DNA from: Scytonema sp. UIC 10036
GTDB taxonomy: Bacteria > Cyanobacteriota > Cyanobacteriia > Cyanobacteriales > Nostocaceae
Direction: 5' to 3'
DNA length: 64,000 nt
Assembly (NCBI RefSeq): GCF_009725235.1
Contig: NZ_WJFC01000027.1
Span: 30,656-94,655 of the forward strand
Part shown: positions 1 through 64,000 of the stretch, piece by piece
How the letters are laid out: the number at the start of each line of letters is the position of its first letter
Numbering within the stretch: position 1 is the stretch's first letter
Made by a program: the position numbers and the translations under genes
The notes under the pieces: generated by a model
The model's database searches: none
Seen by the model: only the letters and a program-made list of their open reading frames with translations
What the model was told of the DNA's origin: nothing

Positions 1-1490
1 ATTTTTGCACATCTTCTTATAATAGATGGAACTTGGGAGTTAGCCATACAAAAATGTGTACTGCTCCTTGTAATACCTACCCACTTACTATGCCTTAGCT
101 TGCTTTCATAACACCACCTGCTACACGATTTTTACATTTTGAGCTACTGCAATCTGAGTCAGATTACTAAAATATAAGACTGTCAGGTTGCAGTGCTTGT
201 GAGTCTTTAGTTCTACACATACACTTCCTAGAAAATAGTAGATAAAGAATTTGAGGAATTTGTGAGATTTTTGTTAAGTTTTAGTAAAGAATGCTCAGAG
301 CGTGTCAAGTGCGAGTCCTACAATTTGTAATTGCCTGAATTTTTCACAGGTGCTCGTGATTTTATCCTCAAAGCTCTATTCCATGAACTTTCGTAAAAAA
401 TTAAAGATTAAAGTTTTTGTGAAGACATCTTGACAAAAAATCTTGTACGTATAAAAATTAAAAAATGATGATTGTATGCACTATCGCAAAAATAGCGTTG
501 GCGTACTTTATCTATCCACTTGTCTCATTTAGGTTTTCAGATTCCCGCTATTTAGTAAATGGTCATGAGTTAGGTTTATTGGCTAAAACACCATTAAAAC
601 CTCCCTCTAAAATCTCAAGACCATCATATATTGTCAATCAAAATATCTTAGCTCTGAATAAACTCTAAAAGGCTTGCAGTTAACGCGAATGTTGATTAAC
701 AAAAGTTTAGGCTGTCGTTTAGCTGGAAAAAAATAAATCAGACAGTAAATTAGATTCTTGCCTTGACCAATTAATAACAATTCTTTTTAAGGCAAGTTTA
801 GGCGCGTTTAACCTCTCTTTTTTCCCGTGTACAGAAGAAACAAGCACAGAAGCTGATTTAAGTTTAAGGTTTAGCCAGCGAAATTTTAGACAAATCAGGT
901 ATATTCACCCTCGGTTGCCAACCTAACAAGGCTTATGAGTTAGTTCGTATATCCAGAACATTAATCAATTAGCCTGCTGGGGCTAACTCAATTACACAGC
1001 TACGAACGCTGAGAAATCGCATAGGCATCTAACTAAGCATCTGTGACAATCGCGTTTGCGTTGGTTTCACATTGCGATCGCACAAAGAAGGTCTCTAGGT
1101 CATCTAATTCTCCAAATTTTGGTATATCGTTGCGCTTGCGGTGCATAGGGAAGTTTTTCAGCAATTTGTTTTAATCAATAAATTATGGTTGTATGCTGAA
1201 CTCTTTTATCGCGCTCAATTGCTCGACGAAATCCTACGCCATTAACGTATGACCTAAACATTGTTGCTTGATTTCATCTGAGTCCCTTCTTGGTGGACTG
1301 TAAACATCCATAAATCGACGCTCGCAATTGACATACATGTAATTCTGTTTACCTATTCATTTACCATTTTTTTATCTCAGTAGACTCGCAGTATGACATT
1401 GCATGGTAGAACACCTCAATTCATCCCTTTCCGCACACAACGCCCAATTTGAAATAAACCAATCGCTCATTCAGTCTTGGAGATGAGGAA
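1..1490. other. Long leader region without a supported gene
   Basis: About 1.5 kb with no convincing coding region on either strand. The longest frame (about 67 codons from position 465) has no ribosome binding site and no recognisable motif. A HIP1 octamer lies near 1074. The last 100 bases run into the start of the exporter gene and must hold its promoter, but I cannot point to defined boxes. Confidence 0.6.
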
Positions 1491-4400
1491 ATGCCATTAA
1501 GATTTTCACAAGCGCAGCTTGGTAAACAGCTAACTCTTGTTTTGGGTGAGGAGTTAGAAGATAGAGAAGTGCAAAGCTGCTTGGCAGCGATGGAAATTGT
1601 GGAACCGCCGATAGCAAAACCTTTCTGGCAAGCAACAGCAGCAAAGGCGGGAATTTACTTAATCTTAGCAGGTCAAGTTAGATTGCTGGATATTGGGGAG
1701 AACTTAATTACTACCCTCTCCCCTGGAGAATCATTTGGAGAATTAACTTTGTTTCCCGAAGCAGGTTTGCAAGCTTACTGTGCCAGATCTTCTGTGAACT
1801 TAAAGCTTAGCTATCTCAAACAAGAGACATTACAACCTTTAATAGGCAAATATCCCAGTGTCCGCGATCGCCTCTACCATAAGGCAGAACTCTGGGATCT
1901 ACTTTTGTTGTGTTGTCAAAATTCTCAATTTCCGCAGCACACATCACAAGTACAAGGGTTCCTCAAAGCTTTATCCCTATTTGAGCGGCATAATTTCAAC
2001 TCTTTAGAGGCAATACCTGTACTGGAAGGTTGTAAGCTATGGCTATTGTACCGAGGTAAATTGCTGCAATCTGATGGTAGTTCCTTGACACCGGGGAAAA
2101 TCTATACAAAGTTTCAACAGGAAAACTTGCAAGTACAGCAACCAACAACTGTATATATACTCCAAGATGTCCATTGGCAAACTGCACTGCAATATTGCCC
2201 AGAATTAGCGGAGTTTATCACTGTCGATCGGGGTTTAGTATCGAGCCCAGGGCCAAAACTACGTCGCAAACGTAACAGGATAGAACGTTTGGACTCATCC
2301 CAAAAAATTATTCCCTTTCCAGGACAAGAACAACCATCACAACCAAAATCAAAGAAAACACTTCCTTATTTTCCCAGTCCAAAGGTGCAAGTAGGGCATT
2401 GGTGGGGACGTTTTACCCATCAATATCCCTTTTATGCTCAACATAGTGCCTCTGATTGCGGTGCTGCTTGTTTGGTGATGATTGGTCGCTATTGGGGTAA
2501 GCACTTTAGTGTCAATCGTCTGCGGGATATGACTAACGTTGGTCGTAGTGGCGCATCTTTAGGAGCGATCGCCACGGCTGCTGAAAGCTTGGGTTTCGCC
2601 ACCCGTCCGGTGAAAGCCACCCTGGATAAATTTGCCGAACAATCTTTACCTGCGATCGCTCACTGGGAAGGGAATCACTTTATCGTCGTCTATGAAATTA
2701 CCAAAAAGCAAGTGATTGTGGGCGATCCTGCCCTCGGTCTACGTAAGTTTACCCGCAAGGAATTTACAGCAGGTTGGACTGGCTATGCATTACTTCTACA
2801 ACCCACATCCCTACTTAAAGAAGCCCAGAATCAGGATGTCGGCTTGTGGAAGTTTTTTGAGTTAGTCAAACCTCACTATCGAGTCCTGATAGAAGTCTTT
2901 ATCGCTTCGGTGTTAATTCAGGTATTTGGATTAGTAACCCCAGTATTTACCCAGTTATTACTCGACCGAGTACTCGTCCAACGCAGCGTTGCTACCCTGA
3001 ACGCCGTTGGTTTGGGGATGATAGTTTTTGGGTTGTTCAGCATTATCATGAACGGAGTGCGGACATATTTGCTTAGCCACACTGCCAACCGTATCAGCAT
3101 CTCCCTATTGGTAGGTTTTATCAAACATACCTTCCGCTTGCCCCTTTCCTATTTTGAATCCCGTTATGTTGGGGATATCATCTCCCGCATCCAGGAAAAC
3201 CAAAAAATTCAAAACTTCTTGACTGGTCAAACCCTCTCCATCCTGCTGGATATGCTGACATTAGTCATCTATCTAGCACTGATGTTTTGGTATAGCTGGA
3301 AGATGTCATTATTTGTGCTAGTTACTATACCACCATTTTTCATTCTGGCGTTGGCTAGCACAGGGATTTTGCGACGCATTTCCAGAGATATTTTTAATGC
3401 TGGAGCCAAAGAAAACAGCTATATTATTGAATCTCTTACAGGAATTCGCACTGTCCGCTCATTGGCTGTTGAACAAACTGTGCGTTGGCATTGGGAAGAA
3501 CTATTAAATAATTTGGTCAAAAAAGCCTTCAATGCTCAGGTGATTGGGATTCGCCTCTCCATGCTCAGTGGTGCAATCAATACCTTTACCAGTACAGCAT
3601 TAATGTGGTTTGGCGCATGGCAAGTCATTCAAGGAGAACTCACTATTGGTCAATTGATTGCTTTCAATATGTTGGTAGGTAATGTTTTGGGTCCTTTCCA
3701 AAGGTTTTCAGGGCTGTGGAATCAATTCCAAGAAATTCTTATTTCCACAGAACGCATTAATGATGTCCTAGACGCCGAACCAGAAGAAGACTTACACAAT
3801 AAACCCCGTAAGACTTTGGGTAGATTGCGCGGTCACATTCGCTTCGAGCGTGTCACCTTCCGATATCACCCAGAAAGTAAGACTAACGTCCTGGAAAATA
3901 TCAATTTTGAAATCCAGCCAGAGCAAATGGTGGCATTAGTGGGACGCAGTGGTTCTGGGAAAACCACCCTAAGTAAACTAATTTTGGGTTTATATCCACC
4001 GACAGATGGCAAAGTATTAATTGACAATCAAGACGTGACTGGAATTTCTTTGCGATCGCTCCGTTCTCAAATCGGTGTTGTCGATCAAGATACCTTTTTG
4101 TTTGGTAGTACAATCCGAGAAAACATTTCCATAGCACACCCAGAAGCAACTCTCAACGAAATTATTCAAGCAGCAAAATTAGCGGGAGCAGATGAATTTA
4201 TCCAGCAACTACCCCTAGGTTACGAAACCCAAATTGGTGAAGGTGGGGGAATGCTCTCTGGGGGACAACGCCAACGTTTGGCGATCGCTCGTGCTTTGTT
4301 AGGAAATCCCCGTTTATTGCTGTTTGACGAAGCCACCAGCCATCTAGACACAGAATCAGAACGGATTATTCAGAACAACATGAAAACTATTCTCAAAGGA

Positions 4401-4568
4401 CGCACAAGTATCATTATTGCCCATCGTCTTTCCACTGTCCGCAATGCTGATTTAATTCTAGTTTTAGATCGCGGTATTTTGGTGGAAAGCGGTACTCACG
4501 ACGAATTAATCGCTAAACAAGGTCATTACTACTATCTGAACCAACAACAACTAGCTCAAGTAAGTTAA
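1491..4568 (+). CDS. C39 peptidase-domain ABC exporter with N-terminal cNMP-binding-like domain
   Basis: Inner-membrane exporter that should cut double-glycine leaders and export the cargo. Four parts are visible. Residues about 40-130 resemble a cyclic-nucleotide-binding fold (SPGESFGELTLF). Residues about 310-440 are a C39 cysteine peptidase with Cys323 in SDCGAACL, the His in NHFIVVYE and the Asp in VGDPALG. The transmembrane domain covers about 470-760. The ATPase has Walker A GRSGSGKTT at about 818, signature LSGGQRQR at about 922 and Walker B LLLFDEATSHLD at about 945. All catalytic residues are present. The ATG follows a GATGAGG element. The HlyD gene starts 19 bases downstream, and double-glycine peptides follow within 3 kb. 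The cNMP-like domain suggests ligand control; ligand residues were not verified. Confidence 0.95.
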   Translation: MPLRFSQAQLGKQLTLVLGEELEDREVQSCLAAMEIVEPPIAKPFWQATAAKAGIYLILAGQVRLLDIGENLITTLSPGESFGELTLFPEAGLQAYCARSSVNLKLSYLKQETLQPLIGKYPSVRDRLYHKAELWDLLLLCCQNSQFPQHTSQVQGFLKALSLFERHNFNSLEAIPVLEGCKLWLLYRGKLLQSDGSSLTPGKIYTKFQQENLQVQQPTTVYILQDVHWQTALQYCPELAEFITVDRGLVSSPGPKLRRKRNRIERLDSSQKIIPFPGQEQPSQPKSKKTLPYFPSPKVQVGHWWGRFTHQYPFYAQHSASDCGAACLVMIGRYWGKHFSVNRLRDMTNVGRSGASLGAIATAAESLGFATRPVKATLDKFAEQSLPAIAHWEGNHFIVVYEITKKQVIVGDPALGLRKFTRKEFTAGWTGYALLLQPTSLLKEAQNQDVGLWKFFELVKPHYRVLIEVFIASVLIQVFGLVTPVFTQLLLDRVLVQRSVATLNAVGLGMIVFGLFSIIMNGVRTYLLSHTANRISISLLVGFIKHTFRLPLSYFESRYVGDIISRIQENQKIQNFLTGQTLSILLDMLTLVIYLALMFWYSWKMSLFVLVTIPPFFILALASTGILRRISRDIFNAGAKENSYIIESLTGIRTVRSLAVEQTVRWHWEELLNNLVKKAFNAQVIGIRLSMLSGAINTFTSTALMWFGAWQVIQGELTIGQLIAFNMLVGNVLGPFQRFSGLWNQFQEILISTERINDVLDAEPEEDLHNKPRKTLGRLRGHIRFERVTFRYHPESKTNVLENINFEIQPEQMVALVGRSGSGKTTLSKLILGLYPPTDGKVLIDNQDVTGISLRSLRSQIGVVDQDTFLFGSTIRENISIAHPEATLNEIIQAAKLAGADEFIQQLPLGYETQIGEGGGMLSGGQRQRLAIARALLGNPRLLLFDEATSHLDTESERIIQNNMKTILKGRTSIIIAHRLSTVRNADLILVLDRGILVESGTHDELIAKQGHYYYLNQQQLAQVS

Positions 4569-4587
4569 AAGTCAGGAGAATAGAACT

Positions 4588-6129
4588 ATGCCAGCTGCAT
4601 CTACCAATTCCTCTTCTGCTTTGATAAGAGAGGAGGAAGATGAATTCATAAGCTACAGCAATACTGACGAATTTACTGAAAACACCGAACCGACCGCAGA
4701 TAATACCAATGATTTGCATTACAGCACGGAAGAACTGTTAGATGCCTTACCTCGGGTTTGGACTCGTGGTGTATTTTATACACTAATAGGCTTTGTTGTC
4801 CTCGCTTTACCCTGGGCAACCTTTTCAAAGGTAGACGAGACAGGAAGCGCTAGAGGACGGATAGAACCCCAAGGCGCAACCCAAAAATTAGACTCTCAAG
4901 CTGGTGGCAGTGTCAAGGCTGTCAAGGTGAAAGAAGGTGACATTGTCACAGCAGGACAGGTTTTACTAGAACTTGAGTCTGATGTGTTGCGAACACAACT
5001 TCAGCAAGCAGAGGCAAAACTTTCGGGATTGTTAAATCAAAGGGTACAGTTATATGTACTCAAAAACCAACTACAGTTAACCCTTAGCACTCAGGAACAA
5101 CAAAACCAATCCCAAGCCTTGGAAAAACTCTCCCAAGTTAACCAAGCGAAACAAAACCTGGATGCCAAACAGAGTATTTATAACCTACAGAGGCTTGAAA
5201 AACAAGCATTAGTCAATCAAGCCGAACAACAAATTAACACCTCTGAGAACGATCGACAGTCGGCTGAAAGTCGTTTGAAGATAGATTCCAGACAAGTCCA
5301 GCGCTTTAGTCAACTCCTTAGGGATGGTGCTGTTTCTGCAACCCAAATTGACCAACTGATTAAAGAAAAACAAGAAAGCAATCGACTTTACAAAAAGGCG
5401 GAATCTGACGTTAAACAAGCAAAATTGCGCTTAAATGAAGAAAAAAGTCGTTATCAGGCAACAATGAGTCAGTTACAGGCTAATATTGAGCAAGCAAAGC
5501 TGCAACTGCAAGAAGAACAAAATAGCTATCACAGCTTACTGCAAACAGGTAAATTGGCAATTCTGAAAAATCAGCAACAACTCAAAGACTTGGAATCACA
5601 AATCACCGGGCTAAAATCCCAAATTCTCCAAACTAAAAGCGAACTCACATCTTTAGAGATACAGTTACAGCAGAGGATAGTGCGATCGCCTGTTAATGGG
5701 ATAATTTTTGAGTTTCCAATCAGCAAGCCGGGAGCAGTAGTACAACCCGGACAAAGAATTGCCCAAATTGCGCCTCAAAATGTTGGTATTATCCTCAAAG
5801 CCAATATGCCCAGTCAGGATAGCGGCTTTTTAAAGGTAGGAATGCCAGTCAAAATCAAATTTGATGCTTATCCGTTCCAAGAGTACGGCATTGTCCAAGG
5901 GAAAGTGAGTTGGGTATCTCCTGACTCAAAGGTACAGCAAACACCCCAAGGAAACATTGAAACTTATGAATTGGAAATCAGTTTAGAGAAGCAGTATATC
6001 CAAAACGGCGACAAACGTATTGCCCTGACCGCCGGTCAGACAGCCAACGCGGAAGTCATTATTCGTCAGCGTCAGGTGATTGATTTTGTCTTAGATCCGT
6101 TTAAGAAACTGCAAAAAGGCAGTTTATAA
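4588..6129 (+). CDS. HlyD-family membrane fusion (adaptor) protein
   Basis: Periplasmic adaptor expected to link the upstream ABC exporter to an outer-membrane channel. A cytoplasmic N-terminus of about 55 residues is followed by one membrane segment (about 58-80, ending LPWATFSKVDE). A biotinyl-lipoyl-like half motif (SVKAVKVKEGDIVTAGQVLL) and a long Gln-rich coiled coil (about 140-335) come next, then the second lipoyl half (RSPVNGIIFEFP) and a C-terminal beta-barrel. At 513 aa it is a normal length for cyanobacterial members. The start is set by CAGGAG eight bases before the ATG. It forms an operon with the exporter. Confidence 0.93.
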   Translation: MPAASTNSSSALIREEEDEFISYSNTDEFTENTEPTADNTNDLHYSTEELLDALPRVWTRGVFYTLIGFVVLALPWATFSKVDETGSARGRIEPQGATQKLDSQAGGSVKAVKVKEGDIVTAGQVLLELESDVLRTQLQQAEAKLSGLLNQRVQLYVLKNQLQLTLSTQEQQNQSQALEKLSQVNQAKQNLDAKQSIYNLQRLEKQALVNQAEQQINTSENDRQSAESRLKIDSRQVQRFSQLLRDGAVSATQIDQLIKEKQESNRLYKKAESDVKQAKLRLNEEKSRYQATMSQLQANIEQAKLQLQEEQNSYHSLLQTGKLAILKNQQQLKDLESQITGLKSQILQTKSELTSLEIQLQQRIVRSPVNGIIFEFPISKPGAVVQPGQRIAQIAPQNVGIILKANMPSQDSGFLKVGMPVKIKFDAYPFQEYGIVQGKVSWVSPDSKVQQTPQGNIETYELEISLEKQYIQNGDKRIALTAGQTANAEVIIRQRQVIDFVLDPFKKLQKGSL

Positions 6130-6161
6130 GTGTAGAGTGCTTGATTCGTAGGAATAAGATT

Positions 6162-6368
6162 ATGCATCCAATTGACCTAATGAGAAAATATGGCTGGTCT
6201 TACCACAAACTAGCTGCGGAGTTTGGAGTTTCAGAAGCAGAAGCAAGGCGATGGGGATTTAAAAGAACTGCCACCAACTATCGAAATCCCCCATCAATGG
6301 CTTATAAACTAGCAGAAAAAATTGATAAGGAATTATCAACCTTATTAGCAACTGCACAGCACTATTGA
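6162..6368 (+). CDS. Small helix-turn-helix-like protein
   Basis: A 68-residue protein starting MHPIDLMRKYG. The segment about 12-32 (WSYHKLAAEFGVSEAEARRWG) reads like a helix-turn-helix, so it may bind DNA and regulate the locus; that is inference from motif shape. I chose the ATG at 6162 over an upstream TTG at 6141 because the sequence before it has no family-like residues. It lies 32 bases after the HlyD gene and is followed by a strong terminator, so it closes the exporter operon. Confidence 0.7.
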   Translation: MHPIDLMRKYGWSYHKLAAEFGVSEAEARRWGFKRTATNYRNPPSMAYKLAEKIDKELSTLLATAQHY

Positions 6369-6375
6369 AAGGCTC

Positions 6376-6415
6376 AAATCCCTCACTTTTTGAAGAAGTG
6401 AGGGATTTCATTTTT
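6376..6415 (+). terminator. Rho-independent terminator after the exporter operon
   Basis: A perfect 13-bp inverted repeat (AAATCCCTCACTT at 6376-6388 and its complement at 6396-6408) with a 7-nt loop, followed by CATTTTT. It lies 8 bases after the small HTH-like gene. Confidence 0.85.
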
Positions 6416-6517
6416 AGAACCATTGTTACCACCAAAGTGACCTAGACCCCGCTTCCAAATGCAGTTTTAATAGGTAATTGAGTTAAAAATAATTCCCTGT
6501 CATTGATTTGTTCCACT

Positions 6518-7300
6518 ATGACCGAGCATCTGACTATCTCGATTTCAGACATAATCCACAGCCTCAAACTTTCCTGTCAAATTCCTGAGGTTGTAAAAAC
6601 TATCACATCTCAAAAAATTATTACTGAAGCAGTTCGGGAAGCTGGTATTGAGGTGACAGAAACAGAATTACAGTCAGAAGGAGACAAACTCAGATTAGAT
6701 AAAAAACTTGTTACAGCTAAAGACACCTGGGCTTGGCTACACAAACACCACTTATCTGTAAGGGATTTTGAAGAATTAGTCTATAACAGCCTCATTTCTA
6801 AGAAGTTAGCCAATTACCTTTTTTCGGAGCAAGTAAAAAAGTTCTTTTATGAACACCAACTAGACTATGAAGCAGCGGTCACCTACGAAGTTACTTTCGA
6901 GGATAGAGACTTGGCTCTAGAACTGTTTTGTGCGCTGGAAGAAGGGGAAATAACCTTTCCAGAAATGGCTCGTTTGTATATCCAAGACTTAGAGCTTCGT
7001 CGTGCTTATGGATATCAAGGAGTTCGATACCGTAAGGATTTCCGTCCAGAGATTGCAGCTGCTGTATTTGCTAGTTCTCCACCTAGGATTCTCAAACCAA
7101 TAACCACACCAAAAGGTGTGTATTTAGTTTGGGTGGAAGAAATAATTCAACCTAAATTAGATGAAAAGTTACACGACAAAATCATTTCGGAAATGTTTGC
7201 TGATTGGTTAAAGCAACAAGTAGAAGGAATGGCAATGGTCACACAGTTAGATTTAGATATTTATTTGCAACCAGAAGAACAAATGTGTCAACAGTCTTAA
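6518..7300 (+). CDS. Parvulin-type peptidylprolyl isomerase (PrsA/SurA-like)
   Basis: About 260 residues. The N-terminal half is helical and SurA-like; residues about 125-225 look like a parvulin fold (YEVTFEDRDLALELFCALEEG ... TPKGVYLVWVEEI). It has no signal peptide, so it would act in the cytoplasm or with the exporter. Genes of this type are common beside cyanobacterial HlyB/HlyD-type peptide exporters, where they are presumed to help cargo folding or targeting. The ATG at 6518 is preferred to a TTG at 6503. It follows the terminator, so it probably has its own promoter. Confidence 0.8.
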   Translation: MTEHLTISISDIIHSLKLSCQIPEVVKTITSQKIITEAVREAGIEVTETELQSEGDKLRLDKKLVTAKDTWAWLHKHHLSVRDFEELVYNSLISKKLANYLFSEQVKKFFYEHQLDYEAAVTYEVTFEDRDLALELFCALEEGEITFPEMARLYIQDLELRRAYGYQGVRYRKDFRPEIAAAVFASSPPRILKPITTPKGVYLVWVEEIIQPKLDEKLHDKIISEMFADWLKQQVEGMAMVTQLDLDIYLQPEEQMCQQS

Positions 7301-7692
7301 ACCTCATCCATATAGAAACCTAATAGTTTCTAATTATTTCATATGTGTCATAAAGACGTATAGTAAAGCAACCTTAATTCAAGTAATAATTTTGTTTTTT
7401 GTATTTATTTTTTATGGATATAAAACTTGTTTAATTCAGGAATAAAAATAAAAAAAAATTGTCTGAGCAATGTTTTATTAGTTATTGATCAGATTTAATT
7501 TTAATTTTTTATATATATATAAAAATAATTTAAAACCAAAAAAAATCAAAATTAATAAAGTAAGTCTTATTGAAATAACGAGCAAAAGCTATTGATTTTA
7601 TATCTAAATAAGATAAAGTATAAGTGTAAGAAAAAAAGTTTCTTACGAAAAAAATCCCAAAAAACAACTAAGTGATTCTCAGGAGAACCCCA
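7301..7692. other. AT-rich intergenic region upstream of the peptide genes
   Basis: About 390 bases, very A/T-rich with runs of A and T and TATATATATA near 7513. No coding frame is supported. It probably carries the promoter of the peptide gene series. An AGGAGA ribosome binding site at 7681-7686 serves the first peptide gene. Confidence 0.6.
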
Positions 7693-8004
7693 ATGATTAT
7701 TTCTGATTTGAACTACTTGGAAACTGCTGAATCTGCTAACATAGTTGGTGGCTCTAGCAAATACGTTAACCTTAAGACAAGTGTAAAACAAGATTTTGAT
7801 GTTGATATTAAGATTAATGCCAAGAAAGACATCAAATCTGAGATTGATGCAAAAACAGACATCAAAGGTAACTCAGCTTATACCGTTTTTGAGAATACCG
7901 CCTTCGGAAAAAACACATATGTTCAAAGTGATGTTACCAATGTTGTCATCGAAGGTTATCTTTCTGAATCTAGTGGCACTTTAGTTGCTGCAGCTAACAG
8001 GTAA
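7693..8004 (+). CDS. Double-glycine leader secreted peptide 1
   Basis: A 103-residue protein. Residues 1-19 (ISDLNYLETAESANIVGG) form a leader with the locus-wide pattern L-x-Y-L-E, an acidic stretch, then a terminal GG, the site expected to be cut by the C39 domain of the exporter. The core alternates Lys/Asp and Ile/Val residues (for example DVDIKINAKKDIKSEID) and looks beta-strand forming, with no Cys. The ATG at 7693 is fixed by AGGAGA seven bases before it. Function of the mature peptide is unknown. Confidence 0.85.
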   Translation: MIISDLNYLETAESANIVGGSSKYVNLKTSVKQDFDVDIKINAKKDIKSEIDAKTDIKGNSAYTVFENTAFGKNTYVQSDVTNVVIEGYLSESSGTLVAAANR

Positions 8005-8158
8005 ATGCTAAGCGTTGATACTTCAAAATAGGTGTCAAGTATTGACAAAAGTGTCAATAAAATGAAAAAAGCTGAAAGCTTATTCTAGATAAAAGCTTTC
8101 AGTCTCTTTCTCCTATAAAGGAAAACTGCTCAACTGCCCTTTATTCATGTATTAAGTC

Positions 8159-8419
8159 ATGTTGATTTTGGATCTTAATTATTTAGAGGATATTTCTGAA
8201 AAAAATGCTATGTATTTACATGGCGGAAGAAAAGCTCAAGCAATTTCTGCTTGGTCAGCAGCTGCCTTTGGTCAAGCGAGCATAGTCATTACTAGTGCTA
8301 AAAATCAGGTAATTATTAGCAACAGTAGTTCTTCTGCTAGCAGTTCTGTTGTGGCTATTGCAAGCGGTGATGAGAGTGCTTTTGCTACTGCTTATTCTTT
8401 CGCATCTGTTTCAAGTTAA
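8159..8419 (+). CDS. Double-glycine leader secreted peptide 2
   Basis: 86 residues. The leader MLILDLNYLEDISEKNAMYL ends in HGG (residues 21-23) and matches the leaders of the neighbouring peptide genes. The core is almost entirely Ala, Ser, Ile and Val, with runs such as SNSSSSASSSVVAIASG, and has no Cys. Such a low-complexity core suggests a surface, adhesive or self-assembling product rather than a classical bacteriocin, but that is inference. Confidence 0.82.
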   Translation: MLILDLNYLEDISEKNAMYLHGGRKAQAISAWSAAAFGQASIVITSAKNQVIISNSSSSASSSVVAIASGDESAFATAYSFASVSS

Positions 8420-8494
8420 CGGAACTCCAAAAAATAAATTGTCCAATGTAGAAAACATATCCTGTTTTCAATTATTTGTTGAACGAGGTGTAAT

Positions 8495-8809
8495 ATGAGT
8501 AAGTTACAAATTTTTGACTTAAATTTTTGTGAATTAGTAACTGAAGAAAATACTCAAATAACAGGAGGACTTGTTTTTTCTGATTTATCGCAAATAGGAA
8601 ATTTTGATTACAAGTTAGAAGGCTACACAAAAACAGAAGTGCCTTCTACTGCAAAATCTCGTTTATTAAAATTAGAAAAACCTGGAAGCTATGGATATCA
8701 ACTAGAAACGAATGAGAGCAACTCTAAATCTAGTATTCTTCTCTTAATTGAAGATACCACTAATGGAATAAAAAGTGTCACAAGTGCTATCAAGACTGTA
8801 TCAACATAA
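8495..8809 (+). CDS. Double-glycine leader secreted peptide 3
   Basis: 104 residues. The leader carries DLNFCELVTEENTQITGG, the same pattern as its neighbours with YLE replaced by FCE. The core is more mixed in composition than peptide 2 (YKLEGYTKTEVPSTAKSRLL). An AACGAGGTG element lies seven bases before the ATG. It is presumably another cargo of the C39 exporter. Confidence 0.8.
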   Translation: MSKLQIFDLNFCELVTEENTQITGGLVFSDLSQIGNFDYKLEGYTKTEVPSTAKSRLLKLEKPGSYGYQLETNESNSKSSILLLIEDTTNGIKSVTSAIKTVST

Positions 8810-8835
8810 CAAATTATATTTTCCTGAAAAAATCA

Positions 8836-9072
8836 ATGAATCGTTATAAAGTTGTCATCAAACGAATAGTCTCATCCGATGGAAAGATTATTGCAGAGGC
8901 AAAAAACATAGTTGCAACATCTGACAATAACCAAAGTGAGATTACTCAAAGCGTTTCTGTAAACGTTTCATCTGGTACTAGCTCTAGCAGTTGCTTTAGC
9001 TCTAGTAATTCTTCTCAATCTGGATATAGTTCTACATCCGGTTCTATTTCAGTTTCTTGCGATAATGGGTAG
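8836..9072 (+). CDS. Small Ser-rich protein of the peptide cluster (no GG leader)
   Basis: 78 residues, not recognised. The N-terminal 30 residues (MNRYKVVIKRIVSSDGKIIA...) are charged; the C-terminal half is very rich in Ser with two Cys. There is no double-glycine leader. A decayed second copy lies at 11683-11855, so the family is real and has been duplicated within the locus. It starts 27 bases after peptide gene 3. Confidence 0.65.
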   Translation: MNRYKVVIKRIVSSDGKIIAEAKNIVATSDNNQSEITQSVSVNVSSGTSSSSCFSSSNSSQSGYSSTSGSISVSCDNG

Positions 9073-9119
9073 AAGATTAAGACCAATACCTGTGGATGAA
9101 TTGCTTCTGAAAAAGAGAA

Positions 9120-9142
9120 ATCCCTTGTCAAGCACAAGGGAT
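9120..9142 (+). terminator. Possible terminator hairpin after peptide genes 1-3
   Basis: A 9-bp inverted repeat (ATCCCTTGT / ACAAGGGAT) with a 5-nt loop. It is followed only by ATAAGCTTT, so the T-tract is weak. Confidence 0.5.
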
Positions 9143-9362
9143 ATAAGCTTTATGTTCAAACAGCAATTGTCAACCCACACAACTTAATTCACAAAATACA
9201 GAAACTGCGATCGCCCCCTTTTGTTAGCTTTGGTAAGCCCTACAATTTAGTAAAAATTTCCAAAAGCATTTAACTTAGAGTGTTTGAGAGATTTGACGAA
9301 ATTCATTCACGATTATTGAGATTAAAACAATCTCCTTCTTTTTGTAATTTTTTGGAGTTTTC

Positions 9363-9716
9363 ATGAAGACTACTTTAGCAATCAGGGAATTAAGTTACTT
9401 GTCTGAAGTGAGCGGAATCACTGTTATGGGAGGTAGGGATGTCGTTGCTATTACTGAAACTATAGCAATAGCCAAACCTGGTTCTGCCAGTGCTGCTGCA
9501 TTTGCATCTGCTCAGGGTGAATATATAGGGATTCAGACTGAAATTGAAGTAGTAAATGGAGCGAATTTTAACTTAGCTAATGCAACAGCTGAAGCATATG
9601 CAAAAAGTGAAAACAAAATTGCTCAATCTTTAAGTTATAGCAACGCTAGTTCGGTTACAAATCGATATTCGAGTACTAGTCAGGCTAATTCGGTGTCTTT
9701 TAATTGGACAACATAA
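9363..9716 (+). CDS. Double-glycine leader secreted peptide 4
   Basis: 117 residues. The leader IRELSYLSEVSGITVMGG matches the locus pattern and ends at residue 24. The core is rich in Ala, Ser, Asn and Thr (SASAAAFASAQGEY, NASSVTNRYSSTSQ) and lacks Cys. A TTTTGGAGTTTTC element precedes the ATG. It is separated from peptides 1-3 by a 290-base gap and is probably a separate transcript. Confidence 0.82.
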   Translation: MKTTLAIRELSYLSEVSGITVMGGRDVVAITETIAIAKPGSASAAAFASAQGEYIGIQTEIEVVNGANFNLANATAEAYAKSENKIAQSLSYSNASSVTNRYSSTSQANSVSFNWTT

Positions 9717-9925
9717 ACACAGCACTAAAGTAGCCATTACGTATTAAATACCTTCTGATATCTCTCAATCAGTCTTAAAAAGGTGGACTTTGAAAAGTGT
9801 ATTTTCCCTTAGAAAGGGGAGCTAGGGATATTGATACAACTAAATGCTTTACAAAGGAGGTTTAGGGAATAGAAAATGTCTTAACTGATAAGTTTTAAGA
9901 AGATGATTACTGAGGCAAAAATGAT

Positions 9926-11671
9926 ATGCAGATTGATACAATTGATGATTTGGAAACATTTAAGAAAATCAGAGAAAATTGGGATTTTGTATATGCAGCC
10001 GATCCTCAGGCTCAATTCTTCTTATCCTGGGTGTGGCTATCTGGATGGTTGCCGATGGTGCATGAGCAGTGGTTTATATTAGCTGCCAAACCAGATATCC
10101 ACGATTCATCCTATATTGCATTTTTTCCTCTGAAAATTGTACTAGAACAGCAAGATGACGGTGGCTTTGACACTCAACTCTACATGGCAGGAAATAGCAT
10201 AGCAGATTACACGGGAATGATTTGCCAGCCCGGTTATGAAGAAGAGGTCATTCCTGCTTTTGCCTCTTACATCCTGGAGCAGTTAGAATGGTCTAGTTTC
10301 AATGTACAAAGTATTCTCGAAACAGATACACGGATGTCTCAGTTATTGAGAAGTCTTCCTAGAGATAGTTTTGAGTTTACTCAACACCGCATTCAAAATC
10401 AGGGAGAGGACACTGATAATTACATTGCCCCTTATGTTTCATTAGCAGATGACTGGGAACAATATCTGCAAAACTACCTCAGTGCCAATACTCGCCAAAA
10501 AATCAGGCGCTTTTTAAGGAAAGTAGAAAATTCTGACGAGTTTTCTATCGCCCAGGTGAACGCAGACAATCTGGAGTCTCATATTGAGATACTACTCAGG
10601 TTCTGGGAGTCAACATGGAGAAAGAAAAAAGGGGATGGCTGTGACGTAATTGTGAGTATTATTCGCGCTCTTTTACGTCATGGTTTTGAACATAACTGCC
10701 TGTATTTACCTGTTCTGTGGCAAGGGGATAAACCTTTAGGCGCGATCGCAAACTTTGTTGATGTTCAGCAAAAATCCATGTTATTTGTCATCGTAGCTCG
10801 CGATCGAACCTTTAACAATCCCCCCCCTGGACTGATTCTCCATGCTGACGCGATCCGATATGCTATCCAAAATGGATTTAAAGTTTACGACTTTTTAAAA
10901 GGGAATGAGGAATATAAATATTCTTTTGGAGTTAAAGAGCGCCGCATTCTGCATATCGTCGTCAAATACAAAAATTGTCAGAAGAGAAAATTGGATGTTA
11001 AGGCTCTTCCTTTAGCCTTTCATCTCACTGCTCAGGCTCATCGAGGCAACCAAATCACCAAAGCCGAGCAGGGATACCGTCAGATTTTGGAAGTTAAGTC
11101 AAATCACCCAGAAGCACTTTATGGACTCGGAGTCTTGATGAGGCAAAAAGGTGAATACCAAACTGCCGAAAATCTCTTGAAAAACCTGCTTCAGGTTCAG
11201 CCCAATTCTATCAAGGCTTTATTTAGTTTGGGGAATTTATATCAAACTCAAGGTCATTTATCCGAAGCGATAGAAGCTTACAATAAAGTTTTAGCTTTAC
11301 AGCCGGATGCGATCGCCGCATATAATAACAAGGGCTATGCTCTACAACAACTCGGTAAATGGGAAGAAGCGATCGCCTGCTATCAAAAAGCGCTAGAACT
11401 AGAGCCTGACTGCATTGAAGCTGACGTTAACAAAGCGAATGCACTTCATGCTCAAAGAAAGCTCTCCCCAGACAAACAAGCTTATTATGCTGTGCTGAAC
11501 AACGATTTAGGCAGCAAGTGTAAACACCTAGGAGATTTTAAGACTGCGATCGCCTACTATCAGCAGTCCATCTCTATGAATCCAGACTTGGCAGAAGCTC
11601 AATCTAATTTGGAAGTGGTGCTACAGGAACAAATGACTTCTGGCTTGCTGAATGCGTCCAAGAAACAATAA
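9926..11671 (+). CDS. GNAT/FemAB-like acyltransferase fused to TPR repeats
   Basis: 581 residues. Positions about 1-345 resemble the Acetyltransf_6 / BioF2-like family: an SFRFFLSWVWLSGW-type opening (here FFLSWVWLSGWLPM), SANTRQKIRRFLRKVE in the middle and YDFLKGNEEYKYSFGV near the end. Positions about 350-575 are tetratricopeptide repeats (for example SLGNLYQTQGHLSEAIEAYN). The fusion suggests an enzyme that transfers an acyl or aminoacyl group to a partner held by the TPRs. Its place between peptide precursor genes makes peptide or export-partner modification plausible, but this is inference. Confidence 0.78.
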   Translation: MQIDTIDDLETFKKIRENWDFVYAADPQAQFFLSWVWLSGWLPMVHEQWFILAAKPDIHDSSYIAFFPLKIVLEQQDDGGFDTQLYMAGNSIADYTGMICQPGYEEEVIPAFASYILEQLEWSSFNVQSILETDTRMSQLLRSLPRDSFEFTQHRIQNQGEDTDNYIAPYVSLADDWEQYLQNYLSANTRQKIRRFLRKVENSDEFSIAQVNADNLESHIEILLRFWESTWRKKKGDGCDVIVSIIRALLRHGFEHNCLYLPVLWQGDKPLGAIANFVDVQQKSMLFVIVARDRTFNNPPPGLILHADAIRYAIQNGFKVYDFLKGNEEYKYSFGVKERRILHIVVKYKNCQKRKLDVKALPLAFHLTAQAHRGNQITKAEQGYRQILEVKSNHPEALYGLGVLMRQKGEYQTAENLLKNLLQVQPNSIKALFSLGNLYQTQGHLSEAIEAYNKVLALQPDAIAAYNNKGYALQQLGKWEEAIACYQKALELEPDCIEADVNKANALHAQRKLSPDKQAYYAVLNNDLGSKCKHLGDFKTAIAYYQQSISMNPDLAEAQSNLEVVLQEQMTSGLLNASKKQ

Positions 11672-11682
11672 TTAGAACGAGC

Positions 11683-11855
11683 GTGAATTTTTATGGAGTG
11701 GTAGTTAAACCGATAGTCTCTCCCAATGGGGTTATTCTATCTGAAGCGAAAGGTATTGTTTATTTGAAGCGAAAAGTCTTGTCAAGTCATTTGGGAACGA
11801 TCAAAGTGAGATTAGTCAAAGTGTTTCTGTAAACTTTTCATCTGGCAGAAATACT
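11683..11855 (+). pseudogene. Decayed copy of the Ser-rich peptide-cluster gene at 8836
   Basis: From GTG at 11683 the frame reads MNFYGVVVKPIVSPNGVILS, matching MNRYKVVIKRIVSSDGKIIA of the gene at 8836. After about 27 codons the match shifts frame and continues as NDQSEISQSVSVNFSSG, against NNQSEITQSVSVNVSSG in the intact gene. The break is at a short internal duplication (GAAGCGAAAGGTATTGT followed by GAAGCGAAAAGTCTTGT). The Cys/Ser-rich tail is missing. The second half runs in frame up to the Nif11 gene start. Confidence 0.8.
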
Positions 11856-11879
11856 GATACTTTTTGGATAAAAAAGACC

Positions 11880-12299
11880 ATGTCTCTAGAAATTTTAGAA
11901 AAAGTCAAAGAGTTCTTCATTAGACTAGTCAAAGATGAATCTTTCCGCGCTCAATTAATGAGCGATAAAGTCGAAAAAGTGAAAAAAATAATGACAGATG
12001 GTGGCTATAACTTTTCTCAAGATGAATTTGAAAAAGCTACCATCAAAATATTGGAATTAAAAGAATTAGGTGAATTTCACGAACTCAGTGAAGAGGAATT
12101 AGTGGGGGCTGTCGGTGGTTTGAGATATGCTTGGCCTCCTAAAGAATATCCCACTCATCCCCCCTATCCAAGACCATACCCAAAACCGCGCCCTAACGAT
12201 CCACAGCCTTTATATGGCATAATAGTTGACCCACTCGATCCACCTGTACAAGCTCTGTATGGGGTAGTTGTTTCAAATGACGAACAAATAATCAAATAG
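11880..12299 (+). CDS. Nif11-leader RiPP precursor with two LYG motifs (candidate splicease substrate)
   Basis: 139 residues. Residues 1-80 are a Nif11-like leader (helical, FRAQLMSD, then LSEEELVGAVGG) ending in a double glycine at 79-80. The core (81-139) is Pro/Tyr-rich and holds LYGII at 111-115 and LYGVV at 126-130. In Nif11-type precursors acted on by radical SAM spliceases (PlpX/PcpX family), X-Y-G motifs are where a tyramine equivalent is removed, leaving an alpha-keto-beta-amino acid. A radical SAM gene follows 250 bases downstream. Export could use the C39 ABC protein of this locus. Modification itself is inference. Confidence 0.85.
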   Translation: MSLEILEKVKEFFIRLVKDESFRAQLMSDKVEKVKKIMTDGGYNFSQDEFEKATIKILELKELGEFHELSEEELVGAVGGLRYAWPPKEYPTHPPYPRPYPKPRPNDPQPLYGIIVDPLDPPVQALYGVVVSNDEQIIK

Positions 12300-12320
12300 T
12301 TGAAAACAAAAAGGTTAATT

Positions 12321-12449
12321 ATGCAGATTGCAGACTATTACGCTCTTGAAGGTTTTGATTGGGTAAAGGTAAAAACTTTTGAAAAACAAGGAGCGAACTT
12401 TGACTATGAATATGTGAAAACAATAGCGATCGATCTGCCAGACAAATAA
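12321..12449 (+). CDS. Short 42-codon ORF after the Nif11 precursor
   Basis: Starts 21 bases after the precursor stop with AAAAAGG before the ATG; reads MQIADYYALEGFDWVKVKTF and ends DLPDK. I recognise no family. It is too short for a full RRE-type partner protein (about 85 aa or more). It could be a truncated partner or an unrelated small peptide. Position and ribosome site are the only support. Confidence 0.4.
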   Translation: MQIADYYALEGFDWVKVKTFEKQGANFDYEYVKTIAIDLPDK

Positions 12450-12466
12450 ACTGCACCGAAAAAGAA

Positions 12467-12518
12467 TGTAGAGACGCGATTTTTAAAGCGGTACGACGAG
12501 CAATTTCGTGTCTCTACA
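12467..12518. repeat. Dispersed inverted repeat (TGTAGAGAC type)
   Basis: TGTAGAGAC at 12467-12475 and its complement GTCTCTACA at 12510-12518. Similar GTAGAGACG / CGTCTCTAC pieces occur near 14061, 34785-34920 and 41502, so this is a genome-wide element lying between the precursor and the radical SAM gene. Confidence 0.6.
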
Positions 12519-12549
12519 AAGTTTTGGTTACTGAAATAGAGAATCAGCC

Positions 12550-13443
12550 ATGTCATATAGTCGCACAAGTTATGCCGTTTGGGAAATAACTTTAAAATGT
12601 AATCTCGCCTGTAGCCACTGTGGCTCTCGCGCCGGCAATGCACGCACTAAAGAACTCTCTACTGAGGAAGCATTGGATCTCGTCCAACAAATGGCGGAAG
12701 TCGGGATTAAAGAAGTCACCCTCATTGGTGGGGAAGCATTTTTACGTCCAGACTGGCTAGAAATTGCCCAAGCTATTACCCAAGCGGGAATGCTTTGTGG
12801 TATGACGACTGGCGGCTATGGCATTTCCTTGGAAACCGCAAGCAAAATGAAAGCTAACGGGATTCGTACAGTCTCCGTTTCCATTGATGGCTTAGAAGAA
12901 ACTCACGATCGCCTGCGGGGAAAGAAAGGCTCTTGGAAATGGGCTTTTAAAACCATGAGTCATCTACGGGAAGTAGGGATAACATTTGGTTGTAACACCC
13001 AAATAAACCGCCTCTCAGCCCCAGAATTCCCCCGGATCTACCAGTGTATACGTGATGCAGGTGCTCGTGCTTGGCAAATTCAACTTACTGTTCCTATGGG
13101 GAATGCAGCTGACAACGCAGACATACTTTTACAACCTTATGAATTATTAGATATTTACCCCATGCTAGCCCGTGTTGCCCGTCGTGCCTACCAAGAAGGA
13201 GTGCAAGTTCAAGCTGGGAATAACATTGGTTACTATGGTCCTTATGAAAGGCTGTTACGGGGACGGGGAAACGAGCATGAATTCTCATTCTGGCAGGGAT
13301 GTGGTGCTGGGCTTTCCACCTTGGGAATAGAAGCTGATGGAGCCATCAAAGGTTGTCCCTCTCTACCTACGACCGCTTATACAGGCGGTAATATTAGAGA
13401 CTTTTCTCTCAAATCTATAATAGAAAATACTGAGGAAGTATAA
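12550..13443 (+). CDS. Radical SAM maturase of the Nif11 precursor type, apparently C-terminally truncated
   Basis: 297 residues. The 4Fe-4S/SAM motif CNLACSHC is complete (Cys17, 21, 24), followed by TLIGGEAFLRPDW (GGE motif) and SVSIDGLEETHD. The C-terminal part begins a SPASM-like region (WQGCGAGLSTLGIEADGAI, then KGCPS) but stops after SIIENTEEV. Full-length Nif11-class radical SAM/SPASM maturases are usually over 400 residues and carry more Cys after this point to bind auxiliary clusters; those are absent. The stop lies 2 bases before a small inverted-repeat element. Expected substrate: the LYG-containing precursor upstream. Activity is doubtful in this form. Confidence 0.85.
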   Translation: MSYSRTSYAVWEITLKCNLACSHCGSRAGNARTKELSTEEALDLVQQMAEVGIKEVTLIGGEAFLRPDWLEIAQAITQAGMLCGMTTGGYGISLETASKMKANGIRTVSVSIDGLEETHDRLRGKKGSWKWAFKTMSHLREVGITFGCNTQINRLSAPEFPRIYQCIRDAGARAWQIQLTVPMGNAADNADILLQPYELLDIYPMLARVARRAYQEGVQVQAGNNIGYYGPYERLLRGRGNEHEFSFWQGCGAGLSTLGIEADGAIKGCPSLPTTAYTGGNIRDFSLKSIIENTEEV

Positions 13444-13445
13444 TT

Positions 13446-13582
13446 CAATACGGTTCAGTTAGAGCTAGAAACCTGATTTTGCGTAGGTTGGGTTGAGGAA
13501 CGAAACCCAACATTTTGCAGACGTTGTTGGGTAACGCTATCGCTCTACCCAACCTACAATTATCCTTAACTGAACCGTATTG
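13446..13582. mobile_element. MITE-like element with 16-bp perfect terminal inverted repeats
   Basis: 137 bp bounded by CAATACGGTTCAGTTA (13446-13461) and its exact complement (13567-13582). Inside is the dispersed GTAGGTTGGGTTGAGGAACG palindrome. GTATAATT flanks it at 13438-13445 and again at 13585-13592, two bases outside the right end, consistent with a target duplication. It encodes no protein. It lies right at the stop codon of the radical SAM gene. Confidence 0.8.
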
Positions 13583-14232
13583 GTGTATAATTATCTAACA
13601 GCTTTGGGGATTGGAGAGCACTTTTTTTCCTATCGACATCAAGTGAAAACACAGTTGCAAGAGCAGTTAGCTGCATTACGCCGTGCAAAAGAAACACAGC
13701 AGGAGGAAAAAAGTTATCAGCTAGAAACTGTTTCAGAAATTGTTCACACTATATGCTGCGTTCCAGCTCTCTCTGGCGCGATCGCATTCAGCACGGTGTT
13801 GCTCGAGCAGCTGTTTTTGTTTTGGCGTAAAGTTTTCAGTTGCTTCATAAATAGCTACCAATGATTCTTCTGCAACCGTCTTAGCAAACGCACGGTTTCG
13901 AGCCTGTTCGTTAACTTCTTGGATATCTTGAGCCTGTTTTTTCAATCCTCTTTTGCAAGCGCAGTTAGCCGCATTACGCCGTGCGAAGGAAAAACAGCAG
14001 GAGGAAAAAAGTTATCAGACTGTTTAGGATCAACCAAGTTTAACTGGTAAATCGATCGCTTTTGCGTAGAGACGCAATTTAGTTAACTATTTCTCTACCC
14101 ACTTTAGTTTCAAAACCTCCGGTTGACATAGCATTGATTTAGTTTGACAATAAGTAGACATCTCCAGAAAAGAGACTAAGCATGGCTAGTCTCTACACGA
14201 ATCTCAGGTAACTAAGAGGATTTTTGGTGAGA
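13583..14232. other. Degenerate region after the radical SAM gene
   Basis: No intact gene is supported. A plus-strand frame reads VYNYLTALGIGEHFFSYRHQ and then a charged helical stretch (EQLAALRRAKETQQEE) before running into non-coding sequence. A minus-strand frame near 13733-13945 is also open but has no start signal or recognisable motif. A 66-bp direct duplication (see repeat) shows this is rearranged coding debris. GTAGAGACG-type repeat fragments fill 14060-14205. Confidence 0.5.
13655..14018 (+). repeat. 66-bp direct duplication
   Basis: Copies at 13655-13720 and 13953-14018 begin TTGCAAG and end AGTTATCAG, with a handful of mismatches. Both encode the same charged helical stretch, LQ(E/A)QLAALRRAKE. 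The intervening sequence contains no copy. Confidence 0.8.
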
Positions 14233-14946
14233 ATGCCTACCTCTCGGAACAAAGGGATTGCAATTTTGTTACTTGATGCCGAAAATCTTCAACTAACGGC
14301 TGATATGGAAGCTTTCTTGCAGTCGCGCTGTTCTTACCAAATCACTTACAAAATAGCATTTGCTAATTGGCGGGTATTAGGAAATGCAGACCAATTATTG
14401 TACGAGAGAGGATACGATCTGATTCAAGTACCTGGAGCAAAGGATGCTGCAGATGGGAAAATGATTGCTTTTGGGTGTCAATTGCGTGAATTTTACCGTA
14501 AAGCCAAAGCTGTATTTGTCTGTTCCTCAGATACAGTTATGGTCAGTTTGTGTAATTGTTTGTTGCAACAAGAATTAGAAGTATACCGAGTTGTGCGACA
14601 GGATACTCAAATCAAAATATCGAAATATCCTGGTGATAATCATGTCGCAGTTTTTGGTAAAAAAACTGCGACGACAACTGTTGCTGCTACTCAAAGTGAC
14701 GAACCTAATCGGGCAGCCCTCGAACAGCAGTTAATAGATATTATTCATGATGTTGGTACTGACAAAAAATCTATTGCCCTATCGATTTTAGGTCAAGAGT
14801 ACTTAAAGCGTAATAATGAACCAATTACCAAAGCACTGACTCGGTTGAAACTAGGTGGCGATTTTAAGCAGTTTATTACTAATTCTAAACTTTTGGCAGT
14901 ACAAAAAGTTAACAAAGTTTTTAAAGTTACACTTCTTGAAATGTGA
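14233..14946 (+). CDS. NYN domain (PIN-like nuclease fold) protein
   Basis: About 237 residues. The N-terminal domain (about 8-150) opens with AILLLDAENLQLT, the NYN-family acidic motif, and continues with Asp residues at YDLIQVPGAKDAADGKMIA and VCSSDTVMV that fit the metal-binding set. The C-terminal part (about 165-237: IDIIHDVGTDKKSIALSILG) resembles a LOTUS/OST-HTH RNA-binding module. An RNA-processing or RNA-binding role is likely; the substrate is unknown. I prefer the ATG at 14233 to GTG 14227 or TTG 14224, all after GAGGATTTTTGG. Confidence 0.8.
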   Translation: MPTSRNKGIAILLLDAENLQLTADMEAFLQSRCSYQITYKIAFANWRVLGNADQLLYERGYDLIQVPGAKDAADGKMIAFGCQLREFYRKAKAVFVCSSDTVMVSLCNCLLQQELEVYRVVRQDTQIKISKYPGDNHVAVFGKKTATTTVAATQSDEPNRAALEQQLIDIIHDVGTDKKSIALSILGQEYLKRNNEPITKALTRLKLGGDFKQFITNSKLLAVQKVNKVFKVTLLEM

Positions 14947-15039
14947 TGTGTATCTTTTGCCAATGTGATTAATAGTTCTTCCACTAACCACTAACTACTA
15001 ACAATTAGTTAACAAAAATATACAAAGTTTTAGTTGGCT

Positions 15040-17262
15040 TCAGGGTGTAATACGTAGTGTATTGAGAACTGCGATCGCTTTTGGAGGAATAGCTGTAAAC
15101 CGAATCAGAAACTCATATCCGTCAACCTCAGATTGTTTGATGACTTTAGCATAGAAGTATTTTTCTTCTGTCGCGAGTTCTGCTTCAATCAATAACTTGA
15201 GCTTGAGATTACTCAAGATTTCTAAGGAATGTGGCGATCGCAGATGCGCCCCTTTTTCTGAAAGGCTTACTAGTGCCCCCTGAAATACTGTTCCAACAGC
15301 GTGTTTTCCCTGCAAAACAGTATACTCCACAGGGACTTCCCGCTCCAAATTGATAATTTCTTCATCCTCTTGAGGTAAAAACAGGTTATGCTTACCACCA
15401 ATGCCCCGAATTTCACAAATGGTTACGGGTTCTTTCATTCCCTTAGGTTCTATTTGTAATTGTCCGGTAACCTGGAGGTCAGTATTAGCATCTTTCCGGG
15501 TATTTTCGGAAATCAAAATCTGTCCCCCCACAGTATAAGTCTCAATTCGCGCCGCCAAATTAACATGACTGCCAATAACTGTGTATTGAGCGCGTTTTTG
15601 AGAACCAATATTTCCCGCTACAACTTCCCCTGTATTGATCCCAATTCCCATTTCGAGGGTTGGTAAATTCATTTGCTGAATTTGTGCGTTCACTTGCTGC
15701 ATCGCTAATTGCATCCCAATCGCACAGGCGATCGCTCTTTGGGAATCATCATGACGACTTATGGGCGCACCAAACATGACAAAGATGCCATCACCCATGA
15801 AATCACTAATCGTACCTTTATATTGATTGATAACATCCGTCATTGCTCCTAAATAAAGATTGAGAATATTTACAACTTGTTCGGGTGGCAATTGTTCGGA
15901 AATCGCAGAGAATCCTCTCAGATCGGAGACAAGAACTGTAACTTTTTTCCGTTCTCCCCCCAGCTTTAAACCAGAAGGAGTTTCCAGTATATTTGCGAGT
16001 ATTTCATCTGTTAGATAGCGACCGAGGTTTTTTCTCATTTCAGTCGCACTTTGGGCAAGATACTGGGTAACAGCGATCGCCGATCCTCCCAATGCTAACA
16101 GTGAAGGGACAACAGGAATCCACCAACCAGTTAGAAATGCCACGAAGCTACCGCCAAGCAAACAAAAACCAGTTAGAAAAATACTGGCAACCATAAGGTT
16201 TTTCTGAGTGTTATTGTGGCGTTGCAGCCAACACAAAGTAGCACCAACAATCGCGCACATGAAAATCAACAACCACTCTAACTGCTCGGGTAAGCATTTA
16301 ATGAGGGGACGATTATCCAAAGCCGCACTTAAAATTTGACTAATTAAATTAGCATGAATTGTTACACCCGCCATGCGTTCGGGGGAAGTTAATATCCGAC
16401 TGCTGTAAGGGGTGTAGAACAGATCCTTCAAACTTTCAGCAGTTGTACCAATTAATACCACTTTATCTCGCATGAAATTCGGTGGAATGCGGTCTTCTTG
16501 CAGGTTTGTGAGGGAGATTCTGGTAAACTGTTGTATACTCCCCCGGTAATTTAACAGCACTTGGTAGCTACCAGCATCTGCTTGGACGTAACCCCCATCA
16601 TTAGCTTCAAAAGTATAAAAAACACTTTCACCCAATTGCAAGTAATTGGAGTTATTTTTTGCTGGCTTCTCAGTAATCCCTTCATGTTTTAAGTACAACA
16701 ATGCCAGTTTTAACCCAAAACTTTCAAGAGTTTCGTCCTCGTTTAAATTTAGGTACAACAATCCGCGCCGAATTTTACCATCACTATCTAACGGTAAGTC
16801 ATTGGCTCCAATTTGCTGGCGTTGTTTCAGTATGGGTGAAGGATTAACCGCAGAACTGTCGTTCGTATGCGAAACTTTTTGCACTCCAATTAAATTGGGA
16901 GTGGACGCAAAGACTTTAAGCAGTTCTTGATGACCGGGTTTTACGGGTAAATCGCGATAGAGATCTAAACCTATGGCTCTAGGTTGTTGTTGTTTAATTT
17001 TTTCTAGTATTCTAGCCAGATCTCTATCAGATATGGGCCAGTGACCTTGTTTGCGGATATCTGCTTCGTTAATATCAACTATGATAATACGAGTATCAAC
17101 TAGCTCTGGGGGTCGGAGCAGAAAAAATTGATCCAGTGCTGCTAATTCTAATAATTGTAGTAATCCAGTTAAGCGGAGTGCGATCGCTAAGACTGTAATA
17201 TTAGGAACTGCAAATAAAATACCCCGCCATTGCCAAATTCGCGGTTTCAGCTTTGTCCACAT
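15040..17262 (-). CDS. CHASE2 sensor - class III nucleotide cyclase - PilZ-like protein
   Basis: 740 residues. An N-terminal membrane segment and a periplasmic CHASE2 domain (about 30-325, FFLLRPPELVDTRIIIVDIN) are followed by three membrane spans (about 330-400), then a class III cyclase domain (about 430-600) with VLVSDLRGFS and FMGDGIFVMFGAP supplying the metal Asp residues and VNLAARIE the transition-state Asn. The purine-selecting positions are unusual: Asp replaces Lys in GTISDFMGD and Ser replaces Asp in YTVIGSHVN. A PilZ-like beta-barrel (about 635-735) ends the protein. The DUF928 gene lies just upstream on the same strand, a frequent pairing. Confidence 0.9.
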   Translation of the reverse strand: MWTKLKPRIWQWRGILFAVPNITVLAIALRLTGLLQLLELAALDQFFLLRPPELVDTRIIIVDINEADIRKQGHWPISDRDLARILEKIKQQQPRAIGLDLYRDLPVKPGHQELLKVFASTPNLIGVQKVSHTNDSSAVNPSPILKQRQQIGANDLPLDSDGKIRRGLLYLNLNEDETLESFGLKLALLYLKHEGITEKPAKNNSNYLQLGESVFYTFEANDGGYVQADAGSYQVLLNYRGSIQQFTRISLTNLQEDRIPPNFMRDKVVLIGTTAESLKDLFYTPYSSRILTSPERMAGVTIHANLISQILSAALDNRPLIKCLPEQLEWLLIFMCAIVGATLCWLQRHNNTQKNLMVASIFLTGFCLLGGSFVAFLTGWWIPVVPSLLALGGSAIAVTQYLAQSATEMRKNLGRYLTDEILANILETPSGLKLGGERKKVTVLVSDLRGFSAISEQLPPEQVVNILNLYLGAMTDVINQYKGTISDFMGDGIFVMFGAPISRHDDSQRAIACAIGMQLAMQQVNAQIQQMNLPTLEMGIGINTGEVVAGNIGSQKRAQYTVIGSHVNLAARIETYTVGGQILISENTRKDANTDLQVTGQLQIEPKGMKEPVTICEIRGIGGKHNLFLPQEDEEIINLEREVPVEYTVLQGKHAVGTVFQGALVSLSEKGAHLRSPHSLEILSNLKLKLLIEAELATEEKYFYAKVIKQSEVDGYEFLIRFTAIPPKAIAVLNTLRITP

Positions 17263-17403
17263 AATTATTTTGAATTGGGTGTAAAAGATTAAAAATTAAG
17301 AAACCGCAGATACACGCAGCTCAACGCAGATGAATTCCTCATACTAGTAATAAATAATACATATTTGAAAGAAAAAAGGTTCGTAGTTGCGCTTCAGCGC
17401 CAG

Positions 17404-18174
17404 TTATTTCGGTAATGAATTATCAGCCGTACAGCAATCGATCGATGGTTCTGAGACGATCGCGTTTAAACCAACTGATTTTAAAAATTGTCTCCAATCC
17501 ATCTTGACTTTTAAGCTTCTTGGCTCAGTACGGCGCAGCTGCACGAGAGCTGTCAATCCTTCATGCCAAATCCCTGCTTCTGCATAGAGAGCAGGTAGCT
17601 TCCACAAATCTGCCTTGGCTAAGGCTTGCGACAAGGGTAATTCTGCTTGAGTTCGTTCTATCCAGCCATCGACAAGAGGATTATCACTGGTGTCCTCAGC
17701 ATTGCAAACAATTGTGAAATACCAATGATAAGTTTTACCTATTGCAAGTGCGGGAGCGCTATTGGGAATTTTAAAGCTAATGATTCCGGGTTCATTGGGA
17801 AGGGTAAAGACTGTTTCATACAGTACTTCGCGATCGCCATCAGCTAAAAGCAAAAACTTAGCTGTTTTGACTGAAGTTGAAGGCACGTACCAAAAAAATG
17901 TTGGATGTTTAGCAAGTGTTAGCCCTAATTTATCTGAAGGTATTAAAGGGGTTAGCCGTTTGTTTCCTTTGAAACAAGAGGAACTACGGGTGGAACCACC
18001 AGCGCTTGCAGGAGGTTTTCCTCGCTTTGGTGGCTTAAACACTTGACTCATTTGCCAAGTTTTGGGTGTGTGGTCATCCTGCTTGTGTGGTGTTAGAGCA
18101 GAGACTGGAATGAAATTCCAACAAATAGGTAAGGAAAAGGCTGCAAGACACAGACATGCTTGAATCCATTTCAT
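17404..18174 (-). CDS. DUF928 secreted protein
   Basis: 256 residues with an N-terminal signal peptide (ACLCLAAFSLPICWNFIPVSA). The body carries DUF928 features: PLIPSDKLGLTLAKHPTFFWYVP, YHWYFTIVC and DGWIERT. Expected in the periplasm; function not established for the family. It lies upstream of and co-oriented with the CHASE2-cyclase, separated by 141 bases containing a dispersed CGCAGATGAA-type repeat, and is divergent from the CHAT-TPR gene. Confidence 0.87.
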   Translation of the reverse strand: MKWIQACLCLAAFSLPICWNFIPVSALTPHKQDDHTPKTWQMSQVFKPPKRGKPPASAGGSTRSSSCFKGNKRLTPLIPSDKLGLTLAKHPTFFWYVPSTSVKTAKFLLLADGDREVLYETVFTLPNEPGIISFKIPNSAPALAIGKTYHWYFTIVCNAEDTSDNPLVDGWIERTQAELPLSQALAKADLWKLPALYAEAGIWHEGLTALVQLRRTEPRSLKVKMDWRQFLKSVGLNAIVSEPSIDCCTADNSLPK

Positions 18175-18300
18175 ATCGATATAAAAGCTTGAGTTTGGTG
18201 GCTGACTCTATTAGTGTTCCCAAAATTTGGCTGAAATATCGATAATGCTCTGGCTTTTGGGAATGATAAAGCTAGGAAGCTAGAGAATAAAGGTGATTTT

Positions 18301-21159
18301 ATGGCGAAATGGAGGATAGGTGACTTAATACAATGGCATTCTGTTCTATTGGTAGCAGGTCGCGCTAGTATTTTTTTTGCCAGCATTTTATTGTTTGTTG
18401 AATCAAGTGCTGTTACTGCGGAACAATATAGTGTATCAAATATCACAAAACTAGCACAGACAAGTTTACCAAATTCAACTTCTGCTGACGCCGAACAATT
18501 GTTTCAAGAGGCAAAACAACTCTACGAGCAAGGAACAGCAGAATCTTTGCTACAAGCGATCGCAAAATTTGAAGCTGTACTACCACTTTACCGTAGATTG
18601 GGCGATCGCGCATCAGAAGCCTTTACTCTCGGTCACCTTGGCAAAATCCACTCAGATTTAGGACAACAAAAAAAAGCACTGGATTATTTGAATCAAACCG
18701 TACTACTGAGGCGACAGATAGGAGATAAAAAAGGAGAAACTATTACCCTAAATAACATTGGTAAAGTCTATTTAGATTCAGGAGAAGTGCAAAAAGCTTT
18801 GGAATATTTTCACCAAGCCTTGTTACTCAAGCAACAAATGGGAGATAAAGCAGGGGAAGCTGTTAGTCTCAACAACATTGGTACAGTCTATTTAGATTTA
18901 GGCGATCTGCAAAAAGCACTCAATTATTTTCAACAATCCCTTTCTCTGAGGAAGCAGGTAGGCGACAAATTAGGTGAAGCTCGTACTCTCAATAACATTG
19001 GTTATGTCTACTTGAATTTAGGAGCACAGGAAAAAGCACTAGAATATTTCCAGCAATCTTTGCCTGTATACGCACAAACGACAGATAAGTCAGCCGAATC
19101 TCGCACCCTTAATAATATTGGTTCAGTCTATTTAGATGCAGGAGAAACGCAAAAAGCACTCGATTATTTTCAGCAATCCCTTGTTCTTAGAAGACATACA
19201 GGAGACAAAATAGGAGAAGCTGGTAGCTTAAACAACATTGGTATGGTTTACTTATATTTGGGAGAAAAACAAAAAGCGCTAGATTATTTCCTCCAATCCT
19301 TACCTTTATTTCAAGCTGTGGAAAATAAATTAGGGTTAGCAGCGAATCTTAACAATATTGGTCAAGTTCACCTAAATTTGGGAGAAGAGCAAAAAGCACT
19401 GGATTATTTCCACCAATCTTTACCTCTATATCAAGGAGTAGGAAAAAGGGGAGGAGTAGCGCAAACCTTATATAACATTGCCTCCGTTCAACGAAATCAA
19501 GGCAATCTTAACGCAGCCCTCACTCAAATCAAAACAGTTATCGACATTGTTGAAGACTTACGCACCAAAATAGACTCCCAAGAACTGCGTGCTTCCTATT
19601 TTGCCACGGTGCAAGATTATTATCAGTTCTATATTGATTTACTCATGCAGTTGCACAAACAACAACCATCTCAAGGATACGATGCTCTAGCATTGCAAAC
19701 CAGCGAACGCGCCCGCGCTCGCAGCCTTCTGGAACTGCTGACAGAAGCTAAGGCAGATATTCGCCAAGGAGTGGCACCAAAACTACTTTCCCAAGAACAG
19801 AACTTACAGCAACAACTGGATGTTTTAGAAAAACGTCGAGTACAGCTATTAGGTGGTAACCATACTGAAGCACAGGTACAAGCTTTAGAAAAAGAAAACA
19901 AAGCTCTTTTACAACAGTATCAGCAAGTCCAGGCACAGATCCGCGCTAGCAGCCCCCGTTATGCAGCTTTAGCTCAACCTCAACCTCTTTCACTCCCAGA
20001 AATTCAGAAACAAGTCCTTGATGACAATACACTGCTTTTAGAATATTCTTTGGGGGAAAAGCGCAGTTATCTTTGGGCAGTCACAAATAAGAAGATAACA
20101 AGTTACGAACTGCCAAAGCGTGCGGATATTGAAGCGGCTGTTCAAAAGTTCCGTCAATCCATCACGACTCCATATCTCAAGCACAGTCCCTCTATAAATG
20201 CTCTATCCCAGCTAATACTTGCACCAGTAGCGCAGCAATTGGGACAGAAACGCTTAGTCATTGTCAGCGATGGAGCTTTGCAATACGTGCCATTTGCTGC
20301 TATGACTGCACCCAACTCACAAAAAAGTAGCAATTATGAACCGTTGCTGCTTAACCATGAAATTATTACTTTACCCTCAGCATCTACACTAGCTATTCTC
20401 CGACGCGAACACAAAGAACGCAAACCCGCAGCTAAAACGTTAGTGGTGTTAGCAGATCCTATTTTTAGTCGTGATGATGAGCGTCTTCAAGGTAGAGGAC
20501 AAGTGTCTCGTCCACCAAATTCAGAAAACAATTTAGATCATCTCACTTTAACCAGAGCTGCCAGAGACTCGGACATAATCTTTGAGCGCCTGCACTTTAC
20601 ACGCCACGAAGCAGAGCAAATTCTTGCGTTTGTTCCAACTAACGAAGGCAAGCAAGCTTTTGACTTTAGTGCCAGTCGTACTACTGCTACAAGTAACGAA
20701 TTGAGTCAATATCGCCTGATTCATTTTGCCACTCATGGCATCCTTAACAGCAAGCATCCAGAACTATCAGGAGTCGTATTGTCGCTATTTAACGACAAGG
20801 GAATGCCACAAAATGGGTTTTTGCGCTTACACGATGTCTTCAACCTGAAGTTGCAAGCAGAACTGGTAGTGCTCAGCGCTTGTAAAACTGGATTGGGAGA
20901 AGAAGTTAAGGGGGAAGGATTGGTAGGCTTAACCAGAGGGTTTATGTATGCAGGTAGTCCGCGAGTTGTAGTGAGTCTGTGGAGTGTTGACGATCGAGCA
21001 ACATCAGAACTCATGAAGGTTTTTTACAAAAAGATGCTAAAAGAAAGATTAACACCTGCAGCTGCGTTACGAGCAGCACAGATAGAAATATGGCGGACTC
21101 AAAAATATGCCGCACCTTACTACTGGGCTGCTTTCACTTTACAAGGCGAATGGAATTAA
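18301..21159 (+). CDS. TPR-CHAT domain protein (caspase-like peptidase fold)
   Basis: 952 residues. A hydrophobic N-terminus (about 15-40) is followed by about eight 40-residue TPR units (about 85-390) with the recurring core NNIGxVYLxLGExQKALDYF. The CHAT domain covers about 590-950. His812 lies in [16 protein letters not shown] and Cys861 in [12 protein letters not shown], the expected catalytic dyad, so the peptidase could be active. CHAT-TPR proteins next to CHASE2/DUF928 genes are common in filamentous cyanobacteria. The gene is divergent from DUF928 with a 126-base shared upstream region. Confidence 0.92.
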
Positions 21160-21350
21160 CATCTTGTCTGTGGATATATCTCCAAATTTGGTTCATAGTT
21201 GCGCTGTTTATACCTGCGGCAAGGGCGGCGATCGCATGCTCCTATATCAAAATGAAAGCAAATTCATTTGTAGGAGCGACACATTTAAGGATAGCTGTGC
21301 AAGTGGCACAGTTACAAGCCAAAATGGAAACAACTGCGCTAAATTTTAGG

Positions 21351-21413
21351 TTTAGGTGTAAGCGCCAGAATCGGTACTTTGGGACGTTCCCCTGCTCCTA
21401 ACCGGGCTGTTTC
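21351..21413 (-). pseudogene. Fragment of a pyruvate kinase gene
   Basis: Read on the minus strand it gives ETARLGAGERPKVPILALTP, closely matching TARLAAGERPKVPIIALTP of the pyruvate kinase-like gene 2 kb away. Only about 21 codons remain, with no flanking homology. Confidence 0.7.
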
Positions 21414-21611
21414 AGGCAAACGCAACTCACATTTTTTCACAAATCAGATAGGATTGCTATATTAATGATAATCACAAAGAAGAGGGGGGAGTAGAAGCAG
21501 ATGACAGATGCTTCTACTCCCCTGTCTCTTCACGATTCTTATTATTAAGAACGACTCAGGTAATATTTGCCGTTAGTAGAAATCAAGTAACATACATTTG
21601 TTGCCTTTGAA

Positions 21612-22345
21612 CTAAACCCGTAAGAGGGTATCCGAAGCATATCATCCTAATAACGTTAGAGTTAATACGATGAAACTACTGTTGCTCCAACCAATTAGTT
21701 AAATCAGCCATCGAAGTAAAATCAAGTAATGCCTCACCCAATGTATCCAACTCTTCAACTGATAACCCACCTAGACGGTTAACTATCGTGTCATCAATCT
21801 TACCTACACGGCGATTGAGTTGACGTAATATTAACGATAAAGCGTGTTCTTTTTTACCTATTTCAATACCGCTGCGTTCAACAGAAGTAACGTACTTCAT
21901 TGCTTGTCTTACCTCCAGTTGTTTAACTTCTTGTTTAAACTCTGCTTCTAAATCTAATGGTAGCGTCAACATCCAATCTAAACCCGTAAGAGGGTATCCG
22001 AAGCATATCATCCTAATAACGTTAGAGTTAATACGATGAACTACTGTTGCTCCAACCAATTAGTTAAATCAGCCATCGAAGTAAAATCAAGTAATGCCTC
22101 ACCCAACGTATCCAACTCTTCAACTGATAACCCACCTAGACGGTTAACTATCGTGTCATCAATCTTACCCACACGGCGATTGAGTAGACGTAATATTAAC
22201 GATAAAGCGTGTTCTTTTTTACCTATTTCAATACCGCTGCGTTCAACAGAAGTAACGTACTTCATTGCCTGTCTTACCTCCAGTTGTTTAACTTCTTGTC
22301 TAAACTCTGCTTCTAAATCTAATGGTAGCGTCAACATCCAATCTA
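21612..22345. repeat. 366-bp tandem duplication
   Basis: Two head-to-tail copies (about 21612-21978 and 21978-22345) nearly identical apart from a few substitutions and one indel (GATGAAACTACT versus GATGAACTACTG). The junction CTAAACCCGTAAGAGGG occurs at both 21612 and 21978. It duplicates the 3' end and downstream flank of the Rpn-family gene. Confidence 0.9.
21676..21980 (-). pseudogene. Duplicated C-terminal fragment of the Rpn-family gene
   Basis: About 100 codons, from LDWMLTLPLDLEAEF to DLTNWLEQQ, identical in reading to the C-terminus of the intact gene upstream except for a few substitutions. It has no start codon of its own and was created by the tandem duplication. Confidence 0.85.
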
Positions 22346-22991
22346 AGAAAGCAAACAAATTGAGAATATCTTGTTCCTCAAACTCCATGGAGTACAACCG
22401 CTGTACTAAAGCTAGCTTTTCTTGTTTGCGTAATGTGCGATCGCTACGGGTATTAAGTGCCGCCAAGTGTGCCAATACTACGATAGCAAATGGATTATTA
22501 CTTGCCGATAGTTGGGATTGCTGTTGTTGATAATCTAATAATTTGATAACAGGATATTCTACATTTAATCTATACCCAAATAAACTGTAATCGAATTGTG
22601 ATGGTTTCCAATTAGGATTATCATCACCTAAAACTGCGATGGAAACTACTTTCTTTTTATATTTACCATAAATACGAGAGCTATAAACATACATTCTTTC
22701 CGCAAAATCTGAATCTTCTTGAGCCTGTACCTCAATATGAATAAGTACCCATTCTTCTGACCCGTTAGTCAAATATATTTTTACCAATTTATCAGCAAAC
22801 CGGCGTCCAATCTCAGCGTCTTTAACAACTTCCTCTGGTTCTTTGTCTAAGAATTCAATTGGTTTTGTCCAATCAATATGTATATGTTCATTGGGCAAGA
22901 AAAATAAGATAAATTCTTCAAAGTATATTTGTAGGATATCTTTCCAAGGAGAATCATACGCAGTTGGTGGATTTTTCTCTGTCATTGTCAA
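22041..22991 (-). CDS. Rpn-family recombination-promoting nuclease / PDDEXK transposase-like protein (DUF4351 tail)
   Basis: 316 residues. The N-terminal half carries a PD-(D/E)XK nuclease pattern with the characteristic WVLIHIEVQAQ strand and FAERMYVYSSRIYGKY. The C-terminus (about 255-316, NRRVGKIDDTIVNRLGGLSV) matches the DUF4351 module. Such proteins are abundant in cyanobacteria and are relatives of RpnA/YhgA-like DNA endonucleases. The 3' end has been tandemly duplicated, which left this copy intact. Confidence 0.85.
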   Translation of the reverse strand: MTMTEKNPPTAYDSPWKDILQIYFEEFILFFLPNEHIHIDWTKPIEFLDKEPEEVVKDAEIGRRFADKLVKIYLTNGSEEWVLIHIEVQAQEDSDFAERMYVYSSRIYGKYKKKVVSIAVLGDDNPNWKPSQFDYSLFGYRLNVEYPVIKLLDYQQQQSQLSASNNPFAIVVLAHLAALNTRSDRTLRKQEKLALVQRLYSMEFEEQDILNLFAFLDWMLTLPLDLEAEFRQEVKQLEVRQAMKYVTSVERSGIEIGKKEHALSLILRLLNRRVGKIDDTIVNRLGGLSVEELDTLGEALLDFTSMADLTNWLEQQ

Positions 22992-23095
22992 TCTTATTTA
23001 GTAAACACTGTATTTTAATATACTATGTTATTTACAGAAAAATCCTACAATCAAACACGAAAAAGGAACATTCCCCACTCCCCACTCCATACTCC

Positions 23096-24241
23096 CTACT
23101 CCCTATTCCCTGCAATAGTATGAATTTTGAGAAAATTGGTTCCTTGTGAATGTTTGGTAGGAATACCAGCCATAATGATAATTTTATCACCTGGTTCCAC
23201 CCAACTGCGATCGCGCAAAATTTCCTCAACCTGTGCTGTCAATTCTTCAAAAGTTTCAACCTCACGATTAAGTAAAACGGGTTGCACTCCCCAAATAAGG
23301 TTTAAACTGCGGTAAACTTTAGGGTTAGGTGTCAGCGCAATAATTGGTACTTTAGGACGTTCTCCTGCTGCTAACCGGGCTGTGTAACCGCTACTTGTAA
23401 ACGTAGCAATGCAGCGAGGGGGTAACACTTTGCAAATCGCATTGAGTCCCACACTTAGCGCGTGAGTGACATCAGTTTTTGCAGGTGGATTGTTCAGAAA
23501 TTCTATCTCTGCTTCTGTTTCTGTTGCAATTTGCACGAGCATTTGTACGCCTTTGACAGAAATCTCCTTGACTTCCGATTGACTGGCGAGCATGATAGCA
23601 TCAGTACCATCCATAATGGCTTTGGTAATATCACTGGTGTCTGCACGAGTGGAATGTTTGTGGGTGGTGCTTTCTGGTACTTGTACTGCGCTAATGACTG
23701 GAATTCCTTTATGATTACACAGTGCAATAATGCGTTGTTGCAGTAGAGGGAGTTTTTCCTGACTCATCCCTACACCAAAATCGCTTGGTGCTATCATTAC
23801 TGCATCGCATTCGTCCAGTATCTCTTCCAGGTTGGCGATCGCATCGTGTTTTTCAATTTTAGCAACGACAGCTGTATCTGCCGCACCTTTTTGCTGTAGT
23901 AGATTCTTCAAAACCCGAACATCCTCAGCACTCTTGATAAAACCCAGAGCAATGTAATCAACTTCTTGAGATAAACCAAACTCTACATCTCGAACGTCTT
24001 TGTTGCTTAGAGAAGGTAACTCAGAGCTTTGTAGTTCTTGTAGTAAGGTGACAGGAGTGTCCAGTTCCCCCGCAATTGAGCGAATCTGAGCAATTGTTTG
24101 AGCGAGATCGTCATAACTTCCATGAGAGAAATTTATGCAAGCTACATTCATCCCGGCTTTGATCGTATCCGCAATTGTCTGGAGCGAACTAGCAGGACTG
24201 ACAGTGGCGACAACCTTTGTTTGACGTGTTAATTGCTGCAT
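23096..24241 (-). CDS. Pyruvate kinase-like protein lacking the B domain and several active-site residues
   Basis: 381 residues from MQQLTRQTKVVATVSPAS. Overall it follows pyruvate kinase: the A-domain opening, KIEKHDAIANLEEIL, IIALCNHKGIPVISAVQVPEST, DGTDAIML, and a C-terminal domain SGYTARLAAGERPKVPIIAL. Differences are large. NVARLNFSHG is NVACINFSHG (phosphate-binding Arg to Cys). The segment normally GPKIR plus the about 100-residue B domain is missing. The metal motif ARGDLG is APSDFG, and SGETA is ASQSE. A catalytically dead paralogue with a regulatory or scaffold role is the best reading. An upstream TTG-type extension to 24358 is less family-like. Confidence 0.85.
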   Translation of the reverse strand: MQQLTRQTKVVATVSPASSLQTIADTIKAGMNVACINFSHGSYDDLAQTIAQIRSIAGELDTPVTLLQELQSSELPSLSNKDVRDVEFGLSQEVDYIALGFIKSAEDVRVLKNLLQQKGAADTAVVAKIEKHDAIANLEEILDECDAVMIAPSDFGVGMSQEKLPLLQQRIIALCNHKGIPVISAVQVPESTTHKHSTRADTSDITKAIMDGTDAIMLASQSEVKEISVKGVQMLVQIATETEAEIEFLNNPPAKTDVTHALSVGLNAICKVLPPRCIATFTSSGYTARLAAGERPKVPIIALTPNPKVYRSLNLIWGVQPVLLNREVETFEELTAQVEEILRDRSWVEPGDKIIIMAGIPTKHSQGTNFLKIHTIAGNRE

Positions 24242-24646
24242 AAAAAATGAGTGAAACTTTGGTAAAGAACTGTAATAAAGGAGCGATAAAATCAGTTCTA
24301 CACGCAGATTTTCATTAGTTTCAACACAAATTAAGTTATGCCGAAACCATTTTGACAAGTGTACTTTACACTAGGGTAGTTGCTAGTTTATGGTGTAGAG
24401 TTGAGACCACAGGCGATAAGCTGGGCACAGCTTGCGCTTCGCGAACGCTCTTTCTCAGCAATAAAAGCAAAGCCTACGTGCAGTGATTTCGTTTTTTGCC
24501 TCATCCGACACGAATCACTTCTTACGTTTTGGCTTTCAGAACATCTATGGCTCTTCTATAGGCTAGCATTTTAGTTCCATCTTCATCTACCGTATTTACA
24601 ATGAACTACCTACACCTCCACAAACTCGCGACTATAGAAATCCTCA
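24242..24646. other. Intergenic region
   Basis: About 400 bases between convergent or unrelated units. It contains a GCTTGCGCTTCGCGAACGC repeat fragment near 24431. I see no gene. Confidence 0.5.
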
Positions 24647-24979
24647 CTACTCGTATCTATCTTTTTTCGATTTAATAACTTCTGTGACCTCATCATGCCT
24701 TTGACCTTCTATGATATCTTTTAAGTGAATTTTTCCGTCAATATATTGAATATGAATTCGCCATCCTGATATTTTATCTATATCAGCACGATAGATTGCT
24801 TGTTTAATACCTTTTATTTTATGAAGTCTTGTTTTAGAGAAAGTCCTAGTTCTGTGACACTCATTATCTTCTAGTTCAGCCAAGGCTTCAAGGAAATTAA
24901 TTTTAAATTCGTCTGGCAAAATTTTCATTGCTTCATGAATGATGCCATATTCATCTAAAAGAGGTTTAATTTGTGACAT
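24647..24979 (-). CDS. RelE/ParE-fold-like small protein (second gene of a pair)
   Basis: 110 residues. The C-terminal half (RLHKIKGIKQAIYRADI, GWRIHIQYIDGKIHLKDI, then GQRHDEVTEVIKSKKDRYE) looks like a RelE/ParE beta-sheet with a basic tail. Its start overlaps the stop of the upstream gene (TAATG), so translation is probably coupled. A toxin-antitoxin type role is plausible, but neither partner shows a clear DNA-binding antitoxin domain. Confidence 0.6.
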   Translation of the reverse strand: MSQIKPLLDEYGIIHEAMKILPDEFKINFLEALAELEDNECHRTRTFSKTRLHKIKGIKQAIYRADIDKISGWRIHIQYIDGKIHLKDIIEGQRHDEVTEVIKSKKDRYE

Positions 24980-25368
24980 TAGCTAGGCTGCAGATCAGCT
25001 TCTTGATTATCTAAGATTAGGTATTTGTAAATAGAATTTGCAACAGCAGTATATGCTTCTGATGCTTCTACAGCGCTTACAACTCTATAAAGAGTGATAA
25101 TAATTCTATCAAAAATTGGATCTTCATCGATAGTAATAATTACCCTTATTGCAGGAGAAAGTCTAAGAGAATATAGAGAAGAATCATAATTATTTAGGTT
25201 AATTTTTCTGAATTGTTCAAGATAATTTGTATGAGATAAATATTTTCTATCGTTTAGAATACGCTGGAAATATTGATTCATGTTATTAACAATTACAGAT
25301 CGGTCAGGCTGACTGAATGCTTCTAAGTCTTGTTCAAATTCTTTTGTTGATTCAATGAGTATTTCCAT
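24979..25368 (-). CDS. RelE/ParE-like small protein (first gene of a pair)
   Basis: 129 residues. The pattern EFEQDLEAFSQPDRSVIVNN, then LYSLRLSPAIRVIITIDEDP and RIIITLYRVVSA, resembles RelE/ParE toxin sheets. It ends in TAATG overlap with the second gene. Two RelE-like frames in tandem without an obvious RHH or HTH antitoxin is unusual. Confidence 0.6.
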   Translation of the reverse strand: MEILIESTKEFEQDLEAFSQPDRSVIVNNMNQYFQRILNDRKYLSHTNYLEQFRKINLNNYDSSLYSLRLSPAIRVIITIDEDPIFDRIIITLYRVVSAVEASEAYTAVANSIYKYLILDNQEADLQPS

Positions 25369-25767
25369 AGAGATAAAGCTACAGCAATAAAAAACTTAGT
25401 CAAATTTTAACACATAAGTTGACATAAGAATGACAATTGTACTCTCATATGAGTTAGATAAATTCTTTCATAAGAAACAATTTATTTCTTGGAAATTCCT
25501 TAAGATGTGGGTTGAAAAGTGGTTGCTGTGATTTTAGACACGGATCGATCCCCCCTAGCCTCCCTTAAAAAGGGTGGAAATACTCTGAAAATTCCCCATT
25601 GTAAGGTGGATAATGGGGAAGCTTGAATGTTTTGCTACTGATGAAAGGACTTTTCAAACATCCTCTTAAGAGTTACTAATTTGTATACCAATAGTTTACA
25701 AGTTATCTACGAAAGCACCGACTTCGGCTAAAAATGCGACAATAAGCCCATCTTCTGATGGACAACA
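25369..25767. other. Intergenic region with a short hairpin
   Basis: About 400 bases. A TTCCCCATT / AATGGGGAA inverted repeat at about 25591-25620 is preceded by an AGCCTCCCTTAAAAAGG repeat of the type often found between cyanobacterial genes. No coding frame is supported. Confidence 0.5.
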
Positions 25768-26517
25768 ATGAAATTTCTTGGAATCGACTTAGGCTGGAAA
25801 TCTCAACCAAGCGGCTTATGCTACCTAGAACTGACAGACGAAAAACTGCAAATCATAGACTTAGATCGAAAACAACACATAACAGACATTCTTTCTTGGA
25901 TTGACACTTGCCTCAAACCAGAAGAATCAGCCATTATTGCTGTAGACGCACCAACCTTGATCCCCAACACAACCGGAAGCCGTCTACCCGATAAACTAAC
26001 TCACAAACACTTTGGCAAATATCATGCAGGATGCTACCCAGCAAATCTTAGCCTACCCTTTGCAGAGCGAACAGTAAACTTTGGACTAGAACTAGAAGCC
26101 CGTGGTTTTAACCACGCTCCAACCATAGAACCACAAAAACCAGGAAGATATCAAATCGAAGTATTTCCCCATCCAGCAATCGTCCATCTCTTCGGCTTAG
26201 AACGCATCCTCAAATACAAAAAAGGACGCCTCAACGATCGCCGCGCAGAACTCATCAAACTCTATAATTACATCACAGAAATTTTACCCGGACTCCATCC
26301 TCCTCTGTGTCCTCTGCGACTCTGCGGTTCATTCATTCCAGAAATTCCTACTACGGGCGCATCCCTCAAAGAAACCGAAGATAAACTCGATAGCCTCATC
26401 TGTGCTTACGTTGCAGCTTACTGGTGGTATTGGGGAGAACAACGCAACCTAGCACTAGGCGATTGCGCTACAGGTTACATTATCATCCCCAATAGGATTT
26501 TAGATTTTAGATTTTAG
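25768..26517 (+). CDS. DUF429 domain protein with repeat-derived segments
   Basis: 249 residues. It opens with GIDLGWKSQPSGLCYLEL and continues with IIAVDAPTLIPN and YQIEVFPHPAIVHLF, the acidic/ribonuclease H-like pattern of DUF429; function unknown. Two segments come from repeats. Residues about 177-191 (PPLCPLRLCGSF) are an in-frame insertion of the CCTCTGCG...CTCTGCGGTT repeat seen between genes elsewhere in the window. The last residues (RILDFRF) and the stop codon lie inside a tandem GATTTTA repeat, so the native C-terminus has been replaced or extended. Confidence 0.85.
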   Translation: MKFLGIDLGWKSQPSGLCYLELTDEKLQIIDLDRKQHITDILSWIDTCLKPEESAIIAVDAPTLIPNTTGSRLPDKLTHKHFGKYHAGCYPANLSLPFAERTVNFGLELEARGFNHAPTIEPQKPGRYQIEVFPHPAIVHLFGLERILKYKKGRLNDRRAELIKLYNYITEILPGLHPPLCPLRLCGSFIPEIPTTGASLKETEDKLDSLICAYVAAYWWYWGEQRNLALGDCATGYIIIPNRILDFRF

Positions 26518-26570
26518 ATTTTAGATTTTAGATTGCCAATCCAAAATCCAAAATCCAAAATCCAAAATTT
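26494..26570. repeat. Short tandem heptamer repeat (GATTTTA / CCAAAAT), palindromic
   Basis: About six tandem GATTTTA units followed by about four ATCCAAA units in opposite sense, able to fold into a long hairpin. The same heptamers occur at 32200, 44692 and 61748. It overlaps the 3' end of the DUF429 gene and reaches the 3' end of the phosphorylase gene, so it may act as a bidirectional terminator between these convergent genes. Confidence 0.85.
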
Positions 26571-26572
26571 TC

Positions 26573-29191
26573 CTACTGCGCCCAAACAATCAACCGTGGC
26601 TCATAAGGACTAGAAAGATATTTGTGCTTGGGTAACACGCGCAAAGACAAACCTTGTAAACCAGAAGTTGTGTAAATAACATCAGTCGTGTAAATACTCA
26701 ATCCGTCCCGATCTTCCCCTTGGTAATTCATCACCACAGAAATACCGTTGACAATATCACCATTGGCATCAATCGCACCTTGGTAAAGTTCCAATTGCAC
26801 ATCTTGTTCTGTTAAAGTTGCCAAATCAACTTTAGCTTTGACGCTAACAGTCTGGTTAACCTCAATCTCAGCACCAGAAGATATGTTAATATCCTTGATT
26901 TTTATACTGTACCAGTGTGCAGTTAAATTTTCTTTCCAAGCAGCTAATTCCTTAGCTGGGGCATAGTTATCAGCCGTTAAAGTGTGACAGCGATCGCTCG
27001 CCGGGAAATAAGCCCGTAAAGCATATTCTCCCACCATCCGCGCCGTGTTGAAGAACGGGCAGTTCAATCGAATGGCGTCCTTCATTTTATCAACCCAGCG
27101 ACGGGGTAAGCCATCCACATCCCGGTCATAGAACAAAGGCACGACTTCCTTTTCCAAAATATCGTAAAAAGCATTTGCCTCGATTTGGTCCTGGTAGTTG
27201 GGATCGTCATACAATTCCCCATGCCCAATTGCCCAACCAGTGCGGACGTAATCAGCTTCGTCCCACCAACCATCAAGCACGCTGAGATTTGGCAACCCGT
27301 TCATTGCTGCCTTCATACCGCTTGTACCGGAAGCTTCCCGTGGGCGGCGTGGATTATTTAACCACACATCACAACCAGCCACCATCAATCGAGCTATGTG
27401 AATGTCGTAGTTGGGAACAAACACAACCTGCTTTTCCAAGTTTTGCTCGTGGATAAAGCGATTGATTTCGCGAATCAGTTCTTTACCCGGAATATCTTTA
27501 GGGTGTGCCTTACCAGCAAAGACAAACTGCACCTTGCGGTCTTTATTACCCAACAAAATTCTTTTAATCCGCTCAATATCGCGCATCCACAAGGTAGCAC
27601 GTTTGTAGGTGGCAAAGCGTCGGGCAAAACCAATGGTAAGAACTTTTGGATCGAGAACTTCTTGTGCTTGGGCAATTTCTACAGGAGAAGCCCCGCGATC
27701 CCGTAAATGCTTCACCAAACGTTCCCGCACGTACATAATCATGTCCAAGCGACAGCGTTCGTGATTGCGCCACAACTCCTCATCGGGGATCGCGTCCATC
27801 CGTTCCCATAAAGGGTGATCGGTTGGTGCTGATGACCAGCTCGGTCCTAAGTAGCGATCGTATAATTCTTGAGTCGATTTAGCAACGCAGCTACGAGCAT
27901 GAACACCGTTTGTGATGGCTGTAATGGGGACTTCCTCAACTGGTACACCCTGCCACAAACCTTTGAACATTTGTCGTGACACAACCCCGTGCAATTGTGC
28001 TACACCGTTAGAAAATGTTGCCATTTTTAGCGCCAGCACCGCCATACTAAACGGAGCAGACAAATCACCTGCATTTTCCCGTGCCAACGCTAAAAATTGG
28101 TCTTTATTTAAACCAAAAACATCTGCGTAGTATCCCAGATAATGCAAAACCTTATCTGGTGGGAACAGGTCAATTCCCGCAGGTACTGGTGTGTGAGTGG
28201 TAAAAATGTTACTGGAAGCCACTACTTGTTTGGCTTCGACATAACTCAGCCCTTGTTCTTGAATCAGGATGCGGATACGCTCTAATGCTGAGAAAGCTGC
28301 ATGACCTTCATTCATATGGTAAGCAGTAACATCATAACCCAGCGCTTTCAGCATTCGGACACCACCGATCCCCAACATCATCTCTTGGTGGATACGCATA
28401 TCAATATCGCCACCATAGAGTTGGTCTGTGATGTCATGATCGTAAGGGTTATTTGGCTCAATATTCGTGTCTAGCATATACAAAGGCACTGTTCCCACTT
28501 GTACGCGCCAAACACGGGCATACACCGTTCGCCCTGGATAGTCCACGCCAATTCGCAATTCGGAACCATCAGCATTGCGTTCCAGCTGCAAAGGCATATT
28601 GTAAAAGTCGTTGATGGGGTAGCGTTCTTGCTGCCAACCATCTGCATTGAGATATTGAGCAAAATAGCCTTGCTGGTAAAGCAAACCTACACCAACTAAG
28701 GGTAAACCCAAATCGCTAGCTGATTTGAGGTGATCCCCAGCGAGAACTCCCAAACCTCCAGAGTAAATGGGCAAACAATCGACAAGCCCGAATTCAGCAG
28801 AAAAATAGGCGTAGCATTCTTGTCCTTTTTCCTTTGTCCTTTGTCCTTTGTTATCTAAAGAAGGACTAATGACGAATGACGAATGACCAGTTCGTTGCTT
28901 CTGATACCAAGTGCGTTCGTGAAAATAATCTTCCAACTGACGGGCAGCTCGATCCATTTGCGCTAGGAAGCCTTCATCTTCCACAACTTCCATCAATCTT
29001 GCTTGATTAATTGTACCAAGCATCAAAACAGGATTGTGACGGCTCGATTCCCATAAATCCGCATCTAAACGACGAAATAAGTCTTTGGTCTCAACGTTCC
29101 AATCCCAATGGAGGTTATACGCTAACTTCCGTAGCGGCTCAAGTCGCTGCGGTAGTGATGGAGATACATTAAAAGTACGAATTGGCTGCAT
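26573..29191 (-). CDS. glgP: Alpha-glucan (glycogen) phosphorylase
   Basis: 872 residues. Releases glucose-1-phosphate from glycogen; PLP-dependent, GT35. Diagnostic stretches are FSAEFGLVDCLPIYSGGLGV, AYHMNEGHAAFSALERI, FTTHTPVPAGIDLFP and EASGTSGMKAAMNG with the PLP lysine at about residue 627. The order and length fit the compact phosphorylase subfamily common in cyanobacteria. Residues about 97-126 (SSFVISPSLDNKGQRTKEKG) are an in-frame insertion translated from CTTTGTC and ATGACGA repeats, lying just before the conserved YAYFSAEFGL. The gene is convergent with DUF429. Confidence 0.95.
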   Translation of the reverse strand: MQPIRTFNVSPSLPQRLEPLRKLAYNLHWDWNVETKDLFRRLDADLWESSRHNPVLMLGTINQARLMEVVEDEGFLAQMDRAARQLEDYFHERTWYQKQRTGHSSFVISPSLDNKGQRTKEKGQECYAYFSAEFGLVDCLPIYSGGLGVLAGDHLKSASDLGLPLVGVGLLYQQGYFAQYLNADGWQQERYPINDFYNMPLQLERNADGSELRIGVDYPGRTVYARVWRVQVGTVPLYMLDTNIEPNNPYDHDITDQLYGGDIDMRIHQEMMLGIGGVRMLKALGYDVTAYHMNEGHAAFSALERIRILIQEQGLSYVEAKQVVASSNIFTTHTPVPAGIDLFPPDKVLHYLGYYADVFGLNKDQFLALARENAGDLSAPFSMAVLALKMATFSNGVAQLHGVVSRQMFKGLWQGVPVEEVPITAITNGVHARSCVAKSTQELYDRYLGPSWSSAPTDHPLWERMDAIPDEELWRNHERCRLDMIMYVRERLVKHLRDRGASPVEIAQAQEVLDPKVLTIGFARRFATYKRATLWMRDIERIKRILLGNKDRKVQFVFAGKAHPKDIPGKELIREINRFIHEQNLEKQVVFVPNYDIHIARLMVAGCDVWLNNPRRPREASGTSGMKAAMNGLPNLSVLDGWWDEADYVRTGWAIGHGELYDDPNYQDQIEANAFYDILEKEVVPLFYDRDVDGLPRRWVDKMKDAIRLNCPFFNTARMVGEYALRAYFPASDRCHTLTADNYAPAKELAAWKENLTAHWYSIKIKDINISSGAEIEVNQTVSVKAKVDLATLTEQDVQLELYQGAIDANGDIVNGISVVMNYQGEDRDGLSIYTTDVIYTTSGLQGLSLRVLPKHKYLSSPYEPRLIVWAQ

Positions 29192-29696
29192 AGGTCAGCA
29201 AACCTCTAGCTTCAATTAAGGCTATTGTTGACTCTAATTCCTTAAAGCTGCCAACTTCTTAATACTCTATTTGTCATCTTTTCTCAATACTAATAATTTT
29301 TGTAAAGTATTCTCATTTTTTCTGTTAACCCAGTTACTGAGGGTCTTTGGAACCCCAAGTGCCACTAATGACTACACCATAATTACGAGAAAACTTAATC
29401 ATTTTGATATATTCTTTCCGTAAATCAACTAAATATGAGTATTTATTTTACATAACTTTATACTTCGTTAAGCAAGTACTGCAAAGTTAGAACTTACACA
29501 TAGCCCCCTTTCTCAGGGGATGCTGTTAGTCCCACCTCGTTGTTGACCCCACCTCGTTCGTTGTTGACCCCACCTCGTTCCCAGGCGGAGCCTGGGAATG
29601 CCTTGTTGAGAGGCTCCGCCTCCTAAATGGCAAAGCAGAGCCTCGCAGTCTGTATTCCCGTCGTACCACTGCGGGAGAACATTTCTGTTCAATTGC
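29192..29696. other. Intergenic region with GC-rich dispersed repeat
   Basis: About 500 bases. The left part is AT-rich, probably the phosphorylase promoter. 29525-29640 holds tandem GACCCCACCTCGTT units running into the CTCGTTCCCAGGCGGAGCCT repeat with GAGGCTCCGCCTC, found also at 40207, 47590, 49500 and 55250. No gene is supported. Confidence 0.6.
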
Positions 29697-29972
29697 CTAA
29701 ACACCCTCAGGCTGCCGATCTATTAGCCCTGACGCTACCTCATCTATAGTTTTATTAAGGTACACAGCTCGCTCATCAACTGCTCGAATCCAATCAATAG
29801 GAAACCAACGATGCTGACCATCCGGTGAGTTATTTTTAGTTAGCTTGATGTACTTACCACCTTCGACTTTGTCTACCGTGCCAATATGCGTATCAGACGC
29901 ACCTGCTAAGCCACCAGGTCCTTCTGCATAAACAGGGTGATGTTCTTGAATCTTGGATATATCCCCAGACAT
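29697..29972 (-). CDS. DUF2171 family protein
   Basis: 91 residues from MSGDISKIQEHHPVYA. It matches the DUF2171 pattern: GTVDKVEGGKYIKLTKNNS, a DGQHRWFPIDWIRAVD block and LNKTIDEV near the end, a small PRC-barrel-like fold. The ATG at 29972 is preceded by GGAGAG at the right distance, so I reject the longer frame beginning at 29999. Probably cytoplasmic; role unknown, with relatives often stress-associated. Confidence 0.82.
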   Translation of the reverse strand: MSGDISKIQEHHPVYAEGPGGLAGASDTHIGTVDKVEGGKYIKLTKNNSPDGQHRWFPIDWIRAVDERAVYLNKTIDEVASGLIDRQPEGV

Positions 29973-30266
29973 AGGCTCTCCTTCAGACGTTTCAATCAAT
30001 ACGCCTCATAATATGCTGTCTCTTCTGGAATACTCCTCACTCTCCAGGCAGAAAGGGCAATCGGGTCTGTGTAGATTAATTCCTCTCTTACAAATTAGCT
30101 TAATAGATGTACGTATAAATCACCAGGAACGCACCAACGGTTATTAATAATGACTTCACCACTGAGAATTCTAATACGCTCAGAATCTACAGCAGGATAC
30201 AGCTTGTGAACTGAAACTTCCCTGGCATCTAATTACAATTAGTCAACGAGGTGCTGGATTTGCGCT

Positions 30267-32174
30267 TCATAGTGACAAGTAAGATTCAAATCGCTCTCGC
30301 AATTGTTCAACCGTCAAATTTTGTGTCCAATACTCGACTAAAGCATGACCAAATGCCCAAGCATTGCGATCGCTAGAGGCAGAGTTTTCTAGCAGCAATG
30401 GCCAAAGTGATAGAAGGTCAAATTTGTTGAGATTATCTGTACTTAAGAGTGAGAAAAGCTCATAAGCCATCTGAAGTTTGCCAATGACAATTGGCAACTG
30501 CTCTACTGGAATTTGTGCTGCTAGTAAATTAGCGAGGGCTGGTGAGCCTGTTGACATTGTAGAAATGAATTGTAGAACAGGGCTTTTCAAAAATGCTGTA
30601 AGTCCCTGAGTTGTTGCCATCTGAAAAGTGTAGCGATCGATGATTTTGGCTGCTGCTGCTGTGCGGGCTTCTCGATCGCGTAAAAAGCGAGCAAGACGGA
30701 GTTGCTTGGCTGGTGCGATCGCATTTATCAACCCTAATGATAGTGCATCTATTCCCCATGGAACGCGAGACGTTTTGCTGTCACCAGTGACGACGGGCAA
30801 AACTAAATTGCAAAAGTCTCCCAAAAGTTGAGCGCGATATTCTGTTGCTTCCCGAATTGCCACTTCCTTTGGGCGATTTCCCCATTCCCAATCATAAGGA
30901 GGTTCCCACTCTCGAATAGGACGCAGACGATCGACTTGAGTGACAACTGCGATCGCTGGTAAATCTGCTGTGTCTGCTTTTAAGTCTTTCAGAAAATCCA
31001 CATCCATTTGCAATGCGGGATCGAGAGCAGGAGTCACTAGTAGTACCAAATCTGCTCTTTTAGTATAATCCAGCACTGTTTCTCGTAAATCTTTACGGTT
31101 GACTTGCTCGTAACCAGGTGTATCCAAAAGTGAGAGTGTTTCTCCTGTATGGCTTTTCCACTGGTAATTTTGAATCCGATCTGTACTGGGCAAAACATCA
31201 ACTGCAGCTAAATCTGTTTGAAAGAGGGTATTGATTAGGCTGCTTTTGCCAGACCCCGTTCGCCCTACAAGGAGAATGTTAACAGGTTTTTGCTCCACTG
31301 CCTCTACAGGTTCTGCTCGATCTAGGATATCGCGCAGAGTTTGAGTTTTGACTTCGGGTAAACTGGGTGTGGGAACAGAAGGTGCTGAGACGGGCAATGT
31401 TGTGGTACTGTAAAGAGCAATCGCCTGTTGGCACAAGTTTTTCAAAGCTGCTTCTCTCAAAAGCTGGCTCAAATTCACCAACAACTGCTGAGTTGCTTGG
31501 TTACCGGAACGCTGGCTGGCAACTCTAGCTACGGCTGCTGCTGGGTTTAACAGCCACTGCGCCCAATTCCACGCTCGCAAAAGTTTACGAGCAGAAGGCT
31601 CTAACTTGCGGTACATTTCATAGGCTTGGAATGCTTGTCCAACCGTGACTTGATTGAGAACAGGAGATAAATTCTGCATCCACCGATCTAAGTCGTCTAC
31701 CGTTCCCCGAATGAGACCATAAGCTTGGGGAACGTAAATGTTCAACAAGGGATACTTTTCTTGTGGGTTGTAGATTTGAGCGATCGCCACAACAAGTTCC
31801 TGACAGCGCTGCCAAAAAGTTGACCAGTCTTCCCAGATGGGGCGATCGTTGAGTGAAGCTTTCAGTATCTCCTGTAGAGCGGCTTCTGCTTGCTTTGCAG
31901 CATCAGTTTCCACTGGTAGCTCAGATGAATCGCCTGTAGTCGATTCCAGTTCTTTGCTAACTTCCGCCACTATGGCTTCCACTTGACCAACTAAGGGTTG
32001 AGTCCATTTCACCAACAACCAGCGCCAACCAACAAATACAAGAATAAATACAGCCCAGATCCAGTTAATGCTCCACTCATGAATTTGGAACCCGGCTGCT
32101 ATCAGTACAAAACCAACGATCGCTGCGATCGGTGTTGCCAAGACAAGCCACTGCCATAATTTTAATCGCGCCAT
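30267..32174 (-). CDS. Membrane-anchored dynamin/Era-like GTPase
   Basis: 635 residues. Two N-terminal membrane spans (about 9-30 and 36-55) precede a helical region; the G domain covers about 300-480. G1 is LLVGRTGSGKSSLIN, G3 is LLDTPGYEQ, and G4 is AVVTQVDRL (TQVD in place of NKxD). The C-terminal part is helical with hydrophobic stretches. Cyanobacteria carry several such proteins of unknown function, presumably acting at a membrane. Confidence 0.85.
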   Translation of the reverse strand: MARLKLWQWLVLATPIAAIVGFVLIAAGFQIHEWSINWIWAVFILVFVGWRWLLVKWTQPLVGQVEAIVAEVSKELESTTGDSSELPVETDAAKQAEAALQEILKASLNDRPIWEDWSTFWQRCQELVVAIAQIYNPQEKYPLLNIYVPQAYGLIRGTVDDLDRWMQNLSPVLNQVTVGQAFQAYEMYRKLEPSARKLLRAWNWAQWLLNPAAAVARVASQRSGNQATQQLLVNLSQLLREAALKNLCQQAIALYSTTTLPVSAPSVPTPSLPEVKTQTLRDILDRAEPVEAVEQKPVNILLVGRTGSGKSSLINTLFQTDLAAVDVLPSTDRIQNYQWKSHTGETLSLLDTPGYEQVNRKDLRETVLDYTKRADLVLLVTPALDPALQMDVDFLKDLKADTADLPAIAVVTQVDRLRPIREWEPPYDWEWGNRPKEVAIREATEYRAQLLGDFCNLVLPVVTGDSKTSRVPWGIDALSLGLINAIAPAKQLRLARFLRDREARTAAAAKIIDRYTFQMATTQGLTAFLKSPVLQFISTMSTGSPALANLLAAQIPVEQLPIVIGKLQMAYELFSLLSTDNLNKFDLLSLWPLLLENSASSDRNAWAFGHALVEYWTQNLTVEQLRERFESYLSL

Positions 32175-32589
32175 AATCTGATACCCATCTCATGCCATTT
32201 TGGATTTTAGATTTTAGATTTTGGATTAAGAAACCCTTACCTAAACTTACTTTCACCTAACTATCTGTCATTTTTCAATGTGTAAATTGTTATTAGCCTT
32301 ACCCAATACACGCAAAAAAATGGAATATTGTTTTTTGCAAAAGACCCTTCAGGAACCAGTCTAGCGTTTTCAATTTTCTATGTTTCAGACCTTATGATGT
32401 TACAAAAACTTTTAACGTACTGTATTGACAAAGTAAATACAATATGTTTATCCTTATAATCTATAAATGTGTAAGTGGGTGCAAGTAATTATACTCAACA
32501 CCAGTTTTAGATATCAAACACTAAATATAGACAGTTTAGTAGATGCGTTATGCGATCGCATACTAGTTGCAAGATACATAAGAAAATTC
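32175..32589. other. Intergenic region with heptamer repeat
   Basis: About 415 bases. GGATTTTAGATTTTAG heptamer units lie at 32200-32228, in front of the GTPase gene start. The rest is AT-rich with no gene. Confidence 0.55.
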
Positions 32590-33159
32590 CTAATTTACGT
32601 AACTTCCCAGTAATTGCTTGATAGAAACTGCGATCTCGGGAAATGCTAGCGGGCTAATATAACCTTGTGTTAAAGTTTCTTTTGATTGATAACCTTCATC
32701 TGTAGGTACGCGAAACACGATGAGTTGCATGGTACGCAAATTAATCACCCAGTACTCTGGAATGCCTACAGATGAATAAATTTTGCTTTTATCCTCCAAG
32801 TCTTTATTTAAACTAGAGTCTGAGTACTCAATCAGCCAAAATATATTTTCCGGATAAGGGTGATGTTGTCGGTAATCTCGTCCCAAACGTTGAACTACTG
32901 CAATATCGGGTTCTGGTTCGGAGTTATTTTGTCGCAATGTGATGGGCTTAGCTTGCCGAACTTTTGCTCTTTCACCCAATAGATACATCAGGTACTCTCC
33001 ACCTTCATCGCTAGAGTAAGCGTGAGATTCTCCTTCAGGAGCCATTTCTACAATCTCTCCATTCAGCAACTCAACGTGACGTTGTTCCAAAATTCCGGCT
33101 GCAATCATTCGGTGATAGTCTTCAATTGTCCACTTGGCAGTTGTTAAGGTCACAGTCAA
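32590..33159 (-). CDS. Uma2 family endonuclease-like protein (DUF820)
   Basis: 189 residues, the normal length. The PD-(D/E)XK pattern is visible: HVELLNGEIVEMAPEGESHA, PEPDIAVVQ, then WLIEYSDSSLNKDLEDKSKI and YWVINL. These genes are very numerous in filamentous cyanobacteria and their function is unsettled. It is the next gene downstream of the tRNA-like RNA region on the same strand, but the hairpin at 33229 separates them. Confidence 0.88.
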   Translation of the reverse strand: MTVTLTTAKWTIEDYHRMIAAGILEQRHVELLNGEIVEMAPEGESHAYSSDEGGEYLMYLLGERAKVRQAKPITLRQNNSEPEPDIAVVQRLGRDYRQHHPYPENIFWLIEYSDSSLNKDLEDKSKIYSSVGIPEYWVINLRTMQLIVFRVPTDEGYQSKETLTQGYISPLAFPEIAVSIKQLLGSYVN

Positions 33160-33228
33160 TACCTCCGCACGCTAAGGGAACGGCTTTTGAGCTTCCATTT
33201 TTATGCTACTTTGCTTTTTACTTAAAAT

Positions 33229-33257
33229 CCCCTGAGGCAATGTCCATGCCTCAGGGG
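33229..33257 (-). terminator. Strong hairpin ending the tRNA-like RNA unit
   Basis: A perfect 11-bp stem (CCCCTGAGGCA / TGCCTCAGGGG) with a 7-nt loop. On the minus strand it is followed by ATTTTAAG, a weak T-tract, so it could be a terminator or a protective 3' hairpin for the RNA upstream. Confidence 0.65.
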
Positions 33258-33344
33258 TGGAACCAAAAGGTTTCAAACTTTCAGTTTTGTATTCACAATT
33301 TCTGCCAAGTTAATTTCCGGTTCCTGCAAATTCATTCTTTAAGT

Positions 33345-33416
33345 CGTGGTGTTTTACCTCTAAACTACCGAAGCACTATTTTGGAGCTTCGGACGAGATT
33401 TGAACCCGTGTCCCAC
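33345..33416 (-). ncRNA. Circularly permuted tRNA-like domain 2
   Basis: Read 5' to 3' on the minus strand, the 3' half of a cloverleaf comes first. An anticodon-stem strand GTGG (33416-33413) is followed by T-arm ACGGG-TTCAAAT-CTCGT (33409-33393), 3' acceptor strand CCGAAGC (33392-33386), discriminator T and an encoded CCA (33384-33382). After a 7-nt linker (33381-33375) comes the 5' half: acceptor GCTTCGG (33374-33368, 7/7 pairs), TA, D-arm with GG in the loop (33365-33351), then CCAC (33349-33346). The anticodon helix extends outward by GAC/GTC and TTAA/TTAA with single-nt bulges. No normally ordered tRNA fits. Function unknown. Confidence 0.75.
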
Positions 33417-33451
33417 TGACATTAATTTACAGGGGTTGATGCAGAATGTGA

Positions 33452-33499
33452 AGTTTCACAGTAAGCTTGGAGCAATAATCTAAAACTAAACGTGAAACT
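33452..33499 (-). ncRNA. Hairpin joining the two tRNA-like domains
   Basis: On the minus strand AGTTTCAC (33499-33492) pairs with GTGAAACT (33459-33452), eight perfect pairs around a 32-nt loop. It lies midway between the permuted tRNA-like domains and is likely part of one structured RNA. A further long-range helix, GGAACC (33324-33319) with GGTTCC (33264-33259), lies 3' of domain 2. Confidence 0.55.
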
Positions 33500-33509
33500 G
33501 ATTGCGTCG

Positions 33510-33584
33510 AGGAGTGCCTTTACCATTTGGCTATCCCTCGTTAAAAAAATCGAGGGAGTAGGACTCGAACCTACAAATACTCCT
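33510..33584 (-). ncRNA. Circularly permuted tRNA-like domain 1
   Basis: On the minus strand, anticodon-stem strand AGGAG (33584-33580), variable loop TATTT, T-arm GTAGG-TTCGAGT-CCTAC (33574-33558) and 3' acceptor strand TCCCTCG (33557-33551) come first. A 10-nt T-rich linker (33550-33541) follows, then 5' acceptor CGAGGGA (33540-33534, 7/7 pairs), TA, D-arm GCC...GGC with GG in its loop (33531-33516), A26 and CTCCT (33514-33510), which pairs perfectly with AGGAG. The stem continues past a TAT/C internal loop as GTGTC/GACGC. Every canonical tRNA element is present but the halves are swapped. No CCA is encoded. Confidence 0.78.
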
Positions 33585-33621
33585 ATAGACACTGAAACTA
33601 AAATTGTGCTCCATTTATATT

Positions 33622-34368
33622 CTATCTGATATTTGAGGGAGCAAACAAGTAACCAAAAATAGAACGGGCAACATGATTTTGTTGTGTCACTTCTAAACTA
33701 TTTGCTTGTTCTCTAGCAAAAATCACCTCCTGCATTAATCTATCTACTCTTCGTAACAGTTCGTTTTGTCTGGCTTGAGAAATTGCCCCAGAAAACTTAA
33801 CACTCCGCCACGTTCCTTCTGGAACATCTTCAGATGATTCTTTCACCTGTGCGGGATGTTCTTTCGTGGCTTCGTACAGCACTACTGGCTTAACAATTTT
33901 TTTAGTTTTCGTTGTAAATTTGGGTTCAGTAGCAAAGCATTCTTGCTGGGGGTCATAAATCCAAGATTCGCTAGTGTCCAAGACTGGTAGGGATGAAATA
34001 AATGTTTTGATGTCAACTAACTGCTTTTCTAAAAACAACAGGTAAGATACAGGAACTTCTCTAAGAATTGTAGTTCCATCAACGACTATATCTGCCTTAG
34101 CTTGAGAATTAGCCCAGTCTTGAGTTGCACACAAATTAAATAATTCCGAGCAAGCTTGCTCAAACTGACTTAGTAAATCTTCTGCTTTCAACTGCAGTGT
34201 TTGGTTTTCAGGTGGATAGACAAAACCATCTTCAGCAACTGGAGAAAAAGTGCGAGAAATGCCTTGAAACATTGCACTTTTTTGAATGAGGTGATAAACG
34301 GCTGTTTTTGCTTTTGAAGAATTAGCTTTAATAGTTTGTAGAACTGCAATCACTTGATTTAGTTTCAT
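33622..34368 (-). CDS. Conserved protein of unknown function linked to permuted tRNA-like RNAs
   Basis: 248 residues. It opens MKLNQVIAVLQTIKANSSKA and carries characteristic stretches DWANSQAKADIVVDG, VPVSYLLFLEKQLVDIKTF, ATKEHPAQV, DVPEGTWRSVKFSGAIS and a C-terminal helix LLRRVDRLMQEVIFAREQAN. From memory it belongs to a widely spread bacterial family without known function (I believe DUF7873; not checked). There is no signal peptide or membrane segment, so it is probably a cytoplasmic, mostly helical protein. A strong GGAGGA precedes the ATG. Its stop lies 38 bases before the first tRNA-like domain, so protein and RNA probably share a transcript. I infer it binds or processes that RNA. Confidence 0.75.
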   Translation of the reverse strand: MKLNQVIAVLQTIKANSSKAKTAVYHLIQKSAMFQGISRTFSPVAEDGFVYPPENQTLQLKAEDLLSQFEQACSELFNLCATQDWANSQAKADIVVDGTTILREVPVSYLLFLEKQLVDIKTFISSLPVLDTSESWIYDPQQECFATEPKFTTKTKKIVKPVVLYEATKEHPAQVKESSEDVPEGTWRSVKFSGAISQARQNELLRRVDRLMQEVIFAREQANSLEVTQQNHVARSIFGYLFAPSNIR

Positions 34369-35097
34369 TATTATCCTCCAAGAATAAATATGAAAATATT
34401 TTTATTAAGTAAAATGCTTATTATGACCCATGACAGTTCAGTTAAGAACATTTTAGGTTGCTTGGCTGCACCTATGTAAAATTACGTAACATTTTAAAAA
34501 GAATTGGGACATAGCGCTACACCTATTGTAAACGCTTTGTTAGTTTTACCTCATGCTTTTGTTATATCTGTATTATATATAATACATATTGAAACAGCAA
34601 GTGCTTCTCAAGACTTGTCGGTTTAACAACTATGGCACATCTATGACACATTGATGCAAGTCCCCGTGGTGAGCGATCGCACTTCCGCCTCATAACCAGT
34701 TTGGGTGCAGCAGTGACCAGAGTGTAGGCGAAGCCCTACGTAACAATCTCACGAAATCCCCAGTAATTGTGCATTAGAAGTAGAGATGTGCCATAACGCG
34801 TCTCTACAATTTTATTTTTTATAAAAAATTAATAGTACTAAAATAAGCGATAAACTAGTATTAATAGCATTTCACTTTAATCGCGATACATATAAAAATA
34901 CGCGCTATGGTGCGTCTCTACATTATGGCATTTCCTACTCTGCTAAGGTACAGATCGATCTGCGTTCATCTGCGTTCATCTGCGGTTAATTATTTCTTCA
35001 GTGTACCTCACGTTCATTGGGAATTGCTATATCGATTTGTACCGATTTTTTCGTGAAATGGTATAGCATATCTATAAATTTTACTCAATAGCTGTTT
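34369..35097. other. Intergenic region with several dispersed repeats
   Basis: About 730 bases. It holds a HIP1 octamer near 34674, GTAGAGATG / CGTCTCTAC repeat pieces at 34784-34920, and direct TGCGTTCATC repeats at 34961-34985. No coding frame is convincing. The right end of the protein/RNA unit's promoter should lie in 34370-34470. Confidence 0.55.
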
Positions 35098-35661
35098 ATG
35101 AGAAAACCAAATTTACAACGTAAGAAACAAGGGTATTTGTTAGCCATAATCATAGCTTTGGGAATAAGTGGTCTATCGTTATACATTTTTTTCATGGCTG
35201 ATATAATTAAAGCCAGAATTATAGATAATAATAAGTTAGTTAAAGCTTTTGAAGCGCAAAGAGAACAAGAATTATACAATCCTAATTTTGTACCTAAAGT
35301 TGTCATTCAAAGAGGTTATGAGTATGAGAAAGGATTTGATTGGAAATGTCTAACTTGGTCTACAAATAAAGTACTAAGTGGTTGGACTAGAGACAAGAGA
35401 GATAGTGATTTTTTTATAGATTATTATGTACCCCCAAATAAAGATGCCATTATTTGTGTATCTCCAGCTTTAGCTGCTGTAATAACCGCCGCCAAGGGCA
35501 AACCATTTATCTATGAAGCTTACCCAACTGAATATGGCTTGCGTATTCGTATCATCATTGGTGCCTCTGAAGCGCGAGAAATGTGTCAAAGGTTGACAGG
35601 TGATGCTAATTGTGCAAACTTTTTTCTGTCACAAGAAGCAACTGTGCGGTATGAGCCGTAG
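35098..35661 (+). CDS. Unrecognised membrane-anchored or secreted protein
   Basis: 187 residues. One hydrophobic segment (about 12-33, GYLLAIIIALGISGLSLYIF) follows a basic start, so it is probably anchored with the bulk outside the cytoplasm. The rest is mixed with four Cys residues (KCLTW, IICVSP, EMCQRL, NCANFF) that could form disulfides. I cannot assign a family. No clear ribosome site precedes the ATG. Confidence 0.6.
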   Translation: MRKPNLQRKKQGYLLAIIIALGISGLSLYIFFMADIIKARIIDNNKLVKAFEAQREQELYNPNFVPKVVIQRGYEYEKGFDWKCLTWSTNKVLSGWTRDKRDSDFFIDYYVPPNKDAIICVSPALAAVITAAKGKPFIYEAYPTEYGLRIRIIIGASEAREMCQRLTGDANCANFFLSQEATVRYEP

Positions 35662-35742
35662 ATCCCCTATTGTGGTAGTTTAAATTTAACTTCATATTTT
35701 GCAACATCTAACTTTAACCTTATATGACTGGAGAGAACAACC

Positions 35743-36384
35743 TTGGGAATAGAACTACGGAGTTTCGTATTTCTCGACAGCCTGCAGCCTCAACATGCGG
35801 CGTATATGGGAGCAGTCGCTCAAGGTTTTTTGCCGTTACCGGGAGACACATCCCTGTGGATTGAAATATCTCCGGGGATTGAAATTAATCGGATTACGGA
35901 TGTAGCACTTAAAGCTGCTTCTGTACGTCCTGGAGTTCAGGTTGTCGAACGATTGTACGGTTTGCTAGAAGTTCATTCTGGCTCTCAAGGCGAAACGCGA
36001 GCTGCCGGTCAAGCGATTTTGGCAGCACTGGGAGTCAAAAAAGAGGAATGTCTCAAACCACGTGTTGTTTCCAGCCAAATTATCCGCAATATAGATGCTT
36101 ATCAAACACAACTTATCAACCGCACGCGAAAGGGGCAACTTTTACTTGCAGGACACACGCTGTATGTATTAGAAGTTGAGCCTGCTGCTTATGCTGCTCT
36201 AGCTGCAAATGAAGCAGAGAAAGCAGCATCGATTAATATCCTAGAGGTTCAAGCTGTCGGTAGCTTTGGACGGTTGTACTTAGGTGGACAAGAACGGGAT
36301 ATTCTAGCGGGGGCGGCGGGGGCGTTAACGGCAATAGAAAACGTAGCAGGTCGGACAAATCCTAGGGGTGGGCGTCAGGAGTAG
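35743..36384 (+). CDS. ccmP: Beta-carboxysome tandem-BMC shell protein CcmP
   Basis: 213 residues, the same length as known CcmP. Two BMC domains (about 1-105 and 106-205) with diagnostic [51 protein letters not shown] and [15 protein letters not shown]. CcmP forms stacked trimers with a gated pore in the carboxysome shell. The start is a TTG at 35743 with GGAGAG eight bases upstream; no ATG fits the conserved N-terminus (MGIELRSF). The gene sits away from the main ccm cluster, as is usual. A pentapeptide-repeat gene follows 4 bases later. Confidence 0.93.
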
Positions 36385-36388
36385 AAAA

Positions 36389-37138
36389 ATGGCAAATCAA
36401 AGGCATCTGGCTCTACTGAAAGCAGGTGCAGAGACATGGATGGAATGGCGAGAGAAATTCCCTCAGGTGGAACCAGATCTCAATGGTGCTGACCTCCAAG
36501 GGATTGACTTGAGCAAAGTCAATTTCAGTCATGCTTCTCTTGTACAAGTAAACCTAAGTGGTTCTGACCTAAGTGGTGCTTTTTTTTATAAAGCCAACCT
36601 TAAGGAAGCGACATTAAGGGAAGCTAAATTCAGTGTTGCTAATTTGAGTGGCGCTCGATTAATACAAGCAGATCTCAGTTATGCCAATCTGATTGGCTCT
36701 GATTTAAGTGAGGCAAATCTCAAAGACGCTGCGATCGCAGATGCGAACCTCATTGGTACTGATTTGAGAGGTGCTAACTTAAGAGGTGCGGATCTGGGTA
36801 CAGCAAAGCTCATCCGAACTAACCTCAGTTTTGCCAACTTAATCGCAACTAACTTAACTGGTGCAGACCTCAGCAATGCCAACTTGTACGAAGCAGAAGT
36901 CATGGGGGCTTACCTTTACAAAACTGACCTTTATAAAAGTAACCTCAGCAACGCTCACTTAAGTGGTGCTTATTTGGTTAGGGCTAATTTGAGTGAGACT
37001 GACTTAAATCAAGCTGACTTGAGATGGGCTAACCTCAAAGGAGCAAATTTGACTAGAGCTAATCTCAAAGGTGCTAACCTTAGAGGCGCTAACTTAAGTG
37101 GAGTGAATTTTCAGGAAGCGATTCTGCCTGAATCGTAA
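36389..37138 (+). CDS. Pentapeptide-repeat protein
   Basis: About 249 residues from MANQRHLALLKAGAE. After a short N-terminal helix (WMEWREKFPQVEPDLNGA) the remainder is A(D/N)LXX pentapeptides (for example NLSGSDLSGAFFYKANLKEA), forming a right-handed quadrilateral beta-helix. It has no signal peptide. The ATG at 36389 is chosen over an upstream in-frame codon because GTCAGGAG precedes it. It starts 4 bases after ccmP and is probably co-transcribed; function unknown. Confidence 0.88.
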   Translation: MANQRHLALLKAGAETWMEWREKFPQVEPDLNGADLQGIDLSKVNFSHASLVQVNLSGSDLSGAFFYKANLKEATLREAKFSVANLSGARLIQADLSYANLIGSDLSEANLKDAAIADANLIGTDLRGANLRGADLGTAKLIRTNLSFANLIATNLTGADLSNANLYEAEVMGAYLYKTDLYKSNLSNAHLSGAYLVRANLSETDLNQADLRWANLKGANLTRANLKGANLRGANLSGVNFQEAILPES

Positions 37139-37148
37139 CTAATTCGGC

Positions 37149-37303
37149 ACTACTTCTGTTGATGTGCGGTAATTTCATTCAGCAAAGCCTCATCTGAATA
37201 AGAGGTTTCCCATTCTTTTGGTAGTTCGAGTCGTACTGATTTAGCACCGCCACTTGGAGTCCCCCACTGTAAACGGCTAACAACTGTTCTTTCTCGGAAT
37301 GGT
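37149..37303 (-). pseudogene. C-terminal relic of an unrecognised gene
   Basis: The minus strand reads FRERTVVSRLQWGTPSGGAK through ITAHQQK and a TAG at 37149, about 50 codons of normal-looking protein. An in-frame stop lies just before it, with no start codon or ribosome site. A GC-rich hairpin repeat abuts the broken 5' side. Family not recognised. Confidence 0.5.
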
Positions 37304-37314
37304 TTGATGCATTA

Positions 37315-37343
37315 GTAGGGGCGCAAGGCCGCCGCGCCCCTAC
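37315..37343. repeat. GC-rich hairpin repeat
   Basis: GTAGGGGCGC (37315-37324) and its exact complement (37334-37343) around a 9-nt loop AAGGCCGCC. This is a common cyanobacterial palindromic repeat type, abutting a gene relic. Confidence 0.75.
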
Positions 37344-37580
37344 GGATCGGCAAATAAGAACTTTGCGATCGCAATCGCTACTATTAAGTGATAAGGATCA
37401 CCTAATTGCGGTACCAGTAACACTACCAGTGGTATTTATTTATTGCATCCTAGTATTAGAGAAATTACTGTGTCATTACTAAAGACTTACTACGTTTTAC
37501 CGTATGTATGTACTAAGTAAGATTCGGATTAATTTCATTTAAATTAATGTACTGTCAATAACATATAAAAAATCATTATT

Positions 37581-37928
37581 ATGAATAAGTTTCTGCGAAT
37601 ACAACTGAAATTAAACACTTTTAACTTCTTAAAGTTAAGCTTGATAACGCTTGCAATATTGCTATCCTTTGGAACCCATACTCGGGCAAATGCTGAATCA
37701 GAGTCAGAAGTGGAAGTGATATCAATACCCCCACAAGAAGCATATTATACCGAAGATAAGAACCACAGAAGTTCTAGTAGCGATCGCTCTCAGTTAGAAA
37801 ATGAAAATACCTCAGGTAATAATAATATGTACGTGCCAGACAGTGTGGAAGATAGTCAAAATGCCAATATCGTCAATTCTTCACCAAGCACTCGCGACAT
37901 GACTGTTGATAGACGGTTTTCATCTTGA
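37581..37928 (+). CDS. Small secreted low-complexity protein
   Basis: 115 residues. A signal peptide is visible (about 17-37, LKLSLITLAILLSFGTHTRANA), with likely cleavage after ANA. The mature part is acidic and Ser/Asn-rich with no Cys (SESESEVEVISIPPQEAYY, then GNNNMYVPDS). I recognise no family. It converges on the TPM-domain gene with 23 bases between the stops. Confidence 0.55.
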   Translation: MNKFLRIQLKLNTFNFLKLSLITLAILLSFGTHTRANAESESEVEVISIPPQEAYYTEDKNHRSSSSDRSQLENENTSGNNNMYVPDSVEDSQNANIVNSSPSTRDMTVDRRFSS

Positions 37929-37951
37929 TTTTGTTACCTGCTTGCGCTGGC

Positions 37952-40111
37952 TTACCAACTACCACCTCCACCGCCGCCATCACTCATTCCACCACCAAAA
38001 TCACTACCGCTACTATAGCTTCCTCCAGAGTCACTACTCCAACTGCTGCTAGACTCACTACCACTGTAGTTTTCTCCAGACTCGCTACTCCAACTTCCTT
38101 CAGAATGAGCAGTAGAAATGTCTGATTCTACTGTAGAACGAGATGATTTCTCTTTAGAAACAGTACTGCTTGTGTAAGTAATAATGTGTATTGTTTTTTC
38201 AGTCAGTTCTGGGTAGCAGATAACACAGTACCAGCCAATTCGTTCAACTTTTTCAGATTGCGATGCTGTAGAGCTGTCGCTTCGGGAACTCACTAGATCA
38301 TTTAATATCAGGTAAGGTCTCAGTTTCTCACCACTAATTGCTGTCATCGGATTGCGACAGTTAGCGCAGTGAACGGGATAATGTTTTTTCTCTGGAACAC
38401 CTTGCGATCGCCCTTGAGGCAAAATGAGAAGTGCATTCCTAGGAAGTTCTGGTGAAGGAATAGTTTCCTGTGTATCTTTAGTATATCCGCAACAATGGCA
38501 CTCTTGCCTGACTCCACGTATACCTGCTTGAGTCCTAGTTGCCTCTCGTAGAACTTTTGAAGGACTTCGGACAACTGTTAACTCTTGACAATTTGGGCAA
38601 TTATCAAAAGAATTTCTGAAAGCAAAAGATGAATTTTGGTCTTGAATATAAGATCGTAAGTAAATTCCAGGAGCTGATAAGTGAGGCTGACATTTCGAGC
38701 ACAACCAACCTTCAAAAGAGACACTACCTAGTTTTGCCGCCGCCTGTTCTGTAGAACTGAGGTAAGTTGACAACTTGTCATCTGAAATGGGCTGCATGAT
38801 TTGATGACACTGACTGCACCGATATGTGGAACGAAAACTAAACCTTTTACCTAACTGTTGAACAAGCAGTCTCATTCCCCAAGCAACAGGAGGATTTTGT
38901 AAAGCAAAGAGTAGAGATGCTATGGGTAAGACTGCAAAAGCATTTTCCAAACTCATATGCATTGCCAATAAGAAGACAAGCATAACGTTCCCTAACACTG
39001 TCATCCCTACTATGAAACAAAAGGAGTAGCTCATTTTCTGTTTTTTGCCGTTAGGGATGCTTATGCAGATAGCACCCGCTACTGATGCCAATGCGATCGC
39101 CCCGCAAATTAATGGGAAAGGAAATAATATAATAGCAGTTACAGTAGTAATAATTAGACTAGTTATCTTGGCTGTCATATATGGTAAAAAGCACAACAGG
39201 CACAGCCATATAACTTCTCCAAATAATCTTGCAGAATCTAGCTTACCTGCTTGATATTCCTTTACCATTTCCCATCCCAAGCTATAAAATAGAGCAAATA
39301 TTAAACCAATAAAACTAATTGTTGCCAGCCATTGATATAAAGATTGTTCCCTTGATGGCTTTGATGGAGATTGAGATTGCATAAGTTCGAGCGTGCTGAA
39401 GCGTTCTCGTCCGTCTGGTTGTTTGACTCCTAAAATCCGATGATGATGGCTAAGCAATAATAATCTAGCACCAAACCCAATAAATCCGAGCCAGCTTAAG
39501 TTCCCGATCGCCCATATGTATCCAGGAAAATTGGGTAGATTGTTTTGATGTGAATTGAATTGGGGGCTCGATAGAGTGGTAGGGGATTCCAGTATTGCAA
39601 TCAAATTTTCTGTACCCTTTAAAATTCCAGCCTCTAGATATTCTTGTCGAAAGCGGGGAATAATATCAGTGTCAATAATCTGTTGAATTTTGCGATCGCT
39701 CAAGCTTTTCTGCAAACCAGAACCTCTTTCAATTTCGACACGGCGATCGCCTGTTGATGTCAAAAACAATGCACCATTATTCTTATTTTTTTTGCCAATT
39801 CCCCAAATATTGAATAACTCAGTTGCAAAAGCTTTGGGTGAGGTAGCAGGCTGAGTCTCCAAAACCGTCACAACTGCTATTTCCGTACCATTTTTCGCCT
39901 CTAAGTTAGAAATCATCTTGTTCAGTTGCGCTTCTGCTTCAGGGCTGAGGATATTTGCCATATCCGTCACCCAACCTCCAGACTGCTGTCGGGGATTGGG
40001 GATATCCTGTATTTGCACTGCGTAACTAACCAGAGGATATAGGACGAGGAACAAGCACAGCGTACCGATCCCAAGAATTCGCTTAACAAATTTAACTAAC
40101 AATTTTTTCAC
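37952..40111 (-). CDS. TPM-domain membrane protein with CxxC zinc-ribbon motifs and Gly/Ser-rich tail
   Basis: 719 residues. A signal or anchor segment (about 13-33) is followed by a TPM domain (about 35-170: GGWVTDMANILSPEAEAQL, TEIAVVTVLETQP, RVEIERGSGL), then several membrane spans (about 195-400) and a region with repeated CxxC pairs (YRCSQCHQ, WLCSKCQ, NCPNCQE, CHCCGY, VHCANC, WYCVIC) likely to bind zinc. The tail is Ser/Gly-rich ending SDGGGGGGSW, as in YgcG-like proteins. TPM proteins in phototrophs have been tied to photosystem II repair; this much larger fusion is probably different. Confidence 0.82.
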   Translation of the reverse strand: MKKLLVKFVKRILGIGTLCLFLVLYPLVSYAVQIQDIPNPRQQSGGWVTDMANILSPEAEAQLNKMISNLEAKNGTEIAVVTVLETQPATSPKAFATELFNIWGIGKKNKNNGALFLTSTGDRRVEIERGSGLQKSLSDRKIQQIIDTDIIPRFRQEYLEAGILKGTENLIAILESPTTLSSPQFNSHQNNLPNFPGYIWAIGNLSWLGFIGFGARLLLLSHHHRILGVKQPDGRERFSTLELMQSQSPSKPSREQSLYQWLATISFIGLIFALFYSLGWEMVKEYQAGKLDSARLFGEVIWLCLLCFLPYMTAKITSLIITTVTAIILFPFPLICGAIALASVAGAICISIPNGKKQKMSYSFCFIVGMTVLGNVMLVFLLAMHMSLENAFAVLPIASLLFALQNPPVAWGMRLLVQQLGKRFSFRSTYRCSQCHQIMQPISDDKLSTYLSSTEQAAAKLGSVSFEGWLCSKCQPHLSAPGIYLRSYIQDQNSSFAFRNSFDNCPNCQELTVVRSPSKVLREATRTQAGIRGVRQECHCCGYTKDTQETIPSPELPRNALLILPQGRSQGVPEKKHYPVHCANCRNPMTAISGEKLRPYLILNDLVSSRSDSSTASQSEKVERIGWYCVICYPELTEKTIHIITYTSSTVSKEKSSRSTVESDISTAHSEGSWSSESGENYSGSESSSSWSSDSGGSYSSGSDFGGGMSDGGGGGGSW

Positions 40112-40206
40112 TCATCTCTTGCAACTACTTTAGCTACTAGAGAATACAAATCCAAATAGAAAATTTACTGAAATCTCCAAGACATGAAAGCAAGTGTTTA
40201 CCCCAC

Positions 40207-40260
40207 CCACCTCGTTCCCAGCCTAAGGCTGGGAATGCCTTCATAGAGGCTCCGCCTCCC
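40207..40260. repeat. Dispersed CTCGTTCCCAGCC / GAGGCTCCGCCTC repeat
   Basis: Contains CCCAGCCTAAGGCTGGG (a hairpin) and AGGCTCCGCCTCC. The same family occurs at 29575, 47590, 49515 and 55245. Confidence 0.8.
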
Positions 40261-40343
40261 GTACCAATCTGTCACGCTCTGCAACAGCCACCTGTGCGGC
40301 ATTCTATACCTCTGGCTGAGAACGAGAGAGTAGCGATCTGCCA

Positions 40344-41315
40344 CTAAGGAAGAATTTCTTGATTAACCTCAAACAGATTTGGGTTACGTGGATTAACCGT
40401 CAACCGCAGCCAATGGACATTAGGAGAACCAAACGTTTCTATCCGCGTAAAGTTAGTAATAACAGTTCCATCTGAAGTATTCAGAGGTTTATCGATTCGG
40501 AAGTAATGGCTATCTCCATGAATGAGTATGACTTGCTTGCTATAGTTTTTTAATTCAGCTTGCAAAGAATTAATCAAATCATTGAAACCAGTGCGTTCTG
40601 AATTGGTTGGAGCTAAATCAAAATTAGGGTTAGCTTGCATAAAAAATGCCAAACCCAAATTATCGTTCTCTTTAGCAAGAGCAAAGGCTTCCTTTAACCA
40701 AGCAAGGTTAGCAGCATTACGTTCTGCATATTCTGCATCATTTTCTGCATTCCGTCCAAGGTTATTATTACTACCAATAACGTGTAGCCCTACAAACAGC
40801 ACATTACCTGATTCCCAACGAACATTTTCACGGAACTTACTATATTGTGGATTCTCGCTTTGGCGAGTTAGCTCAATTGTGGTTTGCCCAAAACTGCGAT
40901 TACCTTGTGTAGAAAGTTCGCGTAATTTTGCCAACCGTTCAATAGGATCGTATCCACCAGCCGCCGGACGATGACAATCTGTCCACTCATTATCTCCTGG
41001 AGTGTAAATTAGAGGCTGTTTGAATTTCTGAAAACCTTGCAGTCGCTCTGTAAAAAGCTCATCCGAGCAAAGACTAGAACCACTTTTAAAGTCACCATCG
41101 TGAATAACAAATCGAACTGACGATTTATTGATGTCCTCAATTAACTCTTGGAATTTTGCTTCTTGTCTGGCATCATAGGGCAAATCGCCAATCAAAGCCA
41201 CCTCAAAACGTTTTGCATTCCATGGTGCTTGTGCGAGCGCTGAAGGGATGAAGGTTACAATCAGACTCAGCAAACAGAGTGGAATTAGTACTTTTACCAG
41301 TTTTTTGAATTGCAT
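40344..41315 (-). CDS. Secreted metallophosphoesterase
   Basis: 323 residues with a signal peptide (about 8-29, VLIPLCLLSLIVTFIPSALA). Calcineurin-like motifs in order: ALIGDLPYD, VIHDGDFKSG, YTPGDNEWTDC and LIHGDSHYFR. The usual GNHE is GDNE here. Expected in the periplasm; substrate unknown. Confidence 0.83.
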   Translation of the reverse strand: MQFKKLVKVLIPLCLLSLIVTFIPSALAQAPWNAKRFEVALIGDLPYDARQEAKFQELIEDINKSSVRFVIHDGDFKSGSSLCSDELFTERLQGFQKFKQPLIYTPGDNEWTDCHRPAAGGYDPIERLAKLRELSTQGNRSFGQTTIELTRQSENPQYSKFRENVRWESGNVLFVGLHVIGSNNNLGRNAENDAEYAERNAANLAWLKEAFALAKENDNLGLAFFMQANPNFDLAPTNSERTGFNDLINSLQAELKNYSKQVILIHGDSHYFRIDKPLNTSDGTVITNFTRIETFGSPNVHWLRLTVNPRNPNLFEVNQEILP

Positions 41316-41509
41316 ATTTTAGGTTTTTTAGTAACAATTGTTACGAAAGATTGACTTGTTTACAATCATAACTAAAAAGTCTAATACTAAGGGATTAAGA
41401 GTAAATTAAGAAGACATCTAGAAAAGAATAAATTATTATTTTTATATATAGAAAATTAAGCAAAATTCTATATAGCAGTTCTAAATAATTCGGGAAAAAT
41501 TGTAGAGAC

Positions 41510-41527
41510 GCTACGCGATCGCGTAGC
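41510..41527. repeat. 18-bp perfect palindrome built on HIP1
   Basis: GCTACGCGATCGCGTAGC, with TAGCGTAGCGGAGG pieces following. It belongs to a common cyanobacterial interspersed repeat. Confidence 0.8.
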
Positions 41528-41602
41528 ATATGCTTTGCAAATAGCGTAGCGGAGGTAATCAAGTCTATAACGAAATTTATCAAAATGCCTCTTCCCTACT
41601 CC

Positions 41603-41800
41603 CTACTCCCTACTCCCTAGTTTCAACACAGGCTGTTTTGTTTCCGCTAGCTGTTCTAATAAGTTAACAGCAAGAGTTGGTGTATCGTAACGAGCGATTT
41701 CTGCACTTATCAGTTGGGCTTTTTGTCGGTATTGAGGTGAGGCTAAAATTTGCTTGACAACAGCTAAAATTTGTAGTGGTGTGGGAGACTTGGTTTTCAA
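41603..41800 (-). pseudogene. C-terminal relic of a glycosyltransferase-like gene
   Basis: 65 codons (LQILAVVKQILASPQYRQKA, then ARYDTPTLAVNLLEQLAETKQPVL) resembling the last helices of UDP-glycosyltransferases of the MurG/UGT-like fold. It has no true N-terminus. The break coincides with a GTTGGGTTTCGTTCCTCAAC repeat at 41803, which suggests that repeat insertion or deletion at it cut the gene. Confidence 0.6.
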
Positions 41801-41802
41801 AA

Positions 41803-41832
41803 TGTTGGGTTTCGTTCCTCAACCCAACCTAC
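41803..41832. repeat. Dispersed GTTGGGTTTCGTTCCTCAACC repeat
   Basis: TGTTGGGTTTCGTTCCTCAA then CCCAACCTAC; also at 13483 (inside the MITE), 49440 and twice inverted at 55097-55171. It is palindromic around TTCGTTCC. Confidence 0.85.
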
Positions 41833-41981
41833 GTTCAATTTGAGTTTTTAGCAAAACCTACGTAGTATTGCAACAGCAGGTACCGTACCTATAAGAAAAC
41901 GAGCCATTTTTTTCCTTAGTGTTTCTTTGGTGTATAAAATTATAAAATGCTGTGTTACTAGAGATGGCACATGGGGTGTTT

Positions 41982-43151
41982 ATGGAGTACAACTTTAAAG
42001 AGCTAGCCGAACTTTATAAAAATGCTCTGTTCAACGATGTACTCCCATTTTGGGAAAAATATTCGATTGACCGAAAGTACGGTGGTTATTTTACCTGCAT
42101 CGATCGCTCTGGGAAAATCTACGACACTGATAAGTTTATCTGGCTGCAAAACCGTCAAGTATGGACTTTTTCCAAATTTTACAACCAAATAGAAAAACGA
42201 GAGTCGTGGCTGGAAATCGCCAGCAATGGTGCTCGTTTTCTTGCCCAACATGGTCGCGATAATGAAGGGAACTGGTACTTTGCGCTGACTCGTGAAGGCA
42301 ATCCTTTAGTTCAGCCTTACAATATCTTCTCTGATTGCTTTGCAGCAATGGCTTTTAGCCAATATGCCCTTGCTAGTAGTGAAGATTGGGCAAAAGATGT
42401 GGCTGTGCAGGCTTACAATAATGTGTTACGCCGGAAGGACAATCCTAAGGGGAAGTATAACAAGACATATCCGGGTACGCGATCGCTAAAATCTTTGGCA
42501 GTGCCGATGATTTTAGCTAATCTAACTCTAGAAATGGAATGGTTGCTGCCGAAGGAAACTCTAGAGAACGTTCTCAAATCAACTGTTCGGGAAGTGATGA
42601 CCGATTTTCTGGATTCAGAACAAGGACTTATGTATGAAAATGTTGCTCCCGACGGTTCCCATGTGGATTCTTTTGATGGTCGTCTAATTAACCCTGGTCA
42701 CGGGATAGAAGCAATGTGGTTCATTATGGATATTGCCCATCGTCGTAATGATACGACAGTGATTAACCAAGCTGTTGATGTGGTGCTAAATATCCTTAAC
42801 TTTGCTTGGGACTCTGAATACGGTGGATTGTATTATTTTATAGATGCCGGGGGTCATCCCCCACAACAGTTGGAATGGGATCAAAAACTGTGGTGGGTAC
42901 ATTTGGAATCTTTGGTTGCTCTAGCAATGAGTTATCGCCTGACGGGACGTGAGGTGTGTTGGGAGTGGTACCAAAAGATGCACGACTACACCTGGTCACA
43001 TTTCGCCGACCCAGAATATGGTGAGTGGTTTGGCTATCTCAACCGCCGTGGGGAAGTTTTGTTAAATCTTAAAGGTGGCAAATGGAAAGGCTGTTTCCAC
43101 GTACCTCGTGCTTTATACCTTTGCTGGCGGCAGTTTGAAGCTTTGCTCTGA
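41982..43151 (+). CDS. N-acylglucosamine 2-epimerase (AGE family)
   Basis: 389 residues from [17 protein letters not shown]. Interconverts N-acetylglucosamine and N-acetylmannosamine. It closely matches the characterised Anabaena enzyme through [86 protein letters not shown] and [14 protein letters not shown]. The (alpha/alpha)6-barrel catalytic His residues in NPGHG and FHVPRA are present. The ATG at 41982 is preferred to GTG 41952 because it gives the family length. No sugar-metabolism neighbour is in the window. Confidence 0.93.
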
Positions 43152-43431
43152 AGTCATCATCAGTATTGTTTATTGCTCCGTTTTACAAATCCAATCCTAA
43201 AAAAAATACTACAACAGTGGCGCTTTCCCAAATAAAGTTGTATATTTTGGAAATTATTCGTATAAAGGATAATGAGTAAAAACTTGCACTCCTGCAAGTT
43301 GGGGGTATAAGCGGGGAAGTGTTTAACAATACTTAAAGATAAATAATTCTAAAGAGTGACCACTTACCCAATTTTTTAGGTTACATTTAACCTAATGTTA
43401 ACCTTTTGGCTGGATAAAGCTATCGGGGTAA

Positions 43432-44571
43432 ATGACCAAAACAATCAGTAGTCGCAAGAGATTAGGTCTCGGTTTGCAAAAATCTGATGACTTAGTCTCT
43501 TCTCATCTGAAGGGCGATGAAGTGAATAAAGATACAAAACAATCTGTTGCACAGTCAACAGGGCAACCGTCTTTAGGCGAGTTGCACATTATCCATGCAA
43601 CATCAGGGCGCGTCCGAGTCCGTGCTATTGACGGGGGTGATAACTCAAAACTTGACACTATCTGCCAAAGTTTACATCGGCGAGATGGTATTAAGGAAGT
43701 TTATGTCAATGAGCAAACGGGCAGTTTGGTCATTAACTTTGATGAGCAGAGGCTGTCTTTGTCCCAAATGATGGAGTTACTTCGGTCATTGGGTGTAGAG
43801 CAGCAATCATCGTCTCACTCTGAAAGCAAGACAGACCCTTTTGCGGCTTGGAAATCTCCAGATTTTTGGAAAGAACAGGGAATTTCGTTTATTCCCTTAT
43901 TTGCTGGCTTAGCGGTAACCAGAAGATTGGGGATCGTGGGGATTGCTGCATTTCCTGTATACTTCATTACAGCTAATGCAACCCGTCGTGTGATAAGTTA
44001 TCTAGAATCACAATTTTCAGCAGCAGAAAAAAATTCATCTAACAATGATGGAGATGCTGTAAAACTCAATAAACCTGACAAATCGCTGTTATCAAAAGTG
44101 GAGCAAACATCTATCGGCACAGCAGCCCCGTCTGCAAAAATTACATACAACGTCGTTCACGCCATTTCGGGACGCATCAGATTTAACGTACCCCGCGTTG
44201 CACGCGATCGCGCATATGCTAAAAGACTTGAGAGGTTGCTTAAGACAGACTCTCACGTGACAACTGTAAGAGTGAGCTGCGATGCCGCTTCAGTTGCCAT
44301 TACCTATGGAACCAGTCAAATACCAGTTTCTTACTGGGCGAATTTGATGCAGTTGGCTGACGAGACAATACCGCCAACATCGCCCGTAAAAGCTCCAATT
44401 GAGCAACAACTTCCAGAACCAAAGAATCAGTCTACCCAACCGACACTATCCATAAGGAAAAACGAGGAAGGAGTTTTGGAAGTGGACGGTCTGTGGTCTG
44501 ATTACAAAACACCGGCTCTATCTGCAGCCCTATCCTTCATGGCTAACTTTCCATTAGATATGGTTTCATAA
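43432..44571 (+). CDS. Protein with two HMA2-like domains
   Basis: 379 residues. Two ferredoxin-like HMA2-type domains, at about 45-120 (LHIIHATSGRVRVRAIDGG) and about 240-310 (ITYNVVHAISGRIRFNVPRV). Both lack the CxxC metal motif and share the pattern H-A-x-S-G-R-(V/I)-R. A hydrophobic stretch (about 150-185) may enter the membrane. It opens a cluster with a P-type ATPase carrying the same domain and two further small proteins. Confidence 0.78.
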   Translation: MTKTISSRKRLGLGLQKSDDLVSSHLKGDEVNKDTKQSVAQSTGQPSLGELHIIHATSGRVRVRAIDGGDNSKLDTICQSLHRRDGIKEVYVNEQTGSLVINFDEQRLSLSQMMELLRSLGVEQQSSSHSESKTDPFAAWKSPDFWKEQGISFIPLFAGLAVTRRLGIVGIAAFPVYFITANATRRVISYLESQFSAAEKNSSNNDGDAVKLNKPDKSLLSKVEQTSIGTAAPSAKITYNVVHAISGRIRFNVPRVARDRAYAKRLERLLKTDSHVTTVRVSCDAASVAITYGTSQIPVSYWANLMQLADETIPPTSPVKAPIEQQLPEPKNQSTQPTLSIRKNEEGVLEVDGLWSDYKTPALSAALSFMANFPLDMVS

Positions 44572-44892
44572 GAGTTTTGAAACAAGTCATATCAAAGTGT
44601 CTAGTTAGTTAATCGGTAGCTAGCAGAAACCTCATTCTTAGAGCCTGGGAACGAAGCGAAAATTTTGCAAAAATTCCATAAATATACCATTTTGGATTTT
44701 AGATTTTAGATTTTGGATTGAAAAAGTCATGTCTAGACTTGATTTCAACCAAGCATCTGTCGCATTCTTGGTTCAAAATGGTATTACGGTACTTCGAGAG
44801 TTGAAGATTTTTTCAACTTATGAGTATCTCGCTGAGTAGGCTCTAGAAAATCAAAAAGTTGAACAGTCTTTATTTTTTATGCGAGCAAAGAA
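44572..44892. other. Intergenic region with heptamer repeat
   Basis: 320 bases. GATTTTAGATTTTAG heptamers lie at 44692-44722 and a GAGCCTGGGAACGAAGCG repeat fragment near 44640. No gene is seen. Confidence 0.6.
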
Positions 44893-47157
44893 ATGGCAGA
44901 ACTTAGTGTGCAAATACCAACCTCCAGATTTCATCTTGCCGAAGTAGCGCTACCTGAAAAGAATGGTAAAGCCGCTTTAGGAGATAAAAATGGACACGCA
45001 CCAAATCGGGTTTCCAAAGTCCAGCATAGCTTTGTCCATGCAGTTCCAGGACGGTTAAGGTTGCGAGTACCTCGCTTGCGCCATGACAAAGATTATGCAC
45101 AGCGCCTCCAAGTTTTGTTAGAGGCTGACGCTCTGGTTTCTAGTGTAAAAATTAAGCCTGCAGCGTCTTCGCTGACAATGACTTATAAAGTCAGTAAAGC
45201 AACGGAAGCCAAAATCCGATCGCATCTGAGTTATTTGATTCAGGCAGCAAGTGACGTTATTGTTCTCAAGCCTTCCACTTTACAAAAAGCTGCTGATAGC
45301 GAAACAGAAAAACCTTGGCCTGGTATGCAACTTTCGGCTGTCACGGCAGTTTTAGCCGTGCTGGCTGGACCTTTTGGGCTGCCGATTCCACCCTTGATGA
45401 TAGCGGCGACTATAGCAGTCACAACATTGCCTGTCGTTCAACGAGCTTGGGAAGGGATTACAGTAGAGAAGAAATTCAATATTGACTTTCTGGATTTTAT
45501 GGCGATCGCCATTACAACGCTTCAAGGTCAATTTCTCACGCCCGCACTCATGCTGGGGTTAATTGAAATTGGCGAGAATATACGCGATCGCACGGCTCGC
45601 TCTTCTGCCCAACAAACTCTAGACTTGTTAAGTTCCCTCGGACAGTTTGCCTGGATAGAACGTGATGGAGAGAAAGTGCAAATCCCCATCCAGGATGTAC
45701 AAAAAGGGGATACAGTCATCGTTTATCCCGGCGAACAAGTACCTGTTGACGGTACTATCGTGCGAGGAAAAGCATTACTAGACGAGCAAAAGCTGACTGG
45801 AGAATCCATGCCAGTCTTGAAAAAGAAAGGACAAAGCGTCTATGCCTCAACCCTAGTGAGAGAAGGAAGGATTTATATCTCCACAGAACGGGTTGGTAAC
45901 GACACTTGTGCCGGACAGAGCATTCAATTAATGCAGCAAGCACCCGTTCACGATACCCGGATGGAAAACTATGCTGCAAAAATTGCCCAAAAAGCCGTTT
46001 TACCAACTTTATTACTGGGTGGGATCGTCTTTGCCACAACTCGCAACCCAGCAAGAGCAGCCAGCGTGTTAACCCTCGACTTTGCAACCGGAATTAGGGT
46101 ATCTGTACCAACCACGGTTTTAGCAGCATTAACCTATGCAGCACGAAGAGGCGTTCTCATTCGTAGCGGACGGGCGTTAGAAAAACTTGCAGAGATAGAT
46201 ACTGTCGTTTTTGACAAGACAGGTACTTTGACTAGAGGTGAAGCAACTGTCGTTAATGTAGAAAGTCTCAACCCAGACACTACACCAACACGAGTGTTGC
46301 AACTAGCGGCTGCAGCCGAACAACGTCTAACGCACCCAGTTGCAGAAGCGATCGTGCGGTATGCAGAAGAACAGAAAATAGAAATTCCCGCCCGTGGGAA
46401 GTGGGATTATCAACTTGGTCTGGGCGTACAAGCAGAGATTGACGGAGAAACCGTTTATGTTGGTAGCGAGCGCCTTTTAGAACAAGTCGGCATTGCAATG
46501 GAACAGCTTGACGGCAACGAAAAGAAAGCAACTTCAACGATTTATGTAGCAAGCAACGGTCAATTGCAAGGTATAATAAAATATAGTGACGTACTCCGTT
46601 CAGAAAGTCGGGAAGTTATCTCAAAACTGTTAACAGTCGAAGGTGTGGAAGTCCACATGCTAACTGGTGACAACAAGCAGACTGCTAGCGTCGTTGCTGC
46701 AGAACTTGGTATTTCCCCAACCCATACCCATGCAGAAGCCTTTCCCGAGCAAAAAGCAACAGTTGTCCGCGAACTGCACGAACAAGGGAAAACAGTTGCC
46801 TTTGTTGGCGACGGGATCAATGATTCGCCCGCTCTAGCATACGCTGACGTTTCCGTTTCCTTCGCCAATGGCTCTGATATTGCTCGTGAAACAGCAGATG
46901 TAGTACTGATGGAAAATGACCTACATGGTTTGCTAGAGGGAATCGAGATTGCTCGTAAAGCCAAGCAGCTAATTCAGCAAAATACAGCTATGATTGCTGT
47001 TCCCAATTTAGCCGCATTAGTAGTAGCAGTTTTATTTGGTCTTAACCCCCTAGCAGCAACTATGGTAAACAACGGTTCAACAGTTGTTGCAGGCGTCAAT
47101 GGTTTGCGCCCAATTCTTACAAGTCGCAATCGCAAAACTCTCCCCGCAGCTAGATGA
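44893..47157 (+). CDS. P1B-like heavy-metal P-type ATPase without a CPC motif
   Basis: 754 residues. An N-terminal HMA2-like domain (about 45-120, FVHAVPGRLRLRVPRLR) lacks CxxC. ATPase motifs: LTGESMPV (A domain), DKTGTLTRGE with Asp441, RLTHPVAEAI (HP motif) and VGDGINDSPALAYADV. The membrane motif that normally reads CPC/SPC is LDFATGIRVSVPTTV, so it lacks the metal-binding Cys pair and probably moves something other than Cu, Zn or Cd. Its N-terminal domain is homologous to those of the flanking genes, suggesting they work together. Confidence 0.9.
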   Translation: MAELSVQIPTSRFHLAEVALPEKNGKAALGDKNGHAPNRVSKVQHSFVHAVPGRLRLRVPRLRHDKDYAQRLQVLLEADALVSSVKIKPAASSLTMTYKVSKATEAKIRSHLSYLIQAASDVIVLKPSTLQKAADSETEKPWPGMQLSAVTAVLAVLAGPFGLPIPPLMIAATIAVTTLPVVQRAWEGITVEKKFNIDFLDFMAIAITTLQGQFLTPALMLGLIEIGENIRDRTARSSAQQTLDLLSSLGQFAWIERDGEKVQIPIQDVQKGDTVIVYPGEQVPVDGTIVRGKALLDEQKLTGESMPVLKKKGQSVYASTLVREGRIYISTERVGNDTCAGQSIQLMQQAPVHDTRMENYAAKIAQKAVLPTLLLGGIVFATTRNPARAASVLTLDFATGIRVSVPTTVLAALTYAARRGVLIRSGRALEKLAEIDTVVFDKTGTLTRGEATVVNVESLNPDTTPTRVLQLAAAAEQRLTHPVAEAIVRYAEEQKIEIPARGKWDYQLGLGVQAEIDGETVYVGSERLLEQVGIAMEQLDGNEKKATSTIYVASNGQLQGIIKYSDVLRSESREVISKLLTVEGVEVHMLTGDNKQTASVVAAELGISPTHTHAEAFPEQKATVVRELHEQGKTVAFVGDGINDSPALAYADVSVSFANGSDIARETADVVLMENDLHGLLEGIEIARKAKQLIQQNTAMIAVPNLAALVVAVLFGLNPLAATMVNNGSTVVAGVNGLRPILTSRNRKTLPAAR

Positions 47158-47216
47158 GATAGTTGAGGTAACAAGAGTACGATAGAACGTTTTACTAATT
47201 CCTGGAGGAAATAATC

Positions 47217-47522
47217 ATGGCACCAAAAATTACTGATTTTGTTGAAGACGCAGGCGCACCTGGAATCATCGCCGGTATTGGTGCAGTGCTTCTTGCACCT
47301 GTCGTTATTCCTGTTGTTGCTGGAATTGGTAAGCCAATAGCCAAATCCATCATTAAGAGCGGACTGGTTCTTTTTGAAAAAAGCAAAGGCGCAGTTGCAG
47401 AACTCGGCGAAAGTTGGGAAGACATGGTTGCTGAAGCAAGAGCAGAACTCGCTGAAGGCAGACAATTGCCAGCAGTTGATGTTGCAGGAACCTCAGTTGA
47501 CAACTCTGATAACGGGATGTAG
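47217..47522 (+). CDS. DUF5132 small membrane protein
   Basis: 101 residues. One or two hydrophobic segments (about 13-43, GIIAGIGAVLLAPVVIPVVA) are followed by an acidic helix ESWEDMVAEARAELAEG, the DUF5132 pattern. CTGGAGGA precedes the ATG. It lies 60 bases after the P-type ATPase, is probably co-transcribed, and may be an accessory subunit. Confidence 0.82.
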   Translation: MAPKITDFVEDAGAPGIIAGIGAVLLAPVVIPVVAGIGKPIAKSIIKSGLVLFEKSKGAVAELGESWEDMVAEARAELAEGRQLPAVDVAGTSVDNSDNGM

Positions 47523-47525
47523 ATT

Positions 47526-47561
47526 ACCCCCCTCAATCCCCCCGATGGATTGGGGGGAGGT
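47526..47561 (+). terminator. Hairpin after DUF5132
   Basis: CCCCCTCAATCC pairs with GGATTGGGGGGAGG around a short CCCGAT loop. It may be a terminator or a dispersed repeat; the T-run after it is short (TTCCCTTG). Confidence 0.5.
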
Positions 47562-47579
47562 TCCCTTGTTCCCTTGTTC

Positions 47580-47642
47580 CCTTGTTCCCTCGTTCCCAGG
47601 CGGAGCCTGGGAATGCCTTAGAAGAGGCTCCGCCTCCCGAAC
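47580..47642. repeat. Dispersed CTCGTTCCCAGGCGGAGCCT repeat
   Basis: Preceded by tandem CCCTTGTT units at 47563-47590; contains CCAGGCGGAGCCTGG (hairpin) and GAGGCTCCGCCTCC. Confidence 0.8.
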
Positions 47643-47836
47643 AATCGTTATGCTTTAAAGAGCTCACAGTAGGGCGAGCTAGGACTTCCCCCAAAAGAAT
47701 TAGCCCTGTCAAAGTGGTTCATAAAATTTTGATTCAGACGGCAATTCCTATCTTTTCTCTGCGCTCTGGTGCGCCTGGGCTGTTAACAAGTAATTTATTT
47801 AACCGCTGAGACGCAGAGTACGCAGAGGTAAGAGGT

Positions 47837-47914
47837 GAGGGAACTATTGAAGCTCAAGCCGTGCAAACCGAATTGATTAGCCCTCAAGTTACGGAAAAGA
47901 AAGAAATTGATTAA
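47837..47914 (+). pseudogene. Short C-terminal coding relic (EAQAVQTELISPQ)
   Basis: The plus strand reads EGTIEAQAVQTELISPQVTE and ends KKEID followed by TAA. It looks like the acidic tail of a small protein, possibly a DUF5132-type copy whose front is replaced by the CTGAGACGCAGAG repeat. No start codon. Confidence 0.35.
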
Positions 47915-47942
47915 CAACGGTTATTGTACTCATCTCACTGAA

Positions 47943-48506
47943 ATGCCAAAAACAATCCAAGAAGAATGTAGAAAAATAGCTACATATAAACCCATATCTA
48001 CCAAAGTTGTCAGTTCTACACCCGGACGGCTGCGTTTGAGAGTTGCACCGCACCACCGTCAATCAGGAGATATGGAACGAATTGCAAACGCCCTGCAAGC
48101 TCAACCCAATATCACTCAAGTCAAAACTAATATTCACAATGGCAGTATTGTCATACAGCACGATACTCAAGATGGCAGCCTTGAAAATGTTCTCACAACT
48201 CTAAAAGATTTAGGCATCATCTTTGGTGATATAGCGTTAGGAAAATCTGAAGCTGCAGCCGAGGTATCCAACGCTGTGGTGGATTTGAACAAGCGAGTGA
48301 AAAAAGCAACCAATAACTCTGTTGATTTGCGCTTCCTTTTTCCTTTAGGGTTAGGTATTCTTTCCATTCGGAAATTACTTGCACAGGGACTACAGTTCGA
48401 GATTATTCCCTGGTATGTGTTAGCGTGGTATGCCTTTGATAGCTTTATTAAACTCCATGGAATGACCTCACAGCATTCAACAAATGAAATAGACAGAGAT
48501 GGCTAA
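47943..48506 (+). CDS. HMA2-like domain protein with C-terminal hydrophobic segments
   Basis: About 187 residues from MPKTIQEECRKI. The HMA2-like domain (about 22-95) carries VVSSTPGRLRLRVAPHH, the same H/S-x-x-G-R-(L/V)-R signature as the two upstream genes. Residues about 135-180 hold two hydrophobic segments (LFPLGLGILSIRKLL, IIPWYVLAWYAF). A TTG at 47907 would add 12 residues. It is the fourth member of the cluster. Confidence 0.75.
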   Translation: MPKTIQEECRKIATYKPISTKVVSSTPGRLRLRVAPHHRQSGDMERIANALQAQPNITQVKTNIHNGSIVIQHDTQDGSLENVLTTLKDLGIIFGDIALGKSEAAAEVSNAVVDLNKRVKKATNNSVDLRFLFPLGLGILSIRKLLAQGLQFEIIPWYVLAWYAFDSFIKLHGMTSQHSTNEIDRDG

Positions 48507-48586
48507 TGGCTAATTGCTAATTGCTAATGGCTAATTGCTAATGGCTAATGGCTAATTGCTAATGACCAATGACCAATGACCAATGA
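48507..48586. repeat. Short tandem repeats GCTAATG/GCTAATT and ACCAATG
   Basis: About eight heptamer-type units (GGCTAATTGCTAATG) followed by three ACCAATG units. Related GCTAATG / CATTAGC runs are at 60338 and 60612. Confidence 0.9.
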
Positions 48587-49387
48587 CTAACTACCCGTAG
48601 AACAATAGTATCGTTCTCCTAATTTCCAAAGCTTCAGAGCAACAATAAGAAAGAGAATACCTGCTATTGGCGAGACATAACAAAACAACAAAGGCACTAA
48701 AAAAGCACCTTCTTTTTCAAGCACTGCGAGCAAAGGAAAATAGCTGACACAAGCAAACGGTACTAAGAAAGTAAAAAAGCGCTGAAACCACTTGCCATAA
48801 ATTGAAAGAGGGTACTGAGCCGTTTCAACTCCTCCATAAGTGAAGATATTCATAATTTCGAGAGACTCAATAGTCCAGAATGTCAGCGTTGCTTGTATAA
48901 TAACGATACCCATAAAGAGAGCAACTCCACCAATAAAAGAAGTGCTTAAAAGCCACAATTTTTGAATGGTAAAAGGAATGTGGAGAGTTGAAAGCGACCA
49001 CCCCATAACGAGAATTCCTTGAGAAAATCGTCCTATTCGTTTCAATGTAAATTCTATGCCTAAAAGTTGAAGTACTGTAGTACGTGGACGGAGAAGTAAA
49101 CGGTCAAAGTCGCCATTTTTAATAATTTTTGAGAACGAATCAAAACCCCGTCCAAGAGCATTAGCACAGGCAAAAGAAATATTAATCATACCATAAAATA
49201 GAGCAACTTCTGAGAGACTCCACGAACCAATACTATTAAAACGAGTAAAAAGCGCCCAGATTCCAAAAAACTCAATAATAGTTCCTAAAAATTGCCCCAA
49301 GATTTGAAGCCAGAAGGACACTTTATACTGCATTTGCGCCTTAAAAGATACAGAGATATATCGAAGGTAAAGCAAAAAATCATTCAT
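48587..49387 (-). CDS. ABC-2 family permease (second subunit)
   Basis: 266 residues, six hydrophobic segments; opening LLYLRYISVSFKAQMQYKVSF, then FFGIWALFTRFNSIGSWSLS. It matches the ABC2_membrane_6 (DUF990-like) exporter permease type. It is the third gene of an ATPase-permease-permease set on the minus strand, separated from the first permease by a 310-base repeat block. Substrate unknown. Confidence 0.85.
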   Translation of the reverse strand: MNDFLLYLRYISVSFKAQMQYKVSFWLQILGQFLGTIIEFFGIWALFTRFNSIGSWSLSEVALFYGMINISFACANALGRGFDSFSKIIKNGDFDRLLLRPRTTVLQLLGIEFTLKRIGRFSQGILVMGWSLSTLHIPFTIQKLWLLSTSFIGGVALFMGIVIIQATLTFWTIESLEIMNIFTYGGVETAQYPLSIYGKWFQRFFTFLVPFACVSYFPLLAVLEKEGAFLVPLLFCYVSPIAGILFLIVALKLWKLGERYYCSTGS

Positions 49388-49434
49388 ATCTACAAATGAA
49401 ATTAATACTTGTCAGTTAAGCCTAAAAATGCGAA

Positions 49435-49640
49435 AACACGTAGGTTGGGTTGAGGAACGAAACCCAACATTGACAGACAAGAGTCGTAAATGGAGGGTGA
49501 GACCCCTCATCTGTACTCTCTCGTTCCCAGGTTCTACCACAGAATGCAGATCGCTCTGCTCTGCGGAGCAAGCGCTAGTTGCATACTGGAGGCGGAGCCT
49601 CCCAATCAGGCATTCCCAGGCTCCGCCTGGGAACGAGGAG
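49435..49640. repeat. Block of dispersed repeats inside the ABC operon
   Basis: GTAGGTTGGGTTGAGGAACG (49440 onward) followed by two copies of the CTCGTTCCCAGG / GGCGGAGCCTCC family. It lies between the two permease genes and may weaken co-transcription. Confidence 0.8.
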
Positions 49641-49696
49641 AGCGCTCAGGATTTTCATTCGCCAGATGTATCCTTTAAGAAGTCGGGGATCTGAGC

Positions 49697-50515
49697 TTAT
49701 CCACCTTGAATAACAAGCTTTTTTACACCATACTTCACTAAAAAACGTCCAAGGATAATAATAACAACTATCCAGAAAATTTGATGAAGCAGTACATTAA
49801 ACAATTCGTTTGGTAAAAGATTTCCAGTAAAAAGACGAAAAGGTTTATCTAGAAGCCCTGAGAAGGGAAGTACATCTAAGAAAGGCTTGAACCATTCAGG
49901 GAAAAAAGGAAGAGGAACAATCATTCCAGAGAAAATAGTAATCAGATTGGGAAGTACAGTATTGATTCCCTCGCCAGAAATTGTCCACATTAGTGATACA
50001 GTAAGAAGCATTGTGATTGCAGATGAAAGCAGAATTCCACCAATAAAAGAGACAAGAAAAGCAACTCCAGCAGCAAAGGAGGGTGGAAAAAGAAGCGAGC
50101 GCTCCGAAAGTCCTATAATAGGCAAAAGAAACATCGTGACACCAAGAAGCGGAATACCACGAAGTATCAGAGGTGCTGTGCGAAGTGCTAAAGCGCGAGT
50201 GAACCAAAAATTGTAAAGGTCAGTGGGTCGAAGAAGATCGTATCCAACCGCACCAGAACGTATGAGTTCTTGAATTTCTTTATCGCCTCCCCAAGGGACA
50301 ACCGCTATCAAAAACGCTTGTCCAAGCCATACATATCCTGTAGCCTCGCGGAGAGTCATAGGTTGAGCAGAGGTTGCATGAGTAAAAAATGCCTCAAGAA
50401 CCATGACTTTTACAAAACCCCAAAACAGCTGAGTTGCTACTCCTGCTAAAGCCGCAGTACGATACTGTAACAGAAGTGCAAATCTCGCAACAAATAATGA
50501 CCAATATGCTTTCAT
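49697..50515 (-). CDS. ABC-2 family permease (first subunit)
   Basis: 272 residues, six hydrophobic segments. The opening KAYWSLFVARFALLLQYRTAA and the stretch GYVWLGQAFLIAVVPWGGDKEIQELIRSGAVGYDLLRP (shown here only as a landmark) mark the ABC2_membrane_6 type. It pairs with the permease at 48587 and the ATPase at 50641. Confidence 0.85.
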   Translation of the reverse strand: MKAYWSLFVARFALLLQYRTAALAGVATQLFWGFVKVMVLEAFFTHATSAQPMTLREATGYVWLGQAFLIAVVPWGGDKEIQELIRSGAVGYDLLRPTDLYNFWFTRALALRTAPLILRGIPLLGVTMFLLPIIGLSERSLLFPPSFAAGVAFLVSFIGGILLSSAITMLLTVSLMWTISGEGINTVLPNLITIFSGMIVPLPFFPEWFKPFLDVLPFSGLLDKPFRLFTGNLLPNELFNVLLHQIFWIVVIIILGRFLVKYGVKKLVIQGG

Positions 50516-50550
50516 AGTATGTCTAGTTGAATATTTGTGATAAAAAATAC

Positions 50551-50633
50551 CCCACCCTAACCCTCCCCTTGGAAAGGGGAGGGAACTGCAAATTCAATTT
50601 CCCCCCTTTCCAAGGGGGGATTAAGGGGGGTAA
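50551..50633. repeat. Inverted CCCTCCCCTTGGAAAGG repeat
   Basis: CCCTCCCCTTGGAAAGGGGA followed by CCCCCCTTTCCAAGGGGGGA, two self-complementary units that can form hairpins between the ATPase and permease genes. Confidence 0.75.
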
Positions 50634-50640
50634 ATCCGAC

Positions 50641-51633
50641 TTATGTGAAAACTCCTCCTGAGTTTGCGTACAGTTCGGCAATTATCTCCTCAATAGGTGG
50701 ATTTTCAACAAAAAGATCCTCGACTTCGTATTTTGATGTAACCTGGCTAATTAGGGATGCTGCGGAAAGTTTTGTGGGATCGAAGGCAAGAGTTACGGTG
50801 CGCCCTTCCTTGGAGATGATACTGATCCCTTCTTCCTCAAAGCAAAAATCATCCTTTGTCAGGTCGATTCTTAAGTACCGACGTGAAGAAACTTGAGAAC
50901 GCAATGTTGCGAGAGAACCATCACAAAGAATCTCGCCTCCTCCTATAATGATGACGCGATCGCACAACGCCTCAATATCATCCATATCATGAGTCGTCAG
51001 GATGGTAGTTACATTGTGAGTTTTATTGAGGGTTTTGATAAATTTTCTCACTGCAAGCTTTGAAACTGCATCTAGCCCTATGGTTGGTTCATCAAGAAAA
51101 AGAATTTCAGGTCTGTGAAGCATTGCGGCTGCAAAGTCACATCGCATCCTTTGACCGAGGCTTAACTGTCTCACAGGGATCGAGAGAAAGCTGGAAAGAT
51201 CGAGCAAATCGATCATTTCTTCCCGTGTCTTAAGATACTCTGAATGGGGAACGCTATAAATATCTCGAAGCAAGTCGAAAGACTCAACAACTGGGAGATC
51301 CCACCATAGTTGCGTTCGCTGACCAAAGACAACACCAATACGACCAACATGCTGGATTCTATCCGCCCAAGGAGTGAGTCCGCCGATTATACATTTTCCA
51401 CTAGAAGGTACTAAAATACCACTTAAAATCTTAATGGTAGTCGATTTACCTGCTCCATTGGGACCTATATATCCTACAAGTTCTCCCCGCTCCAACGAAA
51501 ACGAAACACCTTTCAACGCATGGACTTCTCTAGTTTTTCGCTGTACAAGCCCTCTTATTGAACCAAAAAGTCCAGAAGAGCGTTCAGAAATAAAGAAAGT
51601 CTTTTTAAGGTTTTCAACAATAATGTGAGACAT
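50641..51633 (-). CDS. ABC-2 exporter ATP-binding protein
   Basis: 330 residues. Walker A GPNGAGKSTTIK (about 54-65), signature QLSLGQRMRCDFAAAM, Walker B ILFLDEPTIGLD, and switch His in TTHDMDD. A C-terminal domain of about 80 residues follows, as in DrrA/NatA-like subunits. It is the first gene of the exporter operon. Confidence 0.92.
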   Translation of the reverse strand: MSHIIVENLKKTFFISERSSGLFGSIRGLVQRKTREVHALKGVSFSLERGELVGYIGPNGAGKSTTIKILSGILVPSSGKCIIGGLTPWADRIQHVGRIGVVFGQRTQLWWDLPVVESFDLLRDIYSVPHSEYLKTREEMIDLLDLSSFLSIPVRQLSLGQRMRCDFAAAMLHRPEILFLDEPTIGLDAVSKLAVRKFIKTLNKTHNVTTILTTHDMDDIEALCDRVIIIGGGEILCDGSLATLRSQVSSRRYLRIDLTKDDFCFEEEGISIISKEGRTVTLAFDPTKLSAASLISQVTSKYEVEDLFVENPPIEEIIAELYANSGGVFT

Positions 51634-51737
51634 ATTTTACTGATTTGCGATCGCTTGAAGAAGTATTTTTCTCTTTAAAAGTCTTTACAATCACAACTAA
51701 ACAATGAATCGGAAAGCTAAGCCAATTTGTTAACGAT

Positions 51738-52184
51738 CTAATCAAACCAAGATTCTAGAGCAAGCGGTTCTACCTGTTGAATACGCTGAAAATCCCCATC
51801 GGTTGAAACAATGGTTAGATTGTAATGAATTGCAGTTGCAGCAATCCAAAGGTCATTGTCGCCAAAACCAAGGGTTTGAATGTTGAACTTTCGCCGCTCG
51901 ACTTTTTCTTTGGGACCAAAAGTGTTCGTAAGTTTGCCTTTGAGATTGCCATAAATATCGGCGATTGGTAAATTAATAGGCTAAAGGTCGATTGAGTCTA
52001 AAAAAGACTTGACCTGTTGGAGGTTAGCGGCTGTTTGTTCAGATTTAGTCGCCATGTATAGCAGTTCACCACGCACAATTACACTTGTTGCAACACCTGC
52101 TTCGCTATGAGATTGTAATTGTTGGATAAGATTAGGTTCGCCAAAGATGATGCGGCTACAGTGGTTAGTGTCAAGGAGATACAT
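51738..52184 (-). pseudogene. VapC-type PIN toxin with an in-frame stop
   Basis: Translation starts MYLLDTNHCSRIIFGEPNLI (first PIN Asp in LLDTN), reaches SFLDSIDL, meets TAG at 51981-51983, then continues in the same frame as PINLPIADIYGNLKG through GFGDNDLWIAATAIHYNLTI and STDGDFQRI to a TAG at 51738. The catalytic Asp residues lie on both sides of the stop. A single base change (for example TTG to TAG) explains it. The start overlaps the antitoxin stop (TTAATG). Confidence 0.85.
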
Positions 52185-52450
52185 TAAAATTCAGATGGGG
52201 AGCGGGTGTTGTAAACAAGCTGAAGACAATCCTCAAAGTCATCACCTTGCCAAGTTCCGGCAAATTTTAGAAGGTCTTTTGCTTTTGAGCCGCGCAAAAT
52301 AGGTTCGGTGTCTTGTACAGTATTTACGCGTTTAATAGAGGAGCCGTTATTTTTTGTTTTCAGGTATTCAAGATAGCTGAGGACTTCCTCTAAAATGGGT
52401 TCCGGCGTGTTGGCGATCGCAACAATTAATTGTTCTCTAATGCTACTCAT
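52184..52450 (-). CDS. Antitoxin of the broken VapC pair (DUF2281-like)
   Basis: 88 residues from MSSIREQLIVAIANTPEPIL. The N-terminal helix EPILEEVLSYLEYLKTK and the acidic tail GTWQGDDFEDCLQLV fit small antitoxins that precede PIN toxins in cyanobacteria. I chose the ATG at 52450; the longer upstream frame is hydrophobic and unlike the family. Its stop overlaps the toxin start. Confidence 0.75.
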   Translation of the reverse strand: MSSIREQLIVAIANTPEPILEEVLSYLEYLKTKNNGSSIKRVNTVQDTEPILRGSKAKDLLKFAGTWQGDDFEDCLQLVYNTRSPSEF

Positions 52451-52979
52451 TAGGTTTTTTATAAGTTGGTTAAAGTCACTGTTCTGATTTTGCCTAATTT
52501 TTTCTACAACTGCAACAATAAAGAGAAATATAATACATATTATTAGGTCGAGCAACCGTTCAGCAAAAAGCTTACATCGAATAGCAGCCGTGTCTGATGA
52601 CGCAAGACATCAAGCTTCGCGTTTAACAGTTCTAACTGCGCTAATTTTTCTGAAATGTACCTTGCGTGGATCAATCCCTCTAATATGTCCTTGTGTTATT
52701 GCCAAAATGTCAGTATCATAAGACTACATACAAGCTAAATCTAAGTATATAGTACAGTGCTATGGTGTGAATAAGTAAACTCTTTCGTATGGACGCTATT
52801 TCCAATTGCCCAATTTCATTGGATGTCAGGTTCCGCGTGGGAAAGAGGGACGAGGGACAAAAAACTCCTCTTCTCTCTGCGACCTCAGCGCCTCTGCGGT
52901 TGAAAAATTTATTAAACCACAGAGACGCAGAGAGCACAGAGGAAGAAAAAAGAGATTTTACAAATGATTTGTATCTAAA
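52451..52979. other. Intergenic region with CTCTGCG repeats
   Basis: About 530 bases. 52876-52945 is an inverted repeat of the CTCAGCGCCTCTGCGGTT / AACCACAGAGACGCAGAG family, also at 47757-47830 and 60424-60500. Open frames over it are translations of the repeat. No gene. Confidence 0.65.
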
Positions 52980-54209
52980 TTATAAATTCAAACTGCGTAA
53001 TTTATGATTACCAGTATTATATCTTTTTGCACCATTTAAAAGTTCTTTTAGCTGTCCTTGCGCGTCAGCATGGTCGATCAAACTAAACACGATTTGTTGA
53101 TAATTCTCTCCACCAGCTATTTGATTTAATTTCCAATCCAACTCATAGCTAAGCATCATCTCTAAATCTTTCTGACTGCGAAAAGCATCCATTAGAGCAT
53201 CACAAAATTGCTTCCGTTGAGCGCCTGTTAAATTGATAGGTTTCTGGTCATTTCTTTCCGAATTTTCTGTTGAACGTTGCTCTAATTCTTGTATTTGCCT
53301 TTCAATCTCTTCGATTTCCTTCTTAAGTTGAAACTTACGACCTGGATCGGCGGTAATGATGTATTCTCTTCGGAAATCAGTTAGCTTTTCCTGTAAAAGT
53401 TGAAAAATAGAATCATCTTGAGGTAAAGTATTATATACAGTGGTCTGATTTGATGGAGAATTCACTTCTTGAGGCTGAAGCTTTGCAAGAACCTCAAAAG
53501 CAAAAGCACTAGCGCGATCTGCAGCCAATTCCTGAGAACCTCGCTCGTCATCAATGCTTTTACCATCTATCAAATCGGATATACCGCGAACGATCAAGGC
53601 TGAAACTTTTTGGTTAGCATGAGTCGCTTGGAGAAAACCTCGTCCCTCCATTTCTACCGCAACTGCATCACCATAGTTAGACTGAAGAAACTGGTAAACT
53701 TCAGACTGCTTGGAAGCAACAACTTTTGCTCCTGCGGCTATGGGTGCGACATACACCTTGGGGGTTGGACGGGGAAGAGATGTTAACCTTTTCAGCCAAT
53801 CTGGTTTTCTGGCTTCTGCTCTTGCTCTTTGTATCAAGTTGTATGCTGATTCTCCCACATCAGCTCTGGGTTCAAATTCCTCTTTTGCTTTACCAGACTC
53901 ATACCCATAAACTTTTGTCGCCGCAACGACATCTCCGAGCTTGACATCTTTAATACCACCTGCAACTCCCACAAACAGAACAATACTAGGATTGAAGTAA
54001 GCGATCGCTCGTTCTGCTTCCATCGCTGCGCCGGAATTTCCCGCTCCTATCTCAACAATCCCAACTTCCCATGACTTGCTGTTGGCAGTAAATTTTCCCT
54101 GTTCGTAAACTGTACCTTGGGAATGTACCATTTCTTGAAGGTCAGTGAGATGGGAGCGAACTGCCATATACTCTACGTCAATAGCAGTGAGTATAACCAC
54201 ACTAGCCAT
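52980..54209 (-). CDS. Nucleoside phosphorylase-family effector with EAD1-like C-terminal domain
   Basis: 409 residues. Residues about 1-245 are a purine nucleoside phosphorylase / MTAN-type fold: VVILTAIDVEYMAVRSHL, FVGVAGGIKDVKLGDVVAA, AVEMEGRGFLQA and RGISDLIDG, the usual active-site Glu and Asp. Then comes a coiled segment (about 275-315) and a C-terminal helical domain (about 325-405: LTGAQRKQFCDALMDAF, MLSYELDWKLNQIAGG, YQQIVFSLIDHADAQG) that resembles effector-associated domain 1. In this class the EAD recruits partners and the phosphorylase acts as an effector in defence-type systems. No partner with an EAD is in the window. Confidence 0.82.
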   Translation of the reverse strand: MASVVILTAIDVEYMAVRSHLTDLQEMVHSQGTVYEQGKFTANSKSWEVGIVEIGAGNSGAAMEAERAIAYFNPSIVLFVGVAGGIKDVKLGDVVAATKVYGYESGKAKEEFEPRADVGESAYNLIQRARAEARKPDWLKRLTSLPRPTPKVYVAPIAAGAKVVASKQSEVYQFLQSNYGDAVAVEMEGRGFLQATHANQKVSALIVRGISDLIDGKSIDDERGSQELAADRASAFAFEVLAKLQPQEVNSPSNQTTVYNTLPQDDSIFQLLQEKLTDFRREYIITADPGRKFQLKKEIEEIERQIQELEQRSTENSERNDQKPINLTGAQRKQFCDALMDAFRSQKDLEMMLSYELDWKLNQIAGGENYQQIVFSLIDHADAQGQLKELLNGAKRYNTGNHKLRSLNL

Positions 54210-54424
54210 AGGTTAAATTTTTGTTGAACTTCAACTTGCTTTTCATATTCTGCCAGATTTGTTGAGATTTGCCAAGCAATGTAGTAGTGGCTCATAAACT
54301 GTTTTATGTGCAACTAAATGCAAGTGCTATGCTGTGAATAAGTGAAACTATGAATATGTCGTCATGAAAACCTTCACTGCTATTGTCGATCGCTGTTTTT
54401 CCTCCAAAAAGAGATTTCAAAATG

Positions 54425-54962
54425 AAAGTTTAATCTGTCCAGCTAAAGTATTTTAAGAAATTTCGAGATAAAAAATTTGATTTCACTGAACCAGAAACCG
54501 GGTTAGCACGAGATACGATCGTCCTGGTAGGAATGAATGGTGCTGGGAAAACAAGTTTATTGCAAGCGTTTTGCCCTTGGCAGCAGCGAAGCTATCGCAG
54601 CCACTTTAGGGACGGCGACTGGACGGTTGCAGAAAGTCTTTGATTTGGAATGGGCGGGATTTAGCTATGAATTGCTAGCGAACAATTGGGGAAATATAAC
54701 ACCAGAGGTAGCTGTACAGGTACAATTCTCATCTAGTGAACTTCAAGCTCTACGCCATTTTCAGCAGAAATTACGAGAAATGGGACAAGATTTGCAACCC
54801 CCGAGTGAAGAGTATAATGTAACTCTTAGATGGTACTCTGGAGGTGTTGTTGCCAAGAATGATGCTCAACTGCTTCAATTTAAAGGACGAGAATATGCTA
54901 AACAATTGCGACGTTCTGAAGGATTTCAAGTGTTTGAGCAAGTCGATACATCTGATTTGTGA
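54425..54962 (+). pseudogene. Frameshifted N-terminal remnant of an AAA-type ATPase
   Basis: Frame 1 reads KYFKKFRDKKFDFTEPETGL and then VLVGMNGAGKTSLLQA (Walker A). The frame then shifts and continues as GRLQKVFDLEWAGFSYELLA and GREYAKQLRRSEGFQVFE to a stop at 54962. The rest of the ATPase is gone. A CTGTAGGGTGGGCAATGCCC repeat abuts the broken 3' side. Confidence 0.75.
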
Positions 54963-55084
54963 AAAAATCTCAGTACTGTAGGGTGGGCAATGCCCACCAG
55001 TAGTATCATGTGGTAGGCAATGCTCACCCTATATGTATTTCAAAAATCAAATAGGAGTCCTATCAATACTGCTCGGATAAGGAA

Positions 55085-55320
55085 ATTGTAGAAATTGTAG
55101 GTTGGGTTGAGCGAAGCGCGAAACCCAACAAATCCTGATAAATGTTGGGTTTCGTTCCTCAACCCAACCTACGTGTTTTTGTATTTTTAGGCTTAACCGA
55201 CAAGTATTGGATTGGGAGTAATTGCGATTTTTCATTGCTTAATCGTGAGGCGGAGCCTCAGTGTATGCATTCCCAGGCTCCGCCTGGGAACGAGAGTGGG
55301 GGAGCCTGGGAACGAGGCGG
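55085..55320. repeat. Repeat block 3' of the histidine kinase gene
   Basis: Two facing copies of the GTAGGTTGGGTT / AACCCAACCTAC repeat (55097-55171, large palindrome), then GAGGCGGAGCCTCA and CCCAGGCTCCGCCTGGG units. It could terminate the kinase transcript. Confidence 0.8.
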
Positions 55321-55322
55321 TA

Positions 55323-58300
55323 CTAGGTTCGTCCAGCTAAGCTTGCAACTACTGTGGCTAATTCTGCTGGTTCAACGGGTTTGGGTAAATGTATTTGAAA
55401 ACCTTCTTGTAAAGCTCGCAGTCTGTCTTCTGTTCGAGCATAAGCTGTTAAGGCGGCGGCGGGAATTTTTGTGCCATGTTCGGAAAGGGGAATTTCTCCA
55501 GTGCGTTCGAGCGATCGCACTTTACGAATGAGAGTATAGCCATCTTCATTTGGCATACCTATATCGCTGACTAAAACATCTGGTCTCCATTGTGCAATAA
55601 CTTCTAATGCTTCCTGTACCGATCCTATTGCTTTTACTTCAGCTTGGCACTGTTGCAGCACGATGCTTAAAAAATCACGAGCATCAGCTTCGTCATCTAC
55701 AACCAGTACCCGGATACCCAGGAGAGAGGGTGGGGCGGTGGAAGTTCCTCTTGTCTCCTTATCTTCCTCTTCTTTCTTACCCAGAAGGGGTAGCTTGACT
55801 GTAAAAGTAGTACCTTGTCCTTCACCCGGACTTTCGACATGAATGGTACCACCGTGTAGTTCTACTAAATGACTCACAATTGCTAGCCCCAACCCCAACC
55901 CGCCGTAGGATCTTGTGGTAGAACTATCAGCCTGACGAAACCGATCGAAAACGTATGGAAGAAAATCAGGGCTAATACCAATACCAGTATCACTTACCTG
56001 GATTTGGGCATAGGGGAATGGGAATTGGGAATTGGTATGGAGTAACGATTCCTTATGCTTTACTACTGACAAGCGAACTTCAACACGACCCCCCTGAGGC
56101 GTAAATTTTATAGCATTGGATAGTAAATTCCATATAATTTGCTGCAACCGTTCGCTATCACCAATGACTGGGATTGGAGCACTGGGGGCTGGGGACTGGG
56201 AATTTAGTGCTTTGTTGCGAGTTTCATCATTTAAAGCACCTGTTATGTTTAAGCAACTGGTTTGATTGAGTAATTTGTTGTTATCTTCCCAATCACCTGT
56301 CCCTTGTCCCCTGTCCTCCATAATACAAAACTTTAAATCGATTTCCTTTATCTCAGCAGCTAAACGAACTGTTTCCAATGCAGCTTCAATAATGGGAGCT
56401 AGGTTGCAAGGATGGACATTAAGGCGTAATTTACCTCTTATCATCCGCGAGATATCTAACAAATCTTCTATGAGCTGTGTTTGCGCTCTAGCATTGCGCT
56501 CAATTGTCTCTAATGCCTTTGCTACTTTGGTTTCATCAAGTTGGCGTCGAGAACGCAATAACTGTGTCCAACCCAGAATTGCATTGAGGGGCGATCGCAA
56601 TTCATGAGATAGAATTGCTAAAAATTCATCTTTCATGCGATTTGCTTGTTTGAGCTGTTCTGTTTGCTGCTGCAAAGAAGCAATTAGCTTAGCACGTTCC
56701 ATTGCAATGGCAATTTGATCGCATACTGCTTGCATCATCCCCAGTTCATTTTGGCTAAATTTCACCCGAGTGCGACTGCCAAAGGCAAGAGTTCCTAACA
56801 GTTTTCCCTGTGCTATTAAGGGATAACTATAATACGCTGTAATTCCAATAGAGCGGAGGAATTCTGTCTTTTTGTCTGTTAATTGCTGTAAATTTTCCAA
56901 AGCTATTGGATGGCGTTGCTGCGATACCGTTCCACTCACCCCCCGATCAAATTCAAGCCACTCAATTTCTTTGACTTGTTCTTCAGAAACACCAGTATAG
57001 GATGCTAGCTGTAAAATCTGTTTATCCTCATAAACTAAATAATTAAAGTAAACATCTAAGCGAATTTGTTTTGATAGTTTTTTAAACAAACTATCAATCA
57101 GTGCAACAGGTTGCTGGCTTGAAAGTAAATCGCTAGCTGTACCAAATAAGAGCTGAAGTCTCTTGTAACCTAGTGAAAGTGCTTTTTCTACCTGTTTCAA
57201 GTTACTAATGTCTTGAAACATCAAAACACAGGTTGCGGGATAACCGTGCATAGCTGGTAAAGTATCGGCAAATATAAGGAGCGAGCGAATCCCTACTGGT
57301 GTATGCCAATCTAATTCAAATCCTTCAATGCGATCGCCGCGAGCTACTCTCACCCCAGGGGCTTCCTCTGCTGGAATGGGGTTTCCAGCAGCATCAGTGG
57401 CATAATAATATGTGTTATAATCAGCCAGTGATTCTGCTTTAGGAAATTTTCCTCCAGCAACTTTATCGGCGGCAATGTTGGCAAAAGTCACTTTTGCTGT
57501 TCCCGGTTCTATCAACAGCATTGGCATGGGCATAAGATTGAGCAAATCTTCCAACCATTTTTGTTGGTTGCGAAGTGTTTCTTCTACTTGTTTGCGTTCT
57601 GTAGTATCATTTGTAAAGGCAAGAATCTGTTCAATTTCGCCGTTTTTATGTAAGAGTGGTAAATATTTAATTTCTGTTGTAAATTGTCCGTAATCTGGTA
57701 AGTTAATTGTAACTTCTATTTTCTGTATCGTTCTGGTTTCCTGTGCTTGAATTAAAGTGGAAAGATAAGGTTCTGTCACTTCTGGTGGAAAGATTTCCTC
57801 ATCTGTTCTTCCAATAATTTCTTCTCTTGGCTTTTTAATTCGCTGCAATGCTTCTGCATTAACAAACTCTAATTGCCGTTGAGCATTGTAGATAGCAAAA
57901 ACATCGGGAATATTATCTAGTGCTAATCGGAAACGTTCTTCACTTTGACGTAATGCTTGCTCTACCTGCTTGCGAGCACTTAAATCTAGGATAAATGCAA
58001 CGGATTCTTCTCGATTATCTCCTACTAAAGTGTAGCCAACTACAACTGGTATGCGACTGCCATCTTTACAGATATATTCTTTTTCGTAAGGTGTACAAGC
58101 ACCTTTGGCGATCGCTTCAGCAATTCCTTCTGCATCTAAAGGTAAATATTCTGGCGGTGTAATATCAGTCCATTTAATTTTGTCTGCTTCTAAATCTTCT
58201 CTTGTATAGCCAATCATCCGCAGGAATTCGTCGTTAGCTTTGCGGACGCGACCGTGAATGTCGCCAAAGAGAATACCAATGACGTTAGAATCTACAAAGC

Positions 58301-59255
58301 TGCTTAATTTCTCTTCATTTACTTTCAGGGCTTCTTTAGCGAGATCGCGTTGCTTCCCCAATTTTTCTAAAGCTGTTGCACTTTCCCATATAAACACACA
58401 AAAGCTGACGATTAGGACAACTACAAGCAGGGATACTGCAAATTCTGGTTCGTATAACCCTGCTCTCAGCCCTTGTAAAGTTAACCATCCTAATACTAAA
58501 GGAACTGCGATCGCAGCCAACAATAACCGACGTGCTAGCACACCACTATAGGTATCGCTAGTTATTAATCGCATTAACCCTTGTTCGGGATAAGCATGTA
58601 AAATACCAATACAAAGTACTGTAAATGTCAGTGCGGTGTTCAATGCCATTCCTGAATCGTGCGCTTGAAAACTGTATAATATGCTGACTCCGTAGGCATA
58701 CCCAGTAATAGCCTGTAAGGATATTAAAGCTGCGATGAGGGTAAAGACTTGAGCGTACCAATAGCTGCGACGGGTTTTAGGTTGACAAACAAGTTCTAAA
58801 GCCCTACCAAGAACTATAAAGTTTAGTGCTGTGTTTATGCCCATACCTTCCCAATGGATTATCCCCAAACCATTGAGAAACTCATGATACATTGTGTCAA
58901 TACCGAAATTCCAGTGGAACACGTATTGACTGACTCTAAACAAAGCAATAATTAAAACGGCGATCGCACAGACTTTACTCAAGATACTTGGAGCAATCTT
59001 CTCTTCTGTTTGCTCTTTTCCTGTTAAAGACAGCCACAGCGATATCCCAGATAAAAAGAAGCAAAATGCTGCATCTACCTCCATACTTCCCATGCCGAAG
59101 GAGAGGAACGATGTCAGAAACTTTTGATTCAACCACCAGCCAATTAATACTAACAAACCAACACTAGAAGCGATCGCACTCGCAGTTCGTGCCACCACTG
59201 AATGTGAAGAGAGTTGATGTGAAATTTGTTGGTGCAAGCGACTTACTCTTAACAT
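55323..59255 (-). CDS. Hybrid sensor histidine kinase (membrane-PAS-GAF-HisKA-HATPase-REC)
   Basis: 1310 residues. An N-terminal membrane region of about eight spans (about 20-290) is followed by about three PAS domains (about 310-690), a GAF domain (about 700-850, with WLEFDRGVSGTVSQQ), HisKA with phospho-His884 in ILSHELRSPLNAILG, HATPase with NLLSNAIKFTPQGG and DTGIGISPDFL and GGLGLGLAIV, and a C-terminal REC domain (about 1185-1305) whose acceptor Asp is in VLVSDIGMPNEDG. Residues about 979-1029, between HisKA and the N box, include translated low-complexity repeat (DRGQGTGDWEDNN). The signal is unknown; the membrane part is MASE-like. Confidence 0.92.
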   Translation of the reverse strand: MLRVSRLHQQISHQLSSHSVVARTASAIASSVGLLVLIGWWLNQKFLTSFLSFGMGSMEVDAAFCFFLSGISLWLSLTGKEQTEEKIAPSILSKVCAIAVLIIALFRVSQYVFHWNFGIDTMYHEFLNGLGIIHWEGMGINTALNFIVLGRALELVCQPKTRRSYWYAQVFTLIAALISLQAITGYAYGVSILYSFQAHDSGMALNTALTFTVLCIGILHAYPEQGLMRLITSDTYSGVLARRLLLAAIAVPLVLGWLTLQGLRAGLYEPEFAVSLLVVVLIVSFCVFIWESATALEKLGKQRDLAKEALKVNEEKLSSFVDSNVIGILFGDIHGRVRKANDEFLRMIGYTREDLEADKIKWTDITPPEYLPLDAEGIAEAIAKGACTPYEKEYICKDGSRIPVVVGYTLVGDNREESVAFILDLSARKQVEQALRQSEERFRLALDNIPDVFAIYNAQRQLEFVNAEALQRIKKPREEIIGRTDEEIFPPEVTEPYLSTLIQAQETRTIQKIEVTINLPDYGQFTTEIKYLPLLHKNGEIEQILAFTNDTTERKQVEETLRNQQKWLEDLLNLMPMPMLLIEPGTAKVTFANIAADKVAGGKFPKAESLADYNTYYYATDAAGNPIPAEEAPGVRVARGDRIEGFELDWHTPVGIRSLLIFADTLPAMHGYPATCVLMFQDISNLKQVEKALSLGYKRLQLLFGTASDLLSSQQPVALIDSLFKKLSKQIRLDVYFNYLVYEDKQILQLASYTGVSEEQVKEIEWLEFDRGVSGTVSQQRHPIALENLQQLTDKKTEFLRSIGITAYYSYPLIAQGKLLGTLAFGSRTRVKFSQNELGMMQAVCDQIAIAMERAKLIASLQQQTEQLKQANRMKDEFLAILSHELRSPLNAILGWTQLLRSRRQLDETKVAKALETIERNARAQTQLIEDLLDISRMIRGKLRLNVHPCNLAPIIEAALETVRLAAEIKEIDLKFCIMEDRGQGTGDWEDNNKLLNQTSCLNITGALNDETRNKALNSQSPAPSAPIPVIGDSERLQQIIWNLLSNAIKFTPQGGRVEVRLSVVKHKESLLHTNSQFPFPYAQIQVSDTGIGISPDFLPYVFDRFRQADSSTTRSYGGLGLGLAIVSHLVELHGGTIHVESPGEGQGTTFTVKLPLLGKKEEEDKETRGTSTAPPSLLGIRVLVVDDEADARDFLSIVLQQCQAEVKAIGSVQEALEVIAQWRPDVLVSDIGMPNEDGYTLIRKVRSLERTGEIPLSEHGTKIPAAALTAYARTEDRLRALQEGFQIHLPKPVEPAELATVVASLAGRT

Positions 59256-59465
59256 TTAATGCTTGTTTACCGCACGATCTTTGAAACAGTAAACTTAGCG
59301 TTTCCTATAAAATATCTATTTTTTGTTTTATTATTTCAAACCTTTACTTTTATTTTCATCTATCTTTTTACAGATTTTCTTCGCGTTCTTCGTGCCTTAG
59401 TGGTTCAAAATCTTTTTTACCGCAAAGACGCAAAGAACACAAAGGAAAGATTTGACTAAACACTA

Positions 59466-60020
59466 TCAAGCTGCTTTTTGCAACTCTTCAAGTCGAGCGA
59501 AAACTTCTTGACTGTGGATAGCAGGATTCACTTTCACAAAAGTCTCGCGCAGGATGCCATTGGGATCGATGATAAAGCTATGGCGCATAGACACAAAGCC
59601 AATCCAGGAACCGTAGGCTTTGCTAACTGCGCCAGTAGTATCAGCTAATAAGGGAAATTTTAGACCCTCTGAATCACAAAATTCAGCATGAGAATCAACA
59701 TCATCAGCGCTGACACCGACAATTTGAGCGTTTTTTTGGAGATATTTCGGTAAGTCTTGCTGAAAGCGACGGGCTTCTATGGTACAACCAGAGGTAAAAT
59801 CTTTGGGATAGAAATAAAGTACTACCCACTGACCACGTAAATCGGAGAGAGAAAGTTTGCCATCACCAGTGTTAGTTGGCAGTGTAAAGTCTGGTGCTGG
59901 TTGATTAATTGCTGGAAGTTTGCCACCTAGGGCATTGGCAACTGGCGCAAAATTCAACCAACTGATGATAGCAAAACAGCTAGCAAGTAATATGTTCAAA
60001 AAAGTGCGGCGGGAAATCAT
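59466..60020 (-). CDS. Exported PrxQ/Bcp-type peroxiredoxin
   Basis: 184 residues. A signal (about 5-30, FLNILLASCFAIISWLNFAPVANA) points to the thylakoid lumen or periplasm. Peroxidatic Cys79 is in DFTSGCTIEA and the resolving Cys115 in AEFCDSEGL. Other family marks: APDFTLPTNTG, WVVLYFYPKDF and RHSFIIDPNG. It reduces peroxides using a thiol donor. Confidence 0.93.
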   Translation of the reverse strand: MISRRTFLNILLASCFAIISWLNFAPVANALGGKLPAINQPAPDFTLPTNTGDGKLSLSDLRGQWVVLYFYPKDFTSGCTIEARRFQQDLPKYLQKNAQIVGVSADDVDSHAEFCDSEGLKFPLLADTTGAVSKAYGSWIGFVSMRHSFIIDPNGILRETFVKVNPAIHSQEVFARLEELQKAA

Positions 60021-60076
60021 TACGATTTATACCAGAAACACAACTTAATATAAGTTTACATTTTCTGGTCGCCATT

Positions 60077-60319
60077 CTAAGAGCTTGAAGAGTTTGAATT
60101 TGTTTCTACAGATTCTATGTACTGACTATCAAGGAGAAAAGCACCCTTTGTAAAGCGAATGCCCCAGTATCCACCAGGGCGGCGGTCAATAACTATACCT
60201 TCTTCTCCAATGCGAATGACATCAGGAGGACGCAGCATCGGCATGGGTTCGGCGGTTTTTACGTAGGGCGGTAGTGCTATAACGCGTACTTTGCTACCAA
60301 CTGCAAATTCTTTGGACAT
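60077..60319 (-). CDS. sipA: NblS-interacting protein SipA (DUF3148)
   Basis: 80 residues, normal length. It carries FAVGSKVRVIALPPYVKTAE, PMLRPPDVIRIGEEGIVIDR and RPGGYWGIRFTKGAFLLDS, nearly invariant in the family. SipA is an SH3-like small protein that stimulates the NblS (Hik33) sensor kinase controlling stress and light responses. No nblS gene is in the window. Confidence 0.93.
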   Translation of the reverse strand: MSKEFAVGSKVRVIALPPYVKTAEPMPMLRPPDVIRIGEEGIVIDRRPGGYWGIRFTKGAFLLDSQYIESVETNSNSSSS

Positions 60320-60639
60320 AATTTTTGTTAACTGCTATTTGCTAATGGCTAATGGCTAATTGTTGATTGGACGTTTCCATAAGTTACTCACAAAATTTTG
60401 ATCCAGGTGGCAATTCCTCGTTTTTTTCCTCTGCGCTCTCTGCGCCTCTGCGGTTTAAAAGTAATTTATTGAACCGCAGAGGCACAGAGTACACAGAGGT
60501 AAGAGGAGGGAGAGTTATCAATTTCCCGAAGTTTTTATCTACCTTGACAGGGGTAGGTTGGCAGTGCCCACCCTACTTCTATACGTAATTGGGCACCATT
60601 GTCGTTCACAGCCATTAGCCATTAGCCATTAGCTATATT
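60320..60639. other. Intergenic region made mainly of repeats
   Basis: GCTAATG heptamers at 60338-60362, an inverted CTCTGCGCCTCTGCGGTTTA / AACCGCAGAGGCACAGAG pair at 60430-60495, TAGGTTGGCAGTGCCCACCC at about 60553 and CCATTAG heptamers at 60612-60636. No gene. Confidence 0.7.
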
Positions 60640-61671
60640 CTATGGCGCTTGCCAAATTTTTTGATGGTACTTTTCTATATCTGCATAAGGGTCTTCGGTT
60701 GGATGCGTGTGGTCGTGAGTGTGATGATGGTCATGATGGTGATGATGGTGGTCATGAGTGTGGGAATGACCGTGACCGCTGTTTGCTAAAGCATATAGAC
60801 GGAATTTACACATCTCACAATTCATCTGTACTTGTTCTAGTTGGGTTTCAATTTCTCTGTCTCTCAGTACGGAGAGGAGAACTGGATGCAATCCCATCTC
60901 TGGTAGACAAGTTATGGACATATCTGGATATTGCTCTTGCTGTTGGGCGGTGATATTAAAAATCTTTTTGACTAATGCCCCTGTAAATAGGAAGTATGGC
61001 AAAACAATGATGCGTTTGGGCTGATAAAGCCGTGCGCGGTGAAAACCTTCTTCTAGTCTGGGGTGGGTAATGCCAATAAAACAGGTTTCAACGGTGGAGT
61101 AACCGCTTCCTTCCCAAAGAATGCGAGCTAGTTTATATACGTCTCCATTGGCGTCGGGATCGCTCGAACCACGTCCAACAAATAAGAGAACGGTATCGGA
61201 ACGAGATATTTGTTGGGGGTTATGTTCGGGTTTGTCAAGTTCTGCTAGACGCGATCGCCACAGTTCTACAATTGCAGGAGTAATGCCAAAATGACGCCCG
61301 TAGTGAAACTTTAACTGTGGATGTCGGGACTTGGCACGATCTAGCTCATTAGTTACATCAAATTTATTGTGTCGTGCAGCAAATAACAATATGGGCAGTA
61401 CTGTGAGTTCAGTGTAACCTTGTGCTACACATTGGTCTATACCTTCTTGAATGGAAGGAACGGTTAGCTCTAAAAAGCAAGGTAAAACTGGACGCGATCG
61501 ATCTAAAGCTTGGTAAAGAGTTGCAAAGTCTAATAAAGCTTGTCTTCCTTCTTCATCCCTAGTACCATGTCCAACCATTAGCAAAGGGCGTTGTATTGGC
61601 AGGGGTGATAGTTTTAGACTTTGAGCAGAAGATTCTGAATAAGAGTGATTTGAAGTGTTGGTAGTCAGCAT
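60640..61671 (-). CDS. cbiX: CbiX-type sirohydrochlorin cobaltochelatase with His-rich tail
   Basis: 343 residues. Two CbiX/CbiK-type halves: the first with [20 protein letters not shown] and [12 protein letters not shown] (metal His residues), the second with [20 protein letters not shown] and [13 protein letters not shown]. Inserts metal, here probably cobalt, into sirohydrochlorin. The C-terminus has about 15 His between 300 and 325 ([12 protein letters not shown]), a metal store. NCEMCKF may bind a metal or Fe-S cluster. A cobalamin riboswitch upstream supports a role in B12 rather than siroheme. Confidence 0.92.
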
Positions 61672-61689
61672 CCAGTTGTAAAGCTCCCT

Positions 61690-61893
61690 TCCCGTGCTAC
61701 GCAGGAAATAGAGTGAGCAGGTAATAAATAGGCGTTCTGGCTAACACAATTTTGGATTTTGGATTTTGGATTTTAGATTATTCCCAATCCAAAATCCAAA
61801 ATCTAAAATCTAAAATCCGTTTACAGCTGCGGCACAGCCCCGGACTTGCACCGGAGTTTCCCTATTTTGTTACAGTTCACGTTTGCTTTGATA
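61690..61893 (-). promoter_or_regulatory. Cobalamin riboswitch upstream of cbiX
   Basis: On the minus strand the core GGGAAACTCCGGTGCAAGTC is followed by CGGGGCTGTGCCGCAGCTGT and, nearer the gene, the B12-box-like GCCAGAACGCCTATT. These are the conserved P3-P6 and B12-box parts of the cobalamin aptamer. Between them is a long hairpin of heptamer repeats. Expected to shut off cbiX when adenosyl- or aquocobalamin is plentiful. Confidence 0.9.
61748..61818. repeat. Heptamer repeat hairpin inside the riboswitch
   Basis: Four ATTTTGG/ATTTTAG units (61750-61779) face five ATCCAAA/ATCTAAA units (61786-61818), forming a long stem. It lies in the peripheral, length-variable part of the cobalamin aptamer. 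Confidence 0.85.
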
Positions 61894-62050
61894 TCTTAGC
61901 TGATTTATGTGAAGGAGCAAAATACCGGGGGAGGGGAGAGAAAAGACAGGGAGTTGTGTGTTAAGTGCAAATACTAAAAATACGAGTAGAATTTTAACAA
62001 ATTCGCGGAATTCCCCATCCCTCTACAGGGTGGGGATGGATAGCGAACAA

Positions 62051-62224
62051 TTACGAGGTACACCCCTCGTGGGTGTCCGAGGAATTGTTTATCTCTGAGT
62101 ACGGTAGTCTATCAATCCAGTCCTCGACCAATTGAGTCATTGTTTTCTCCTTGCTGGCTGCATATAGCCTTAGCTTATTCAATCTGCGCTCAGATATACG
62201 TAAATTCAATGCTTTATTTTTCAT
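62051..62224 (-). CDS. Small ribbon-helix-helix-like protein
   Basis: 57 residues: MKNKALNLRISERRLNKLRL, then YAASKEKTMTQLVEDWIDRL and a short tail. The pattern beta-strand ALNLRIS, helix, SKEKTMTQLVEDWID fits CopG/Arc-type DNA-binding proteins. It is divergent from the TnpB gene 270 bases away and may belong to the same mobile element or regulate it. Confidence 0.7.
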   Translation of the reverse strand: MKNKALNLRISERRLNKLRLYAASKEKTMTQLVEDWIDRLPYSEINNSSDTHEGCTS

Positions 62225-62275
62225 AAACGCCTACACAACGTCTTTACTTCTATGTAATATTGTATTCAAGTTAAA

Positions 62276-62462
62276 AGGGAACGGGGAACAGGGAACAGGG
62301 AACAGACTGTAACATATGGGGATTTAAACCCCAACCTACACGGCGGACTTAAACAAGATGGGATTTTAGACCCCTCTAAAACAAGGAATTAGAACGGTCT
62401 CACATGAATGTTTTTACTTCGTAAAAACATCCCTGTTCCCCGTTCCCCGTTCCCTGTTCCCT
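62276..62462. repeat. Facing GGGAACAG repeats and a 10-bp hairpin left of tnpB
   Basis: GGGAACGGGGAACAGGGAAC (62278 onward) faces CCCTGTTCCCCGTTCCCCGT (62432 onward), forming a large inverted repeat. Inside its right edge ATGTTTTTAC-TTC-GTAAAAACAT (62408-62430) is a perfect hairpin that could be the subterminal left-end hairpin of an IS200/IS605-type element or a terminator. Confidence 0.65.
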
Positions 62463-62493
62463 TCTTCGATAAAAACAAGGAGGTGGTTTGAAT

Positions 62494-63921
62494 ATGTCGT
62501 TCAAAAGTAAAGAACAAAAAGAGCTAGATAAAGAAAAAAACAAGGATACTCATATTTCAACTGTTGTGCAGCATCTTAAATTGTCTAATCTTGGTTATGC
62601 TGTAATATCTGACATTTTGTCACACGCCAACAGTTTATATAACACCTTGACTTTCAATTTGAGACAAGGATTTTTTGCCTACAAAATTCTGAATTTTTCA
62701 TCTCTAACCATTGATTTACAAACCGACTTCAAAGAAAACTACCATTATAAAATGCTGCAATCACAAGCAGCACAGTCCGTGTGTCATAAGGTAGCTGAGA
62801 ATTTTCAATCATTCAAGCAGCTTTTAGATAAACATTTTAGTGAGGGAACTAAAAAACCAAAGCTACCTGGTTATAGAGAGAAAGGAGGGATGTTTGAAGT
62901 AACGTATCCCGGTCAAACAGTAAAATTTGAAAGAAAACATGGAATAAAATTGGCGACTATTTCAACAGGGATTCAGTTTAGAAAGTTCCATAAAGAAGAT
63001 GTTATGGGAACAACTTTGAATGAAAAATTGAGATTTAGAGTTCCTGATGACGTTGACTCCTCTAAGCTTGTTGAGTTAGTAATTACATCAAAACATAGAG
63101 AGATTTATTTGCATTGGGTATGCAGAAATCAGAATGAAATTGTTGCTACATTGGATAAGTCAAGTGCTTTAGGGATTGACATAGGATTAAACAACTTTGT
63201 TACTTGTATTCCGAGCACAGGTCAAGAAGGATTTATTATAAATGGGCGACCGTTAAAGGCAGTAAATCAGTTTTATAACAAGACTGTAGCCAAGCTGAAA
63301 AAGGGTAAAGATGAGAATTTCTGGAGTGGTAGTTTAGCTAGAGCAACACAAGCCAGAAACAACCAAGTACGTGATTTTATTAAGAAGTCAGCACGCACAA
63401 TAATCAACAAATGCCTAGAATTAAAGATAGGTAAAATTGTATTTGGTTGGAACCAAGGCATTAAGGATGAAATAGATAACGGACGTGTCAATAATCAAAA
63501 TTTTGTGCAAGTACCGTTCACTGCATTACGCGATACGCTCAAGTATTTATGTCAAAGACACGGTATAGAATTTGTAGTTGTAGAAGAATCATACACTTCA
63601 AAAATGTCATTTTTTGACGGGGATGAACTCCCCGTATTCGGAAAAGAAACCGAATCCCAGAAGACACAGAAACCTTCTGGGAAAAGAACAAAGCGTGGTG
63701 AATACAAAATAGCAAGCGGAACAGTTATCAACGCTGATGCTAATGGGGCTTGTAATATCCTAAGAAAGGCAAAAATTGACACCTCAAAAATTACTTTTCG
63801 AGTGTGTCAAATTCTCAAAAGAATCAATATTTGGATAGGTAAAAAACCATCTGAAAGTAAAGGTACGGTAGCAAGCTTGTCTTGTTGCACGACTATAGGA
63901 GTCACTGAACCGACTCAGTAA
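62494..63921 (+). CDS. tnpB: TnpB-type RNA-guided nuclease (IS605 OrfB family)
   Basis: 475 residues. RuvC-type acidic residues: Asp in ALGIDIGLNNFVTC, Glu in VVVEESYTSKMSFF and Asp in VINADANGACNILRK. The N-terminus is helical with an OB-like middle (EVTYPGQTVKFERKHGIKL). The usual zinc finger with two CxxC pairs between the Glu and last Asp motifs is absent; this segment reads FFDGDELPVFGKETESQKTQ, a known TnpB subtype pattern. The ATG at 62494 has AGGAGG nine bases upstream; a TTG at 62488 is too close. No TnpA is seen in the window. Confidence 0.9.
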   Translation: MSFKSKEQKELDKEKNKDTHISTVVQHLKLSNLGYAVISDILSHANSLYNTLTFNLRQGFFAYKILNFSSLTIDLQTDFKENYHYKMLQSQAAQSVCHKVAENFQSFKQLLDKHFSEGTKKPKLPGYREKGGMFEVTYPGQTVKFERKHGIKLATISTGIQFRKFHKEDVMGTTLNEKLRFRVPDDVDSSKLVELVITSKHREIYLHWVCRNQNEIVATLDKSSALGIDIGLNNFVTCIPSTGQEGFIINGRPLKAVNQFYNKTVAKLKKGKDENFWSGSLARATQARNNQVRDFIKKSARTIINKCLELKIGKIVFGWNQGIKDEIDNGRVNNQNFVQVPFTALRDTLKYLCQRHGIEFVVVEESYTSKMSFFDGDELPVFGKETESQKTQKPSGKRTKRGEYKIASGTVINADANGACNILRKAKIDTSKITFRVCQILKRINIWIGKKPSESKGTVASLSCCTTIGVTEPTQ

Positions 63922-64000
63922 ATTAGAAACCCGCTGGCTAAGGTCAGAGAGTCGCCCCTCTGCCTCGCCTACAAAACCGTGCGTGAGATTTTCACCTCAC
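63922..64000. other. tnpB 3' flank: right end / guide RNA region or group II intron edge
   Basis: Contains GGTCAGAGAGTCGCCCCTCT followed by GCC (a hairpin) and CCGTGCGTGAGATTTTCACC. The second stretch read on the minus strand (GTGAAAATCTCACGCACGG) resembles the exon-binding region of group II introns. The window ends here, so neither reading can be settled. Confidence 0.4.

Follow-up and report, generated by a model that had tools for sequence, protein, structure and literature searches.

Two tRNA-like stretches lie side by side on the minus strand of the window (the whole 64-kb stretch of DNA analysed here), each with the T-arm and the acceptor 3' strand placed before the acceptor 5' strand and the D-arm, as in a permuted tRNA gene. 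What does such a pair encode, and with what would its product work? Read letter by letter, the two units are laid out as follows.

33510-33584, minus strand: module 1, permuted tRNA-like unit (direct reading, strict finder, covarying stems)
33584-33580, minus strand: AGGAG of the module 1 anticodon-type stem, pairing with CTCCT at 33514-33510
33574-33558, minus strand: T-arm of module 1, then the acceptor 3' strand TCCCTCG at 33557-33551
33550-33541, minus strand: acceptor loop of module 1, 10 nt
33540-33534, minus strand: acceptor 5' strand CGAGGGA of module 1, then TA, then the D-arm at 33531-33516
33351-33409, minus strand: module 2, permuted tRNA-like unit (direct reading, strict finder)
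33409-33393, minus strand: T-arm of module 2, then the acceptor 3' strand CCGAAGC at 33392-33386
33385-33382, minus strand: encoded TCCA of module 2, then 7 nt
33374-33368, minus strand: acceptor 5' strand GCTTCGG of module 2, then TA and the D-arm at 33365-33351

A strict finder for permuted modules, run on both strands of the 64 kb, returned exactly these two and no others; a looser version added seven weak chance sites. An earlier note on this DNA had described a tandem, permuted pair on the minus strand, composed of two self-contained units and unlikely to have arisen by chance. The letters and our script bear out this arrangement, the coordinates are right letter by letter, each unit pairs with its own partners, and the shuffle controls reported below agree with the lack of further strict matches. 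The interval it gave, 33345-33584, is correct in its coordinates and too short in its extent, as outer helices and a 3' hairpin stretch the feature to about 33613-33229.

Standard searches returned little at the modules themselves. ARAGORN, to whose model permutation is foreign, reported zero tRNAs or tmRNAs in the window. No Rfam family reached its cut-off on the RNA when the window and ten loci from annotated records were scanned, and the only match at threshold in the window was a cobalamin riboswitch elsewhere (61710-61911, minus strand, upstream of an open reading frame at 60640-61671). Folded alone, the module 2 region was just slightly better than its shuffles (z -1.72). The window also holds, at 62488-63921, a transposase gene of the OrfB_IS605 type whose product has a Cas12f1-like TNB domain.

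The predicted RNA around the modules

Both modules are heads of one conserved RNA that lies beside a DUF7873 gene. Promoter, covariation and terminator signs lead us to predict that positions 33613-33229 of the minus strand specify an independently made noncoding RNA, with the following parts and neighbours.

33622-34368, minus strand: gene for a DUF7873 (PF25283) protein of 248 aa, the predicted partner of the RNA (Pfam 337.3 bits, cut-off 27)
33643-33648, minus strand: possible -35 element TTGTTT, weak and named by eye, 18 nt ahead of the -10 box
33619-33624, minus strand: predicted -10 box TAGAAT, overlapping the DUF7873 stop codon
33229-33613, minus strand: noncoding RNA (predicted), about 385 nt, bearing both permuted tRNA-like modules (conserved -10 box, helices that covary, an end resembling a terminator)
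33607-33613, minus strand: P1 5' strand TGGAGCA, pairing with 33474-33468
33468-33474, minus strand: P1 3' strand TGCTCCA, partner of the P1 5' strand
33424-33433, minus strand: P2 5' strand CCTGTAAATT, in the helix that encloses module 2 (predicted fold and letters)
33323-33332, minus strand: P2 3' strand AATTTGCAGG (predicted fold and letters)
33229-33257, minus strand: 3' hairpin CCCCTGAGGC..GCCTCAGGGG, then ATTTTAA, terminator-like

The DUF7873 gene ends eight nucleotides ahead of P1. The -10-like box is conserved: TANNNT occurs 4-16 nt ahead of P1 in 33 of 34 cyanobacterial loci, versus 47 of 680 control positions. The -35 candidate TTGTTT was not among the output of a generic promoter scan. 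At the other end of the RNA, the constrained consensus of 62 loci places a hairpin at the same 3' position. In the 5' body of some relatives (L036, L062 and L099, for example), we observed a strand of CTNAG motifs spaced about six bases apart, such as GGCTTAGACTTAGGCTTAG; it faces a similar strand ahead of the P1 3' side, and the two may pair into a helix interrupted by mismatches at regular intervals.

The protein encoded next to the RNA matches DUF7873 alone in Pfam, with no match to TROVE. AlphaFold2 models it confidently (pLDDT 90.3, pTM 0.60), and fold searches with this model against solved folds gave no convincing match and none marking RNA-binding. The copy in the window is not basic, with 27 lysines and arginines and 29 aspartates and glutamates. 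A literature search for DUF7873 or PF25283, with most subscription papers and all preprints outside its coverage, found no paper.

Conservation beside DUF7873

Relatives of the locus were collected from GTDB contigs (18 loci), phage records (73 records, of which eight regions were examined), plasmid records (4 records, two examined) and IMG/VR (the best 80 of 322 confirmed), as well as from 195 genomes of the same order, of which 30 carry DUF7873. The 138 DUF7873 loci span cyanobacteria, Myxococcota, actinobacteria and phages. Counted over the 750 nt that follow the gene, 85 loci have two modules, 33 have one and 20 have none (near-duplicates included). These 203 modules compare with 11 matches in 690 dinucleotide-shuffled regions of the same DNA, and the upstream flanks (351,019 nt, with 181 T-arms) gave only 20 modules. 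The first acceptor 5' strand and the second T-arm are 110-146 nt apart in 62 loci, which had been preselected at a spacing of 150 nt or less.

Bacterial loci with two modules include those of Nostoc, Cylindrospermum, Anabaena, Myxococcales, Sorangium, Streptomyces and Nonomuraea, and phage loci with two include phages of Rhodococcus, Gordonia and Arthrobacter. In phages of Vibrio and Rhizobium the locus has a single module, which indicates that two heads are not essential throughout.

We then used R1, a covariance model of P1 and module 1 (the first half of the RNA), to follow the link between RNA and gene. R1 scored above 70 bits in 19 of the 195 cyanobacterial genomes of the order; all 19 carry DUF7873, and in every one the match follows that gene on the same strand, at a distance of no more than about 250 nt. 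Seven of the 19 supplied training rows for R1 (G001, G009, G016, G070, G109, G117 and G160), so that 12 were new to the model, some of them close kin. Among viral loci without training rows, 57 of 72 were matched at E <= 1e-6 (near-duplicates included), and 7 of 12 further bacterial loci, nine of which came from genomes new to the analysis, exceeded 50 bits. One genome in which DUF7873 was not found, G123, gave an R1 match at a contig end. Nine weaker matches were read individually, and two of them (L166 and L169) proved to be ordinary neighbouring tRNAs with similar acceptor stems.

R1 also recovered seven of the 20 loci without modules at E < 1e-6 (L032, L051, L056, L057, L059, L060 and L115). 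Some of the others gave weak matches, and the contig of L096 stops at the gene; R1 showed nothing convincing at loci such as L010, L018, L045, L047, L055, L098 and L127. In L032, a Microcoleus phage, DUF7873 and a weaker R1 match have a HEARO RNA (129.1 bits, 3941-4150) between them.

Another family of cyanobacterial RNAs came to light in L163, L164, L165, L168, L170 and L171. Its tRNA-like units, some permuted and others in normal tRNA order, sit within the conserved frame CGCRCCCYAAC..AGCTTACA ... AGCTTTNNNNACTTGYGCG. In L164, L168 and L171 this family adjoins an open reading frame starting MSEHRL..IVIERPR, the L164 copy of which had no Pfam or NCBIfam match.

Pairing and covariation

Strands were compared for their fit with their own partners and with partners from other loci. 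T-arms picked blind to the acceptor were followed by a matching 5' strand and D-arm in 183 of 214 cases, compared with 210 of 4280 when the downstream DNA was shuffled and 336 of 4228 when acceptors were swapped between loci. Across 38 non-redundant loci, P2, a helix that the finder does not use, gave a mean of -9.83 kcal/mol with its own partner versus -3.91 kcal/mol with partners swapped in from elsewhere in the set, and none of 10000 permutations was as low; the window has no anchor motif and is outside these 38. The anticodon-type stems behaved in the same way across 62 loci: -8.72 (own) versus -4.71 (swapped) for module 1 and -7.67 versus -4.45 for module 2, with 0 of 5000 permutations as low in either case.

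In an alignment of P1 and module 1 from 21 sequences, both partners vary in 14 of 20 pairs. The five core pairs of P1 form in 97.1% of cells, and two of them change on both sides. The covariation score was 0.587, versus 0.171 for shuffled and 0.095-0.173 for slid alignments, with the part contributed by the acceptor, T and D stems being partly circular. Compensatory changes in homologous loci, whose absence the earlier note had named as evidence against itself, are thus present. The anticodon-type stems covary as well, yet they open into conserved outer helices.

A probable tRNA-mimicking RNA and what it may do

Our preferred reading, to which we assign a probability of about 0.45, is that the locus gives rise to an RNA, about 385 nt long, that contains two permuted modules and likely forms a ribonucleoprotein with DUF7873, and that its tRNA tops serve as bait for an enzyme. 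DUF7873 would hold the body of the RNA, namely P1, P2 and the conserved strands between them, while the two tops (acceptor, T-arm and D-arm) would project outward like the tRNA-like domain of a bacterial Y RNA. Each module would retain the elbow and acceptor features used by tRNA enzymes, its anticodon loop being ceded to the RNA body. An enzyme reading these features could be baited by the tops and pulled to the particle, off real tRNAs. The bait might guard the tRNA pool of phages, in which tRNA genes are often close to the pair. Of 60 viral loci, 26 have at least one tRNA or tmRNA by ARAGORN and 14 have four or more tRNAs; the examined flank of the other 34 contained no tRNA. The two tops, the constant protein and the frequent tRNA neighbours in phages fit a ribonucleoprotein that captures tRNA-acting enzymes. 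GOLLD and ROOL are also large structured phage RNAs, GOLLD often lying near tRNA genes, but no such family was among the Rfam matches in the window or at the ten annotated-record loci.

The nearest known kind is the bacterial Y RNA YrlA (RF02553), which the earlier note overlooked in stating that it knew of no permuted tRNA genes described in bacteria; the Rfam model has the same module order. Like the RNA in the window, YrlA carries a permuted tRNA-like module on a basal stem, according to the portion of PMC8394870 that deals with it. The same portion describes one module in 90-150 nt, whereas here there are two in about 385 nt. Could the RNA therefore be a true, double-headed Y RNA of Ro60/Rsr, with DUF7873 as an accessory factor? 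In a relaxed Rfam search both modules matched YrlA, module 2 at 26.3 bits over model positions 1-114, flanking basal stem included, and module 1 at 22.2 bits, both below the cut-off of 69; several other DUF7873 loci scored 25-37 bits. This shortfall is not decisive, since modules of three phage loci that are linked to Ro (L147, L148 and L150) themselves reach just 33-43 bits. TROVE, the Ro60 domain, is present in 11 of 30 DUF7873 genomes versus 35 of 165 others, and in 6 of 40 DUF7873 virus or phage records, three of which (the same L147, L148 and L150) have permuted YrlA-type modules near the TROVE gene.

On the other side of the balance, TROVE is missing from 19 of the 30 genomes and 34 of the 40 records, some of which may be fragments, and from the 19 scanned open reading frames of the window (out of 46 of at least 100 aa, with all those of at least 399 aa among the 19). 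Two loci, L001 and L035, gave no YrlA match at E <= 0.1. YrlA is a partner of Ro60/Rsr, while the RNA in the window is linked to DUF7873 instead. Given that TROVE is mostly absent from the DUF7873 genomes, the records and the scanned frames of the window, we do not file the RNA as a Y RNA, and we consider a Ro60-bound identity unlikely, if still the alternative to be taken most seriously. It probably works like a Y RNA without being classed as one, and is likely part of a ribonucleoprotein that resembles those of Y RNAs, does not depend on Ro and engages enzymes handling tRNA. Passages of PMC7824862, PMC7765460 and PMC12282133 mention phage proteins similar to Ro60 or putative phage Y RNAs, and a passage of PMC7790460 raises an idea akin to the bait role, namely that YrlA might competitively inhibit an anticodon nuclease.

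A different arrangement was seen at two Nostoc TROVE loci (L020 and L022), where tRNAs of normal order upstream of the TROVE gene carry a long Y-RNA-like insert where the anticodon arm would be. They score as tRNAs in Rfam at 45-48 bits over 122-139 nt, and L021 has a similar call.

The acceptor loops may allow for further processing. Permuted, two-piece tmRNA (RF04321) has its tRNA-like part encoded 3' half first, as do the modules in the window. By distant analogy, RNase P and 3' trimming might cut both acceptor loops, so that the RNA would be nicked into three pieces and have two CCA ends, maybe charged. In a non-redundant set of 62 loci, the acceptor is followed by NCCA in 19 cases for module 1 and 25 for module 2, position 74 is C in 44 and 52, and position -1 is T in 33 and 43, T making up 0.31 of loop bases; module 2 of the window encodes TCCA. 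The encoded NCCA and the T at -1 suggest that a clipped, multi-piece form is possible. Most loci nevertheless do not encode NCCA (43 of 62 for module 1, 37 of 62 for module 2), an RNA body apparently takes the place of the anticodon loop, and ARAGORN reported no tmRNA in the window. Relaxed Rfam matches in the window included none to RF04321, and the one tmRNA match there was a 7.8-bit fragment of 18 positions, which gives no sign of a tag reading frame or of the tmRNA structure. As an account of the locus, such clipping seems improbable to us. We would be only slightly less doubtful of a broader picture, in which phages have spread a Ro-independent RNA machine over at least three bacterial phyla, its RNA clipped by RNase P into three pieces that have two CCA ends and are bound by DUF7873, the whole acting, beside phage tRNA genes, as a phage decoy against host attack on tRNA.

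Equally improbable is a cis-acting element at the 3' end of the DUF7873 transcript, through which tRNA mimicry would regulate DUF7873 itself. The position directly downstream on the same strand in all 19 strong cyanobacterial matches speaks in its favour, but a -10-like box lies right ahead of the RNA. Moreover, the RNA in L059 (4603-4756, minus strand) is downstream of DUF7873 on the opposite strand, and that in L177 (2278-2428, plus strand) is upstream and divergent. These changes of orientation suggest that the RNA is more than a 3' untranslated region of DUF7873.

The proposal of the earlier note, that the units are permuted tRNA genes maturing into functional tRNAs, is not supported, and we think it very unlikely. 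Circularly permuted tRNA genes occur in algae and archaea, and the likeness in the order of the halves is genuine: the modules have a full T-arm, acceptor, D-arm and anticodon-type stem, some with an encoded CCA. The anticodon-side stems, however, appear to lead on into the conserved outer helices and not into an anticodon loop, which places the modules inside a larger structured RNA, and ARAGORN, lacking a permutation model, was negative. Finally, chance or decayed tandem tRNA genes, for which the ordinary tRNAs behind two weaker R1 matches might speak, can be dismissed in view of the finder and shuffle controls, the spacing within the preselected loci, and the own-versus-swapped tests of acceptors, P2 and anticodon-type stems.

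For the preferred reading, a DUF7873-held RNA with tRNA tops as bait, the general kind is familiar, as tRNA-mimicking scaffold RNAs are known, while the architecture and the protein partner are new. A literature search on YrlA and Y RNA, phage noncoding RNA, and permuted or tandem tRNA-like modules, made at the level of titles and the opening lines of abstracts, with most subscription papers and all preprints outside its reach, found no description of this RNA. The pair of RNA and DUF7873 gene has been kept in groups as far apart as Nostocales, Myxococcota and Streptomyces, and also in phages of several hosts. A particle of this kind would show that permuted tRNA mimicry extends beyond Ro60 RNAs, would give DUF7873, a domain of unknown function, a molecular setting, and would open to experiment the question of why such an RNA is retained by many phages, frequently alongside their tRNA genes.
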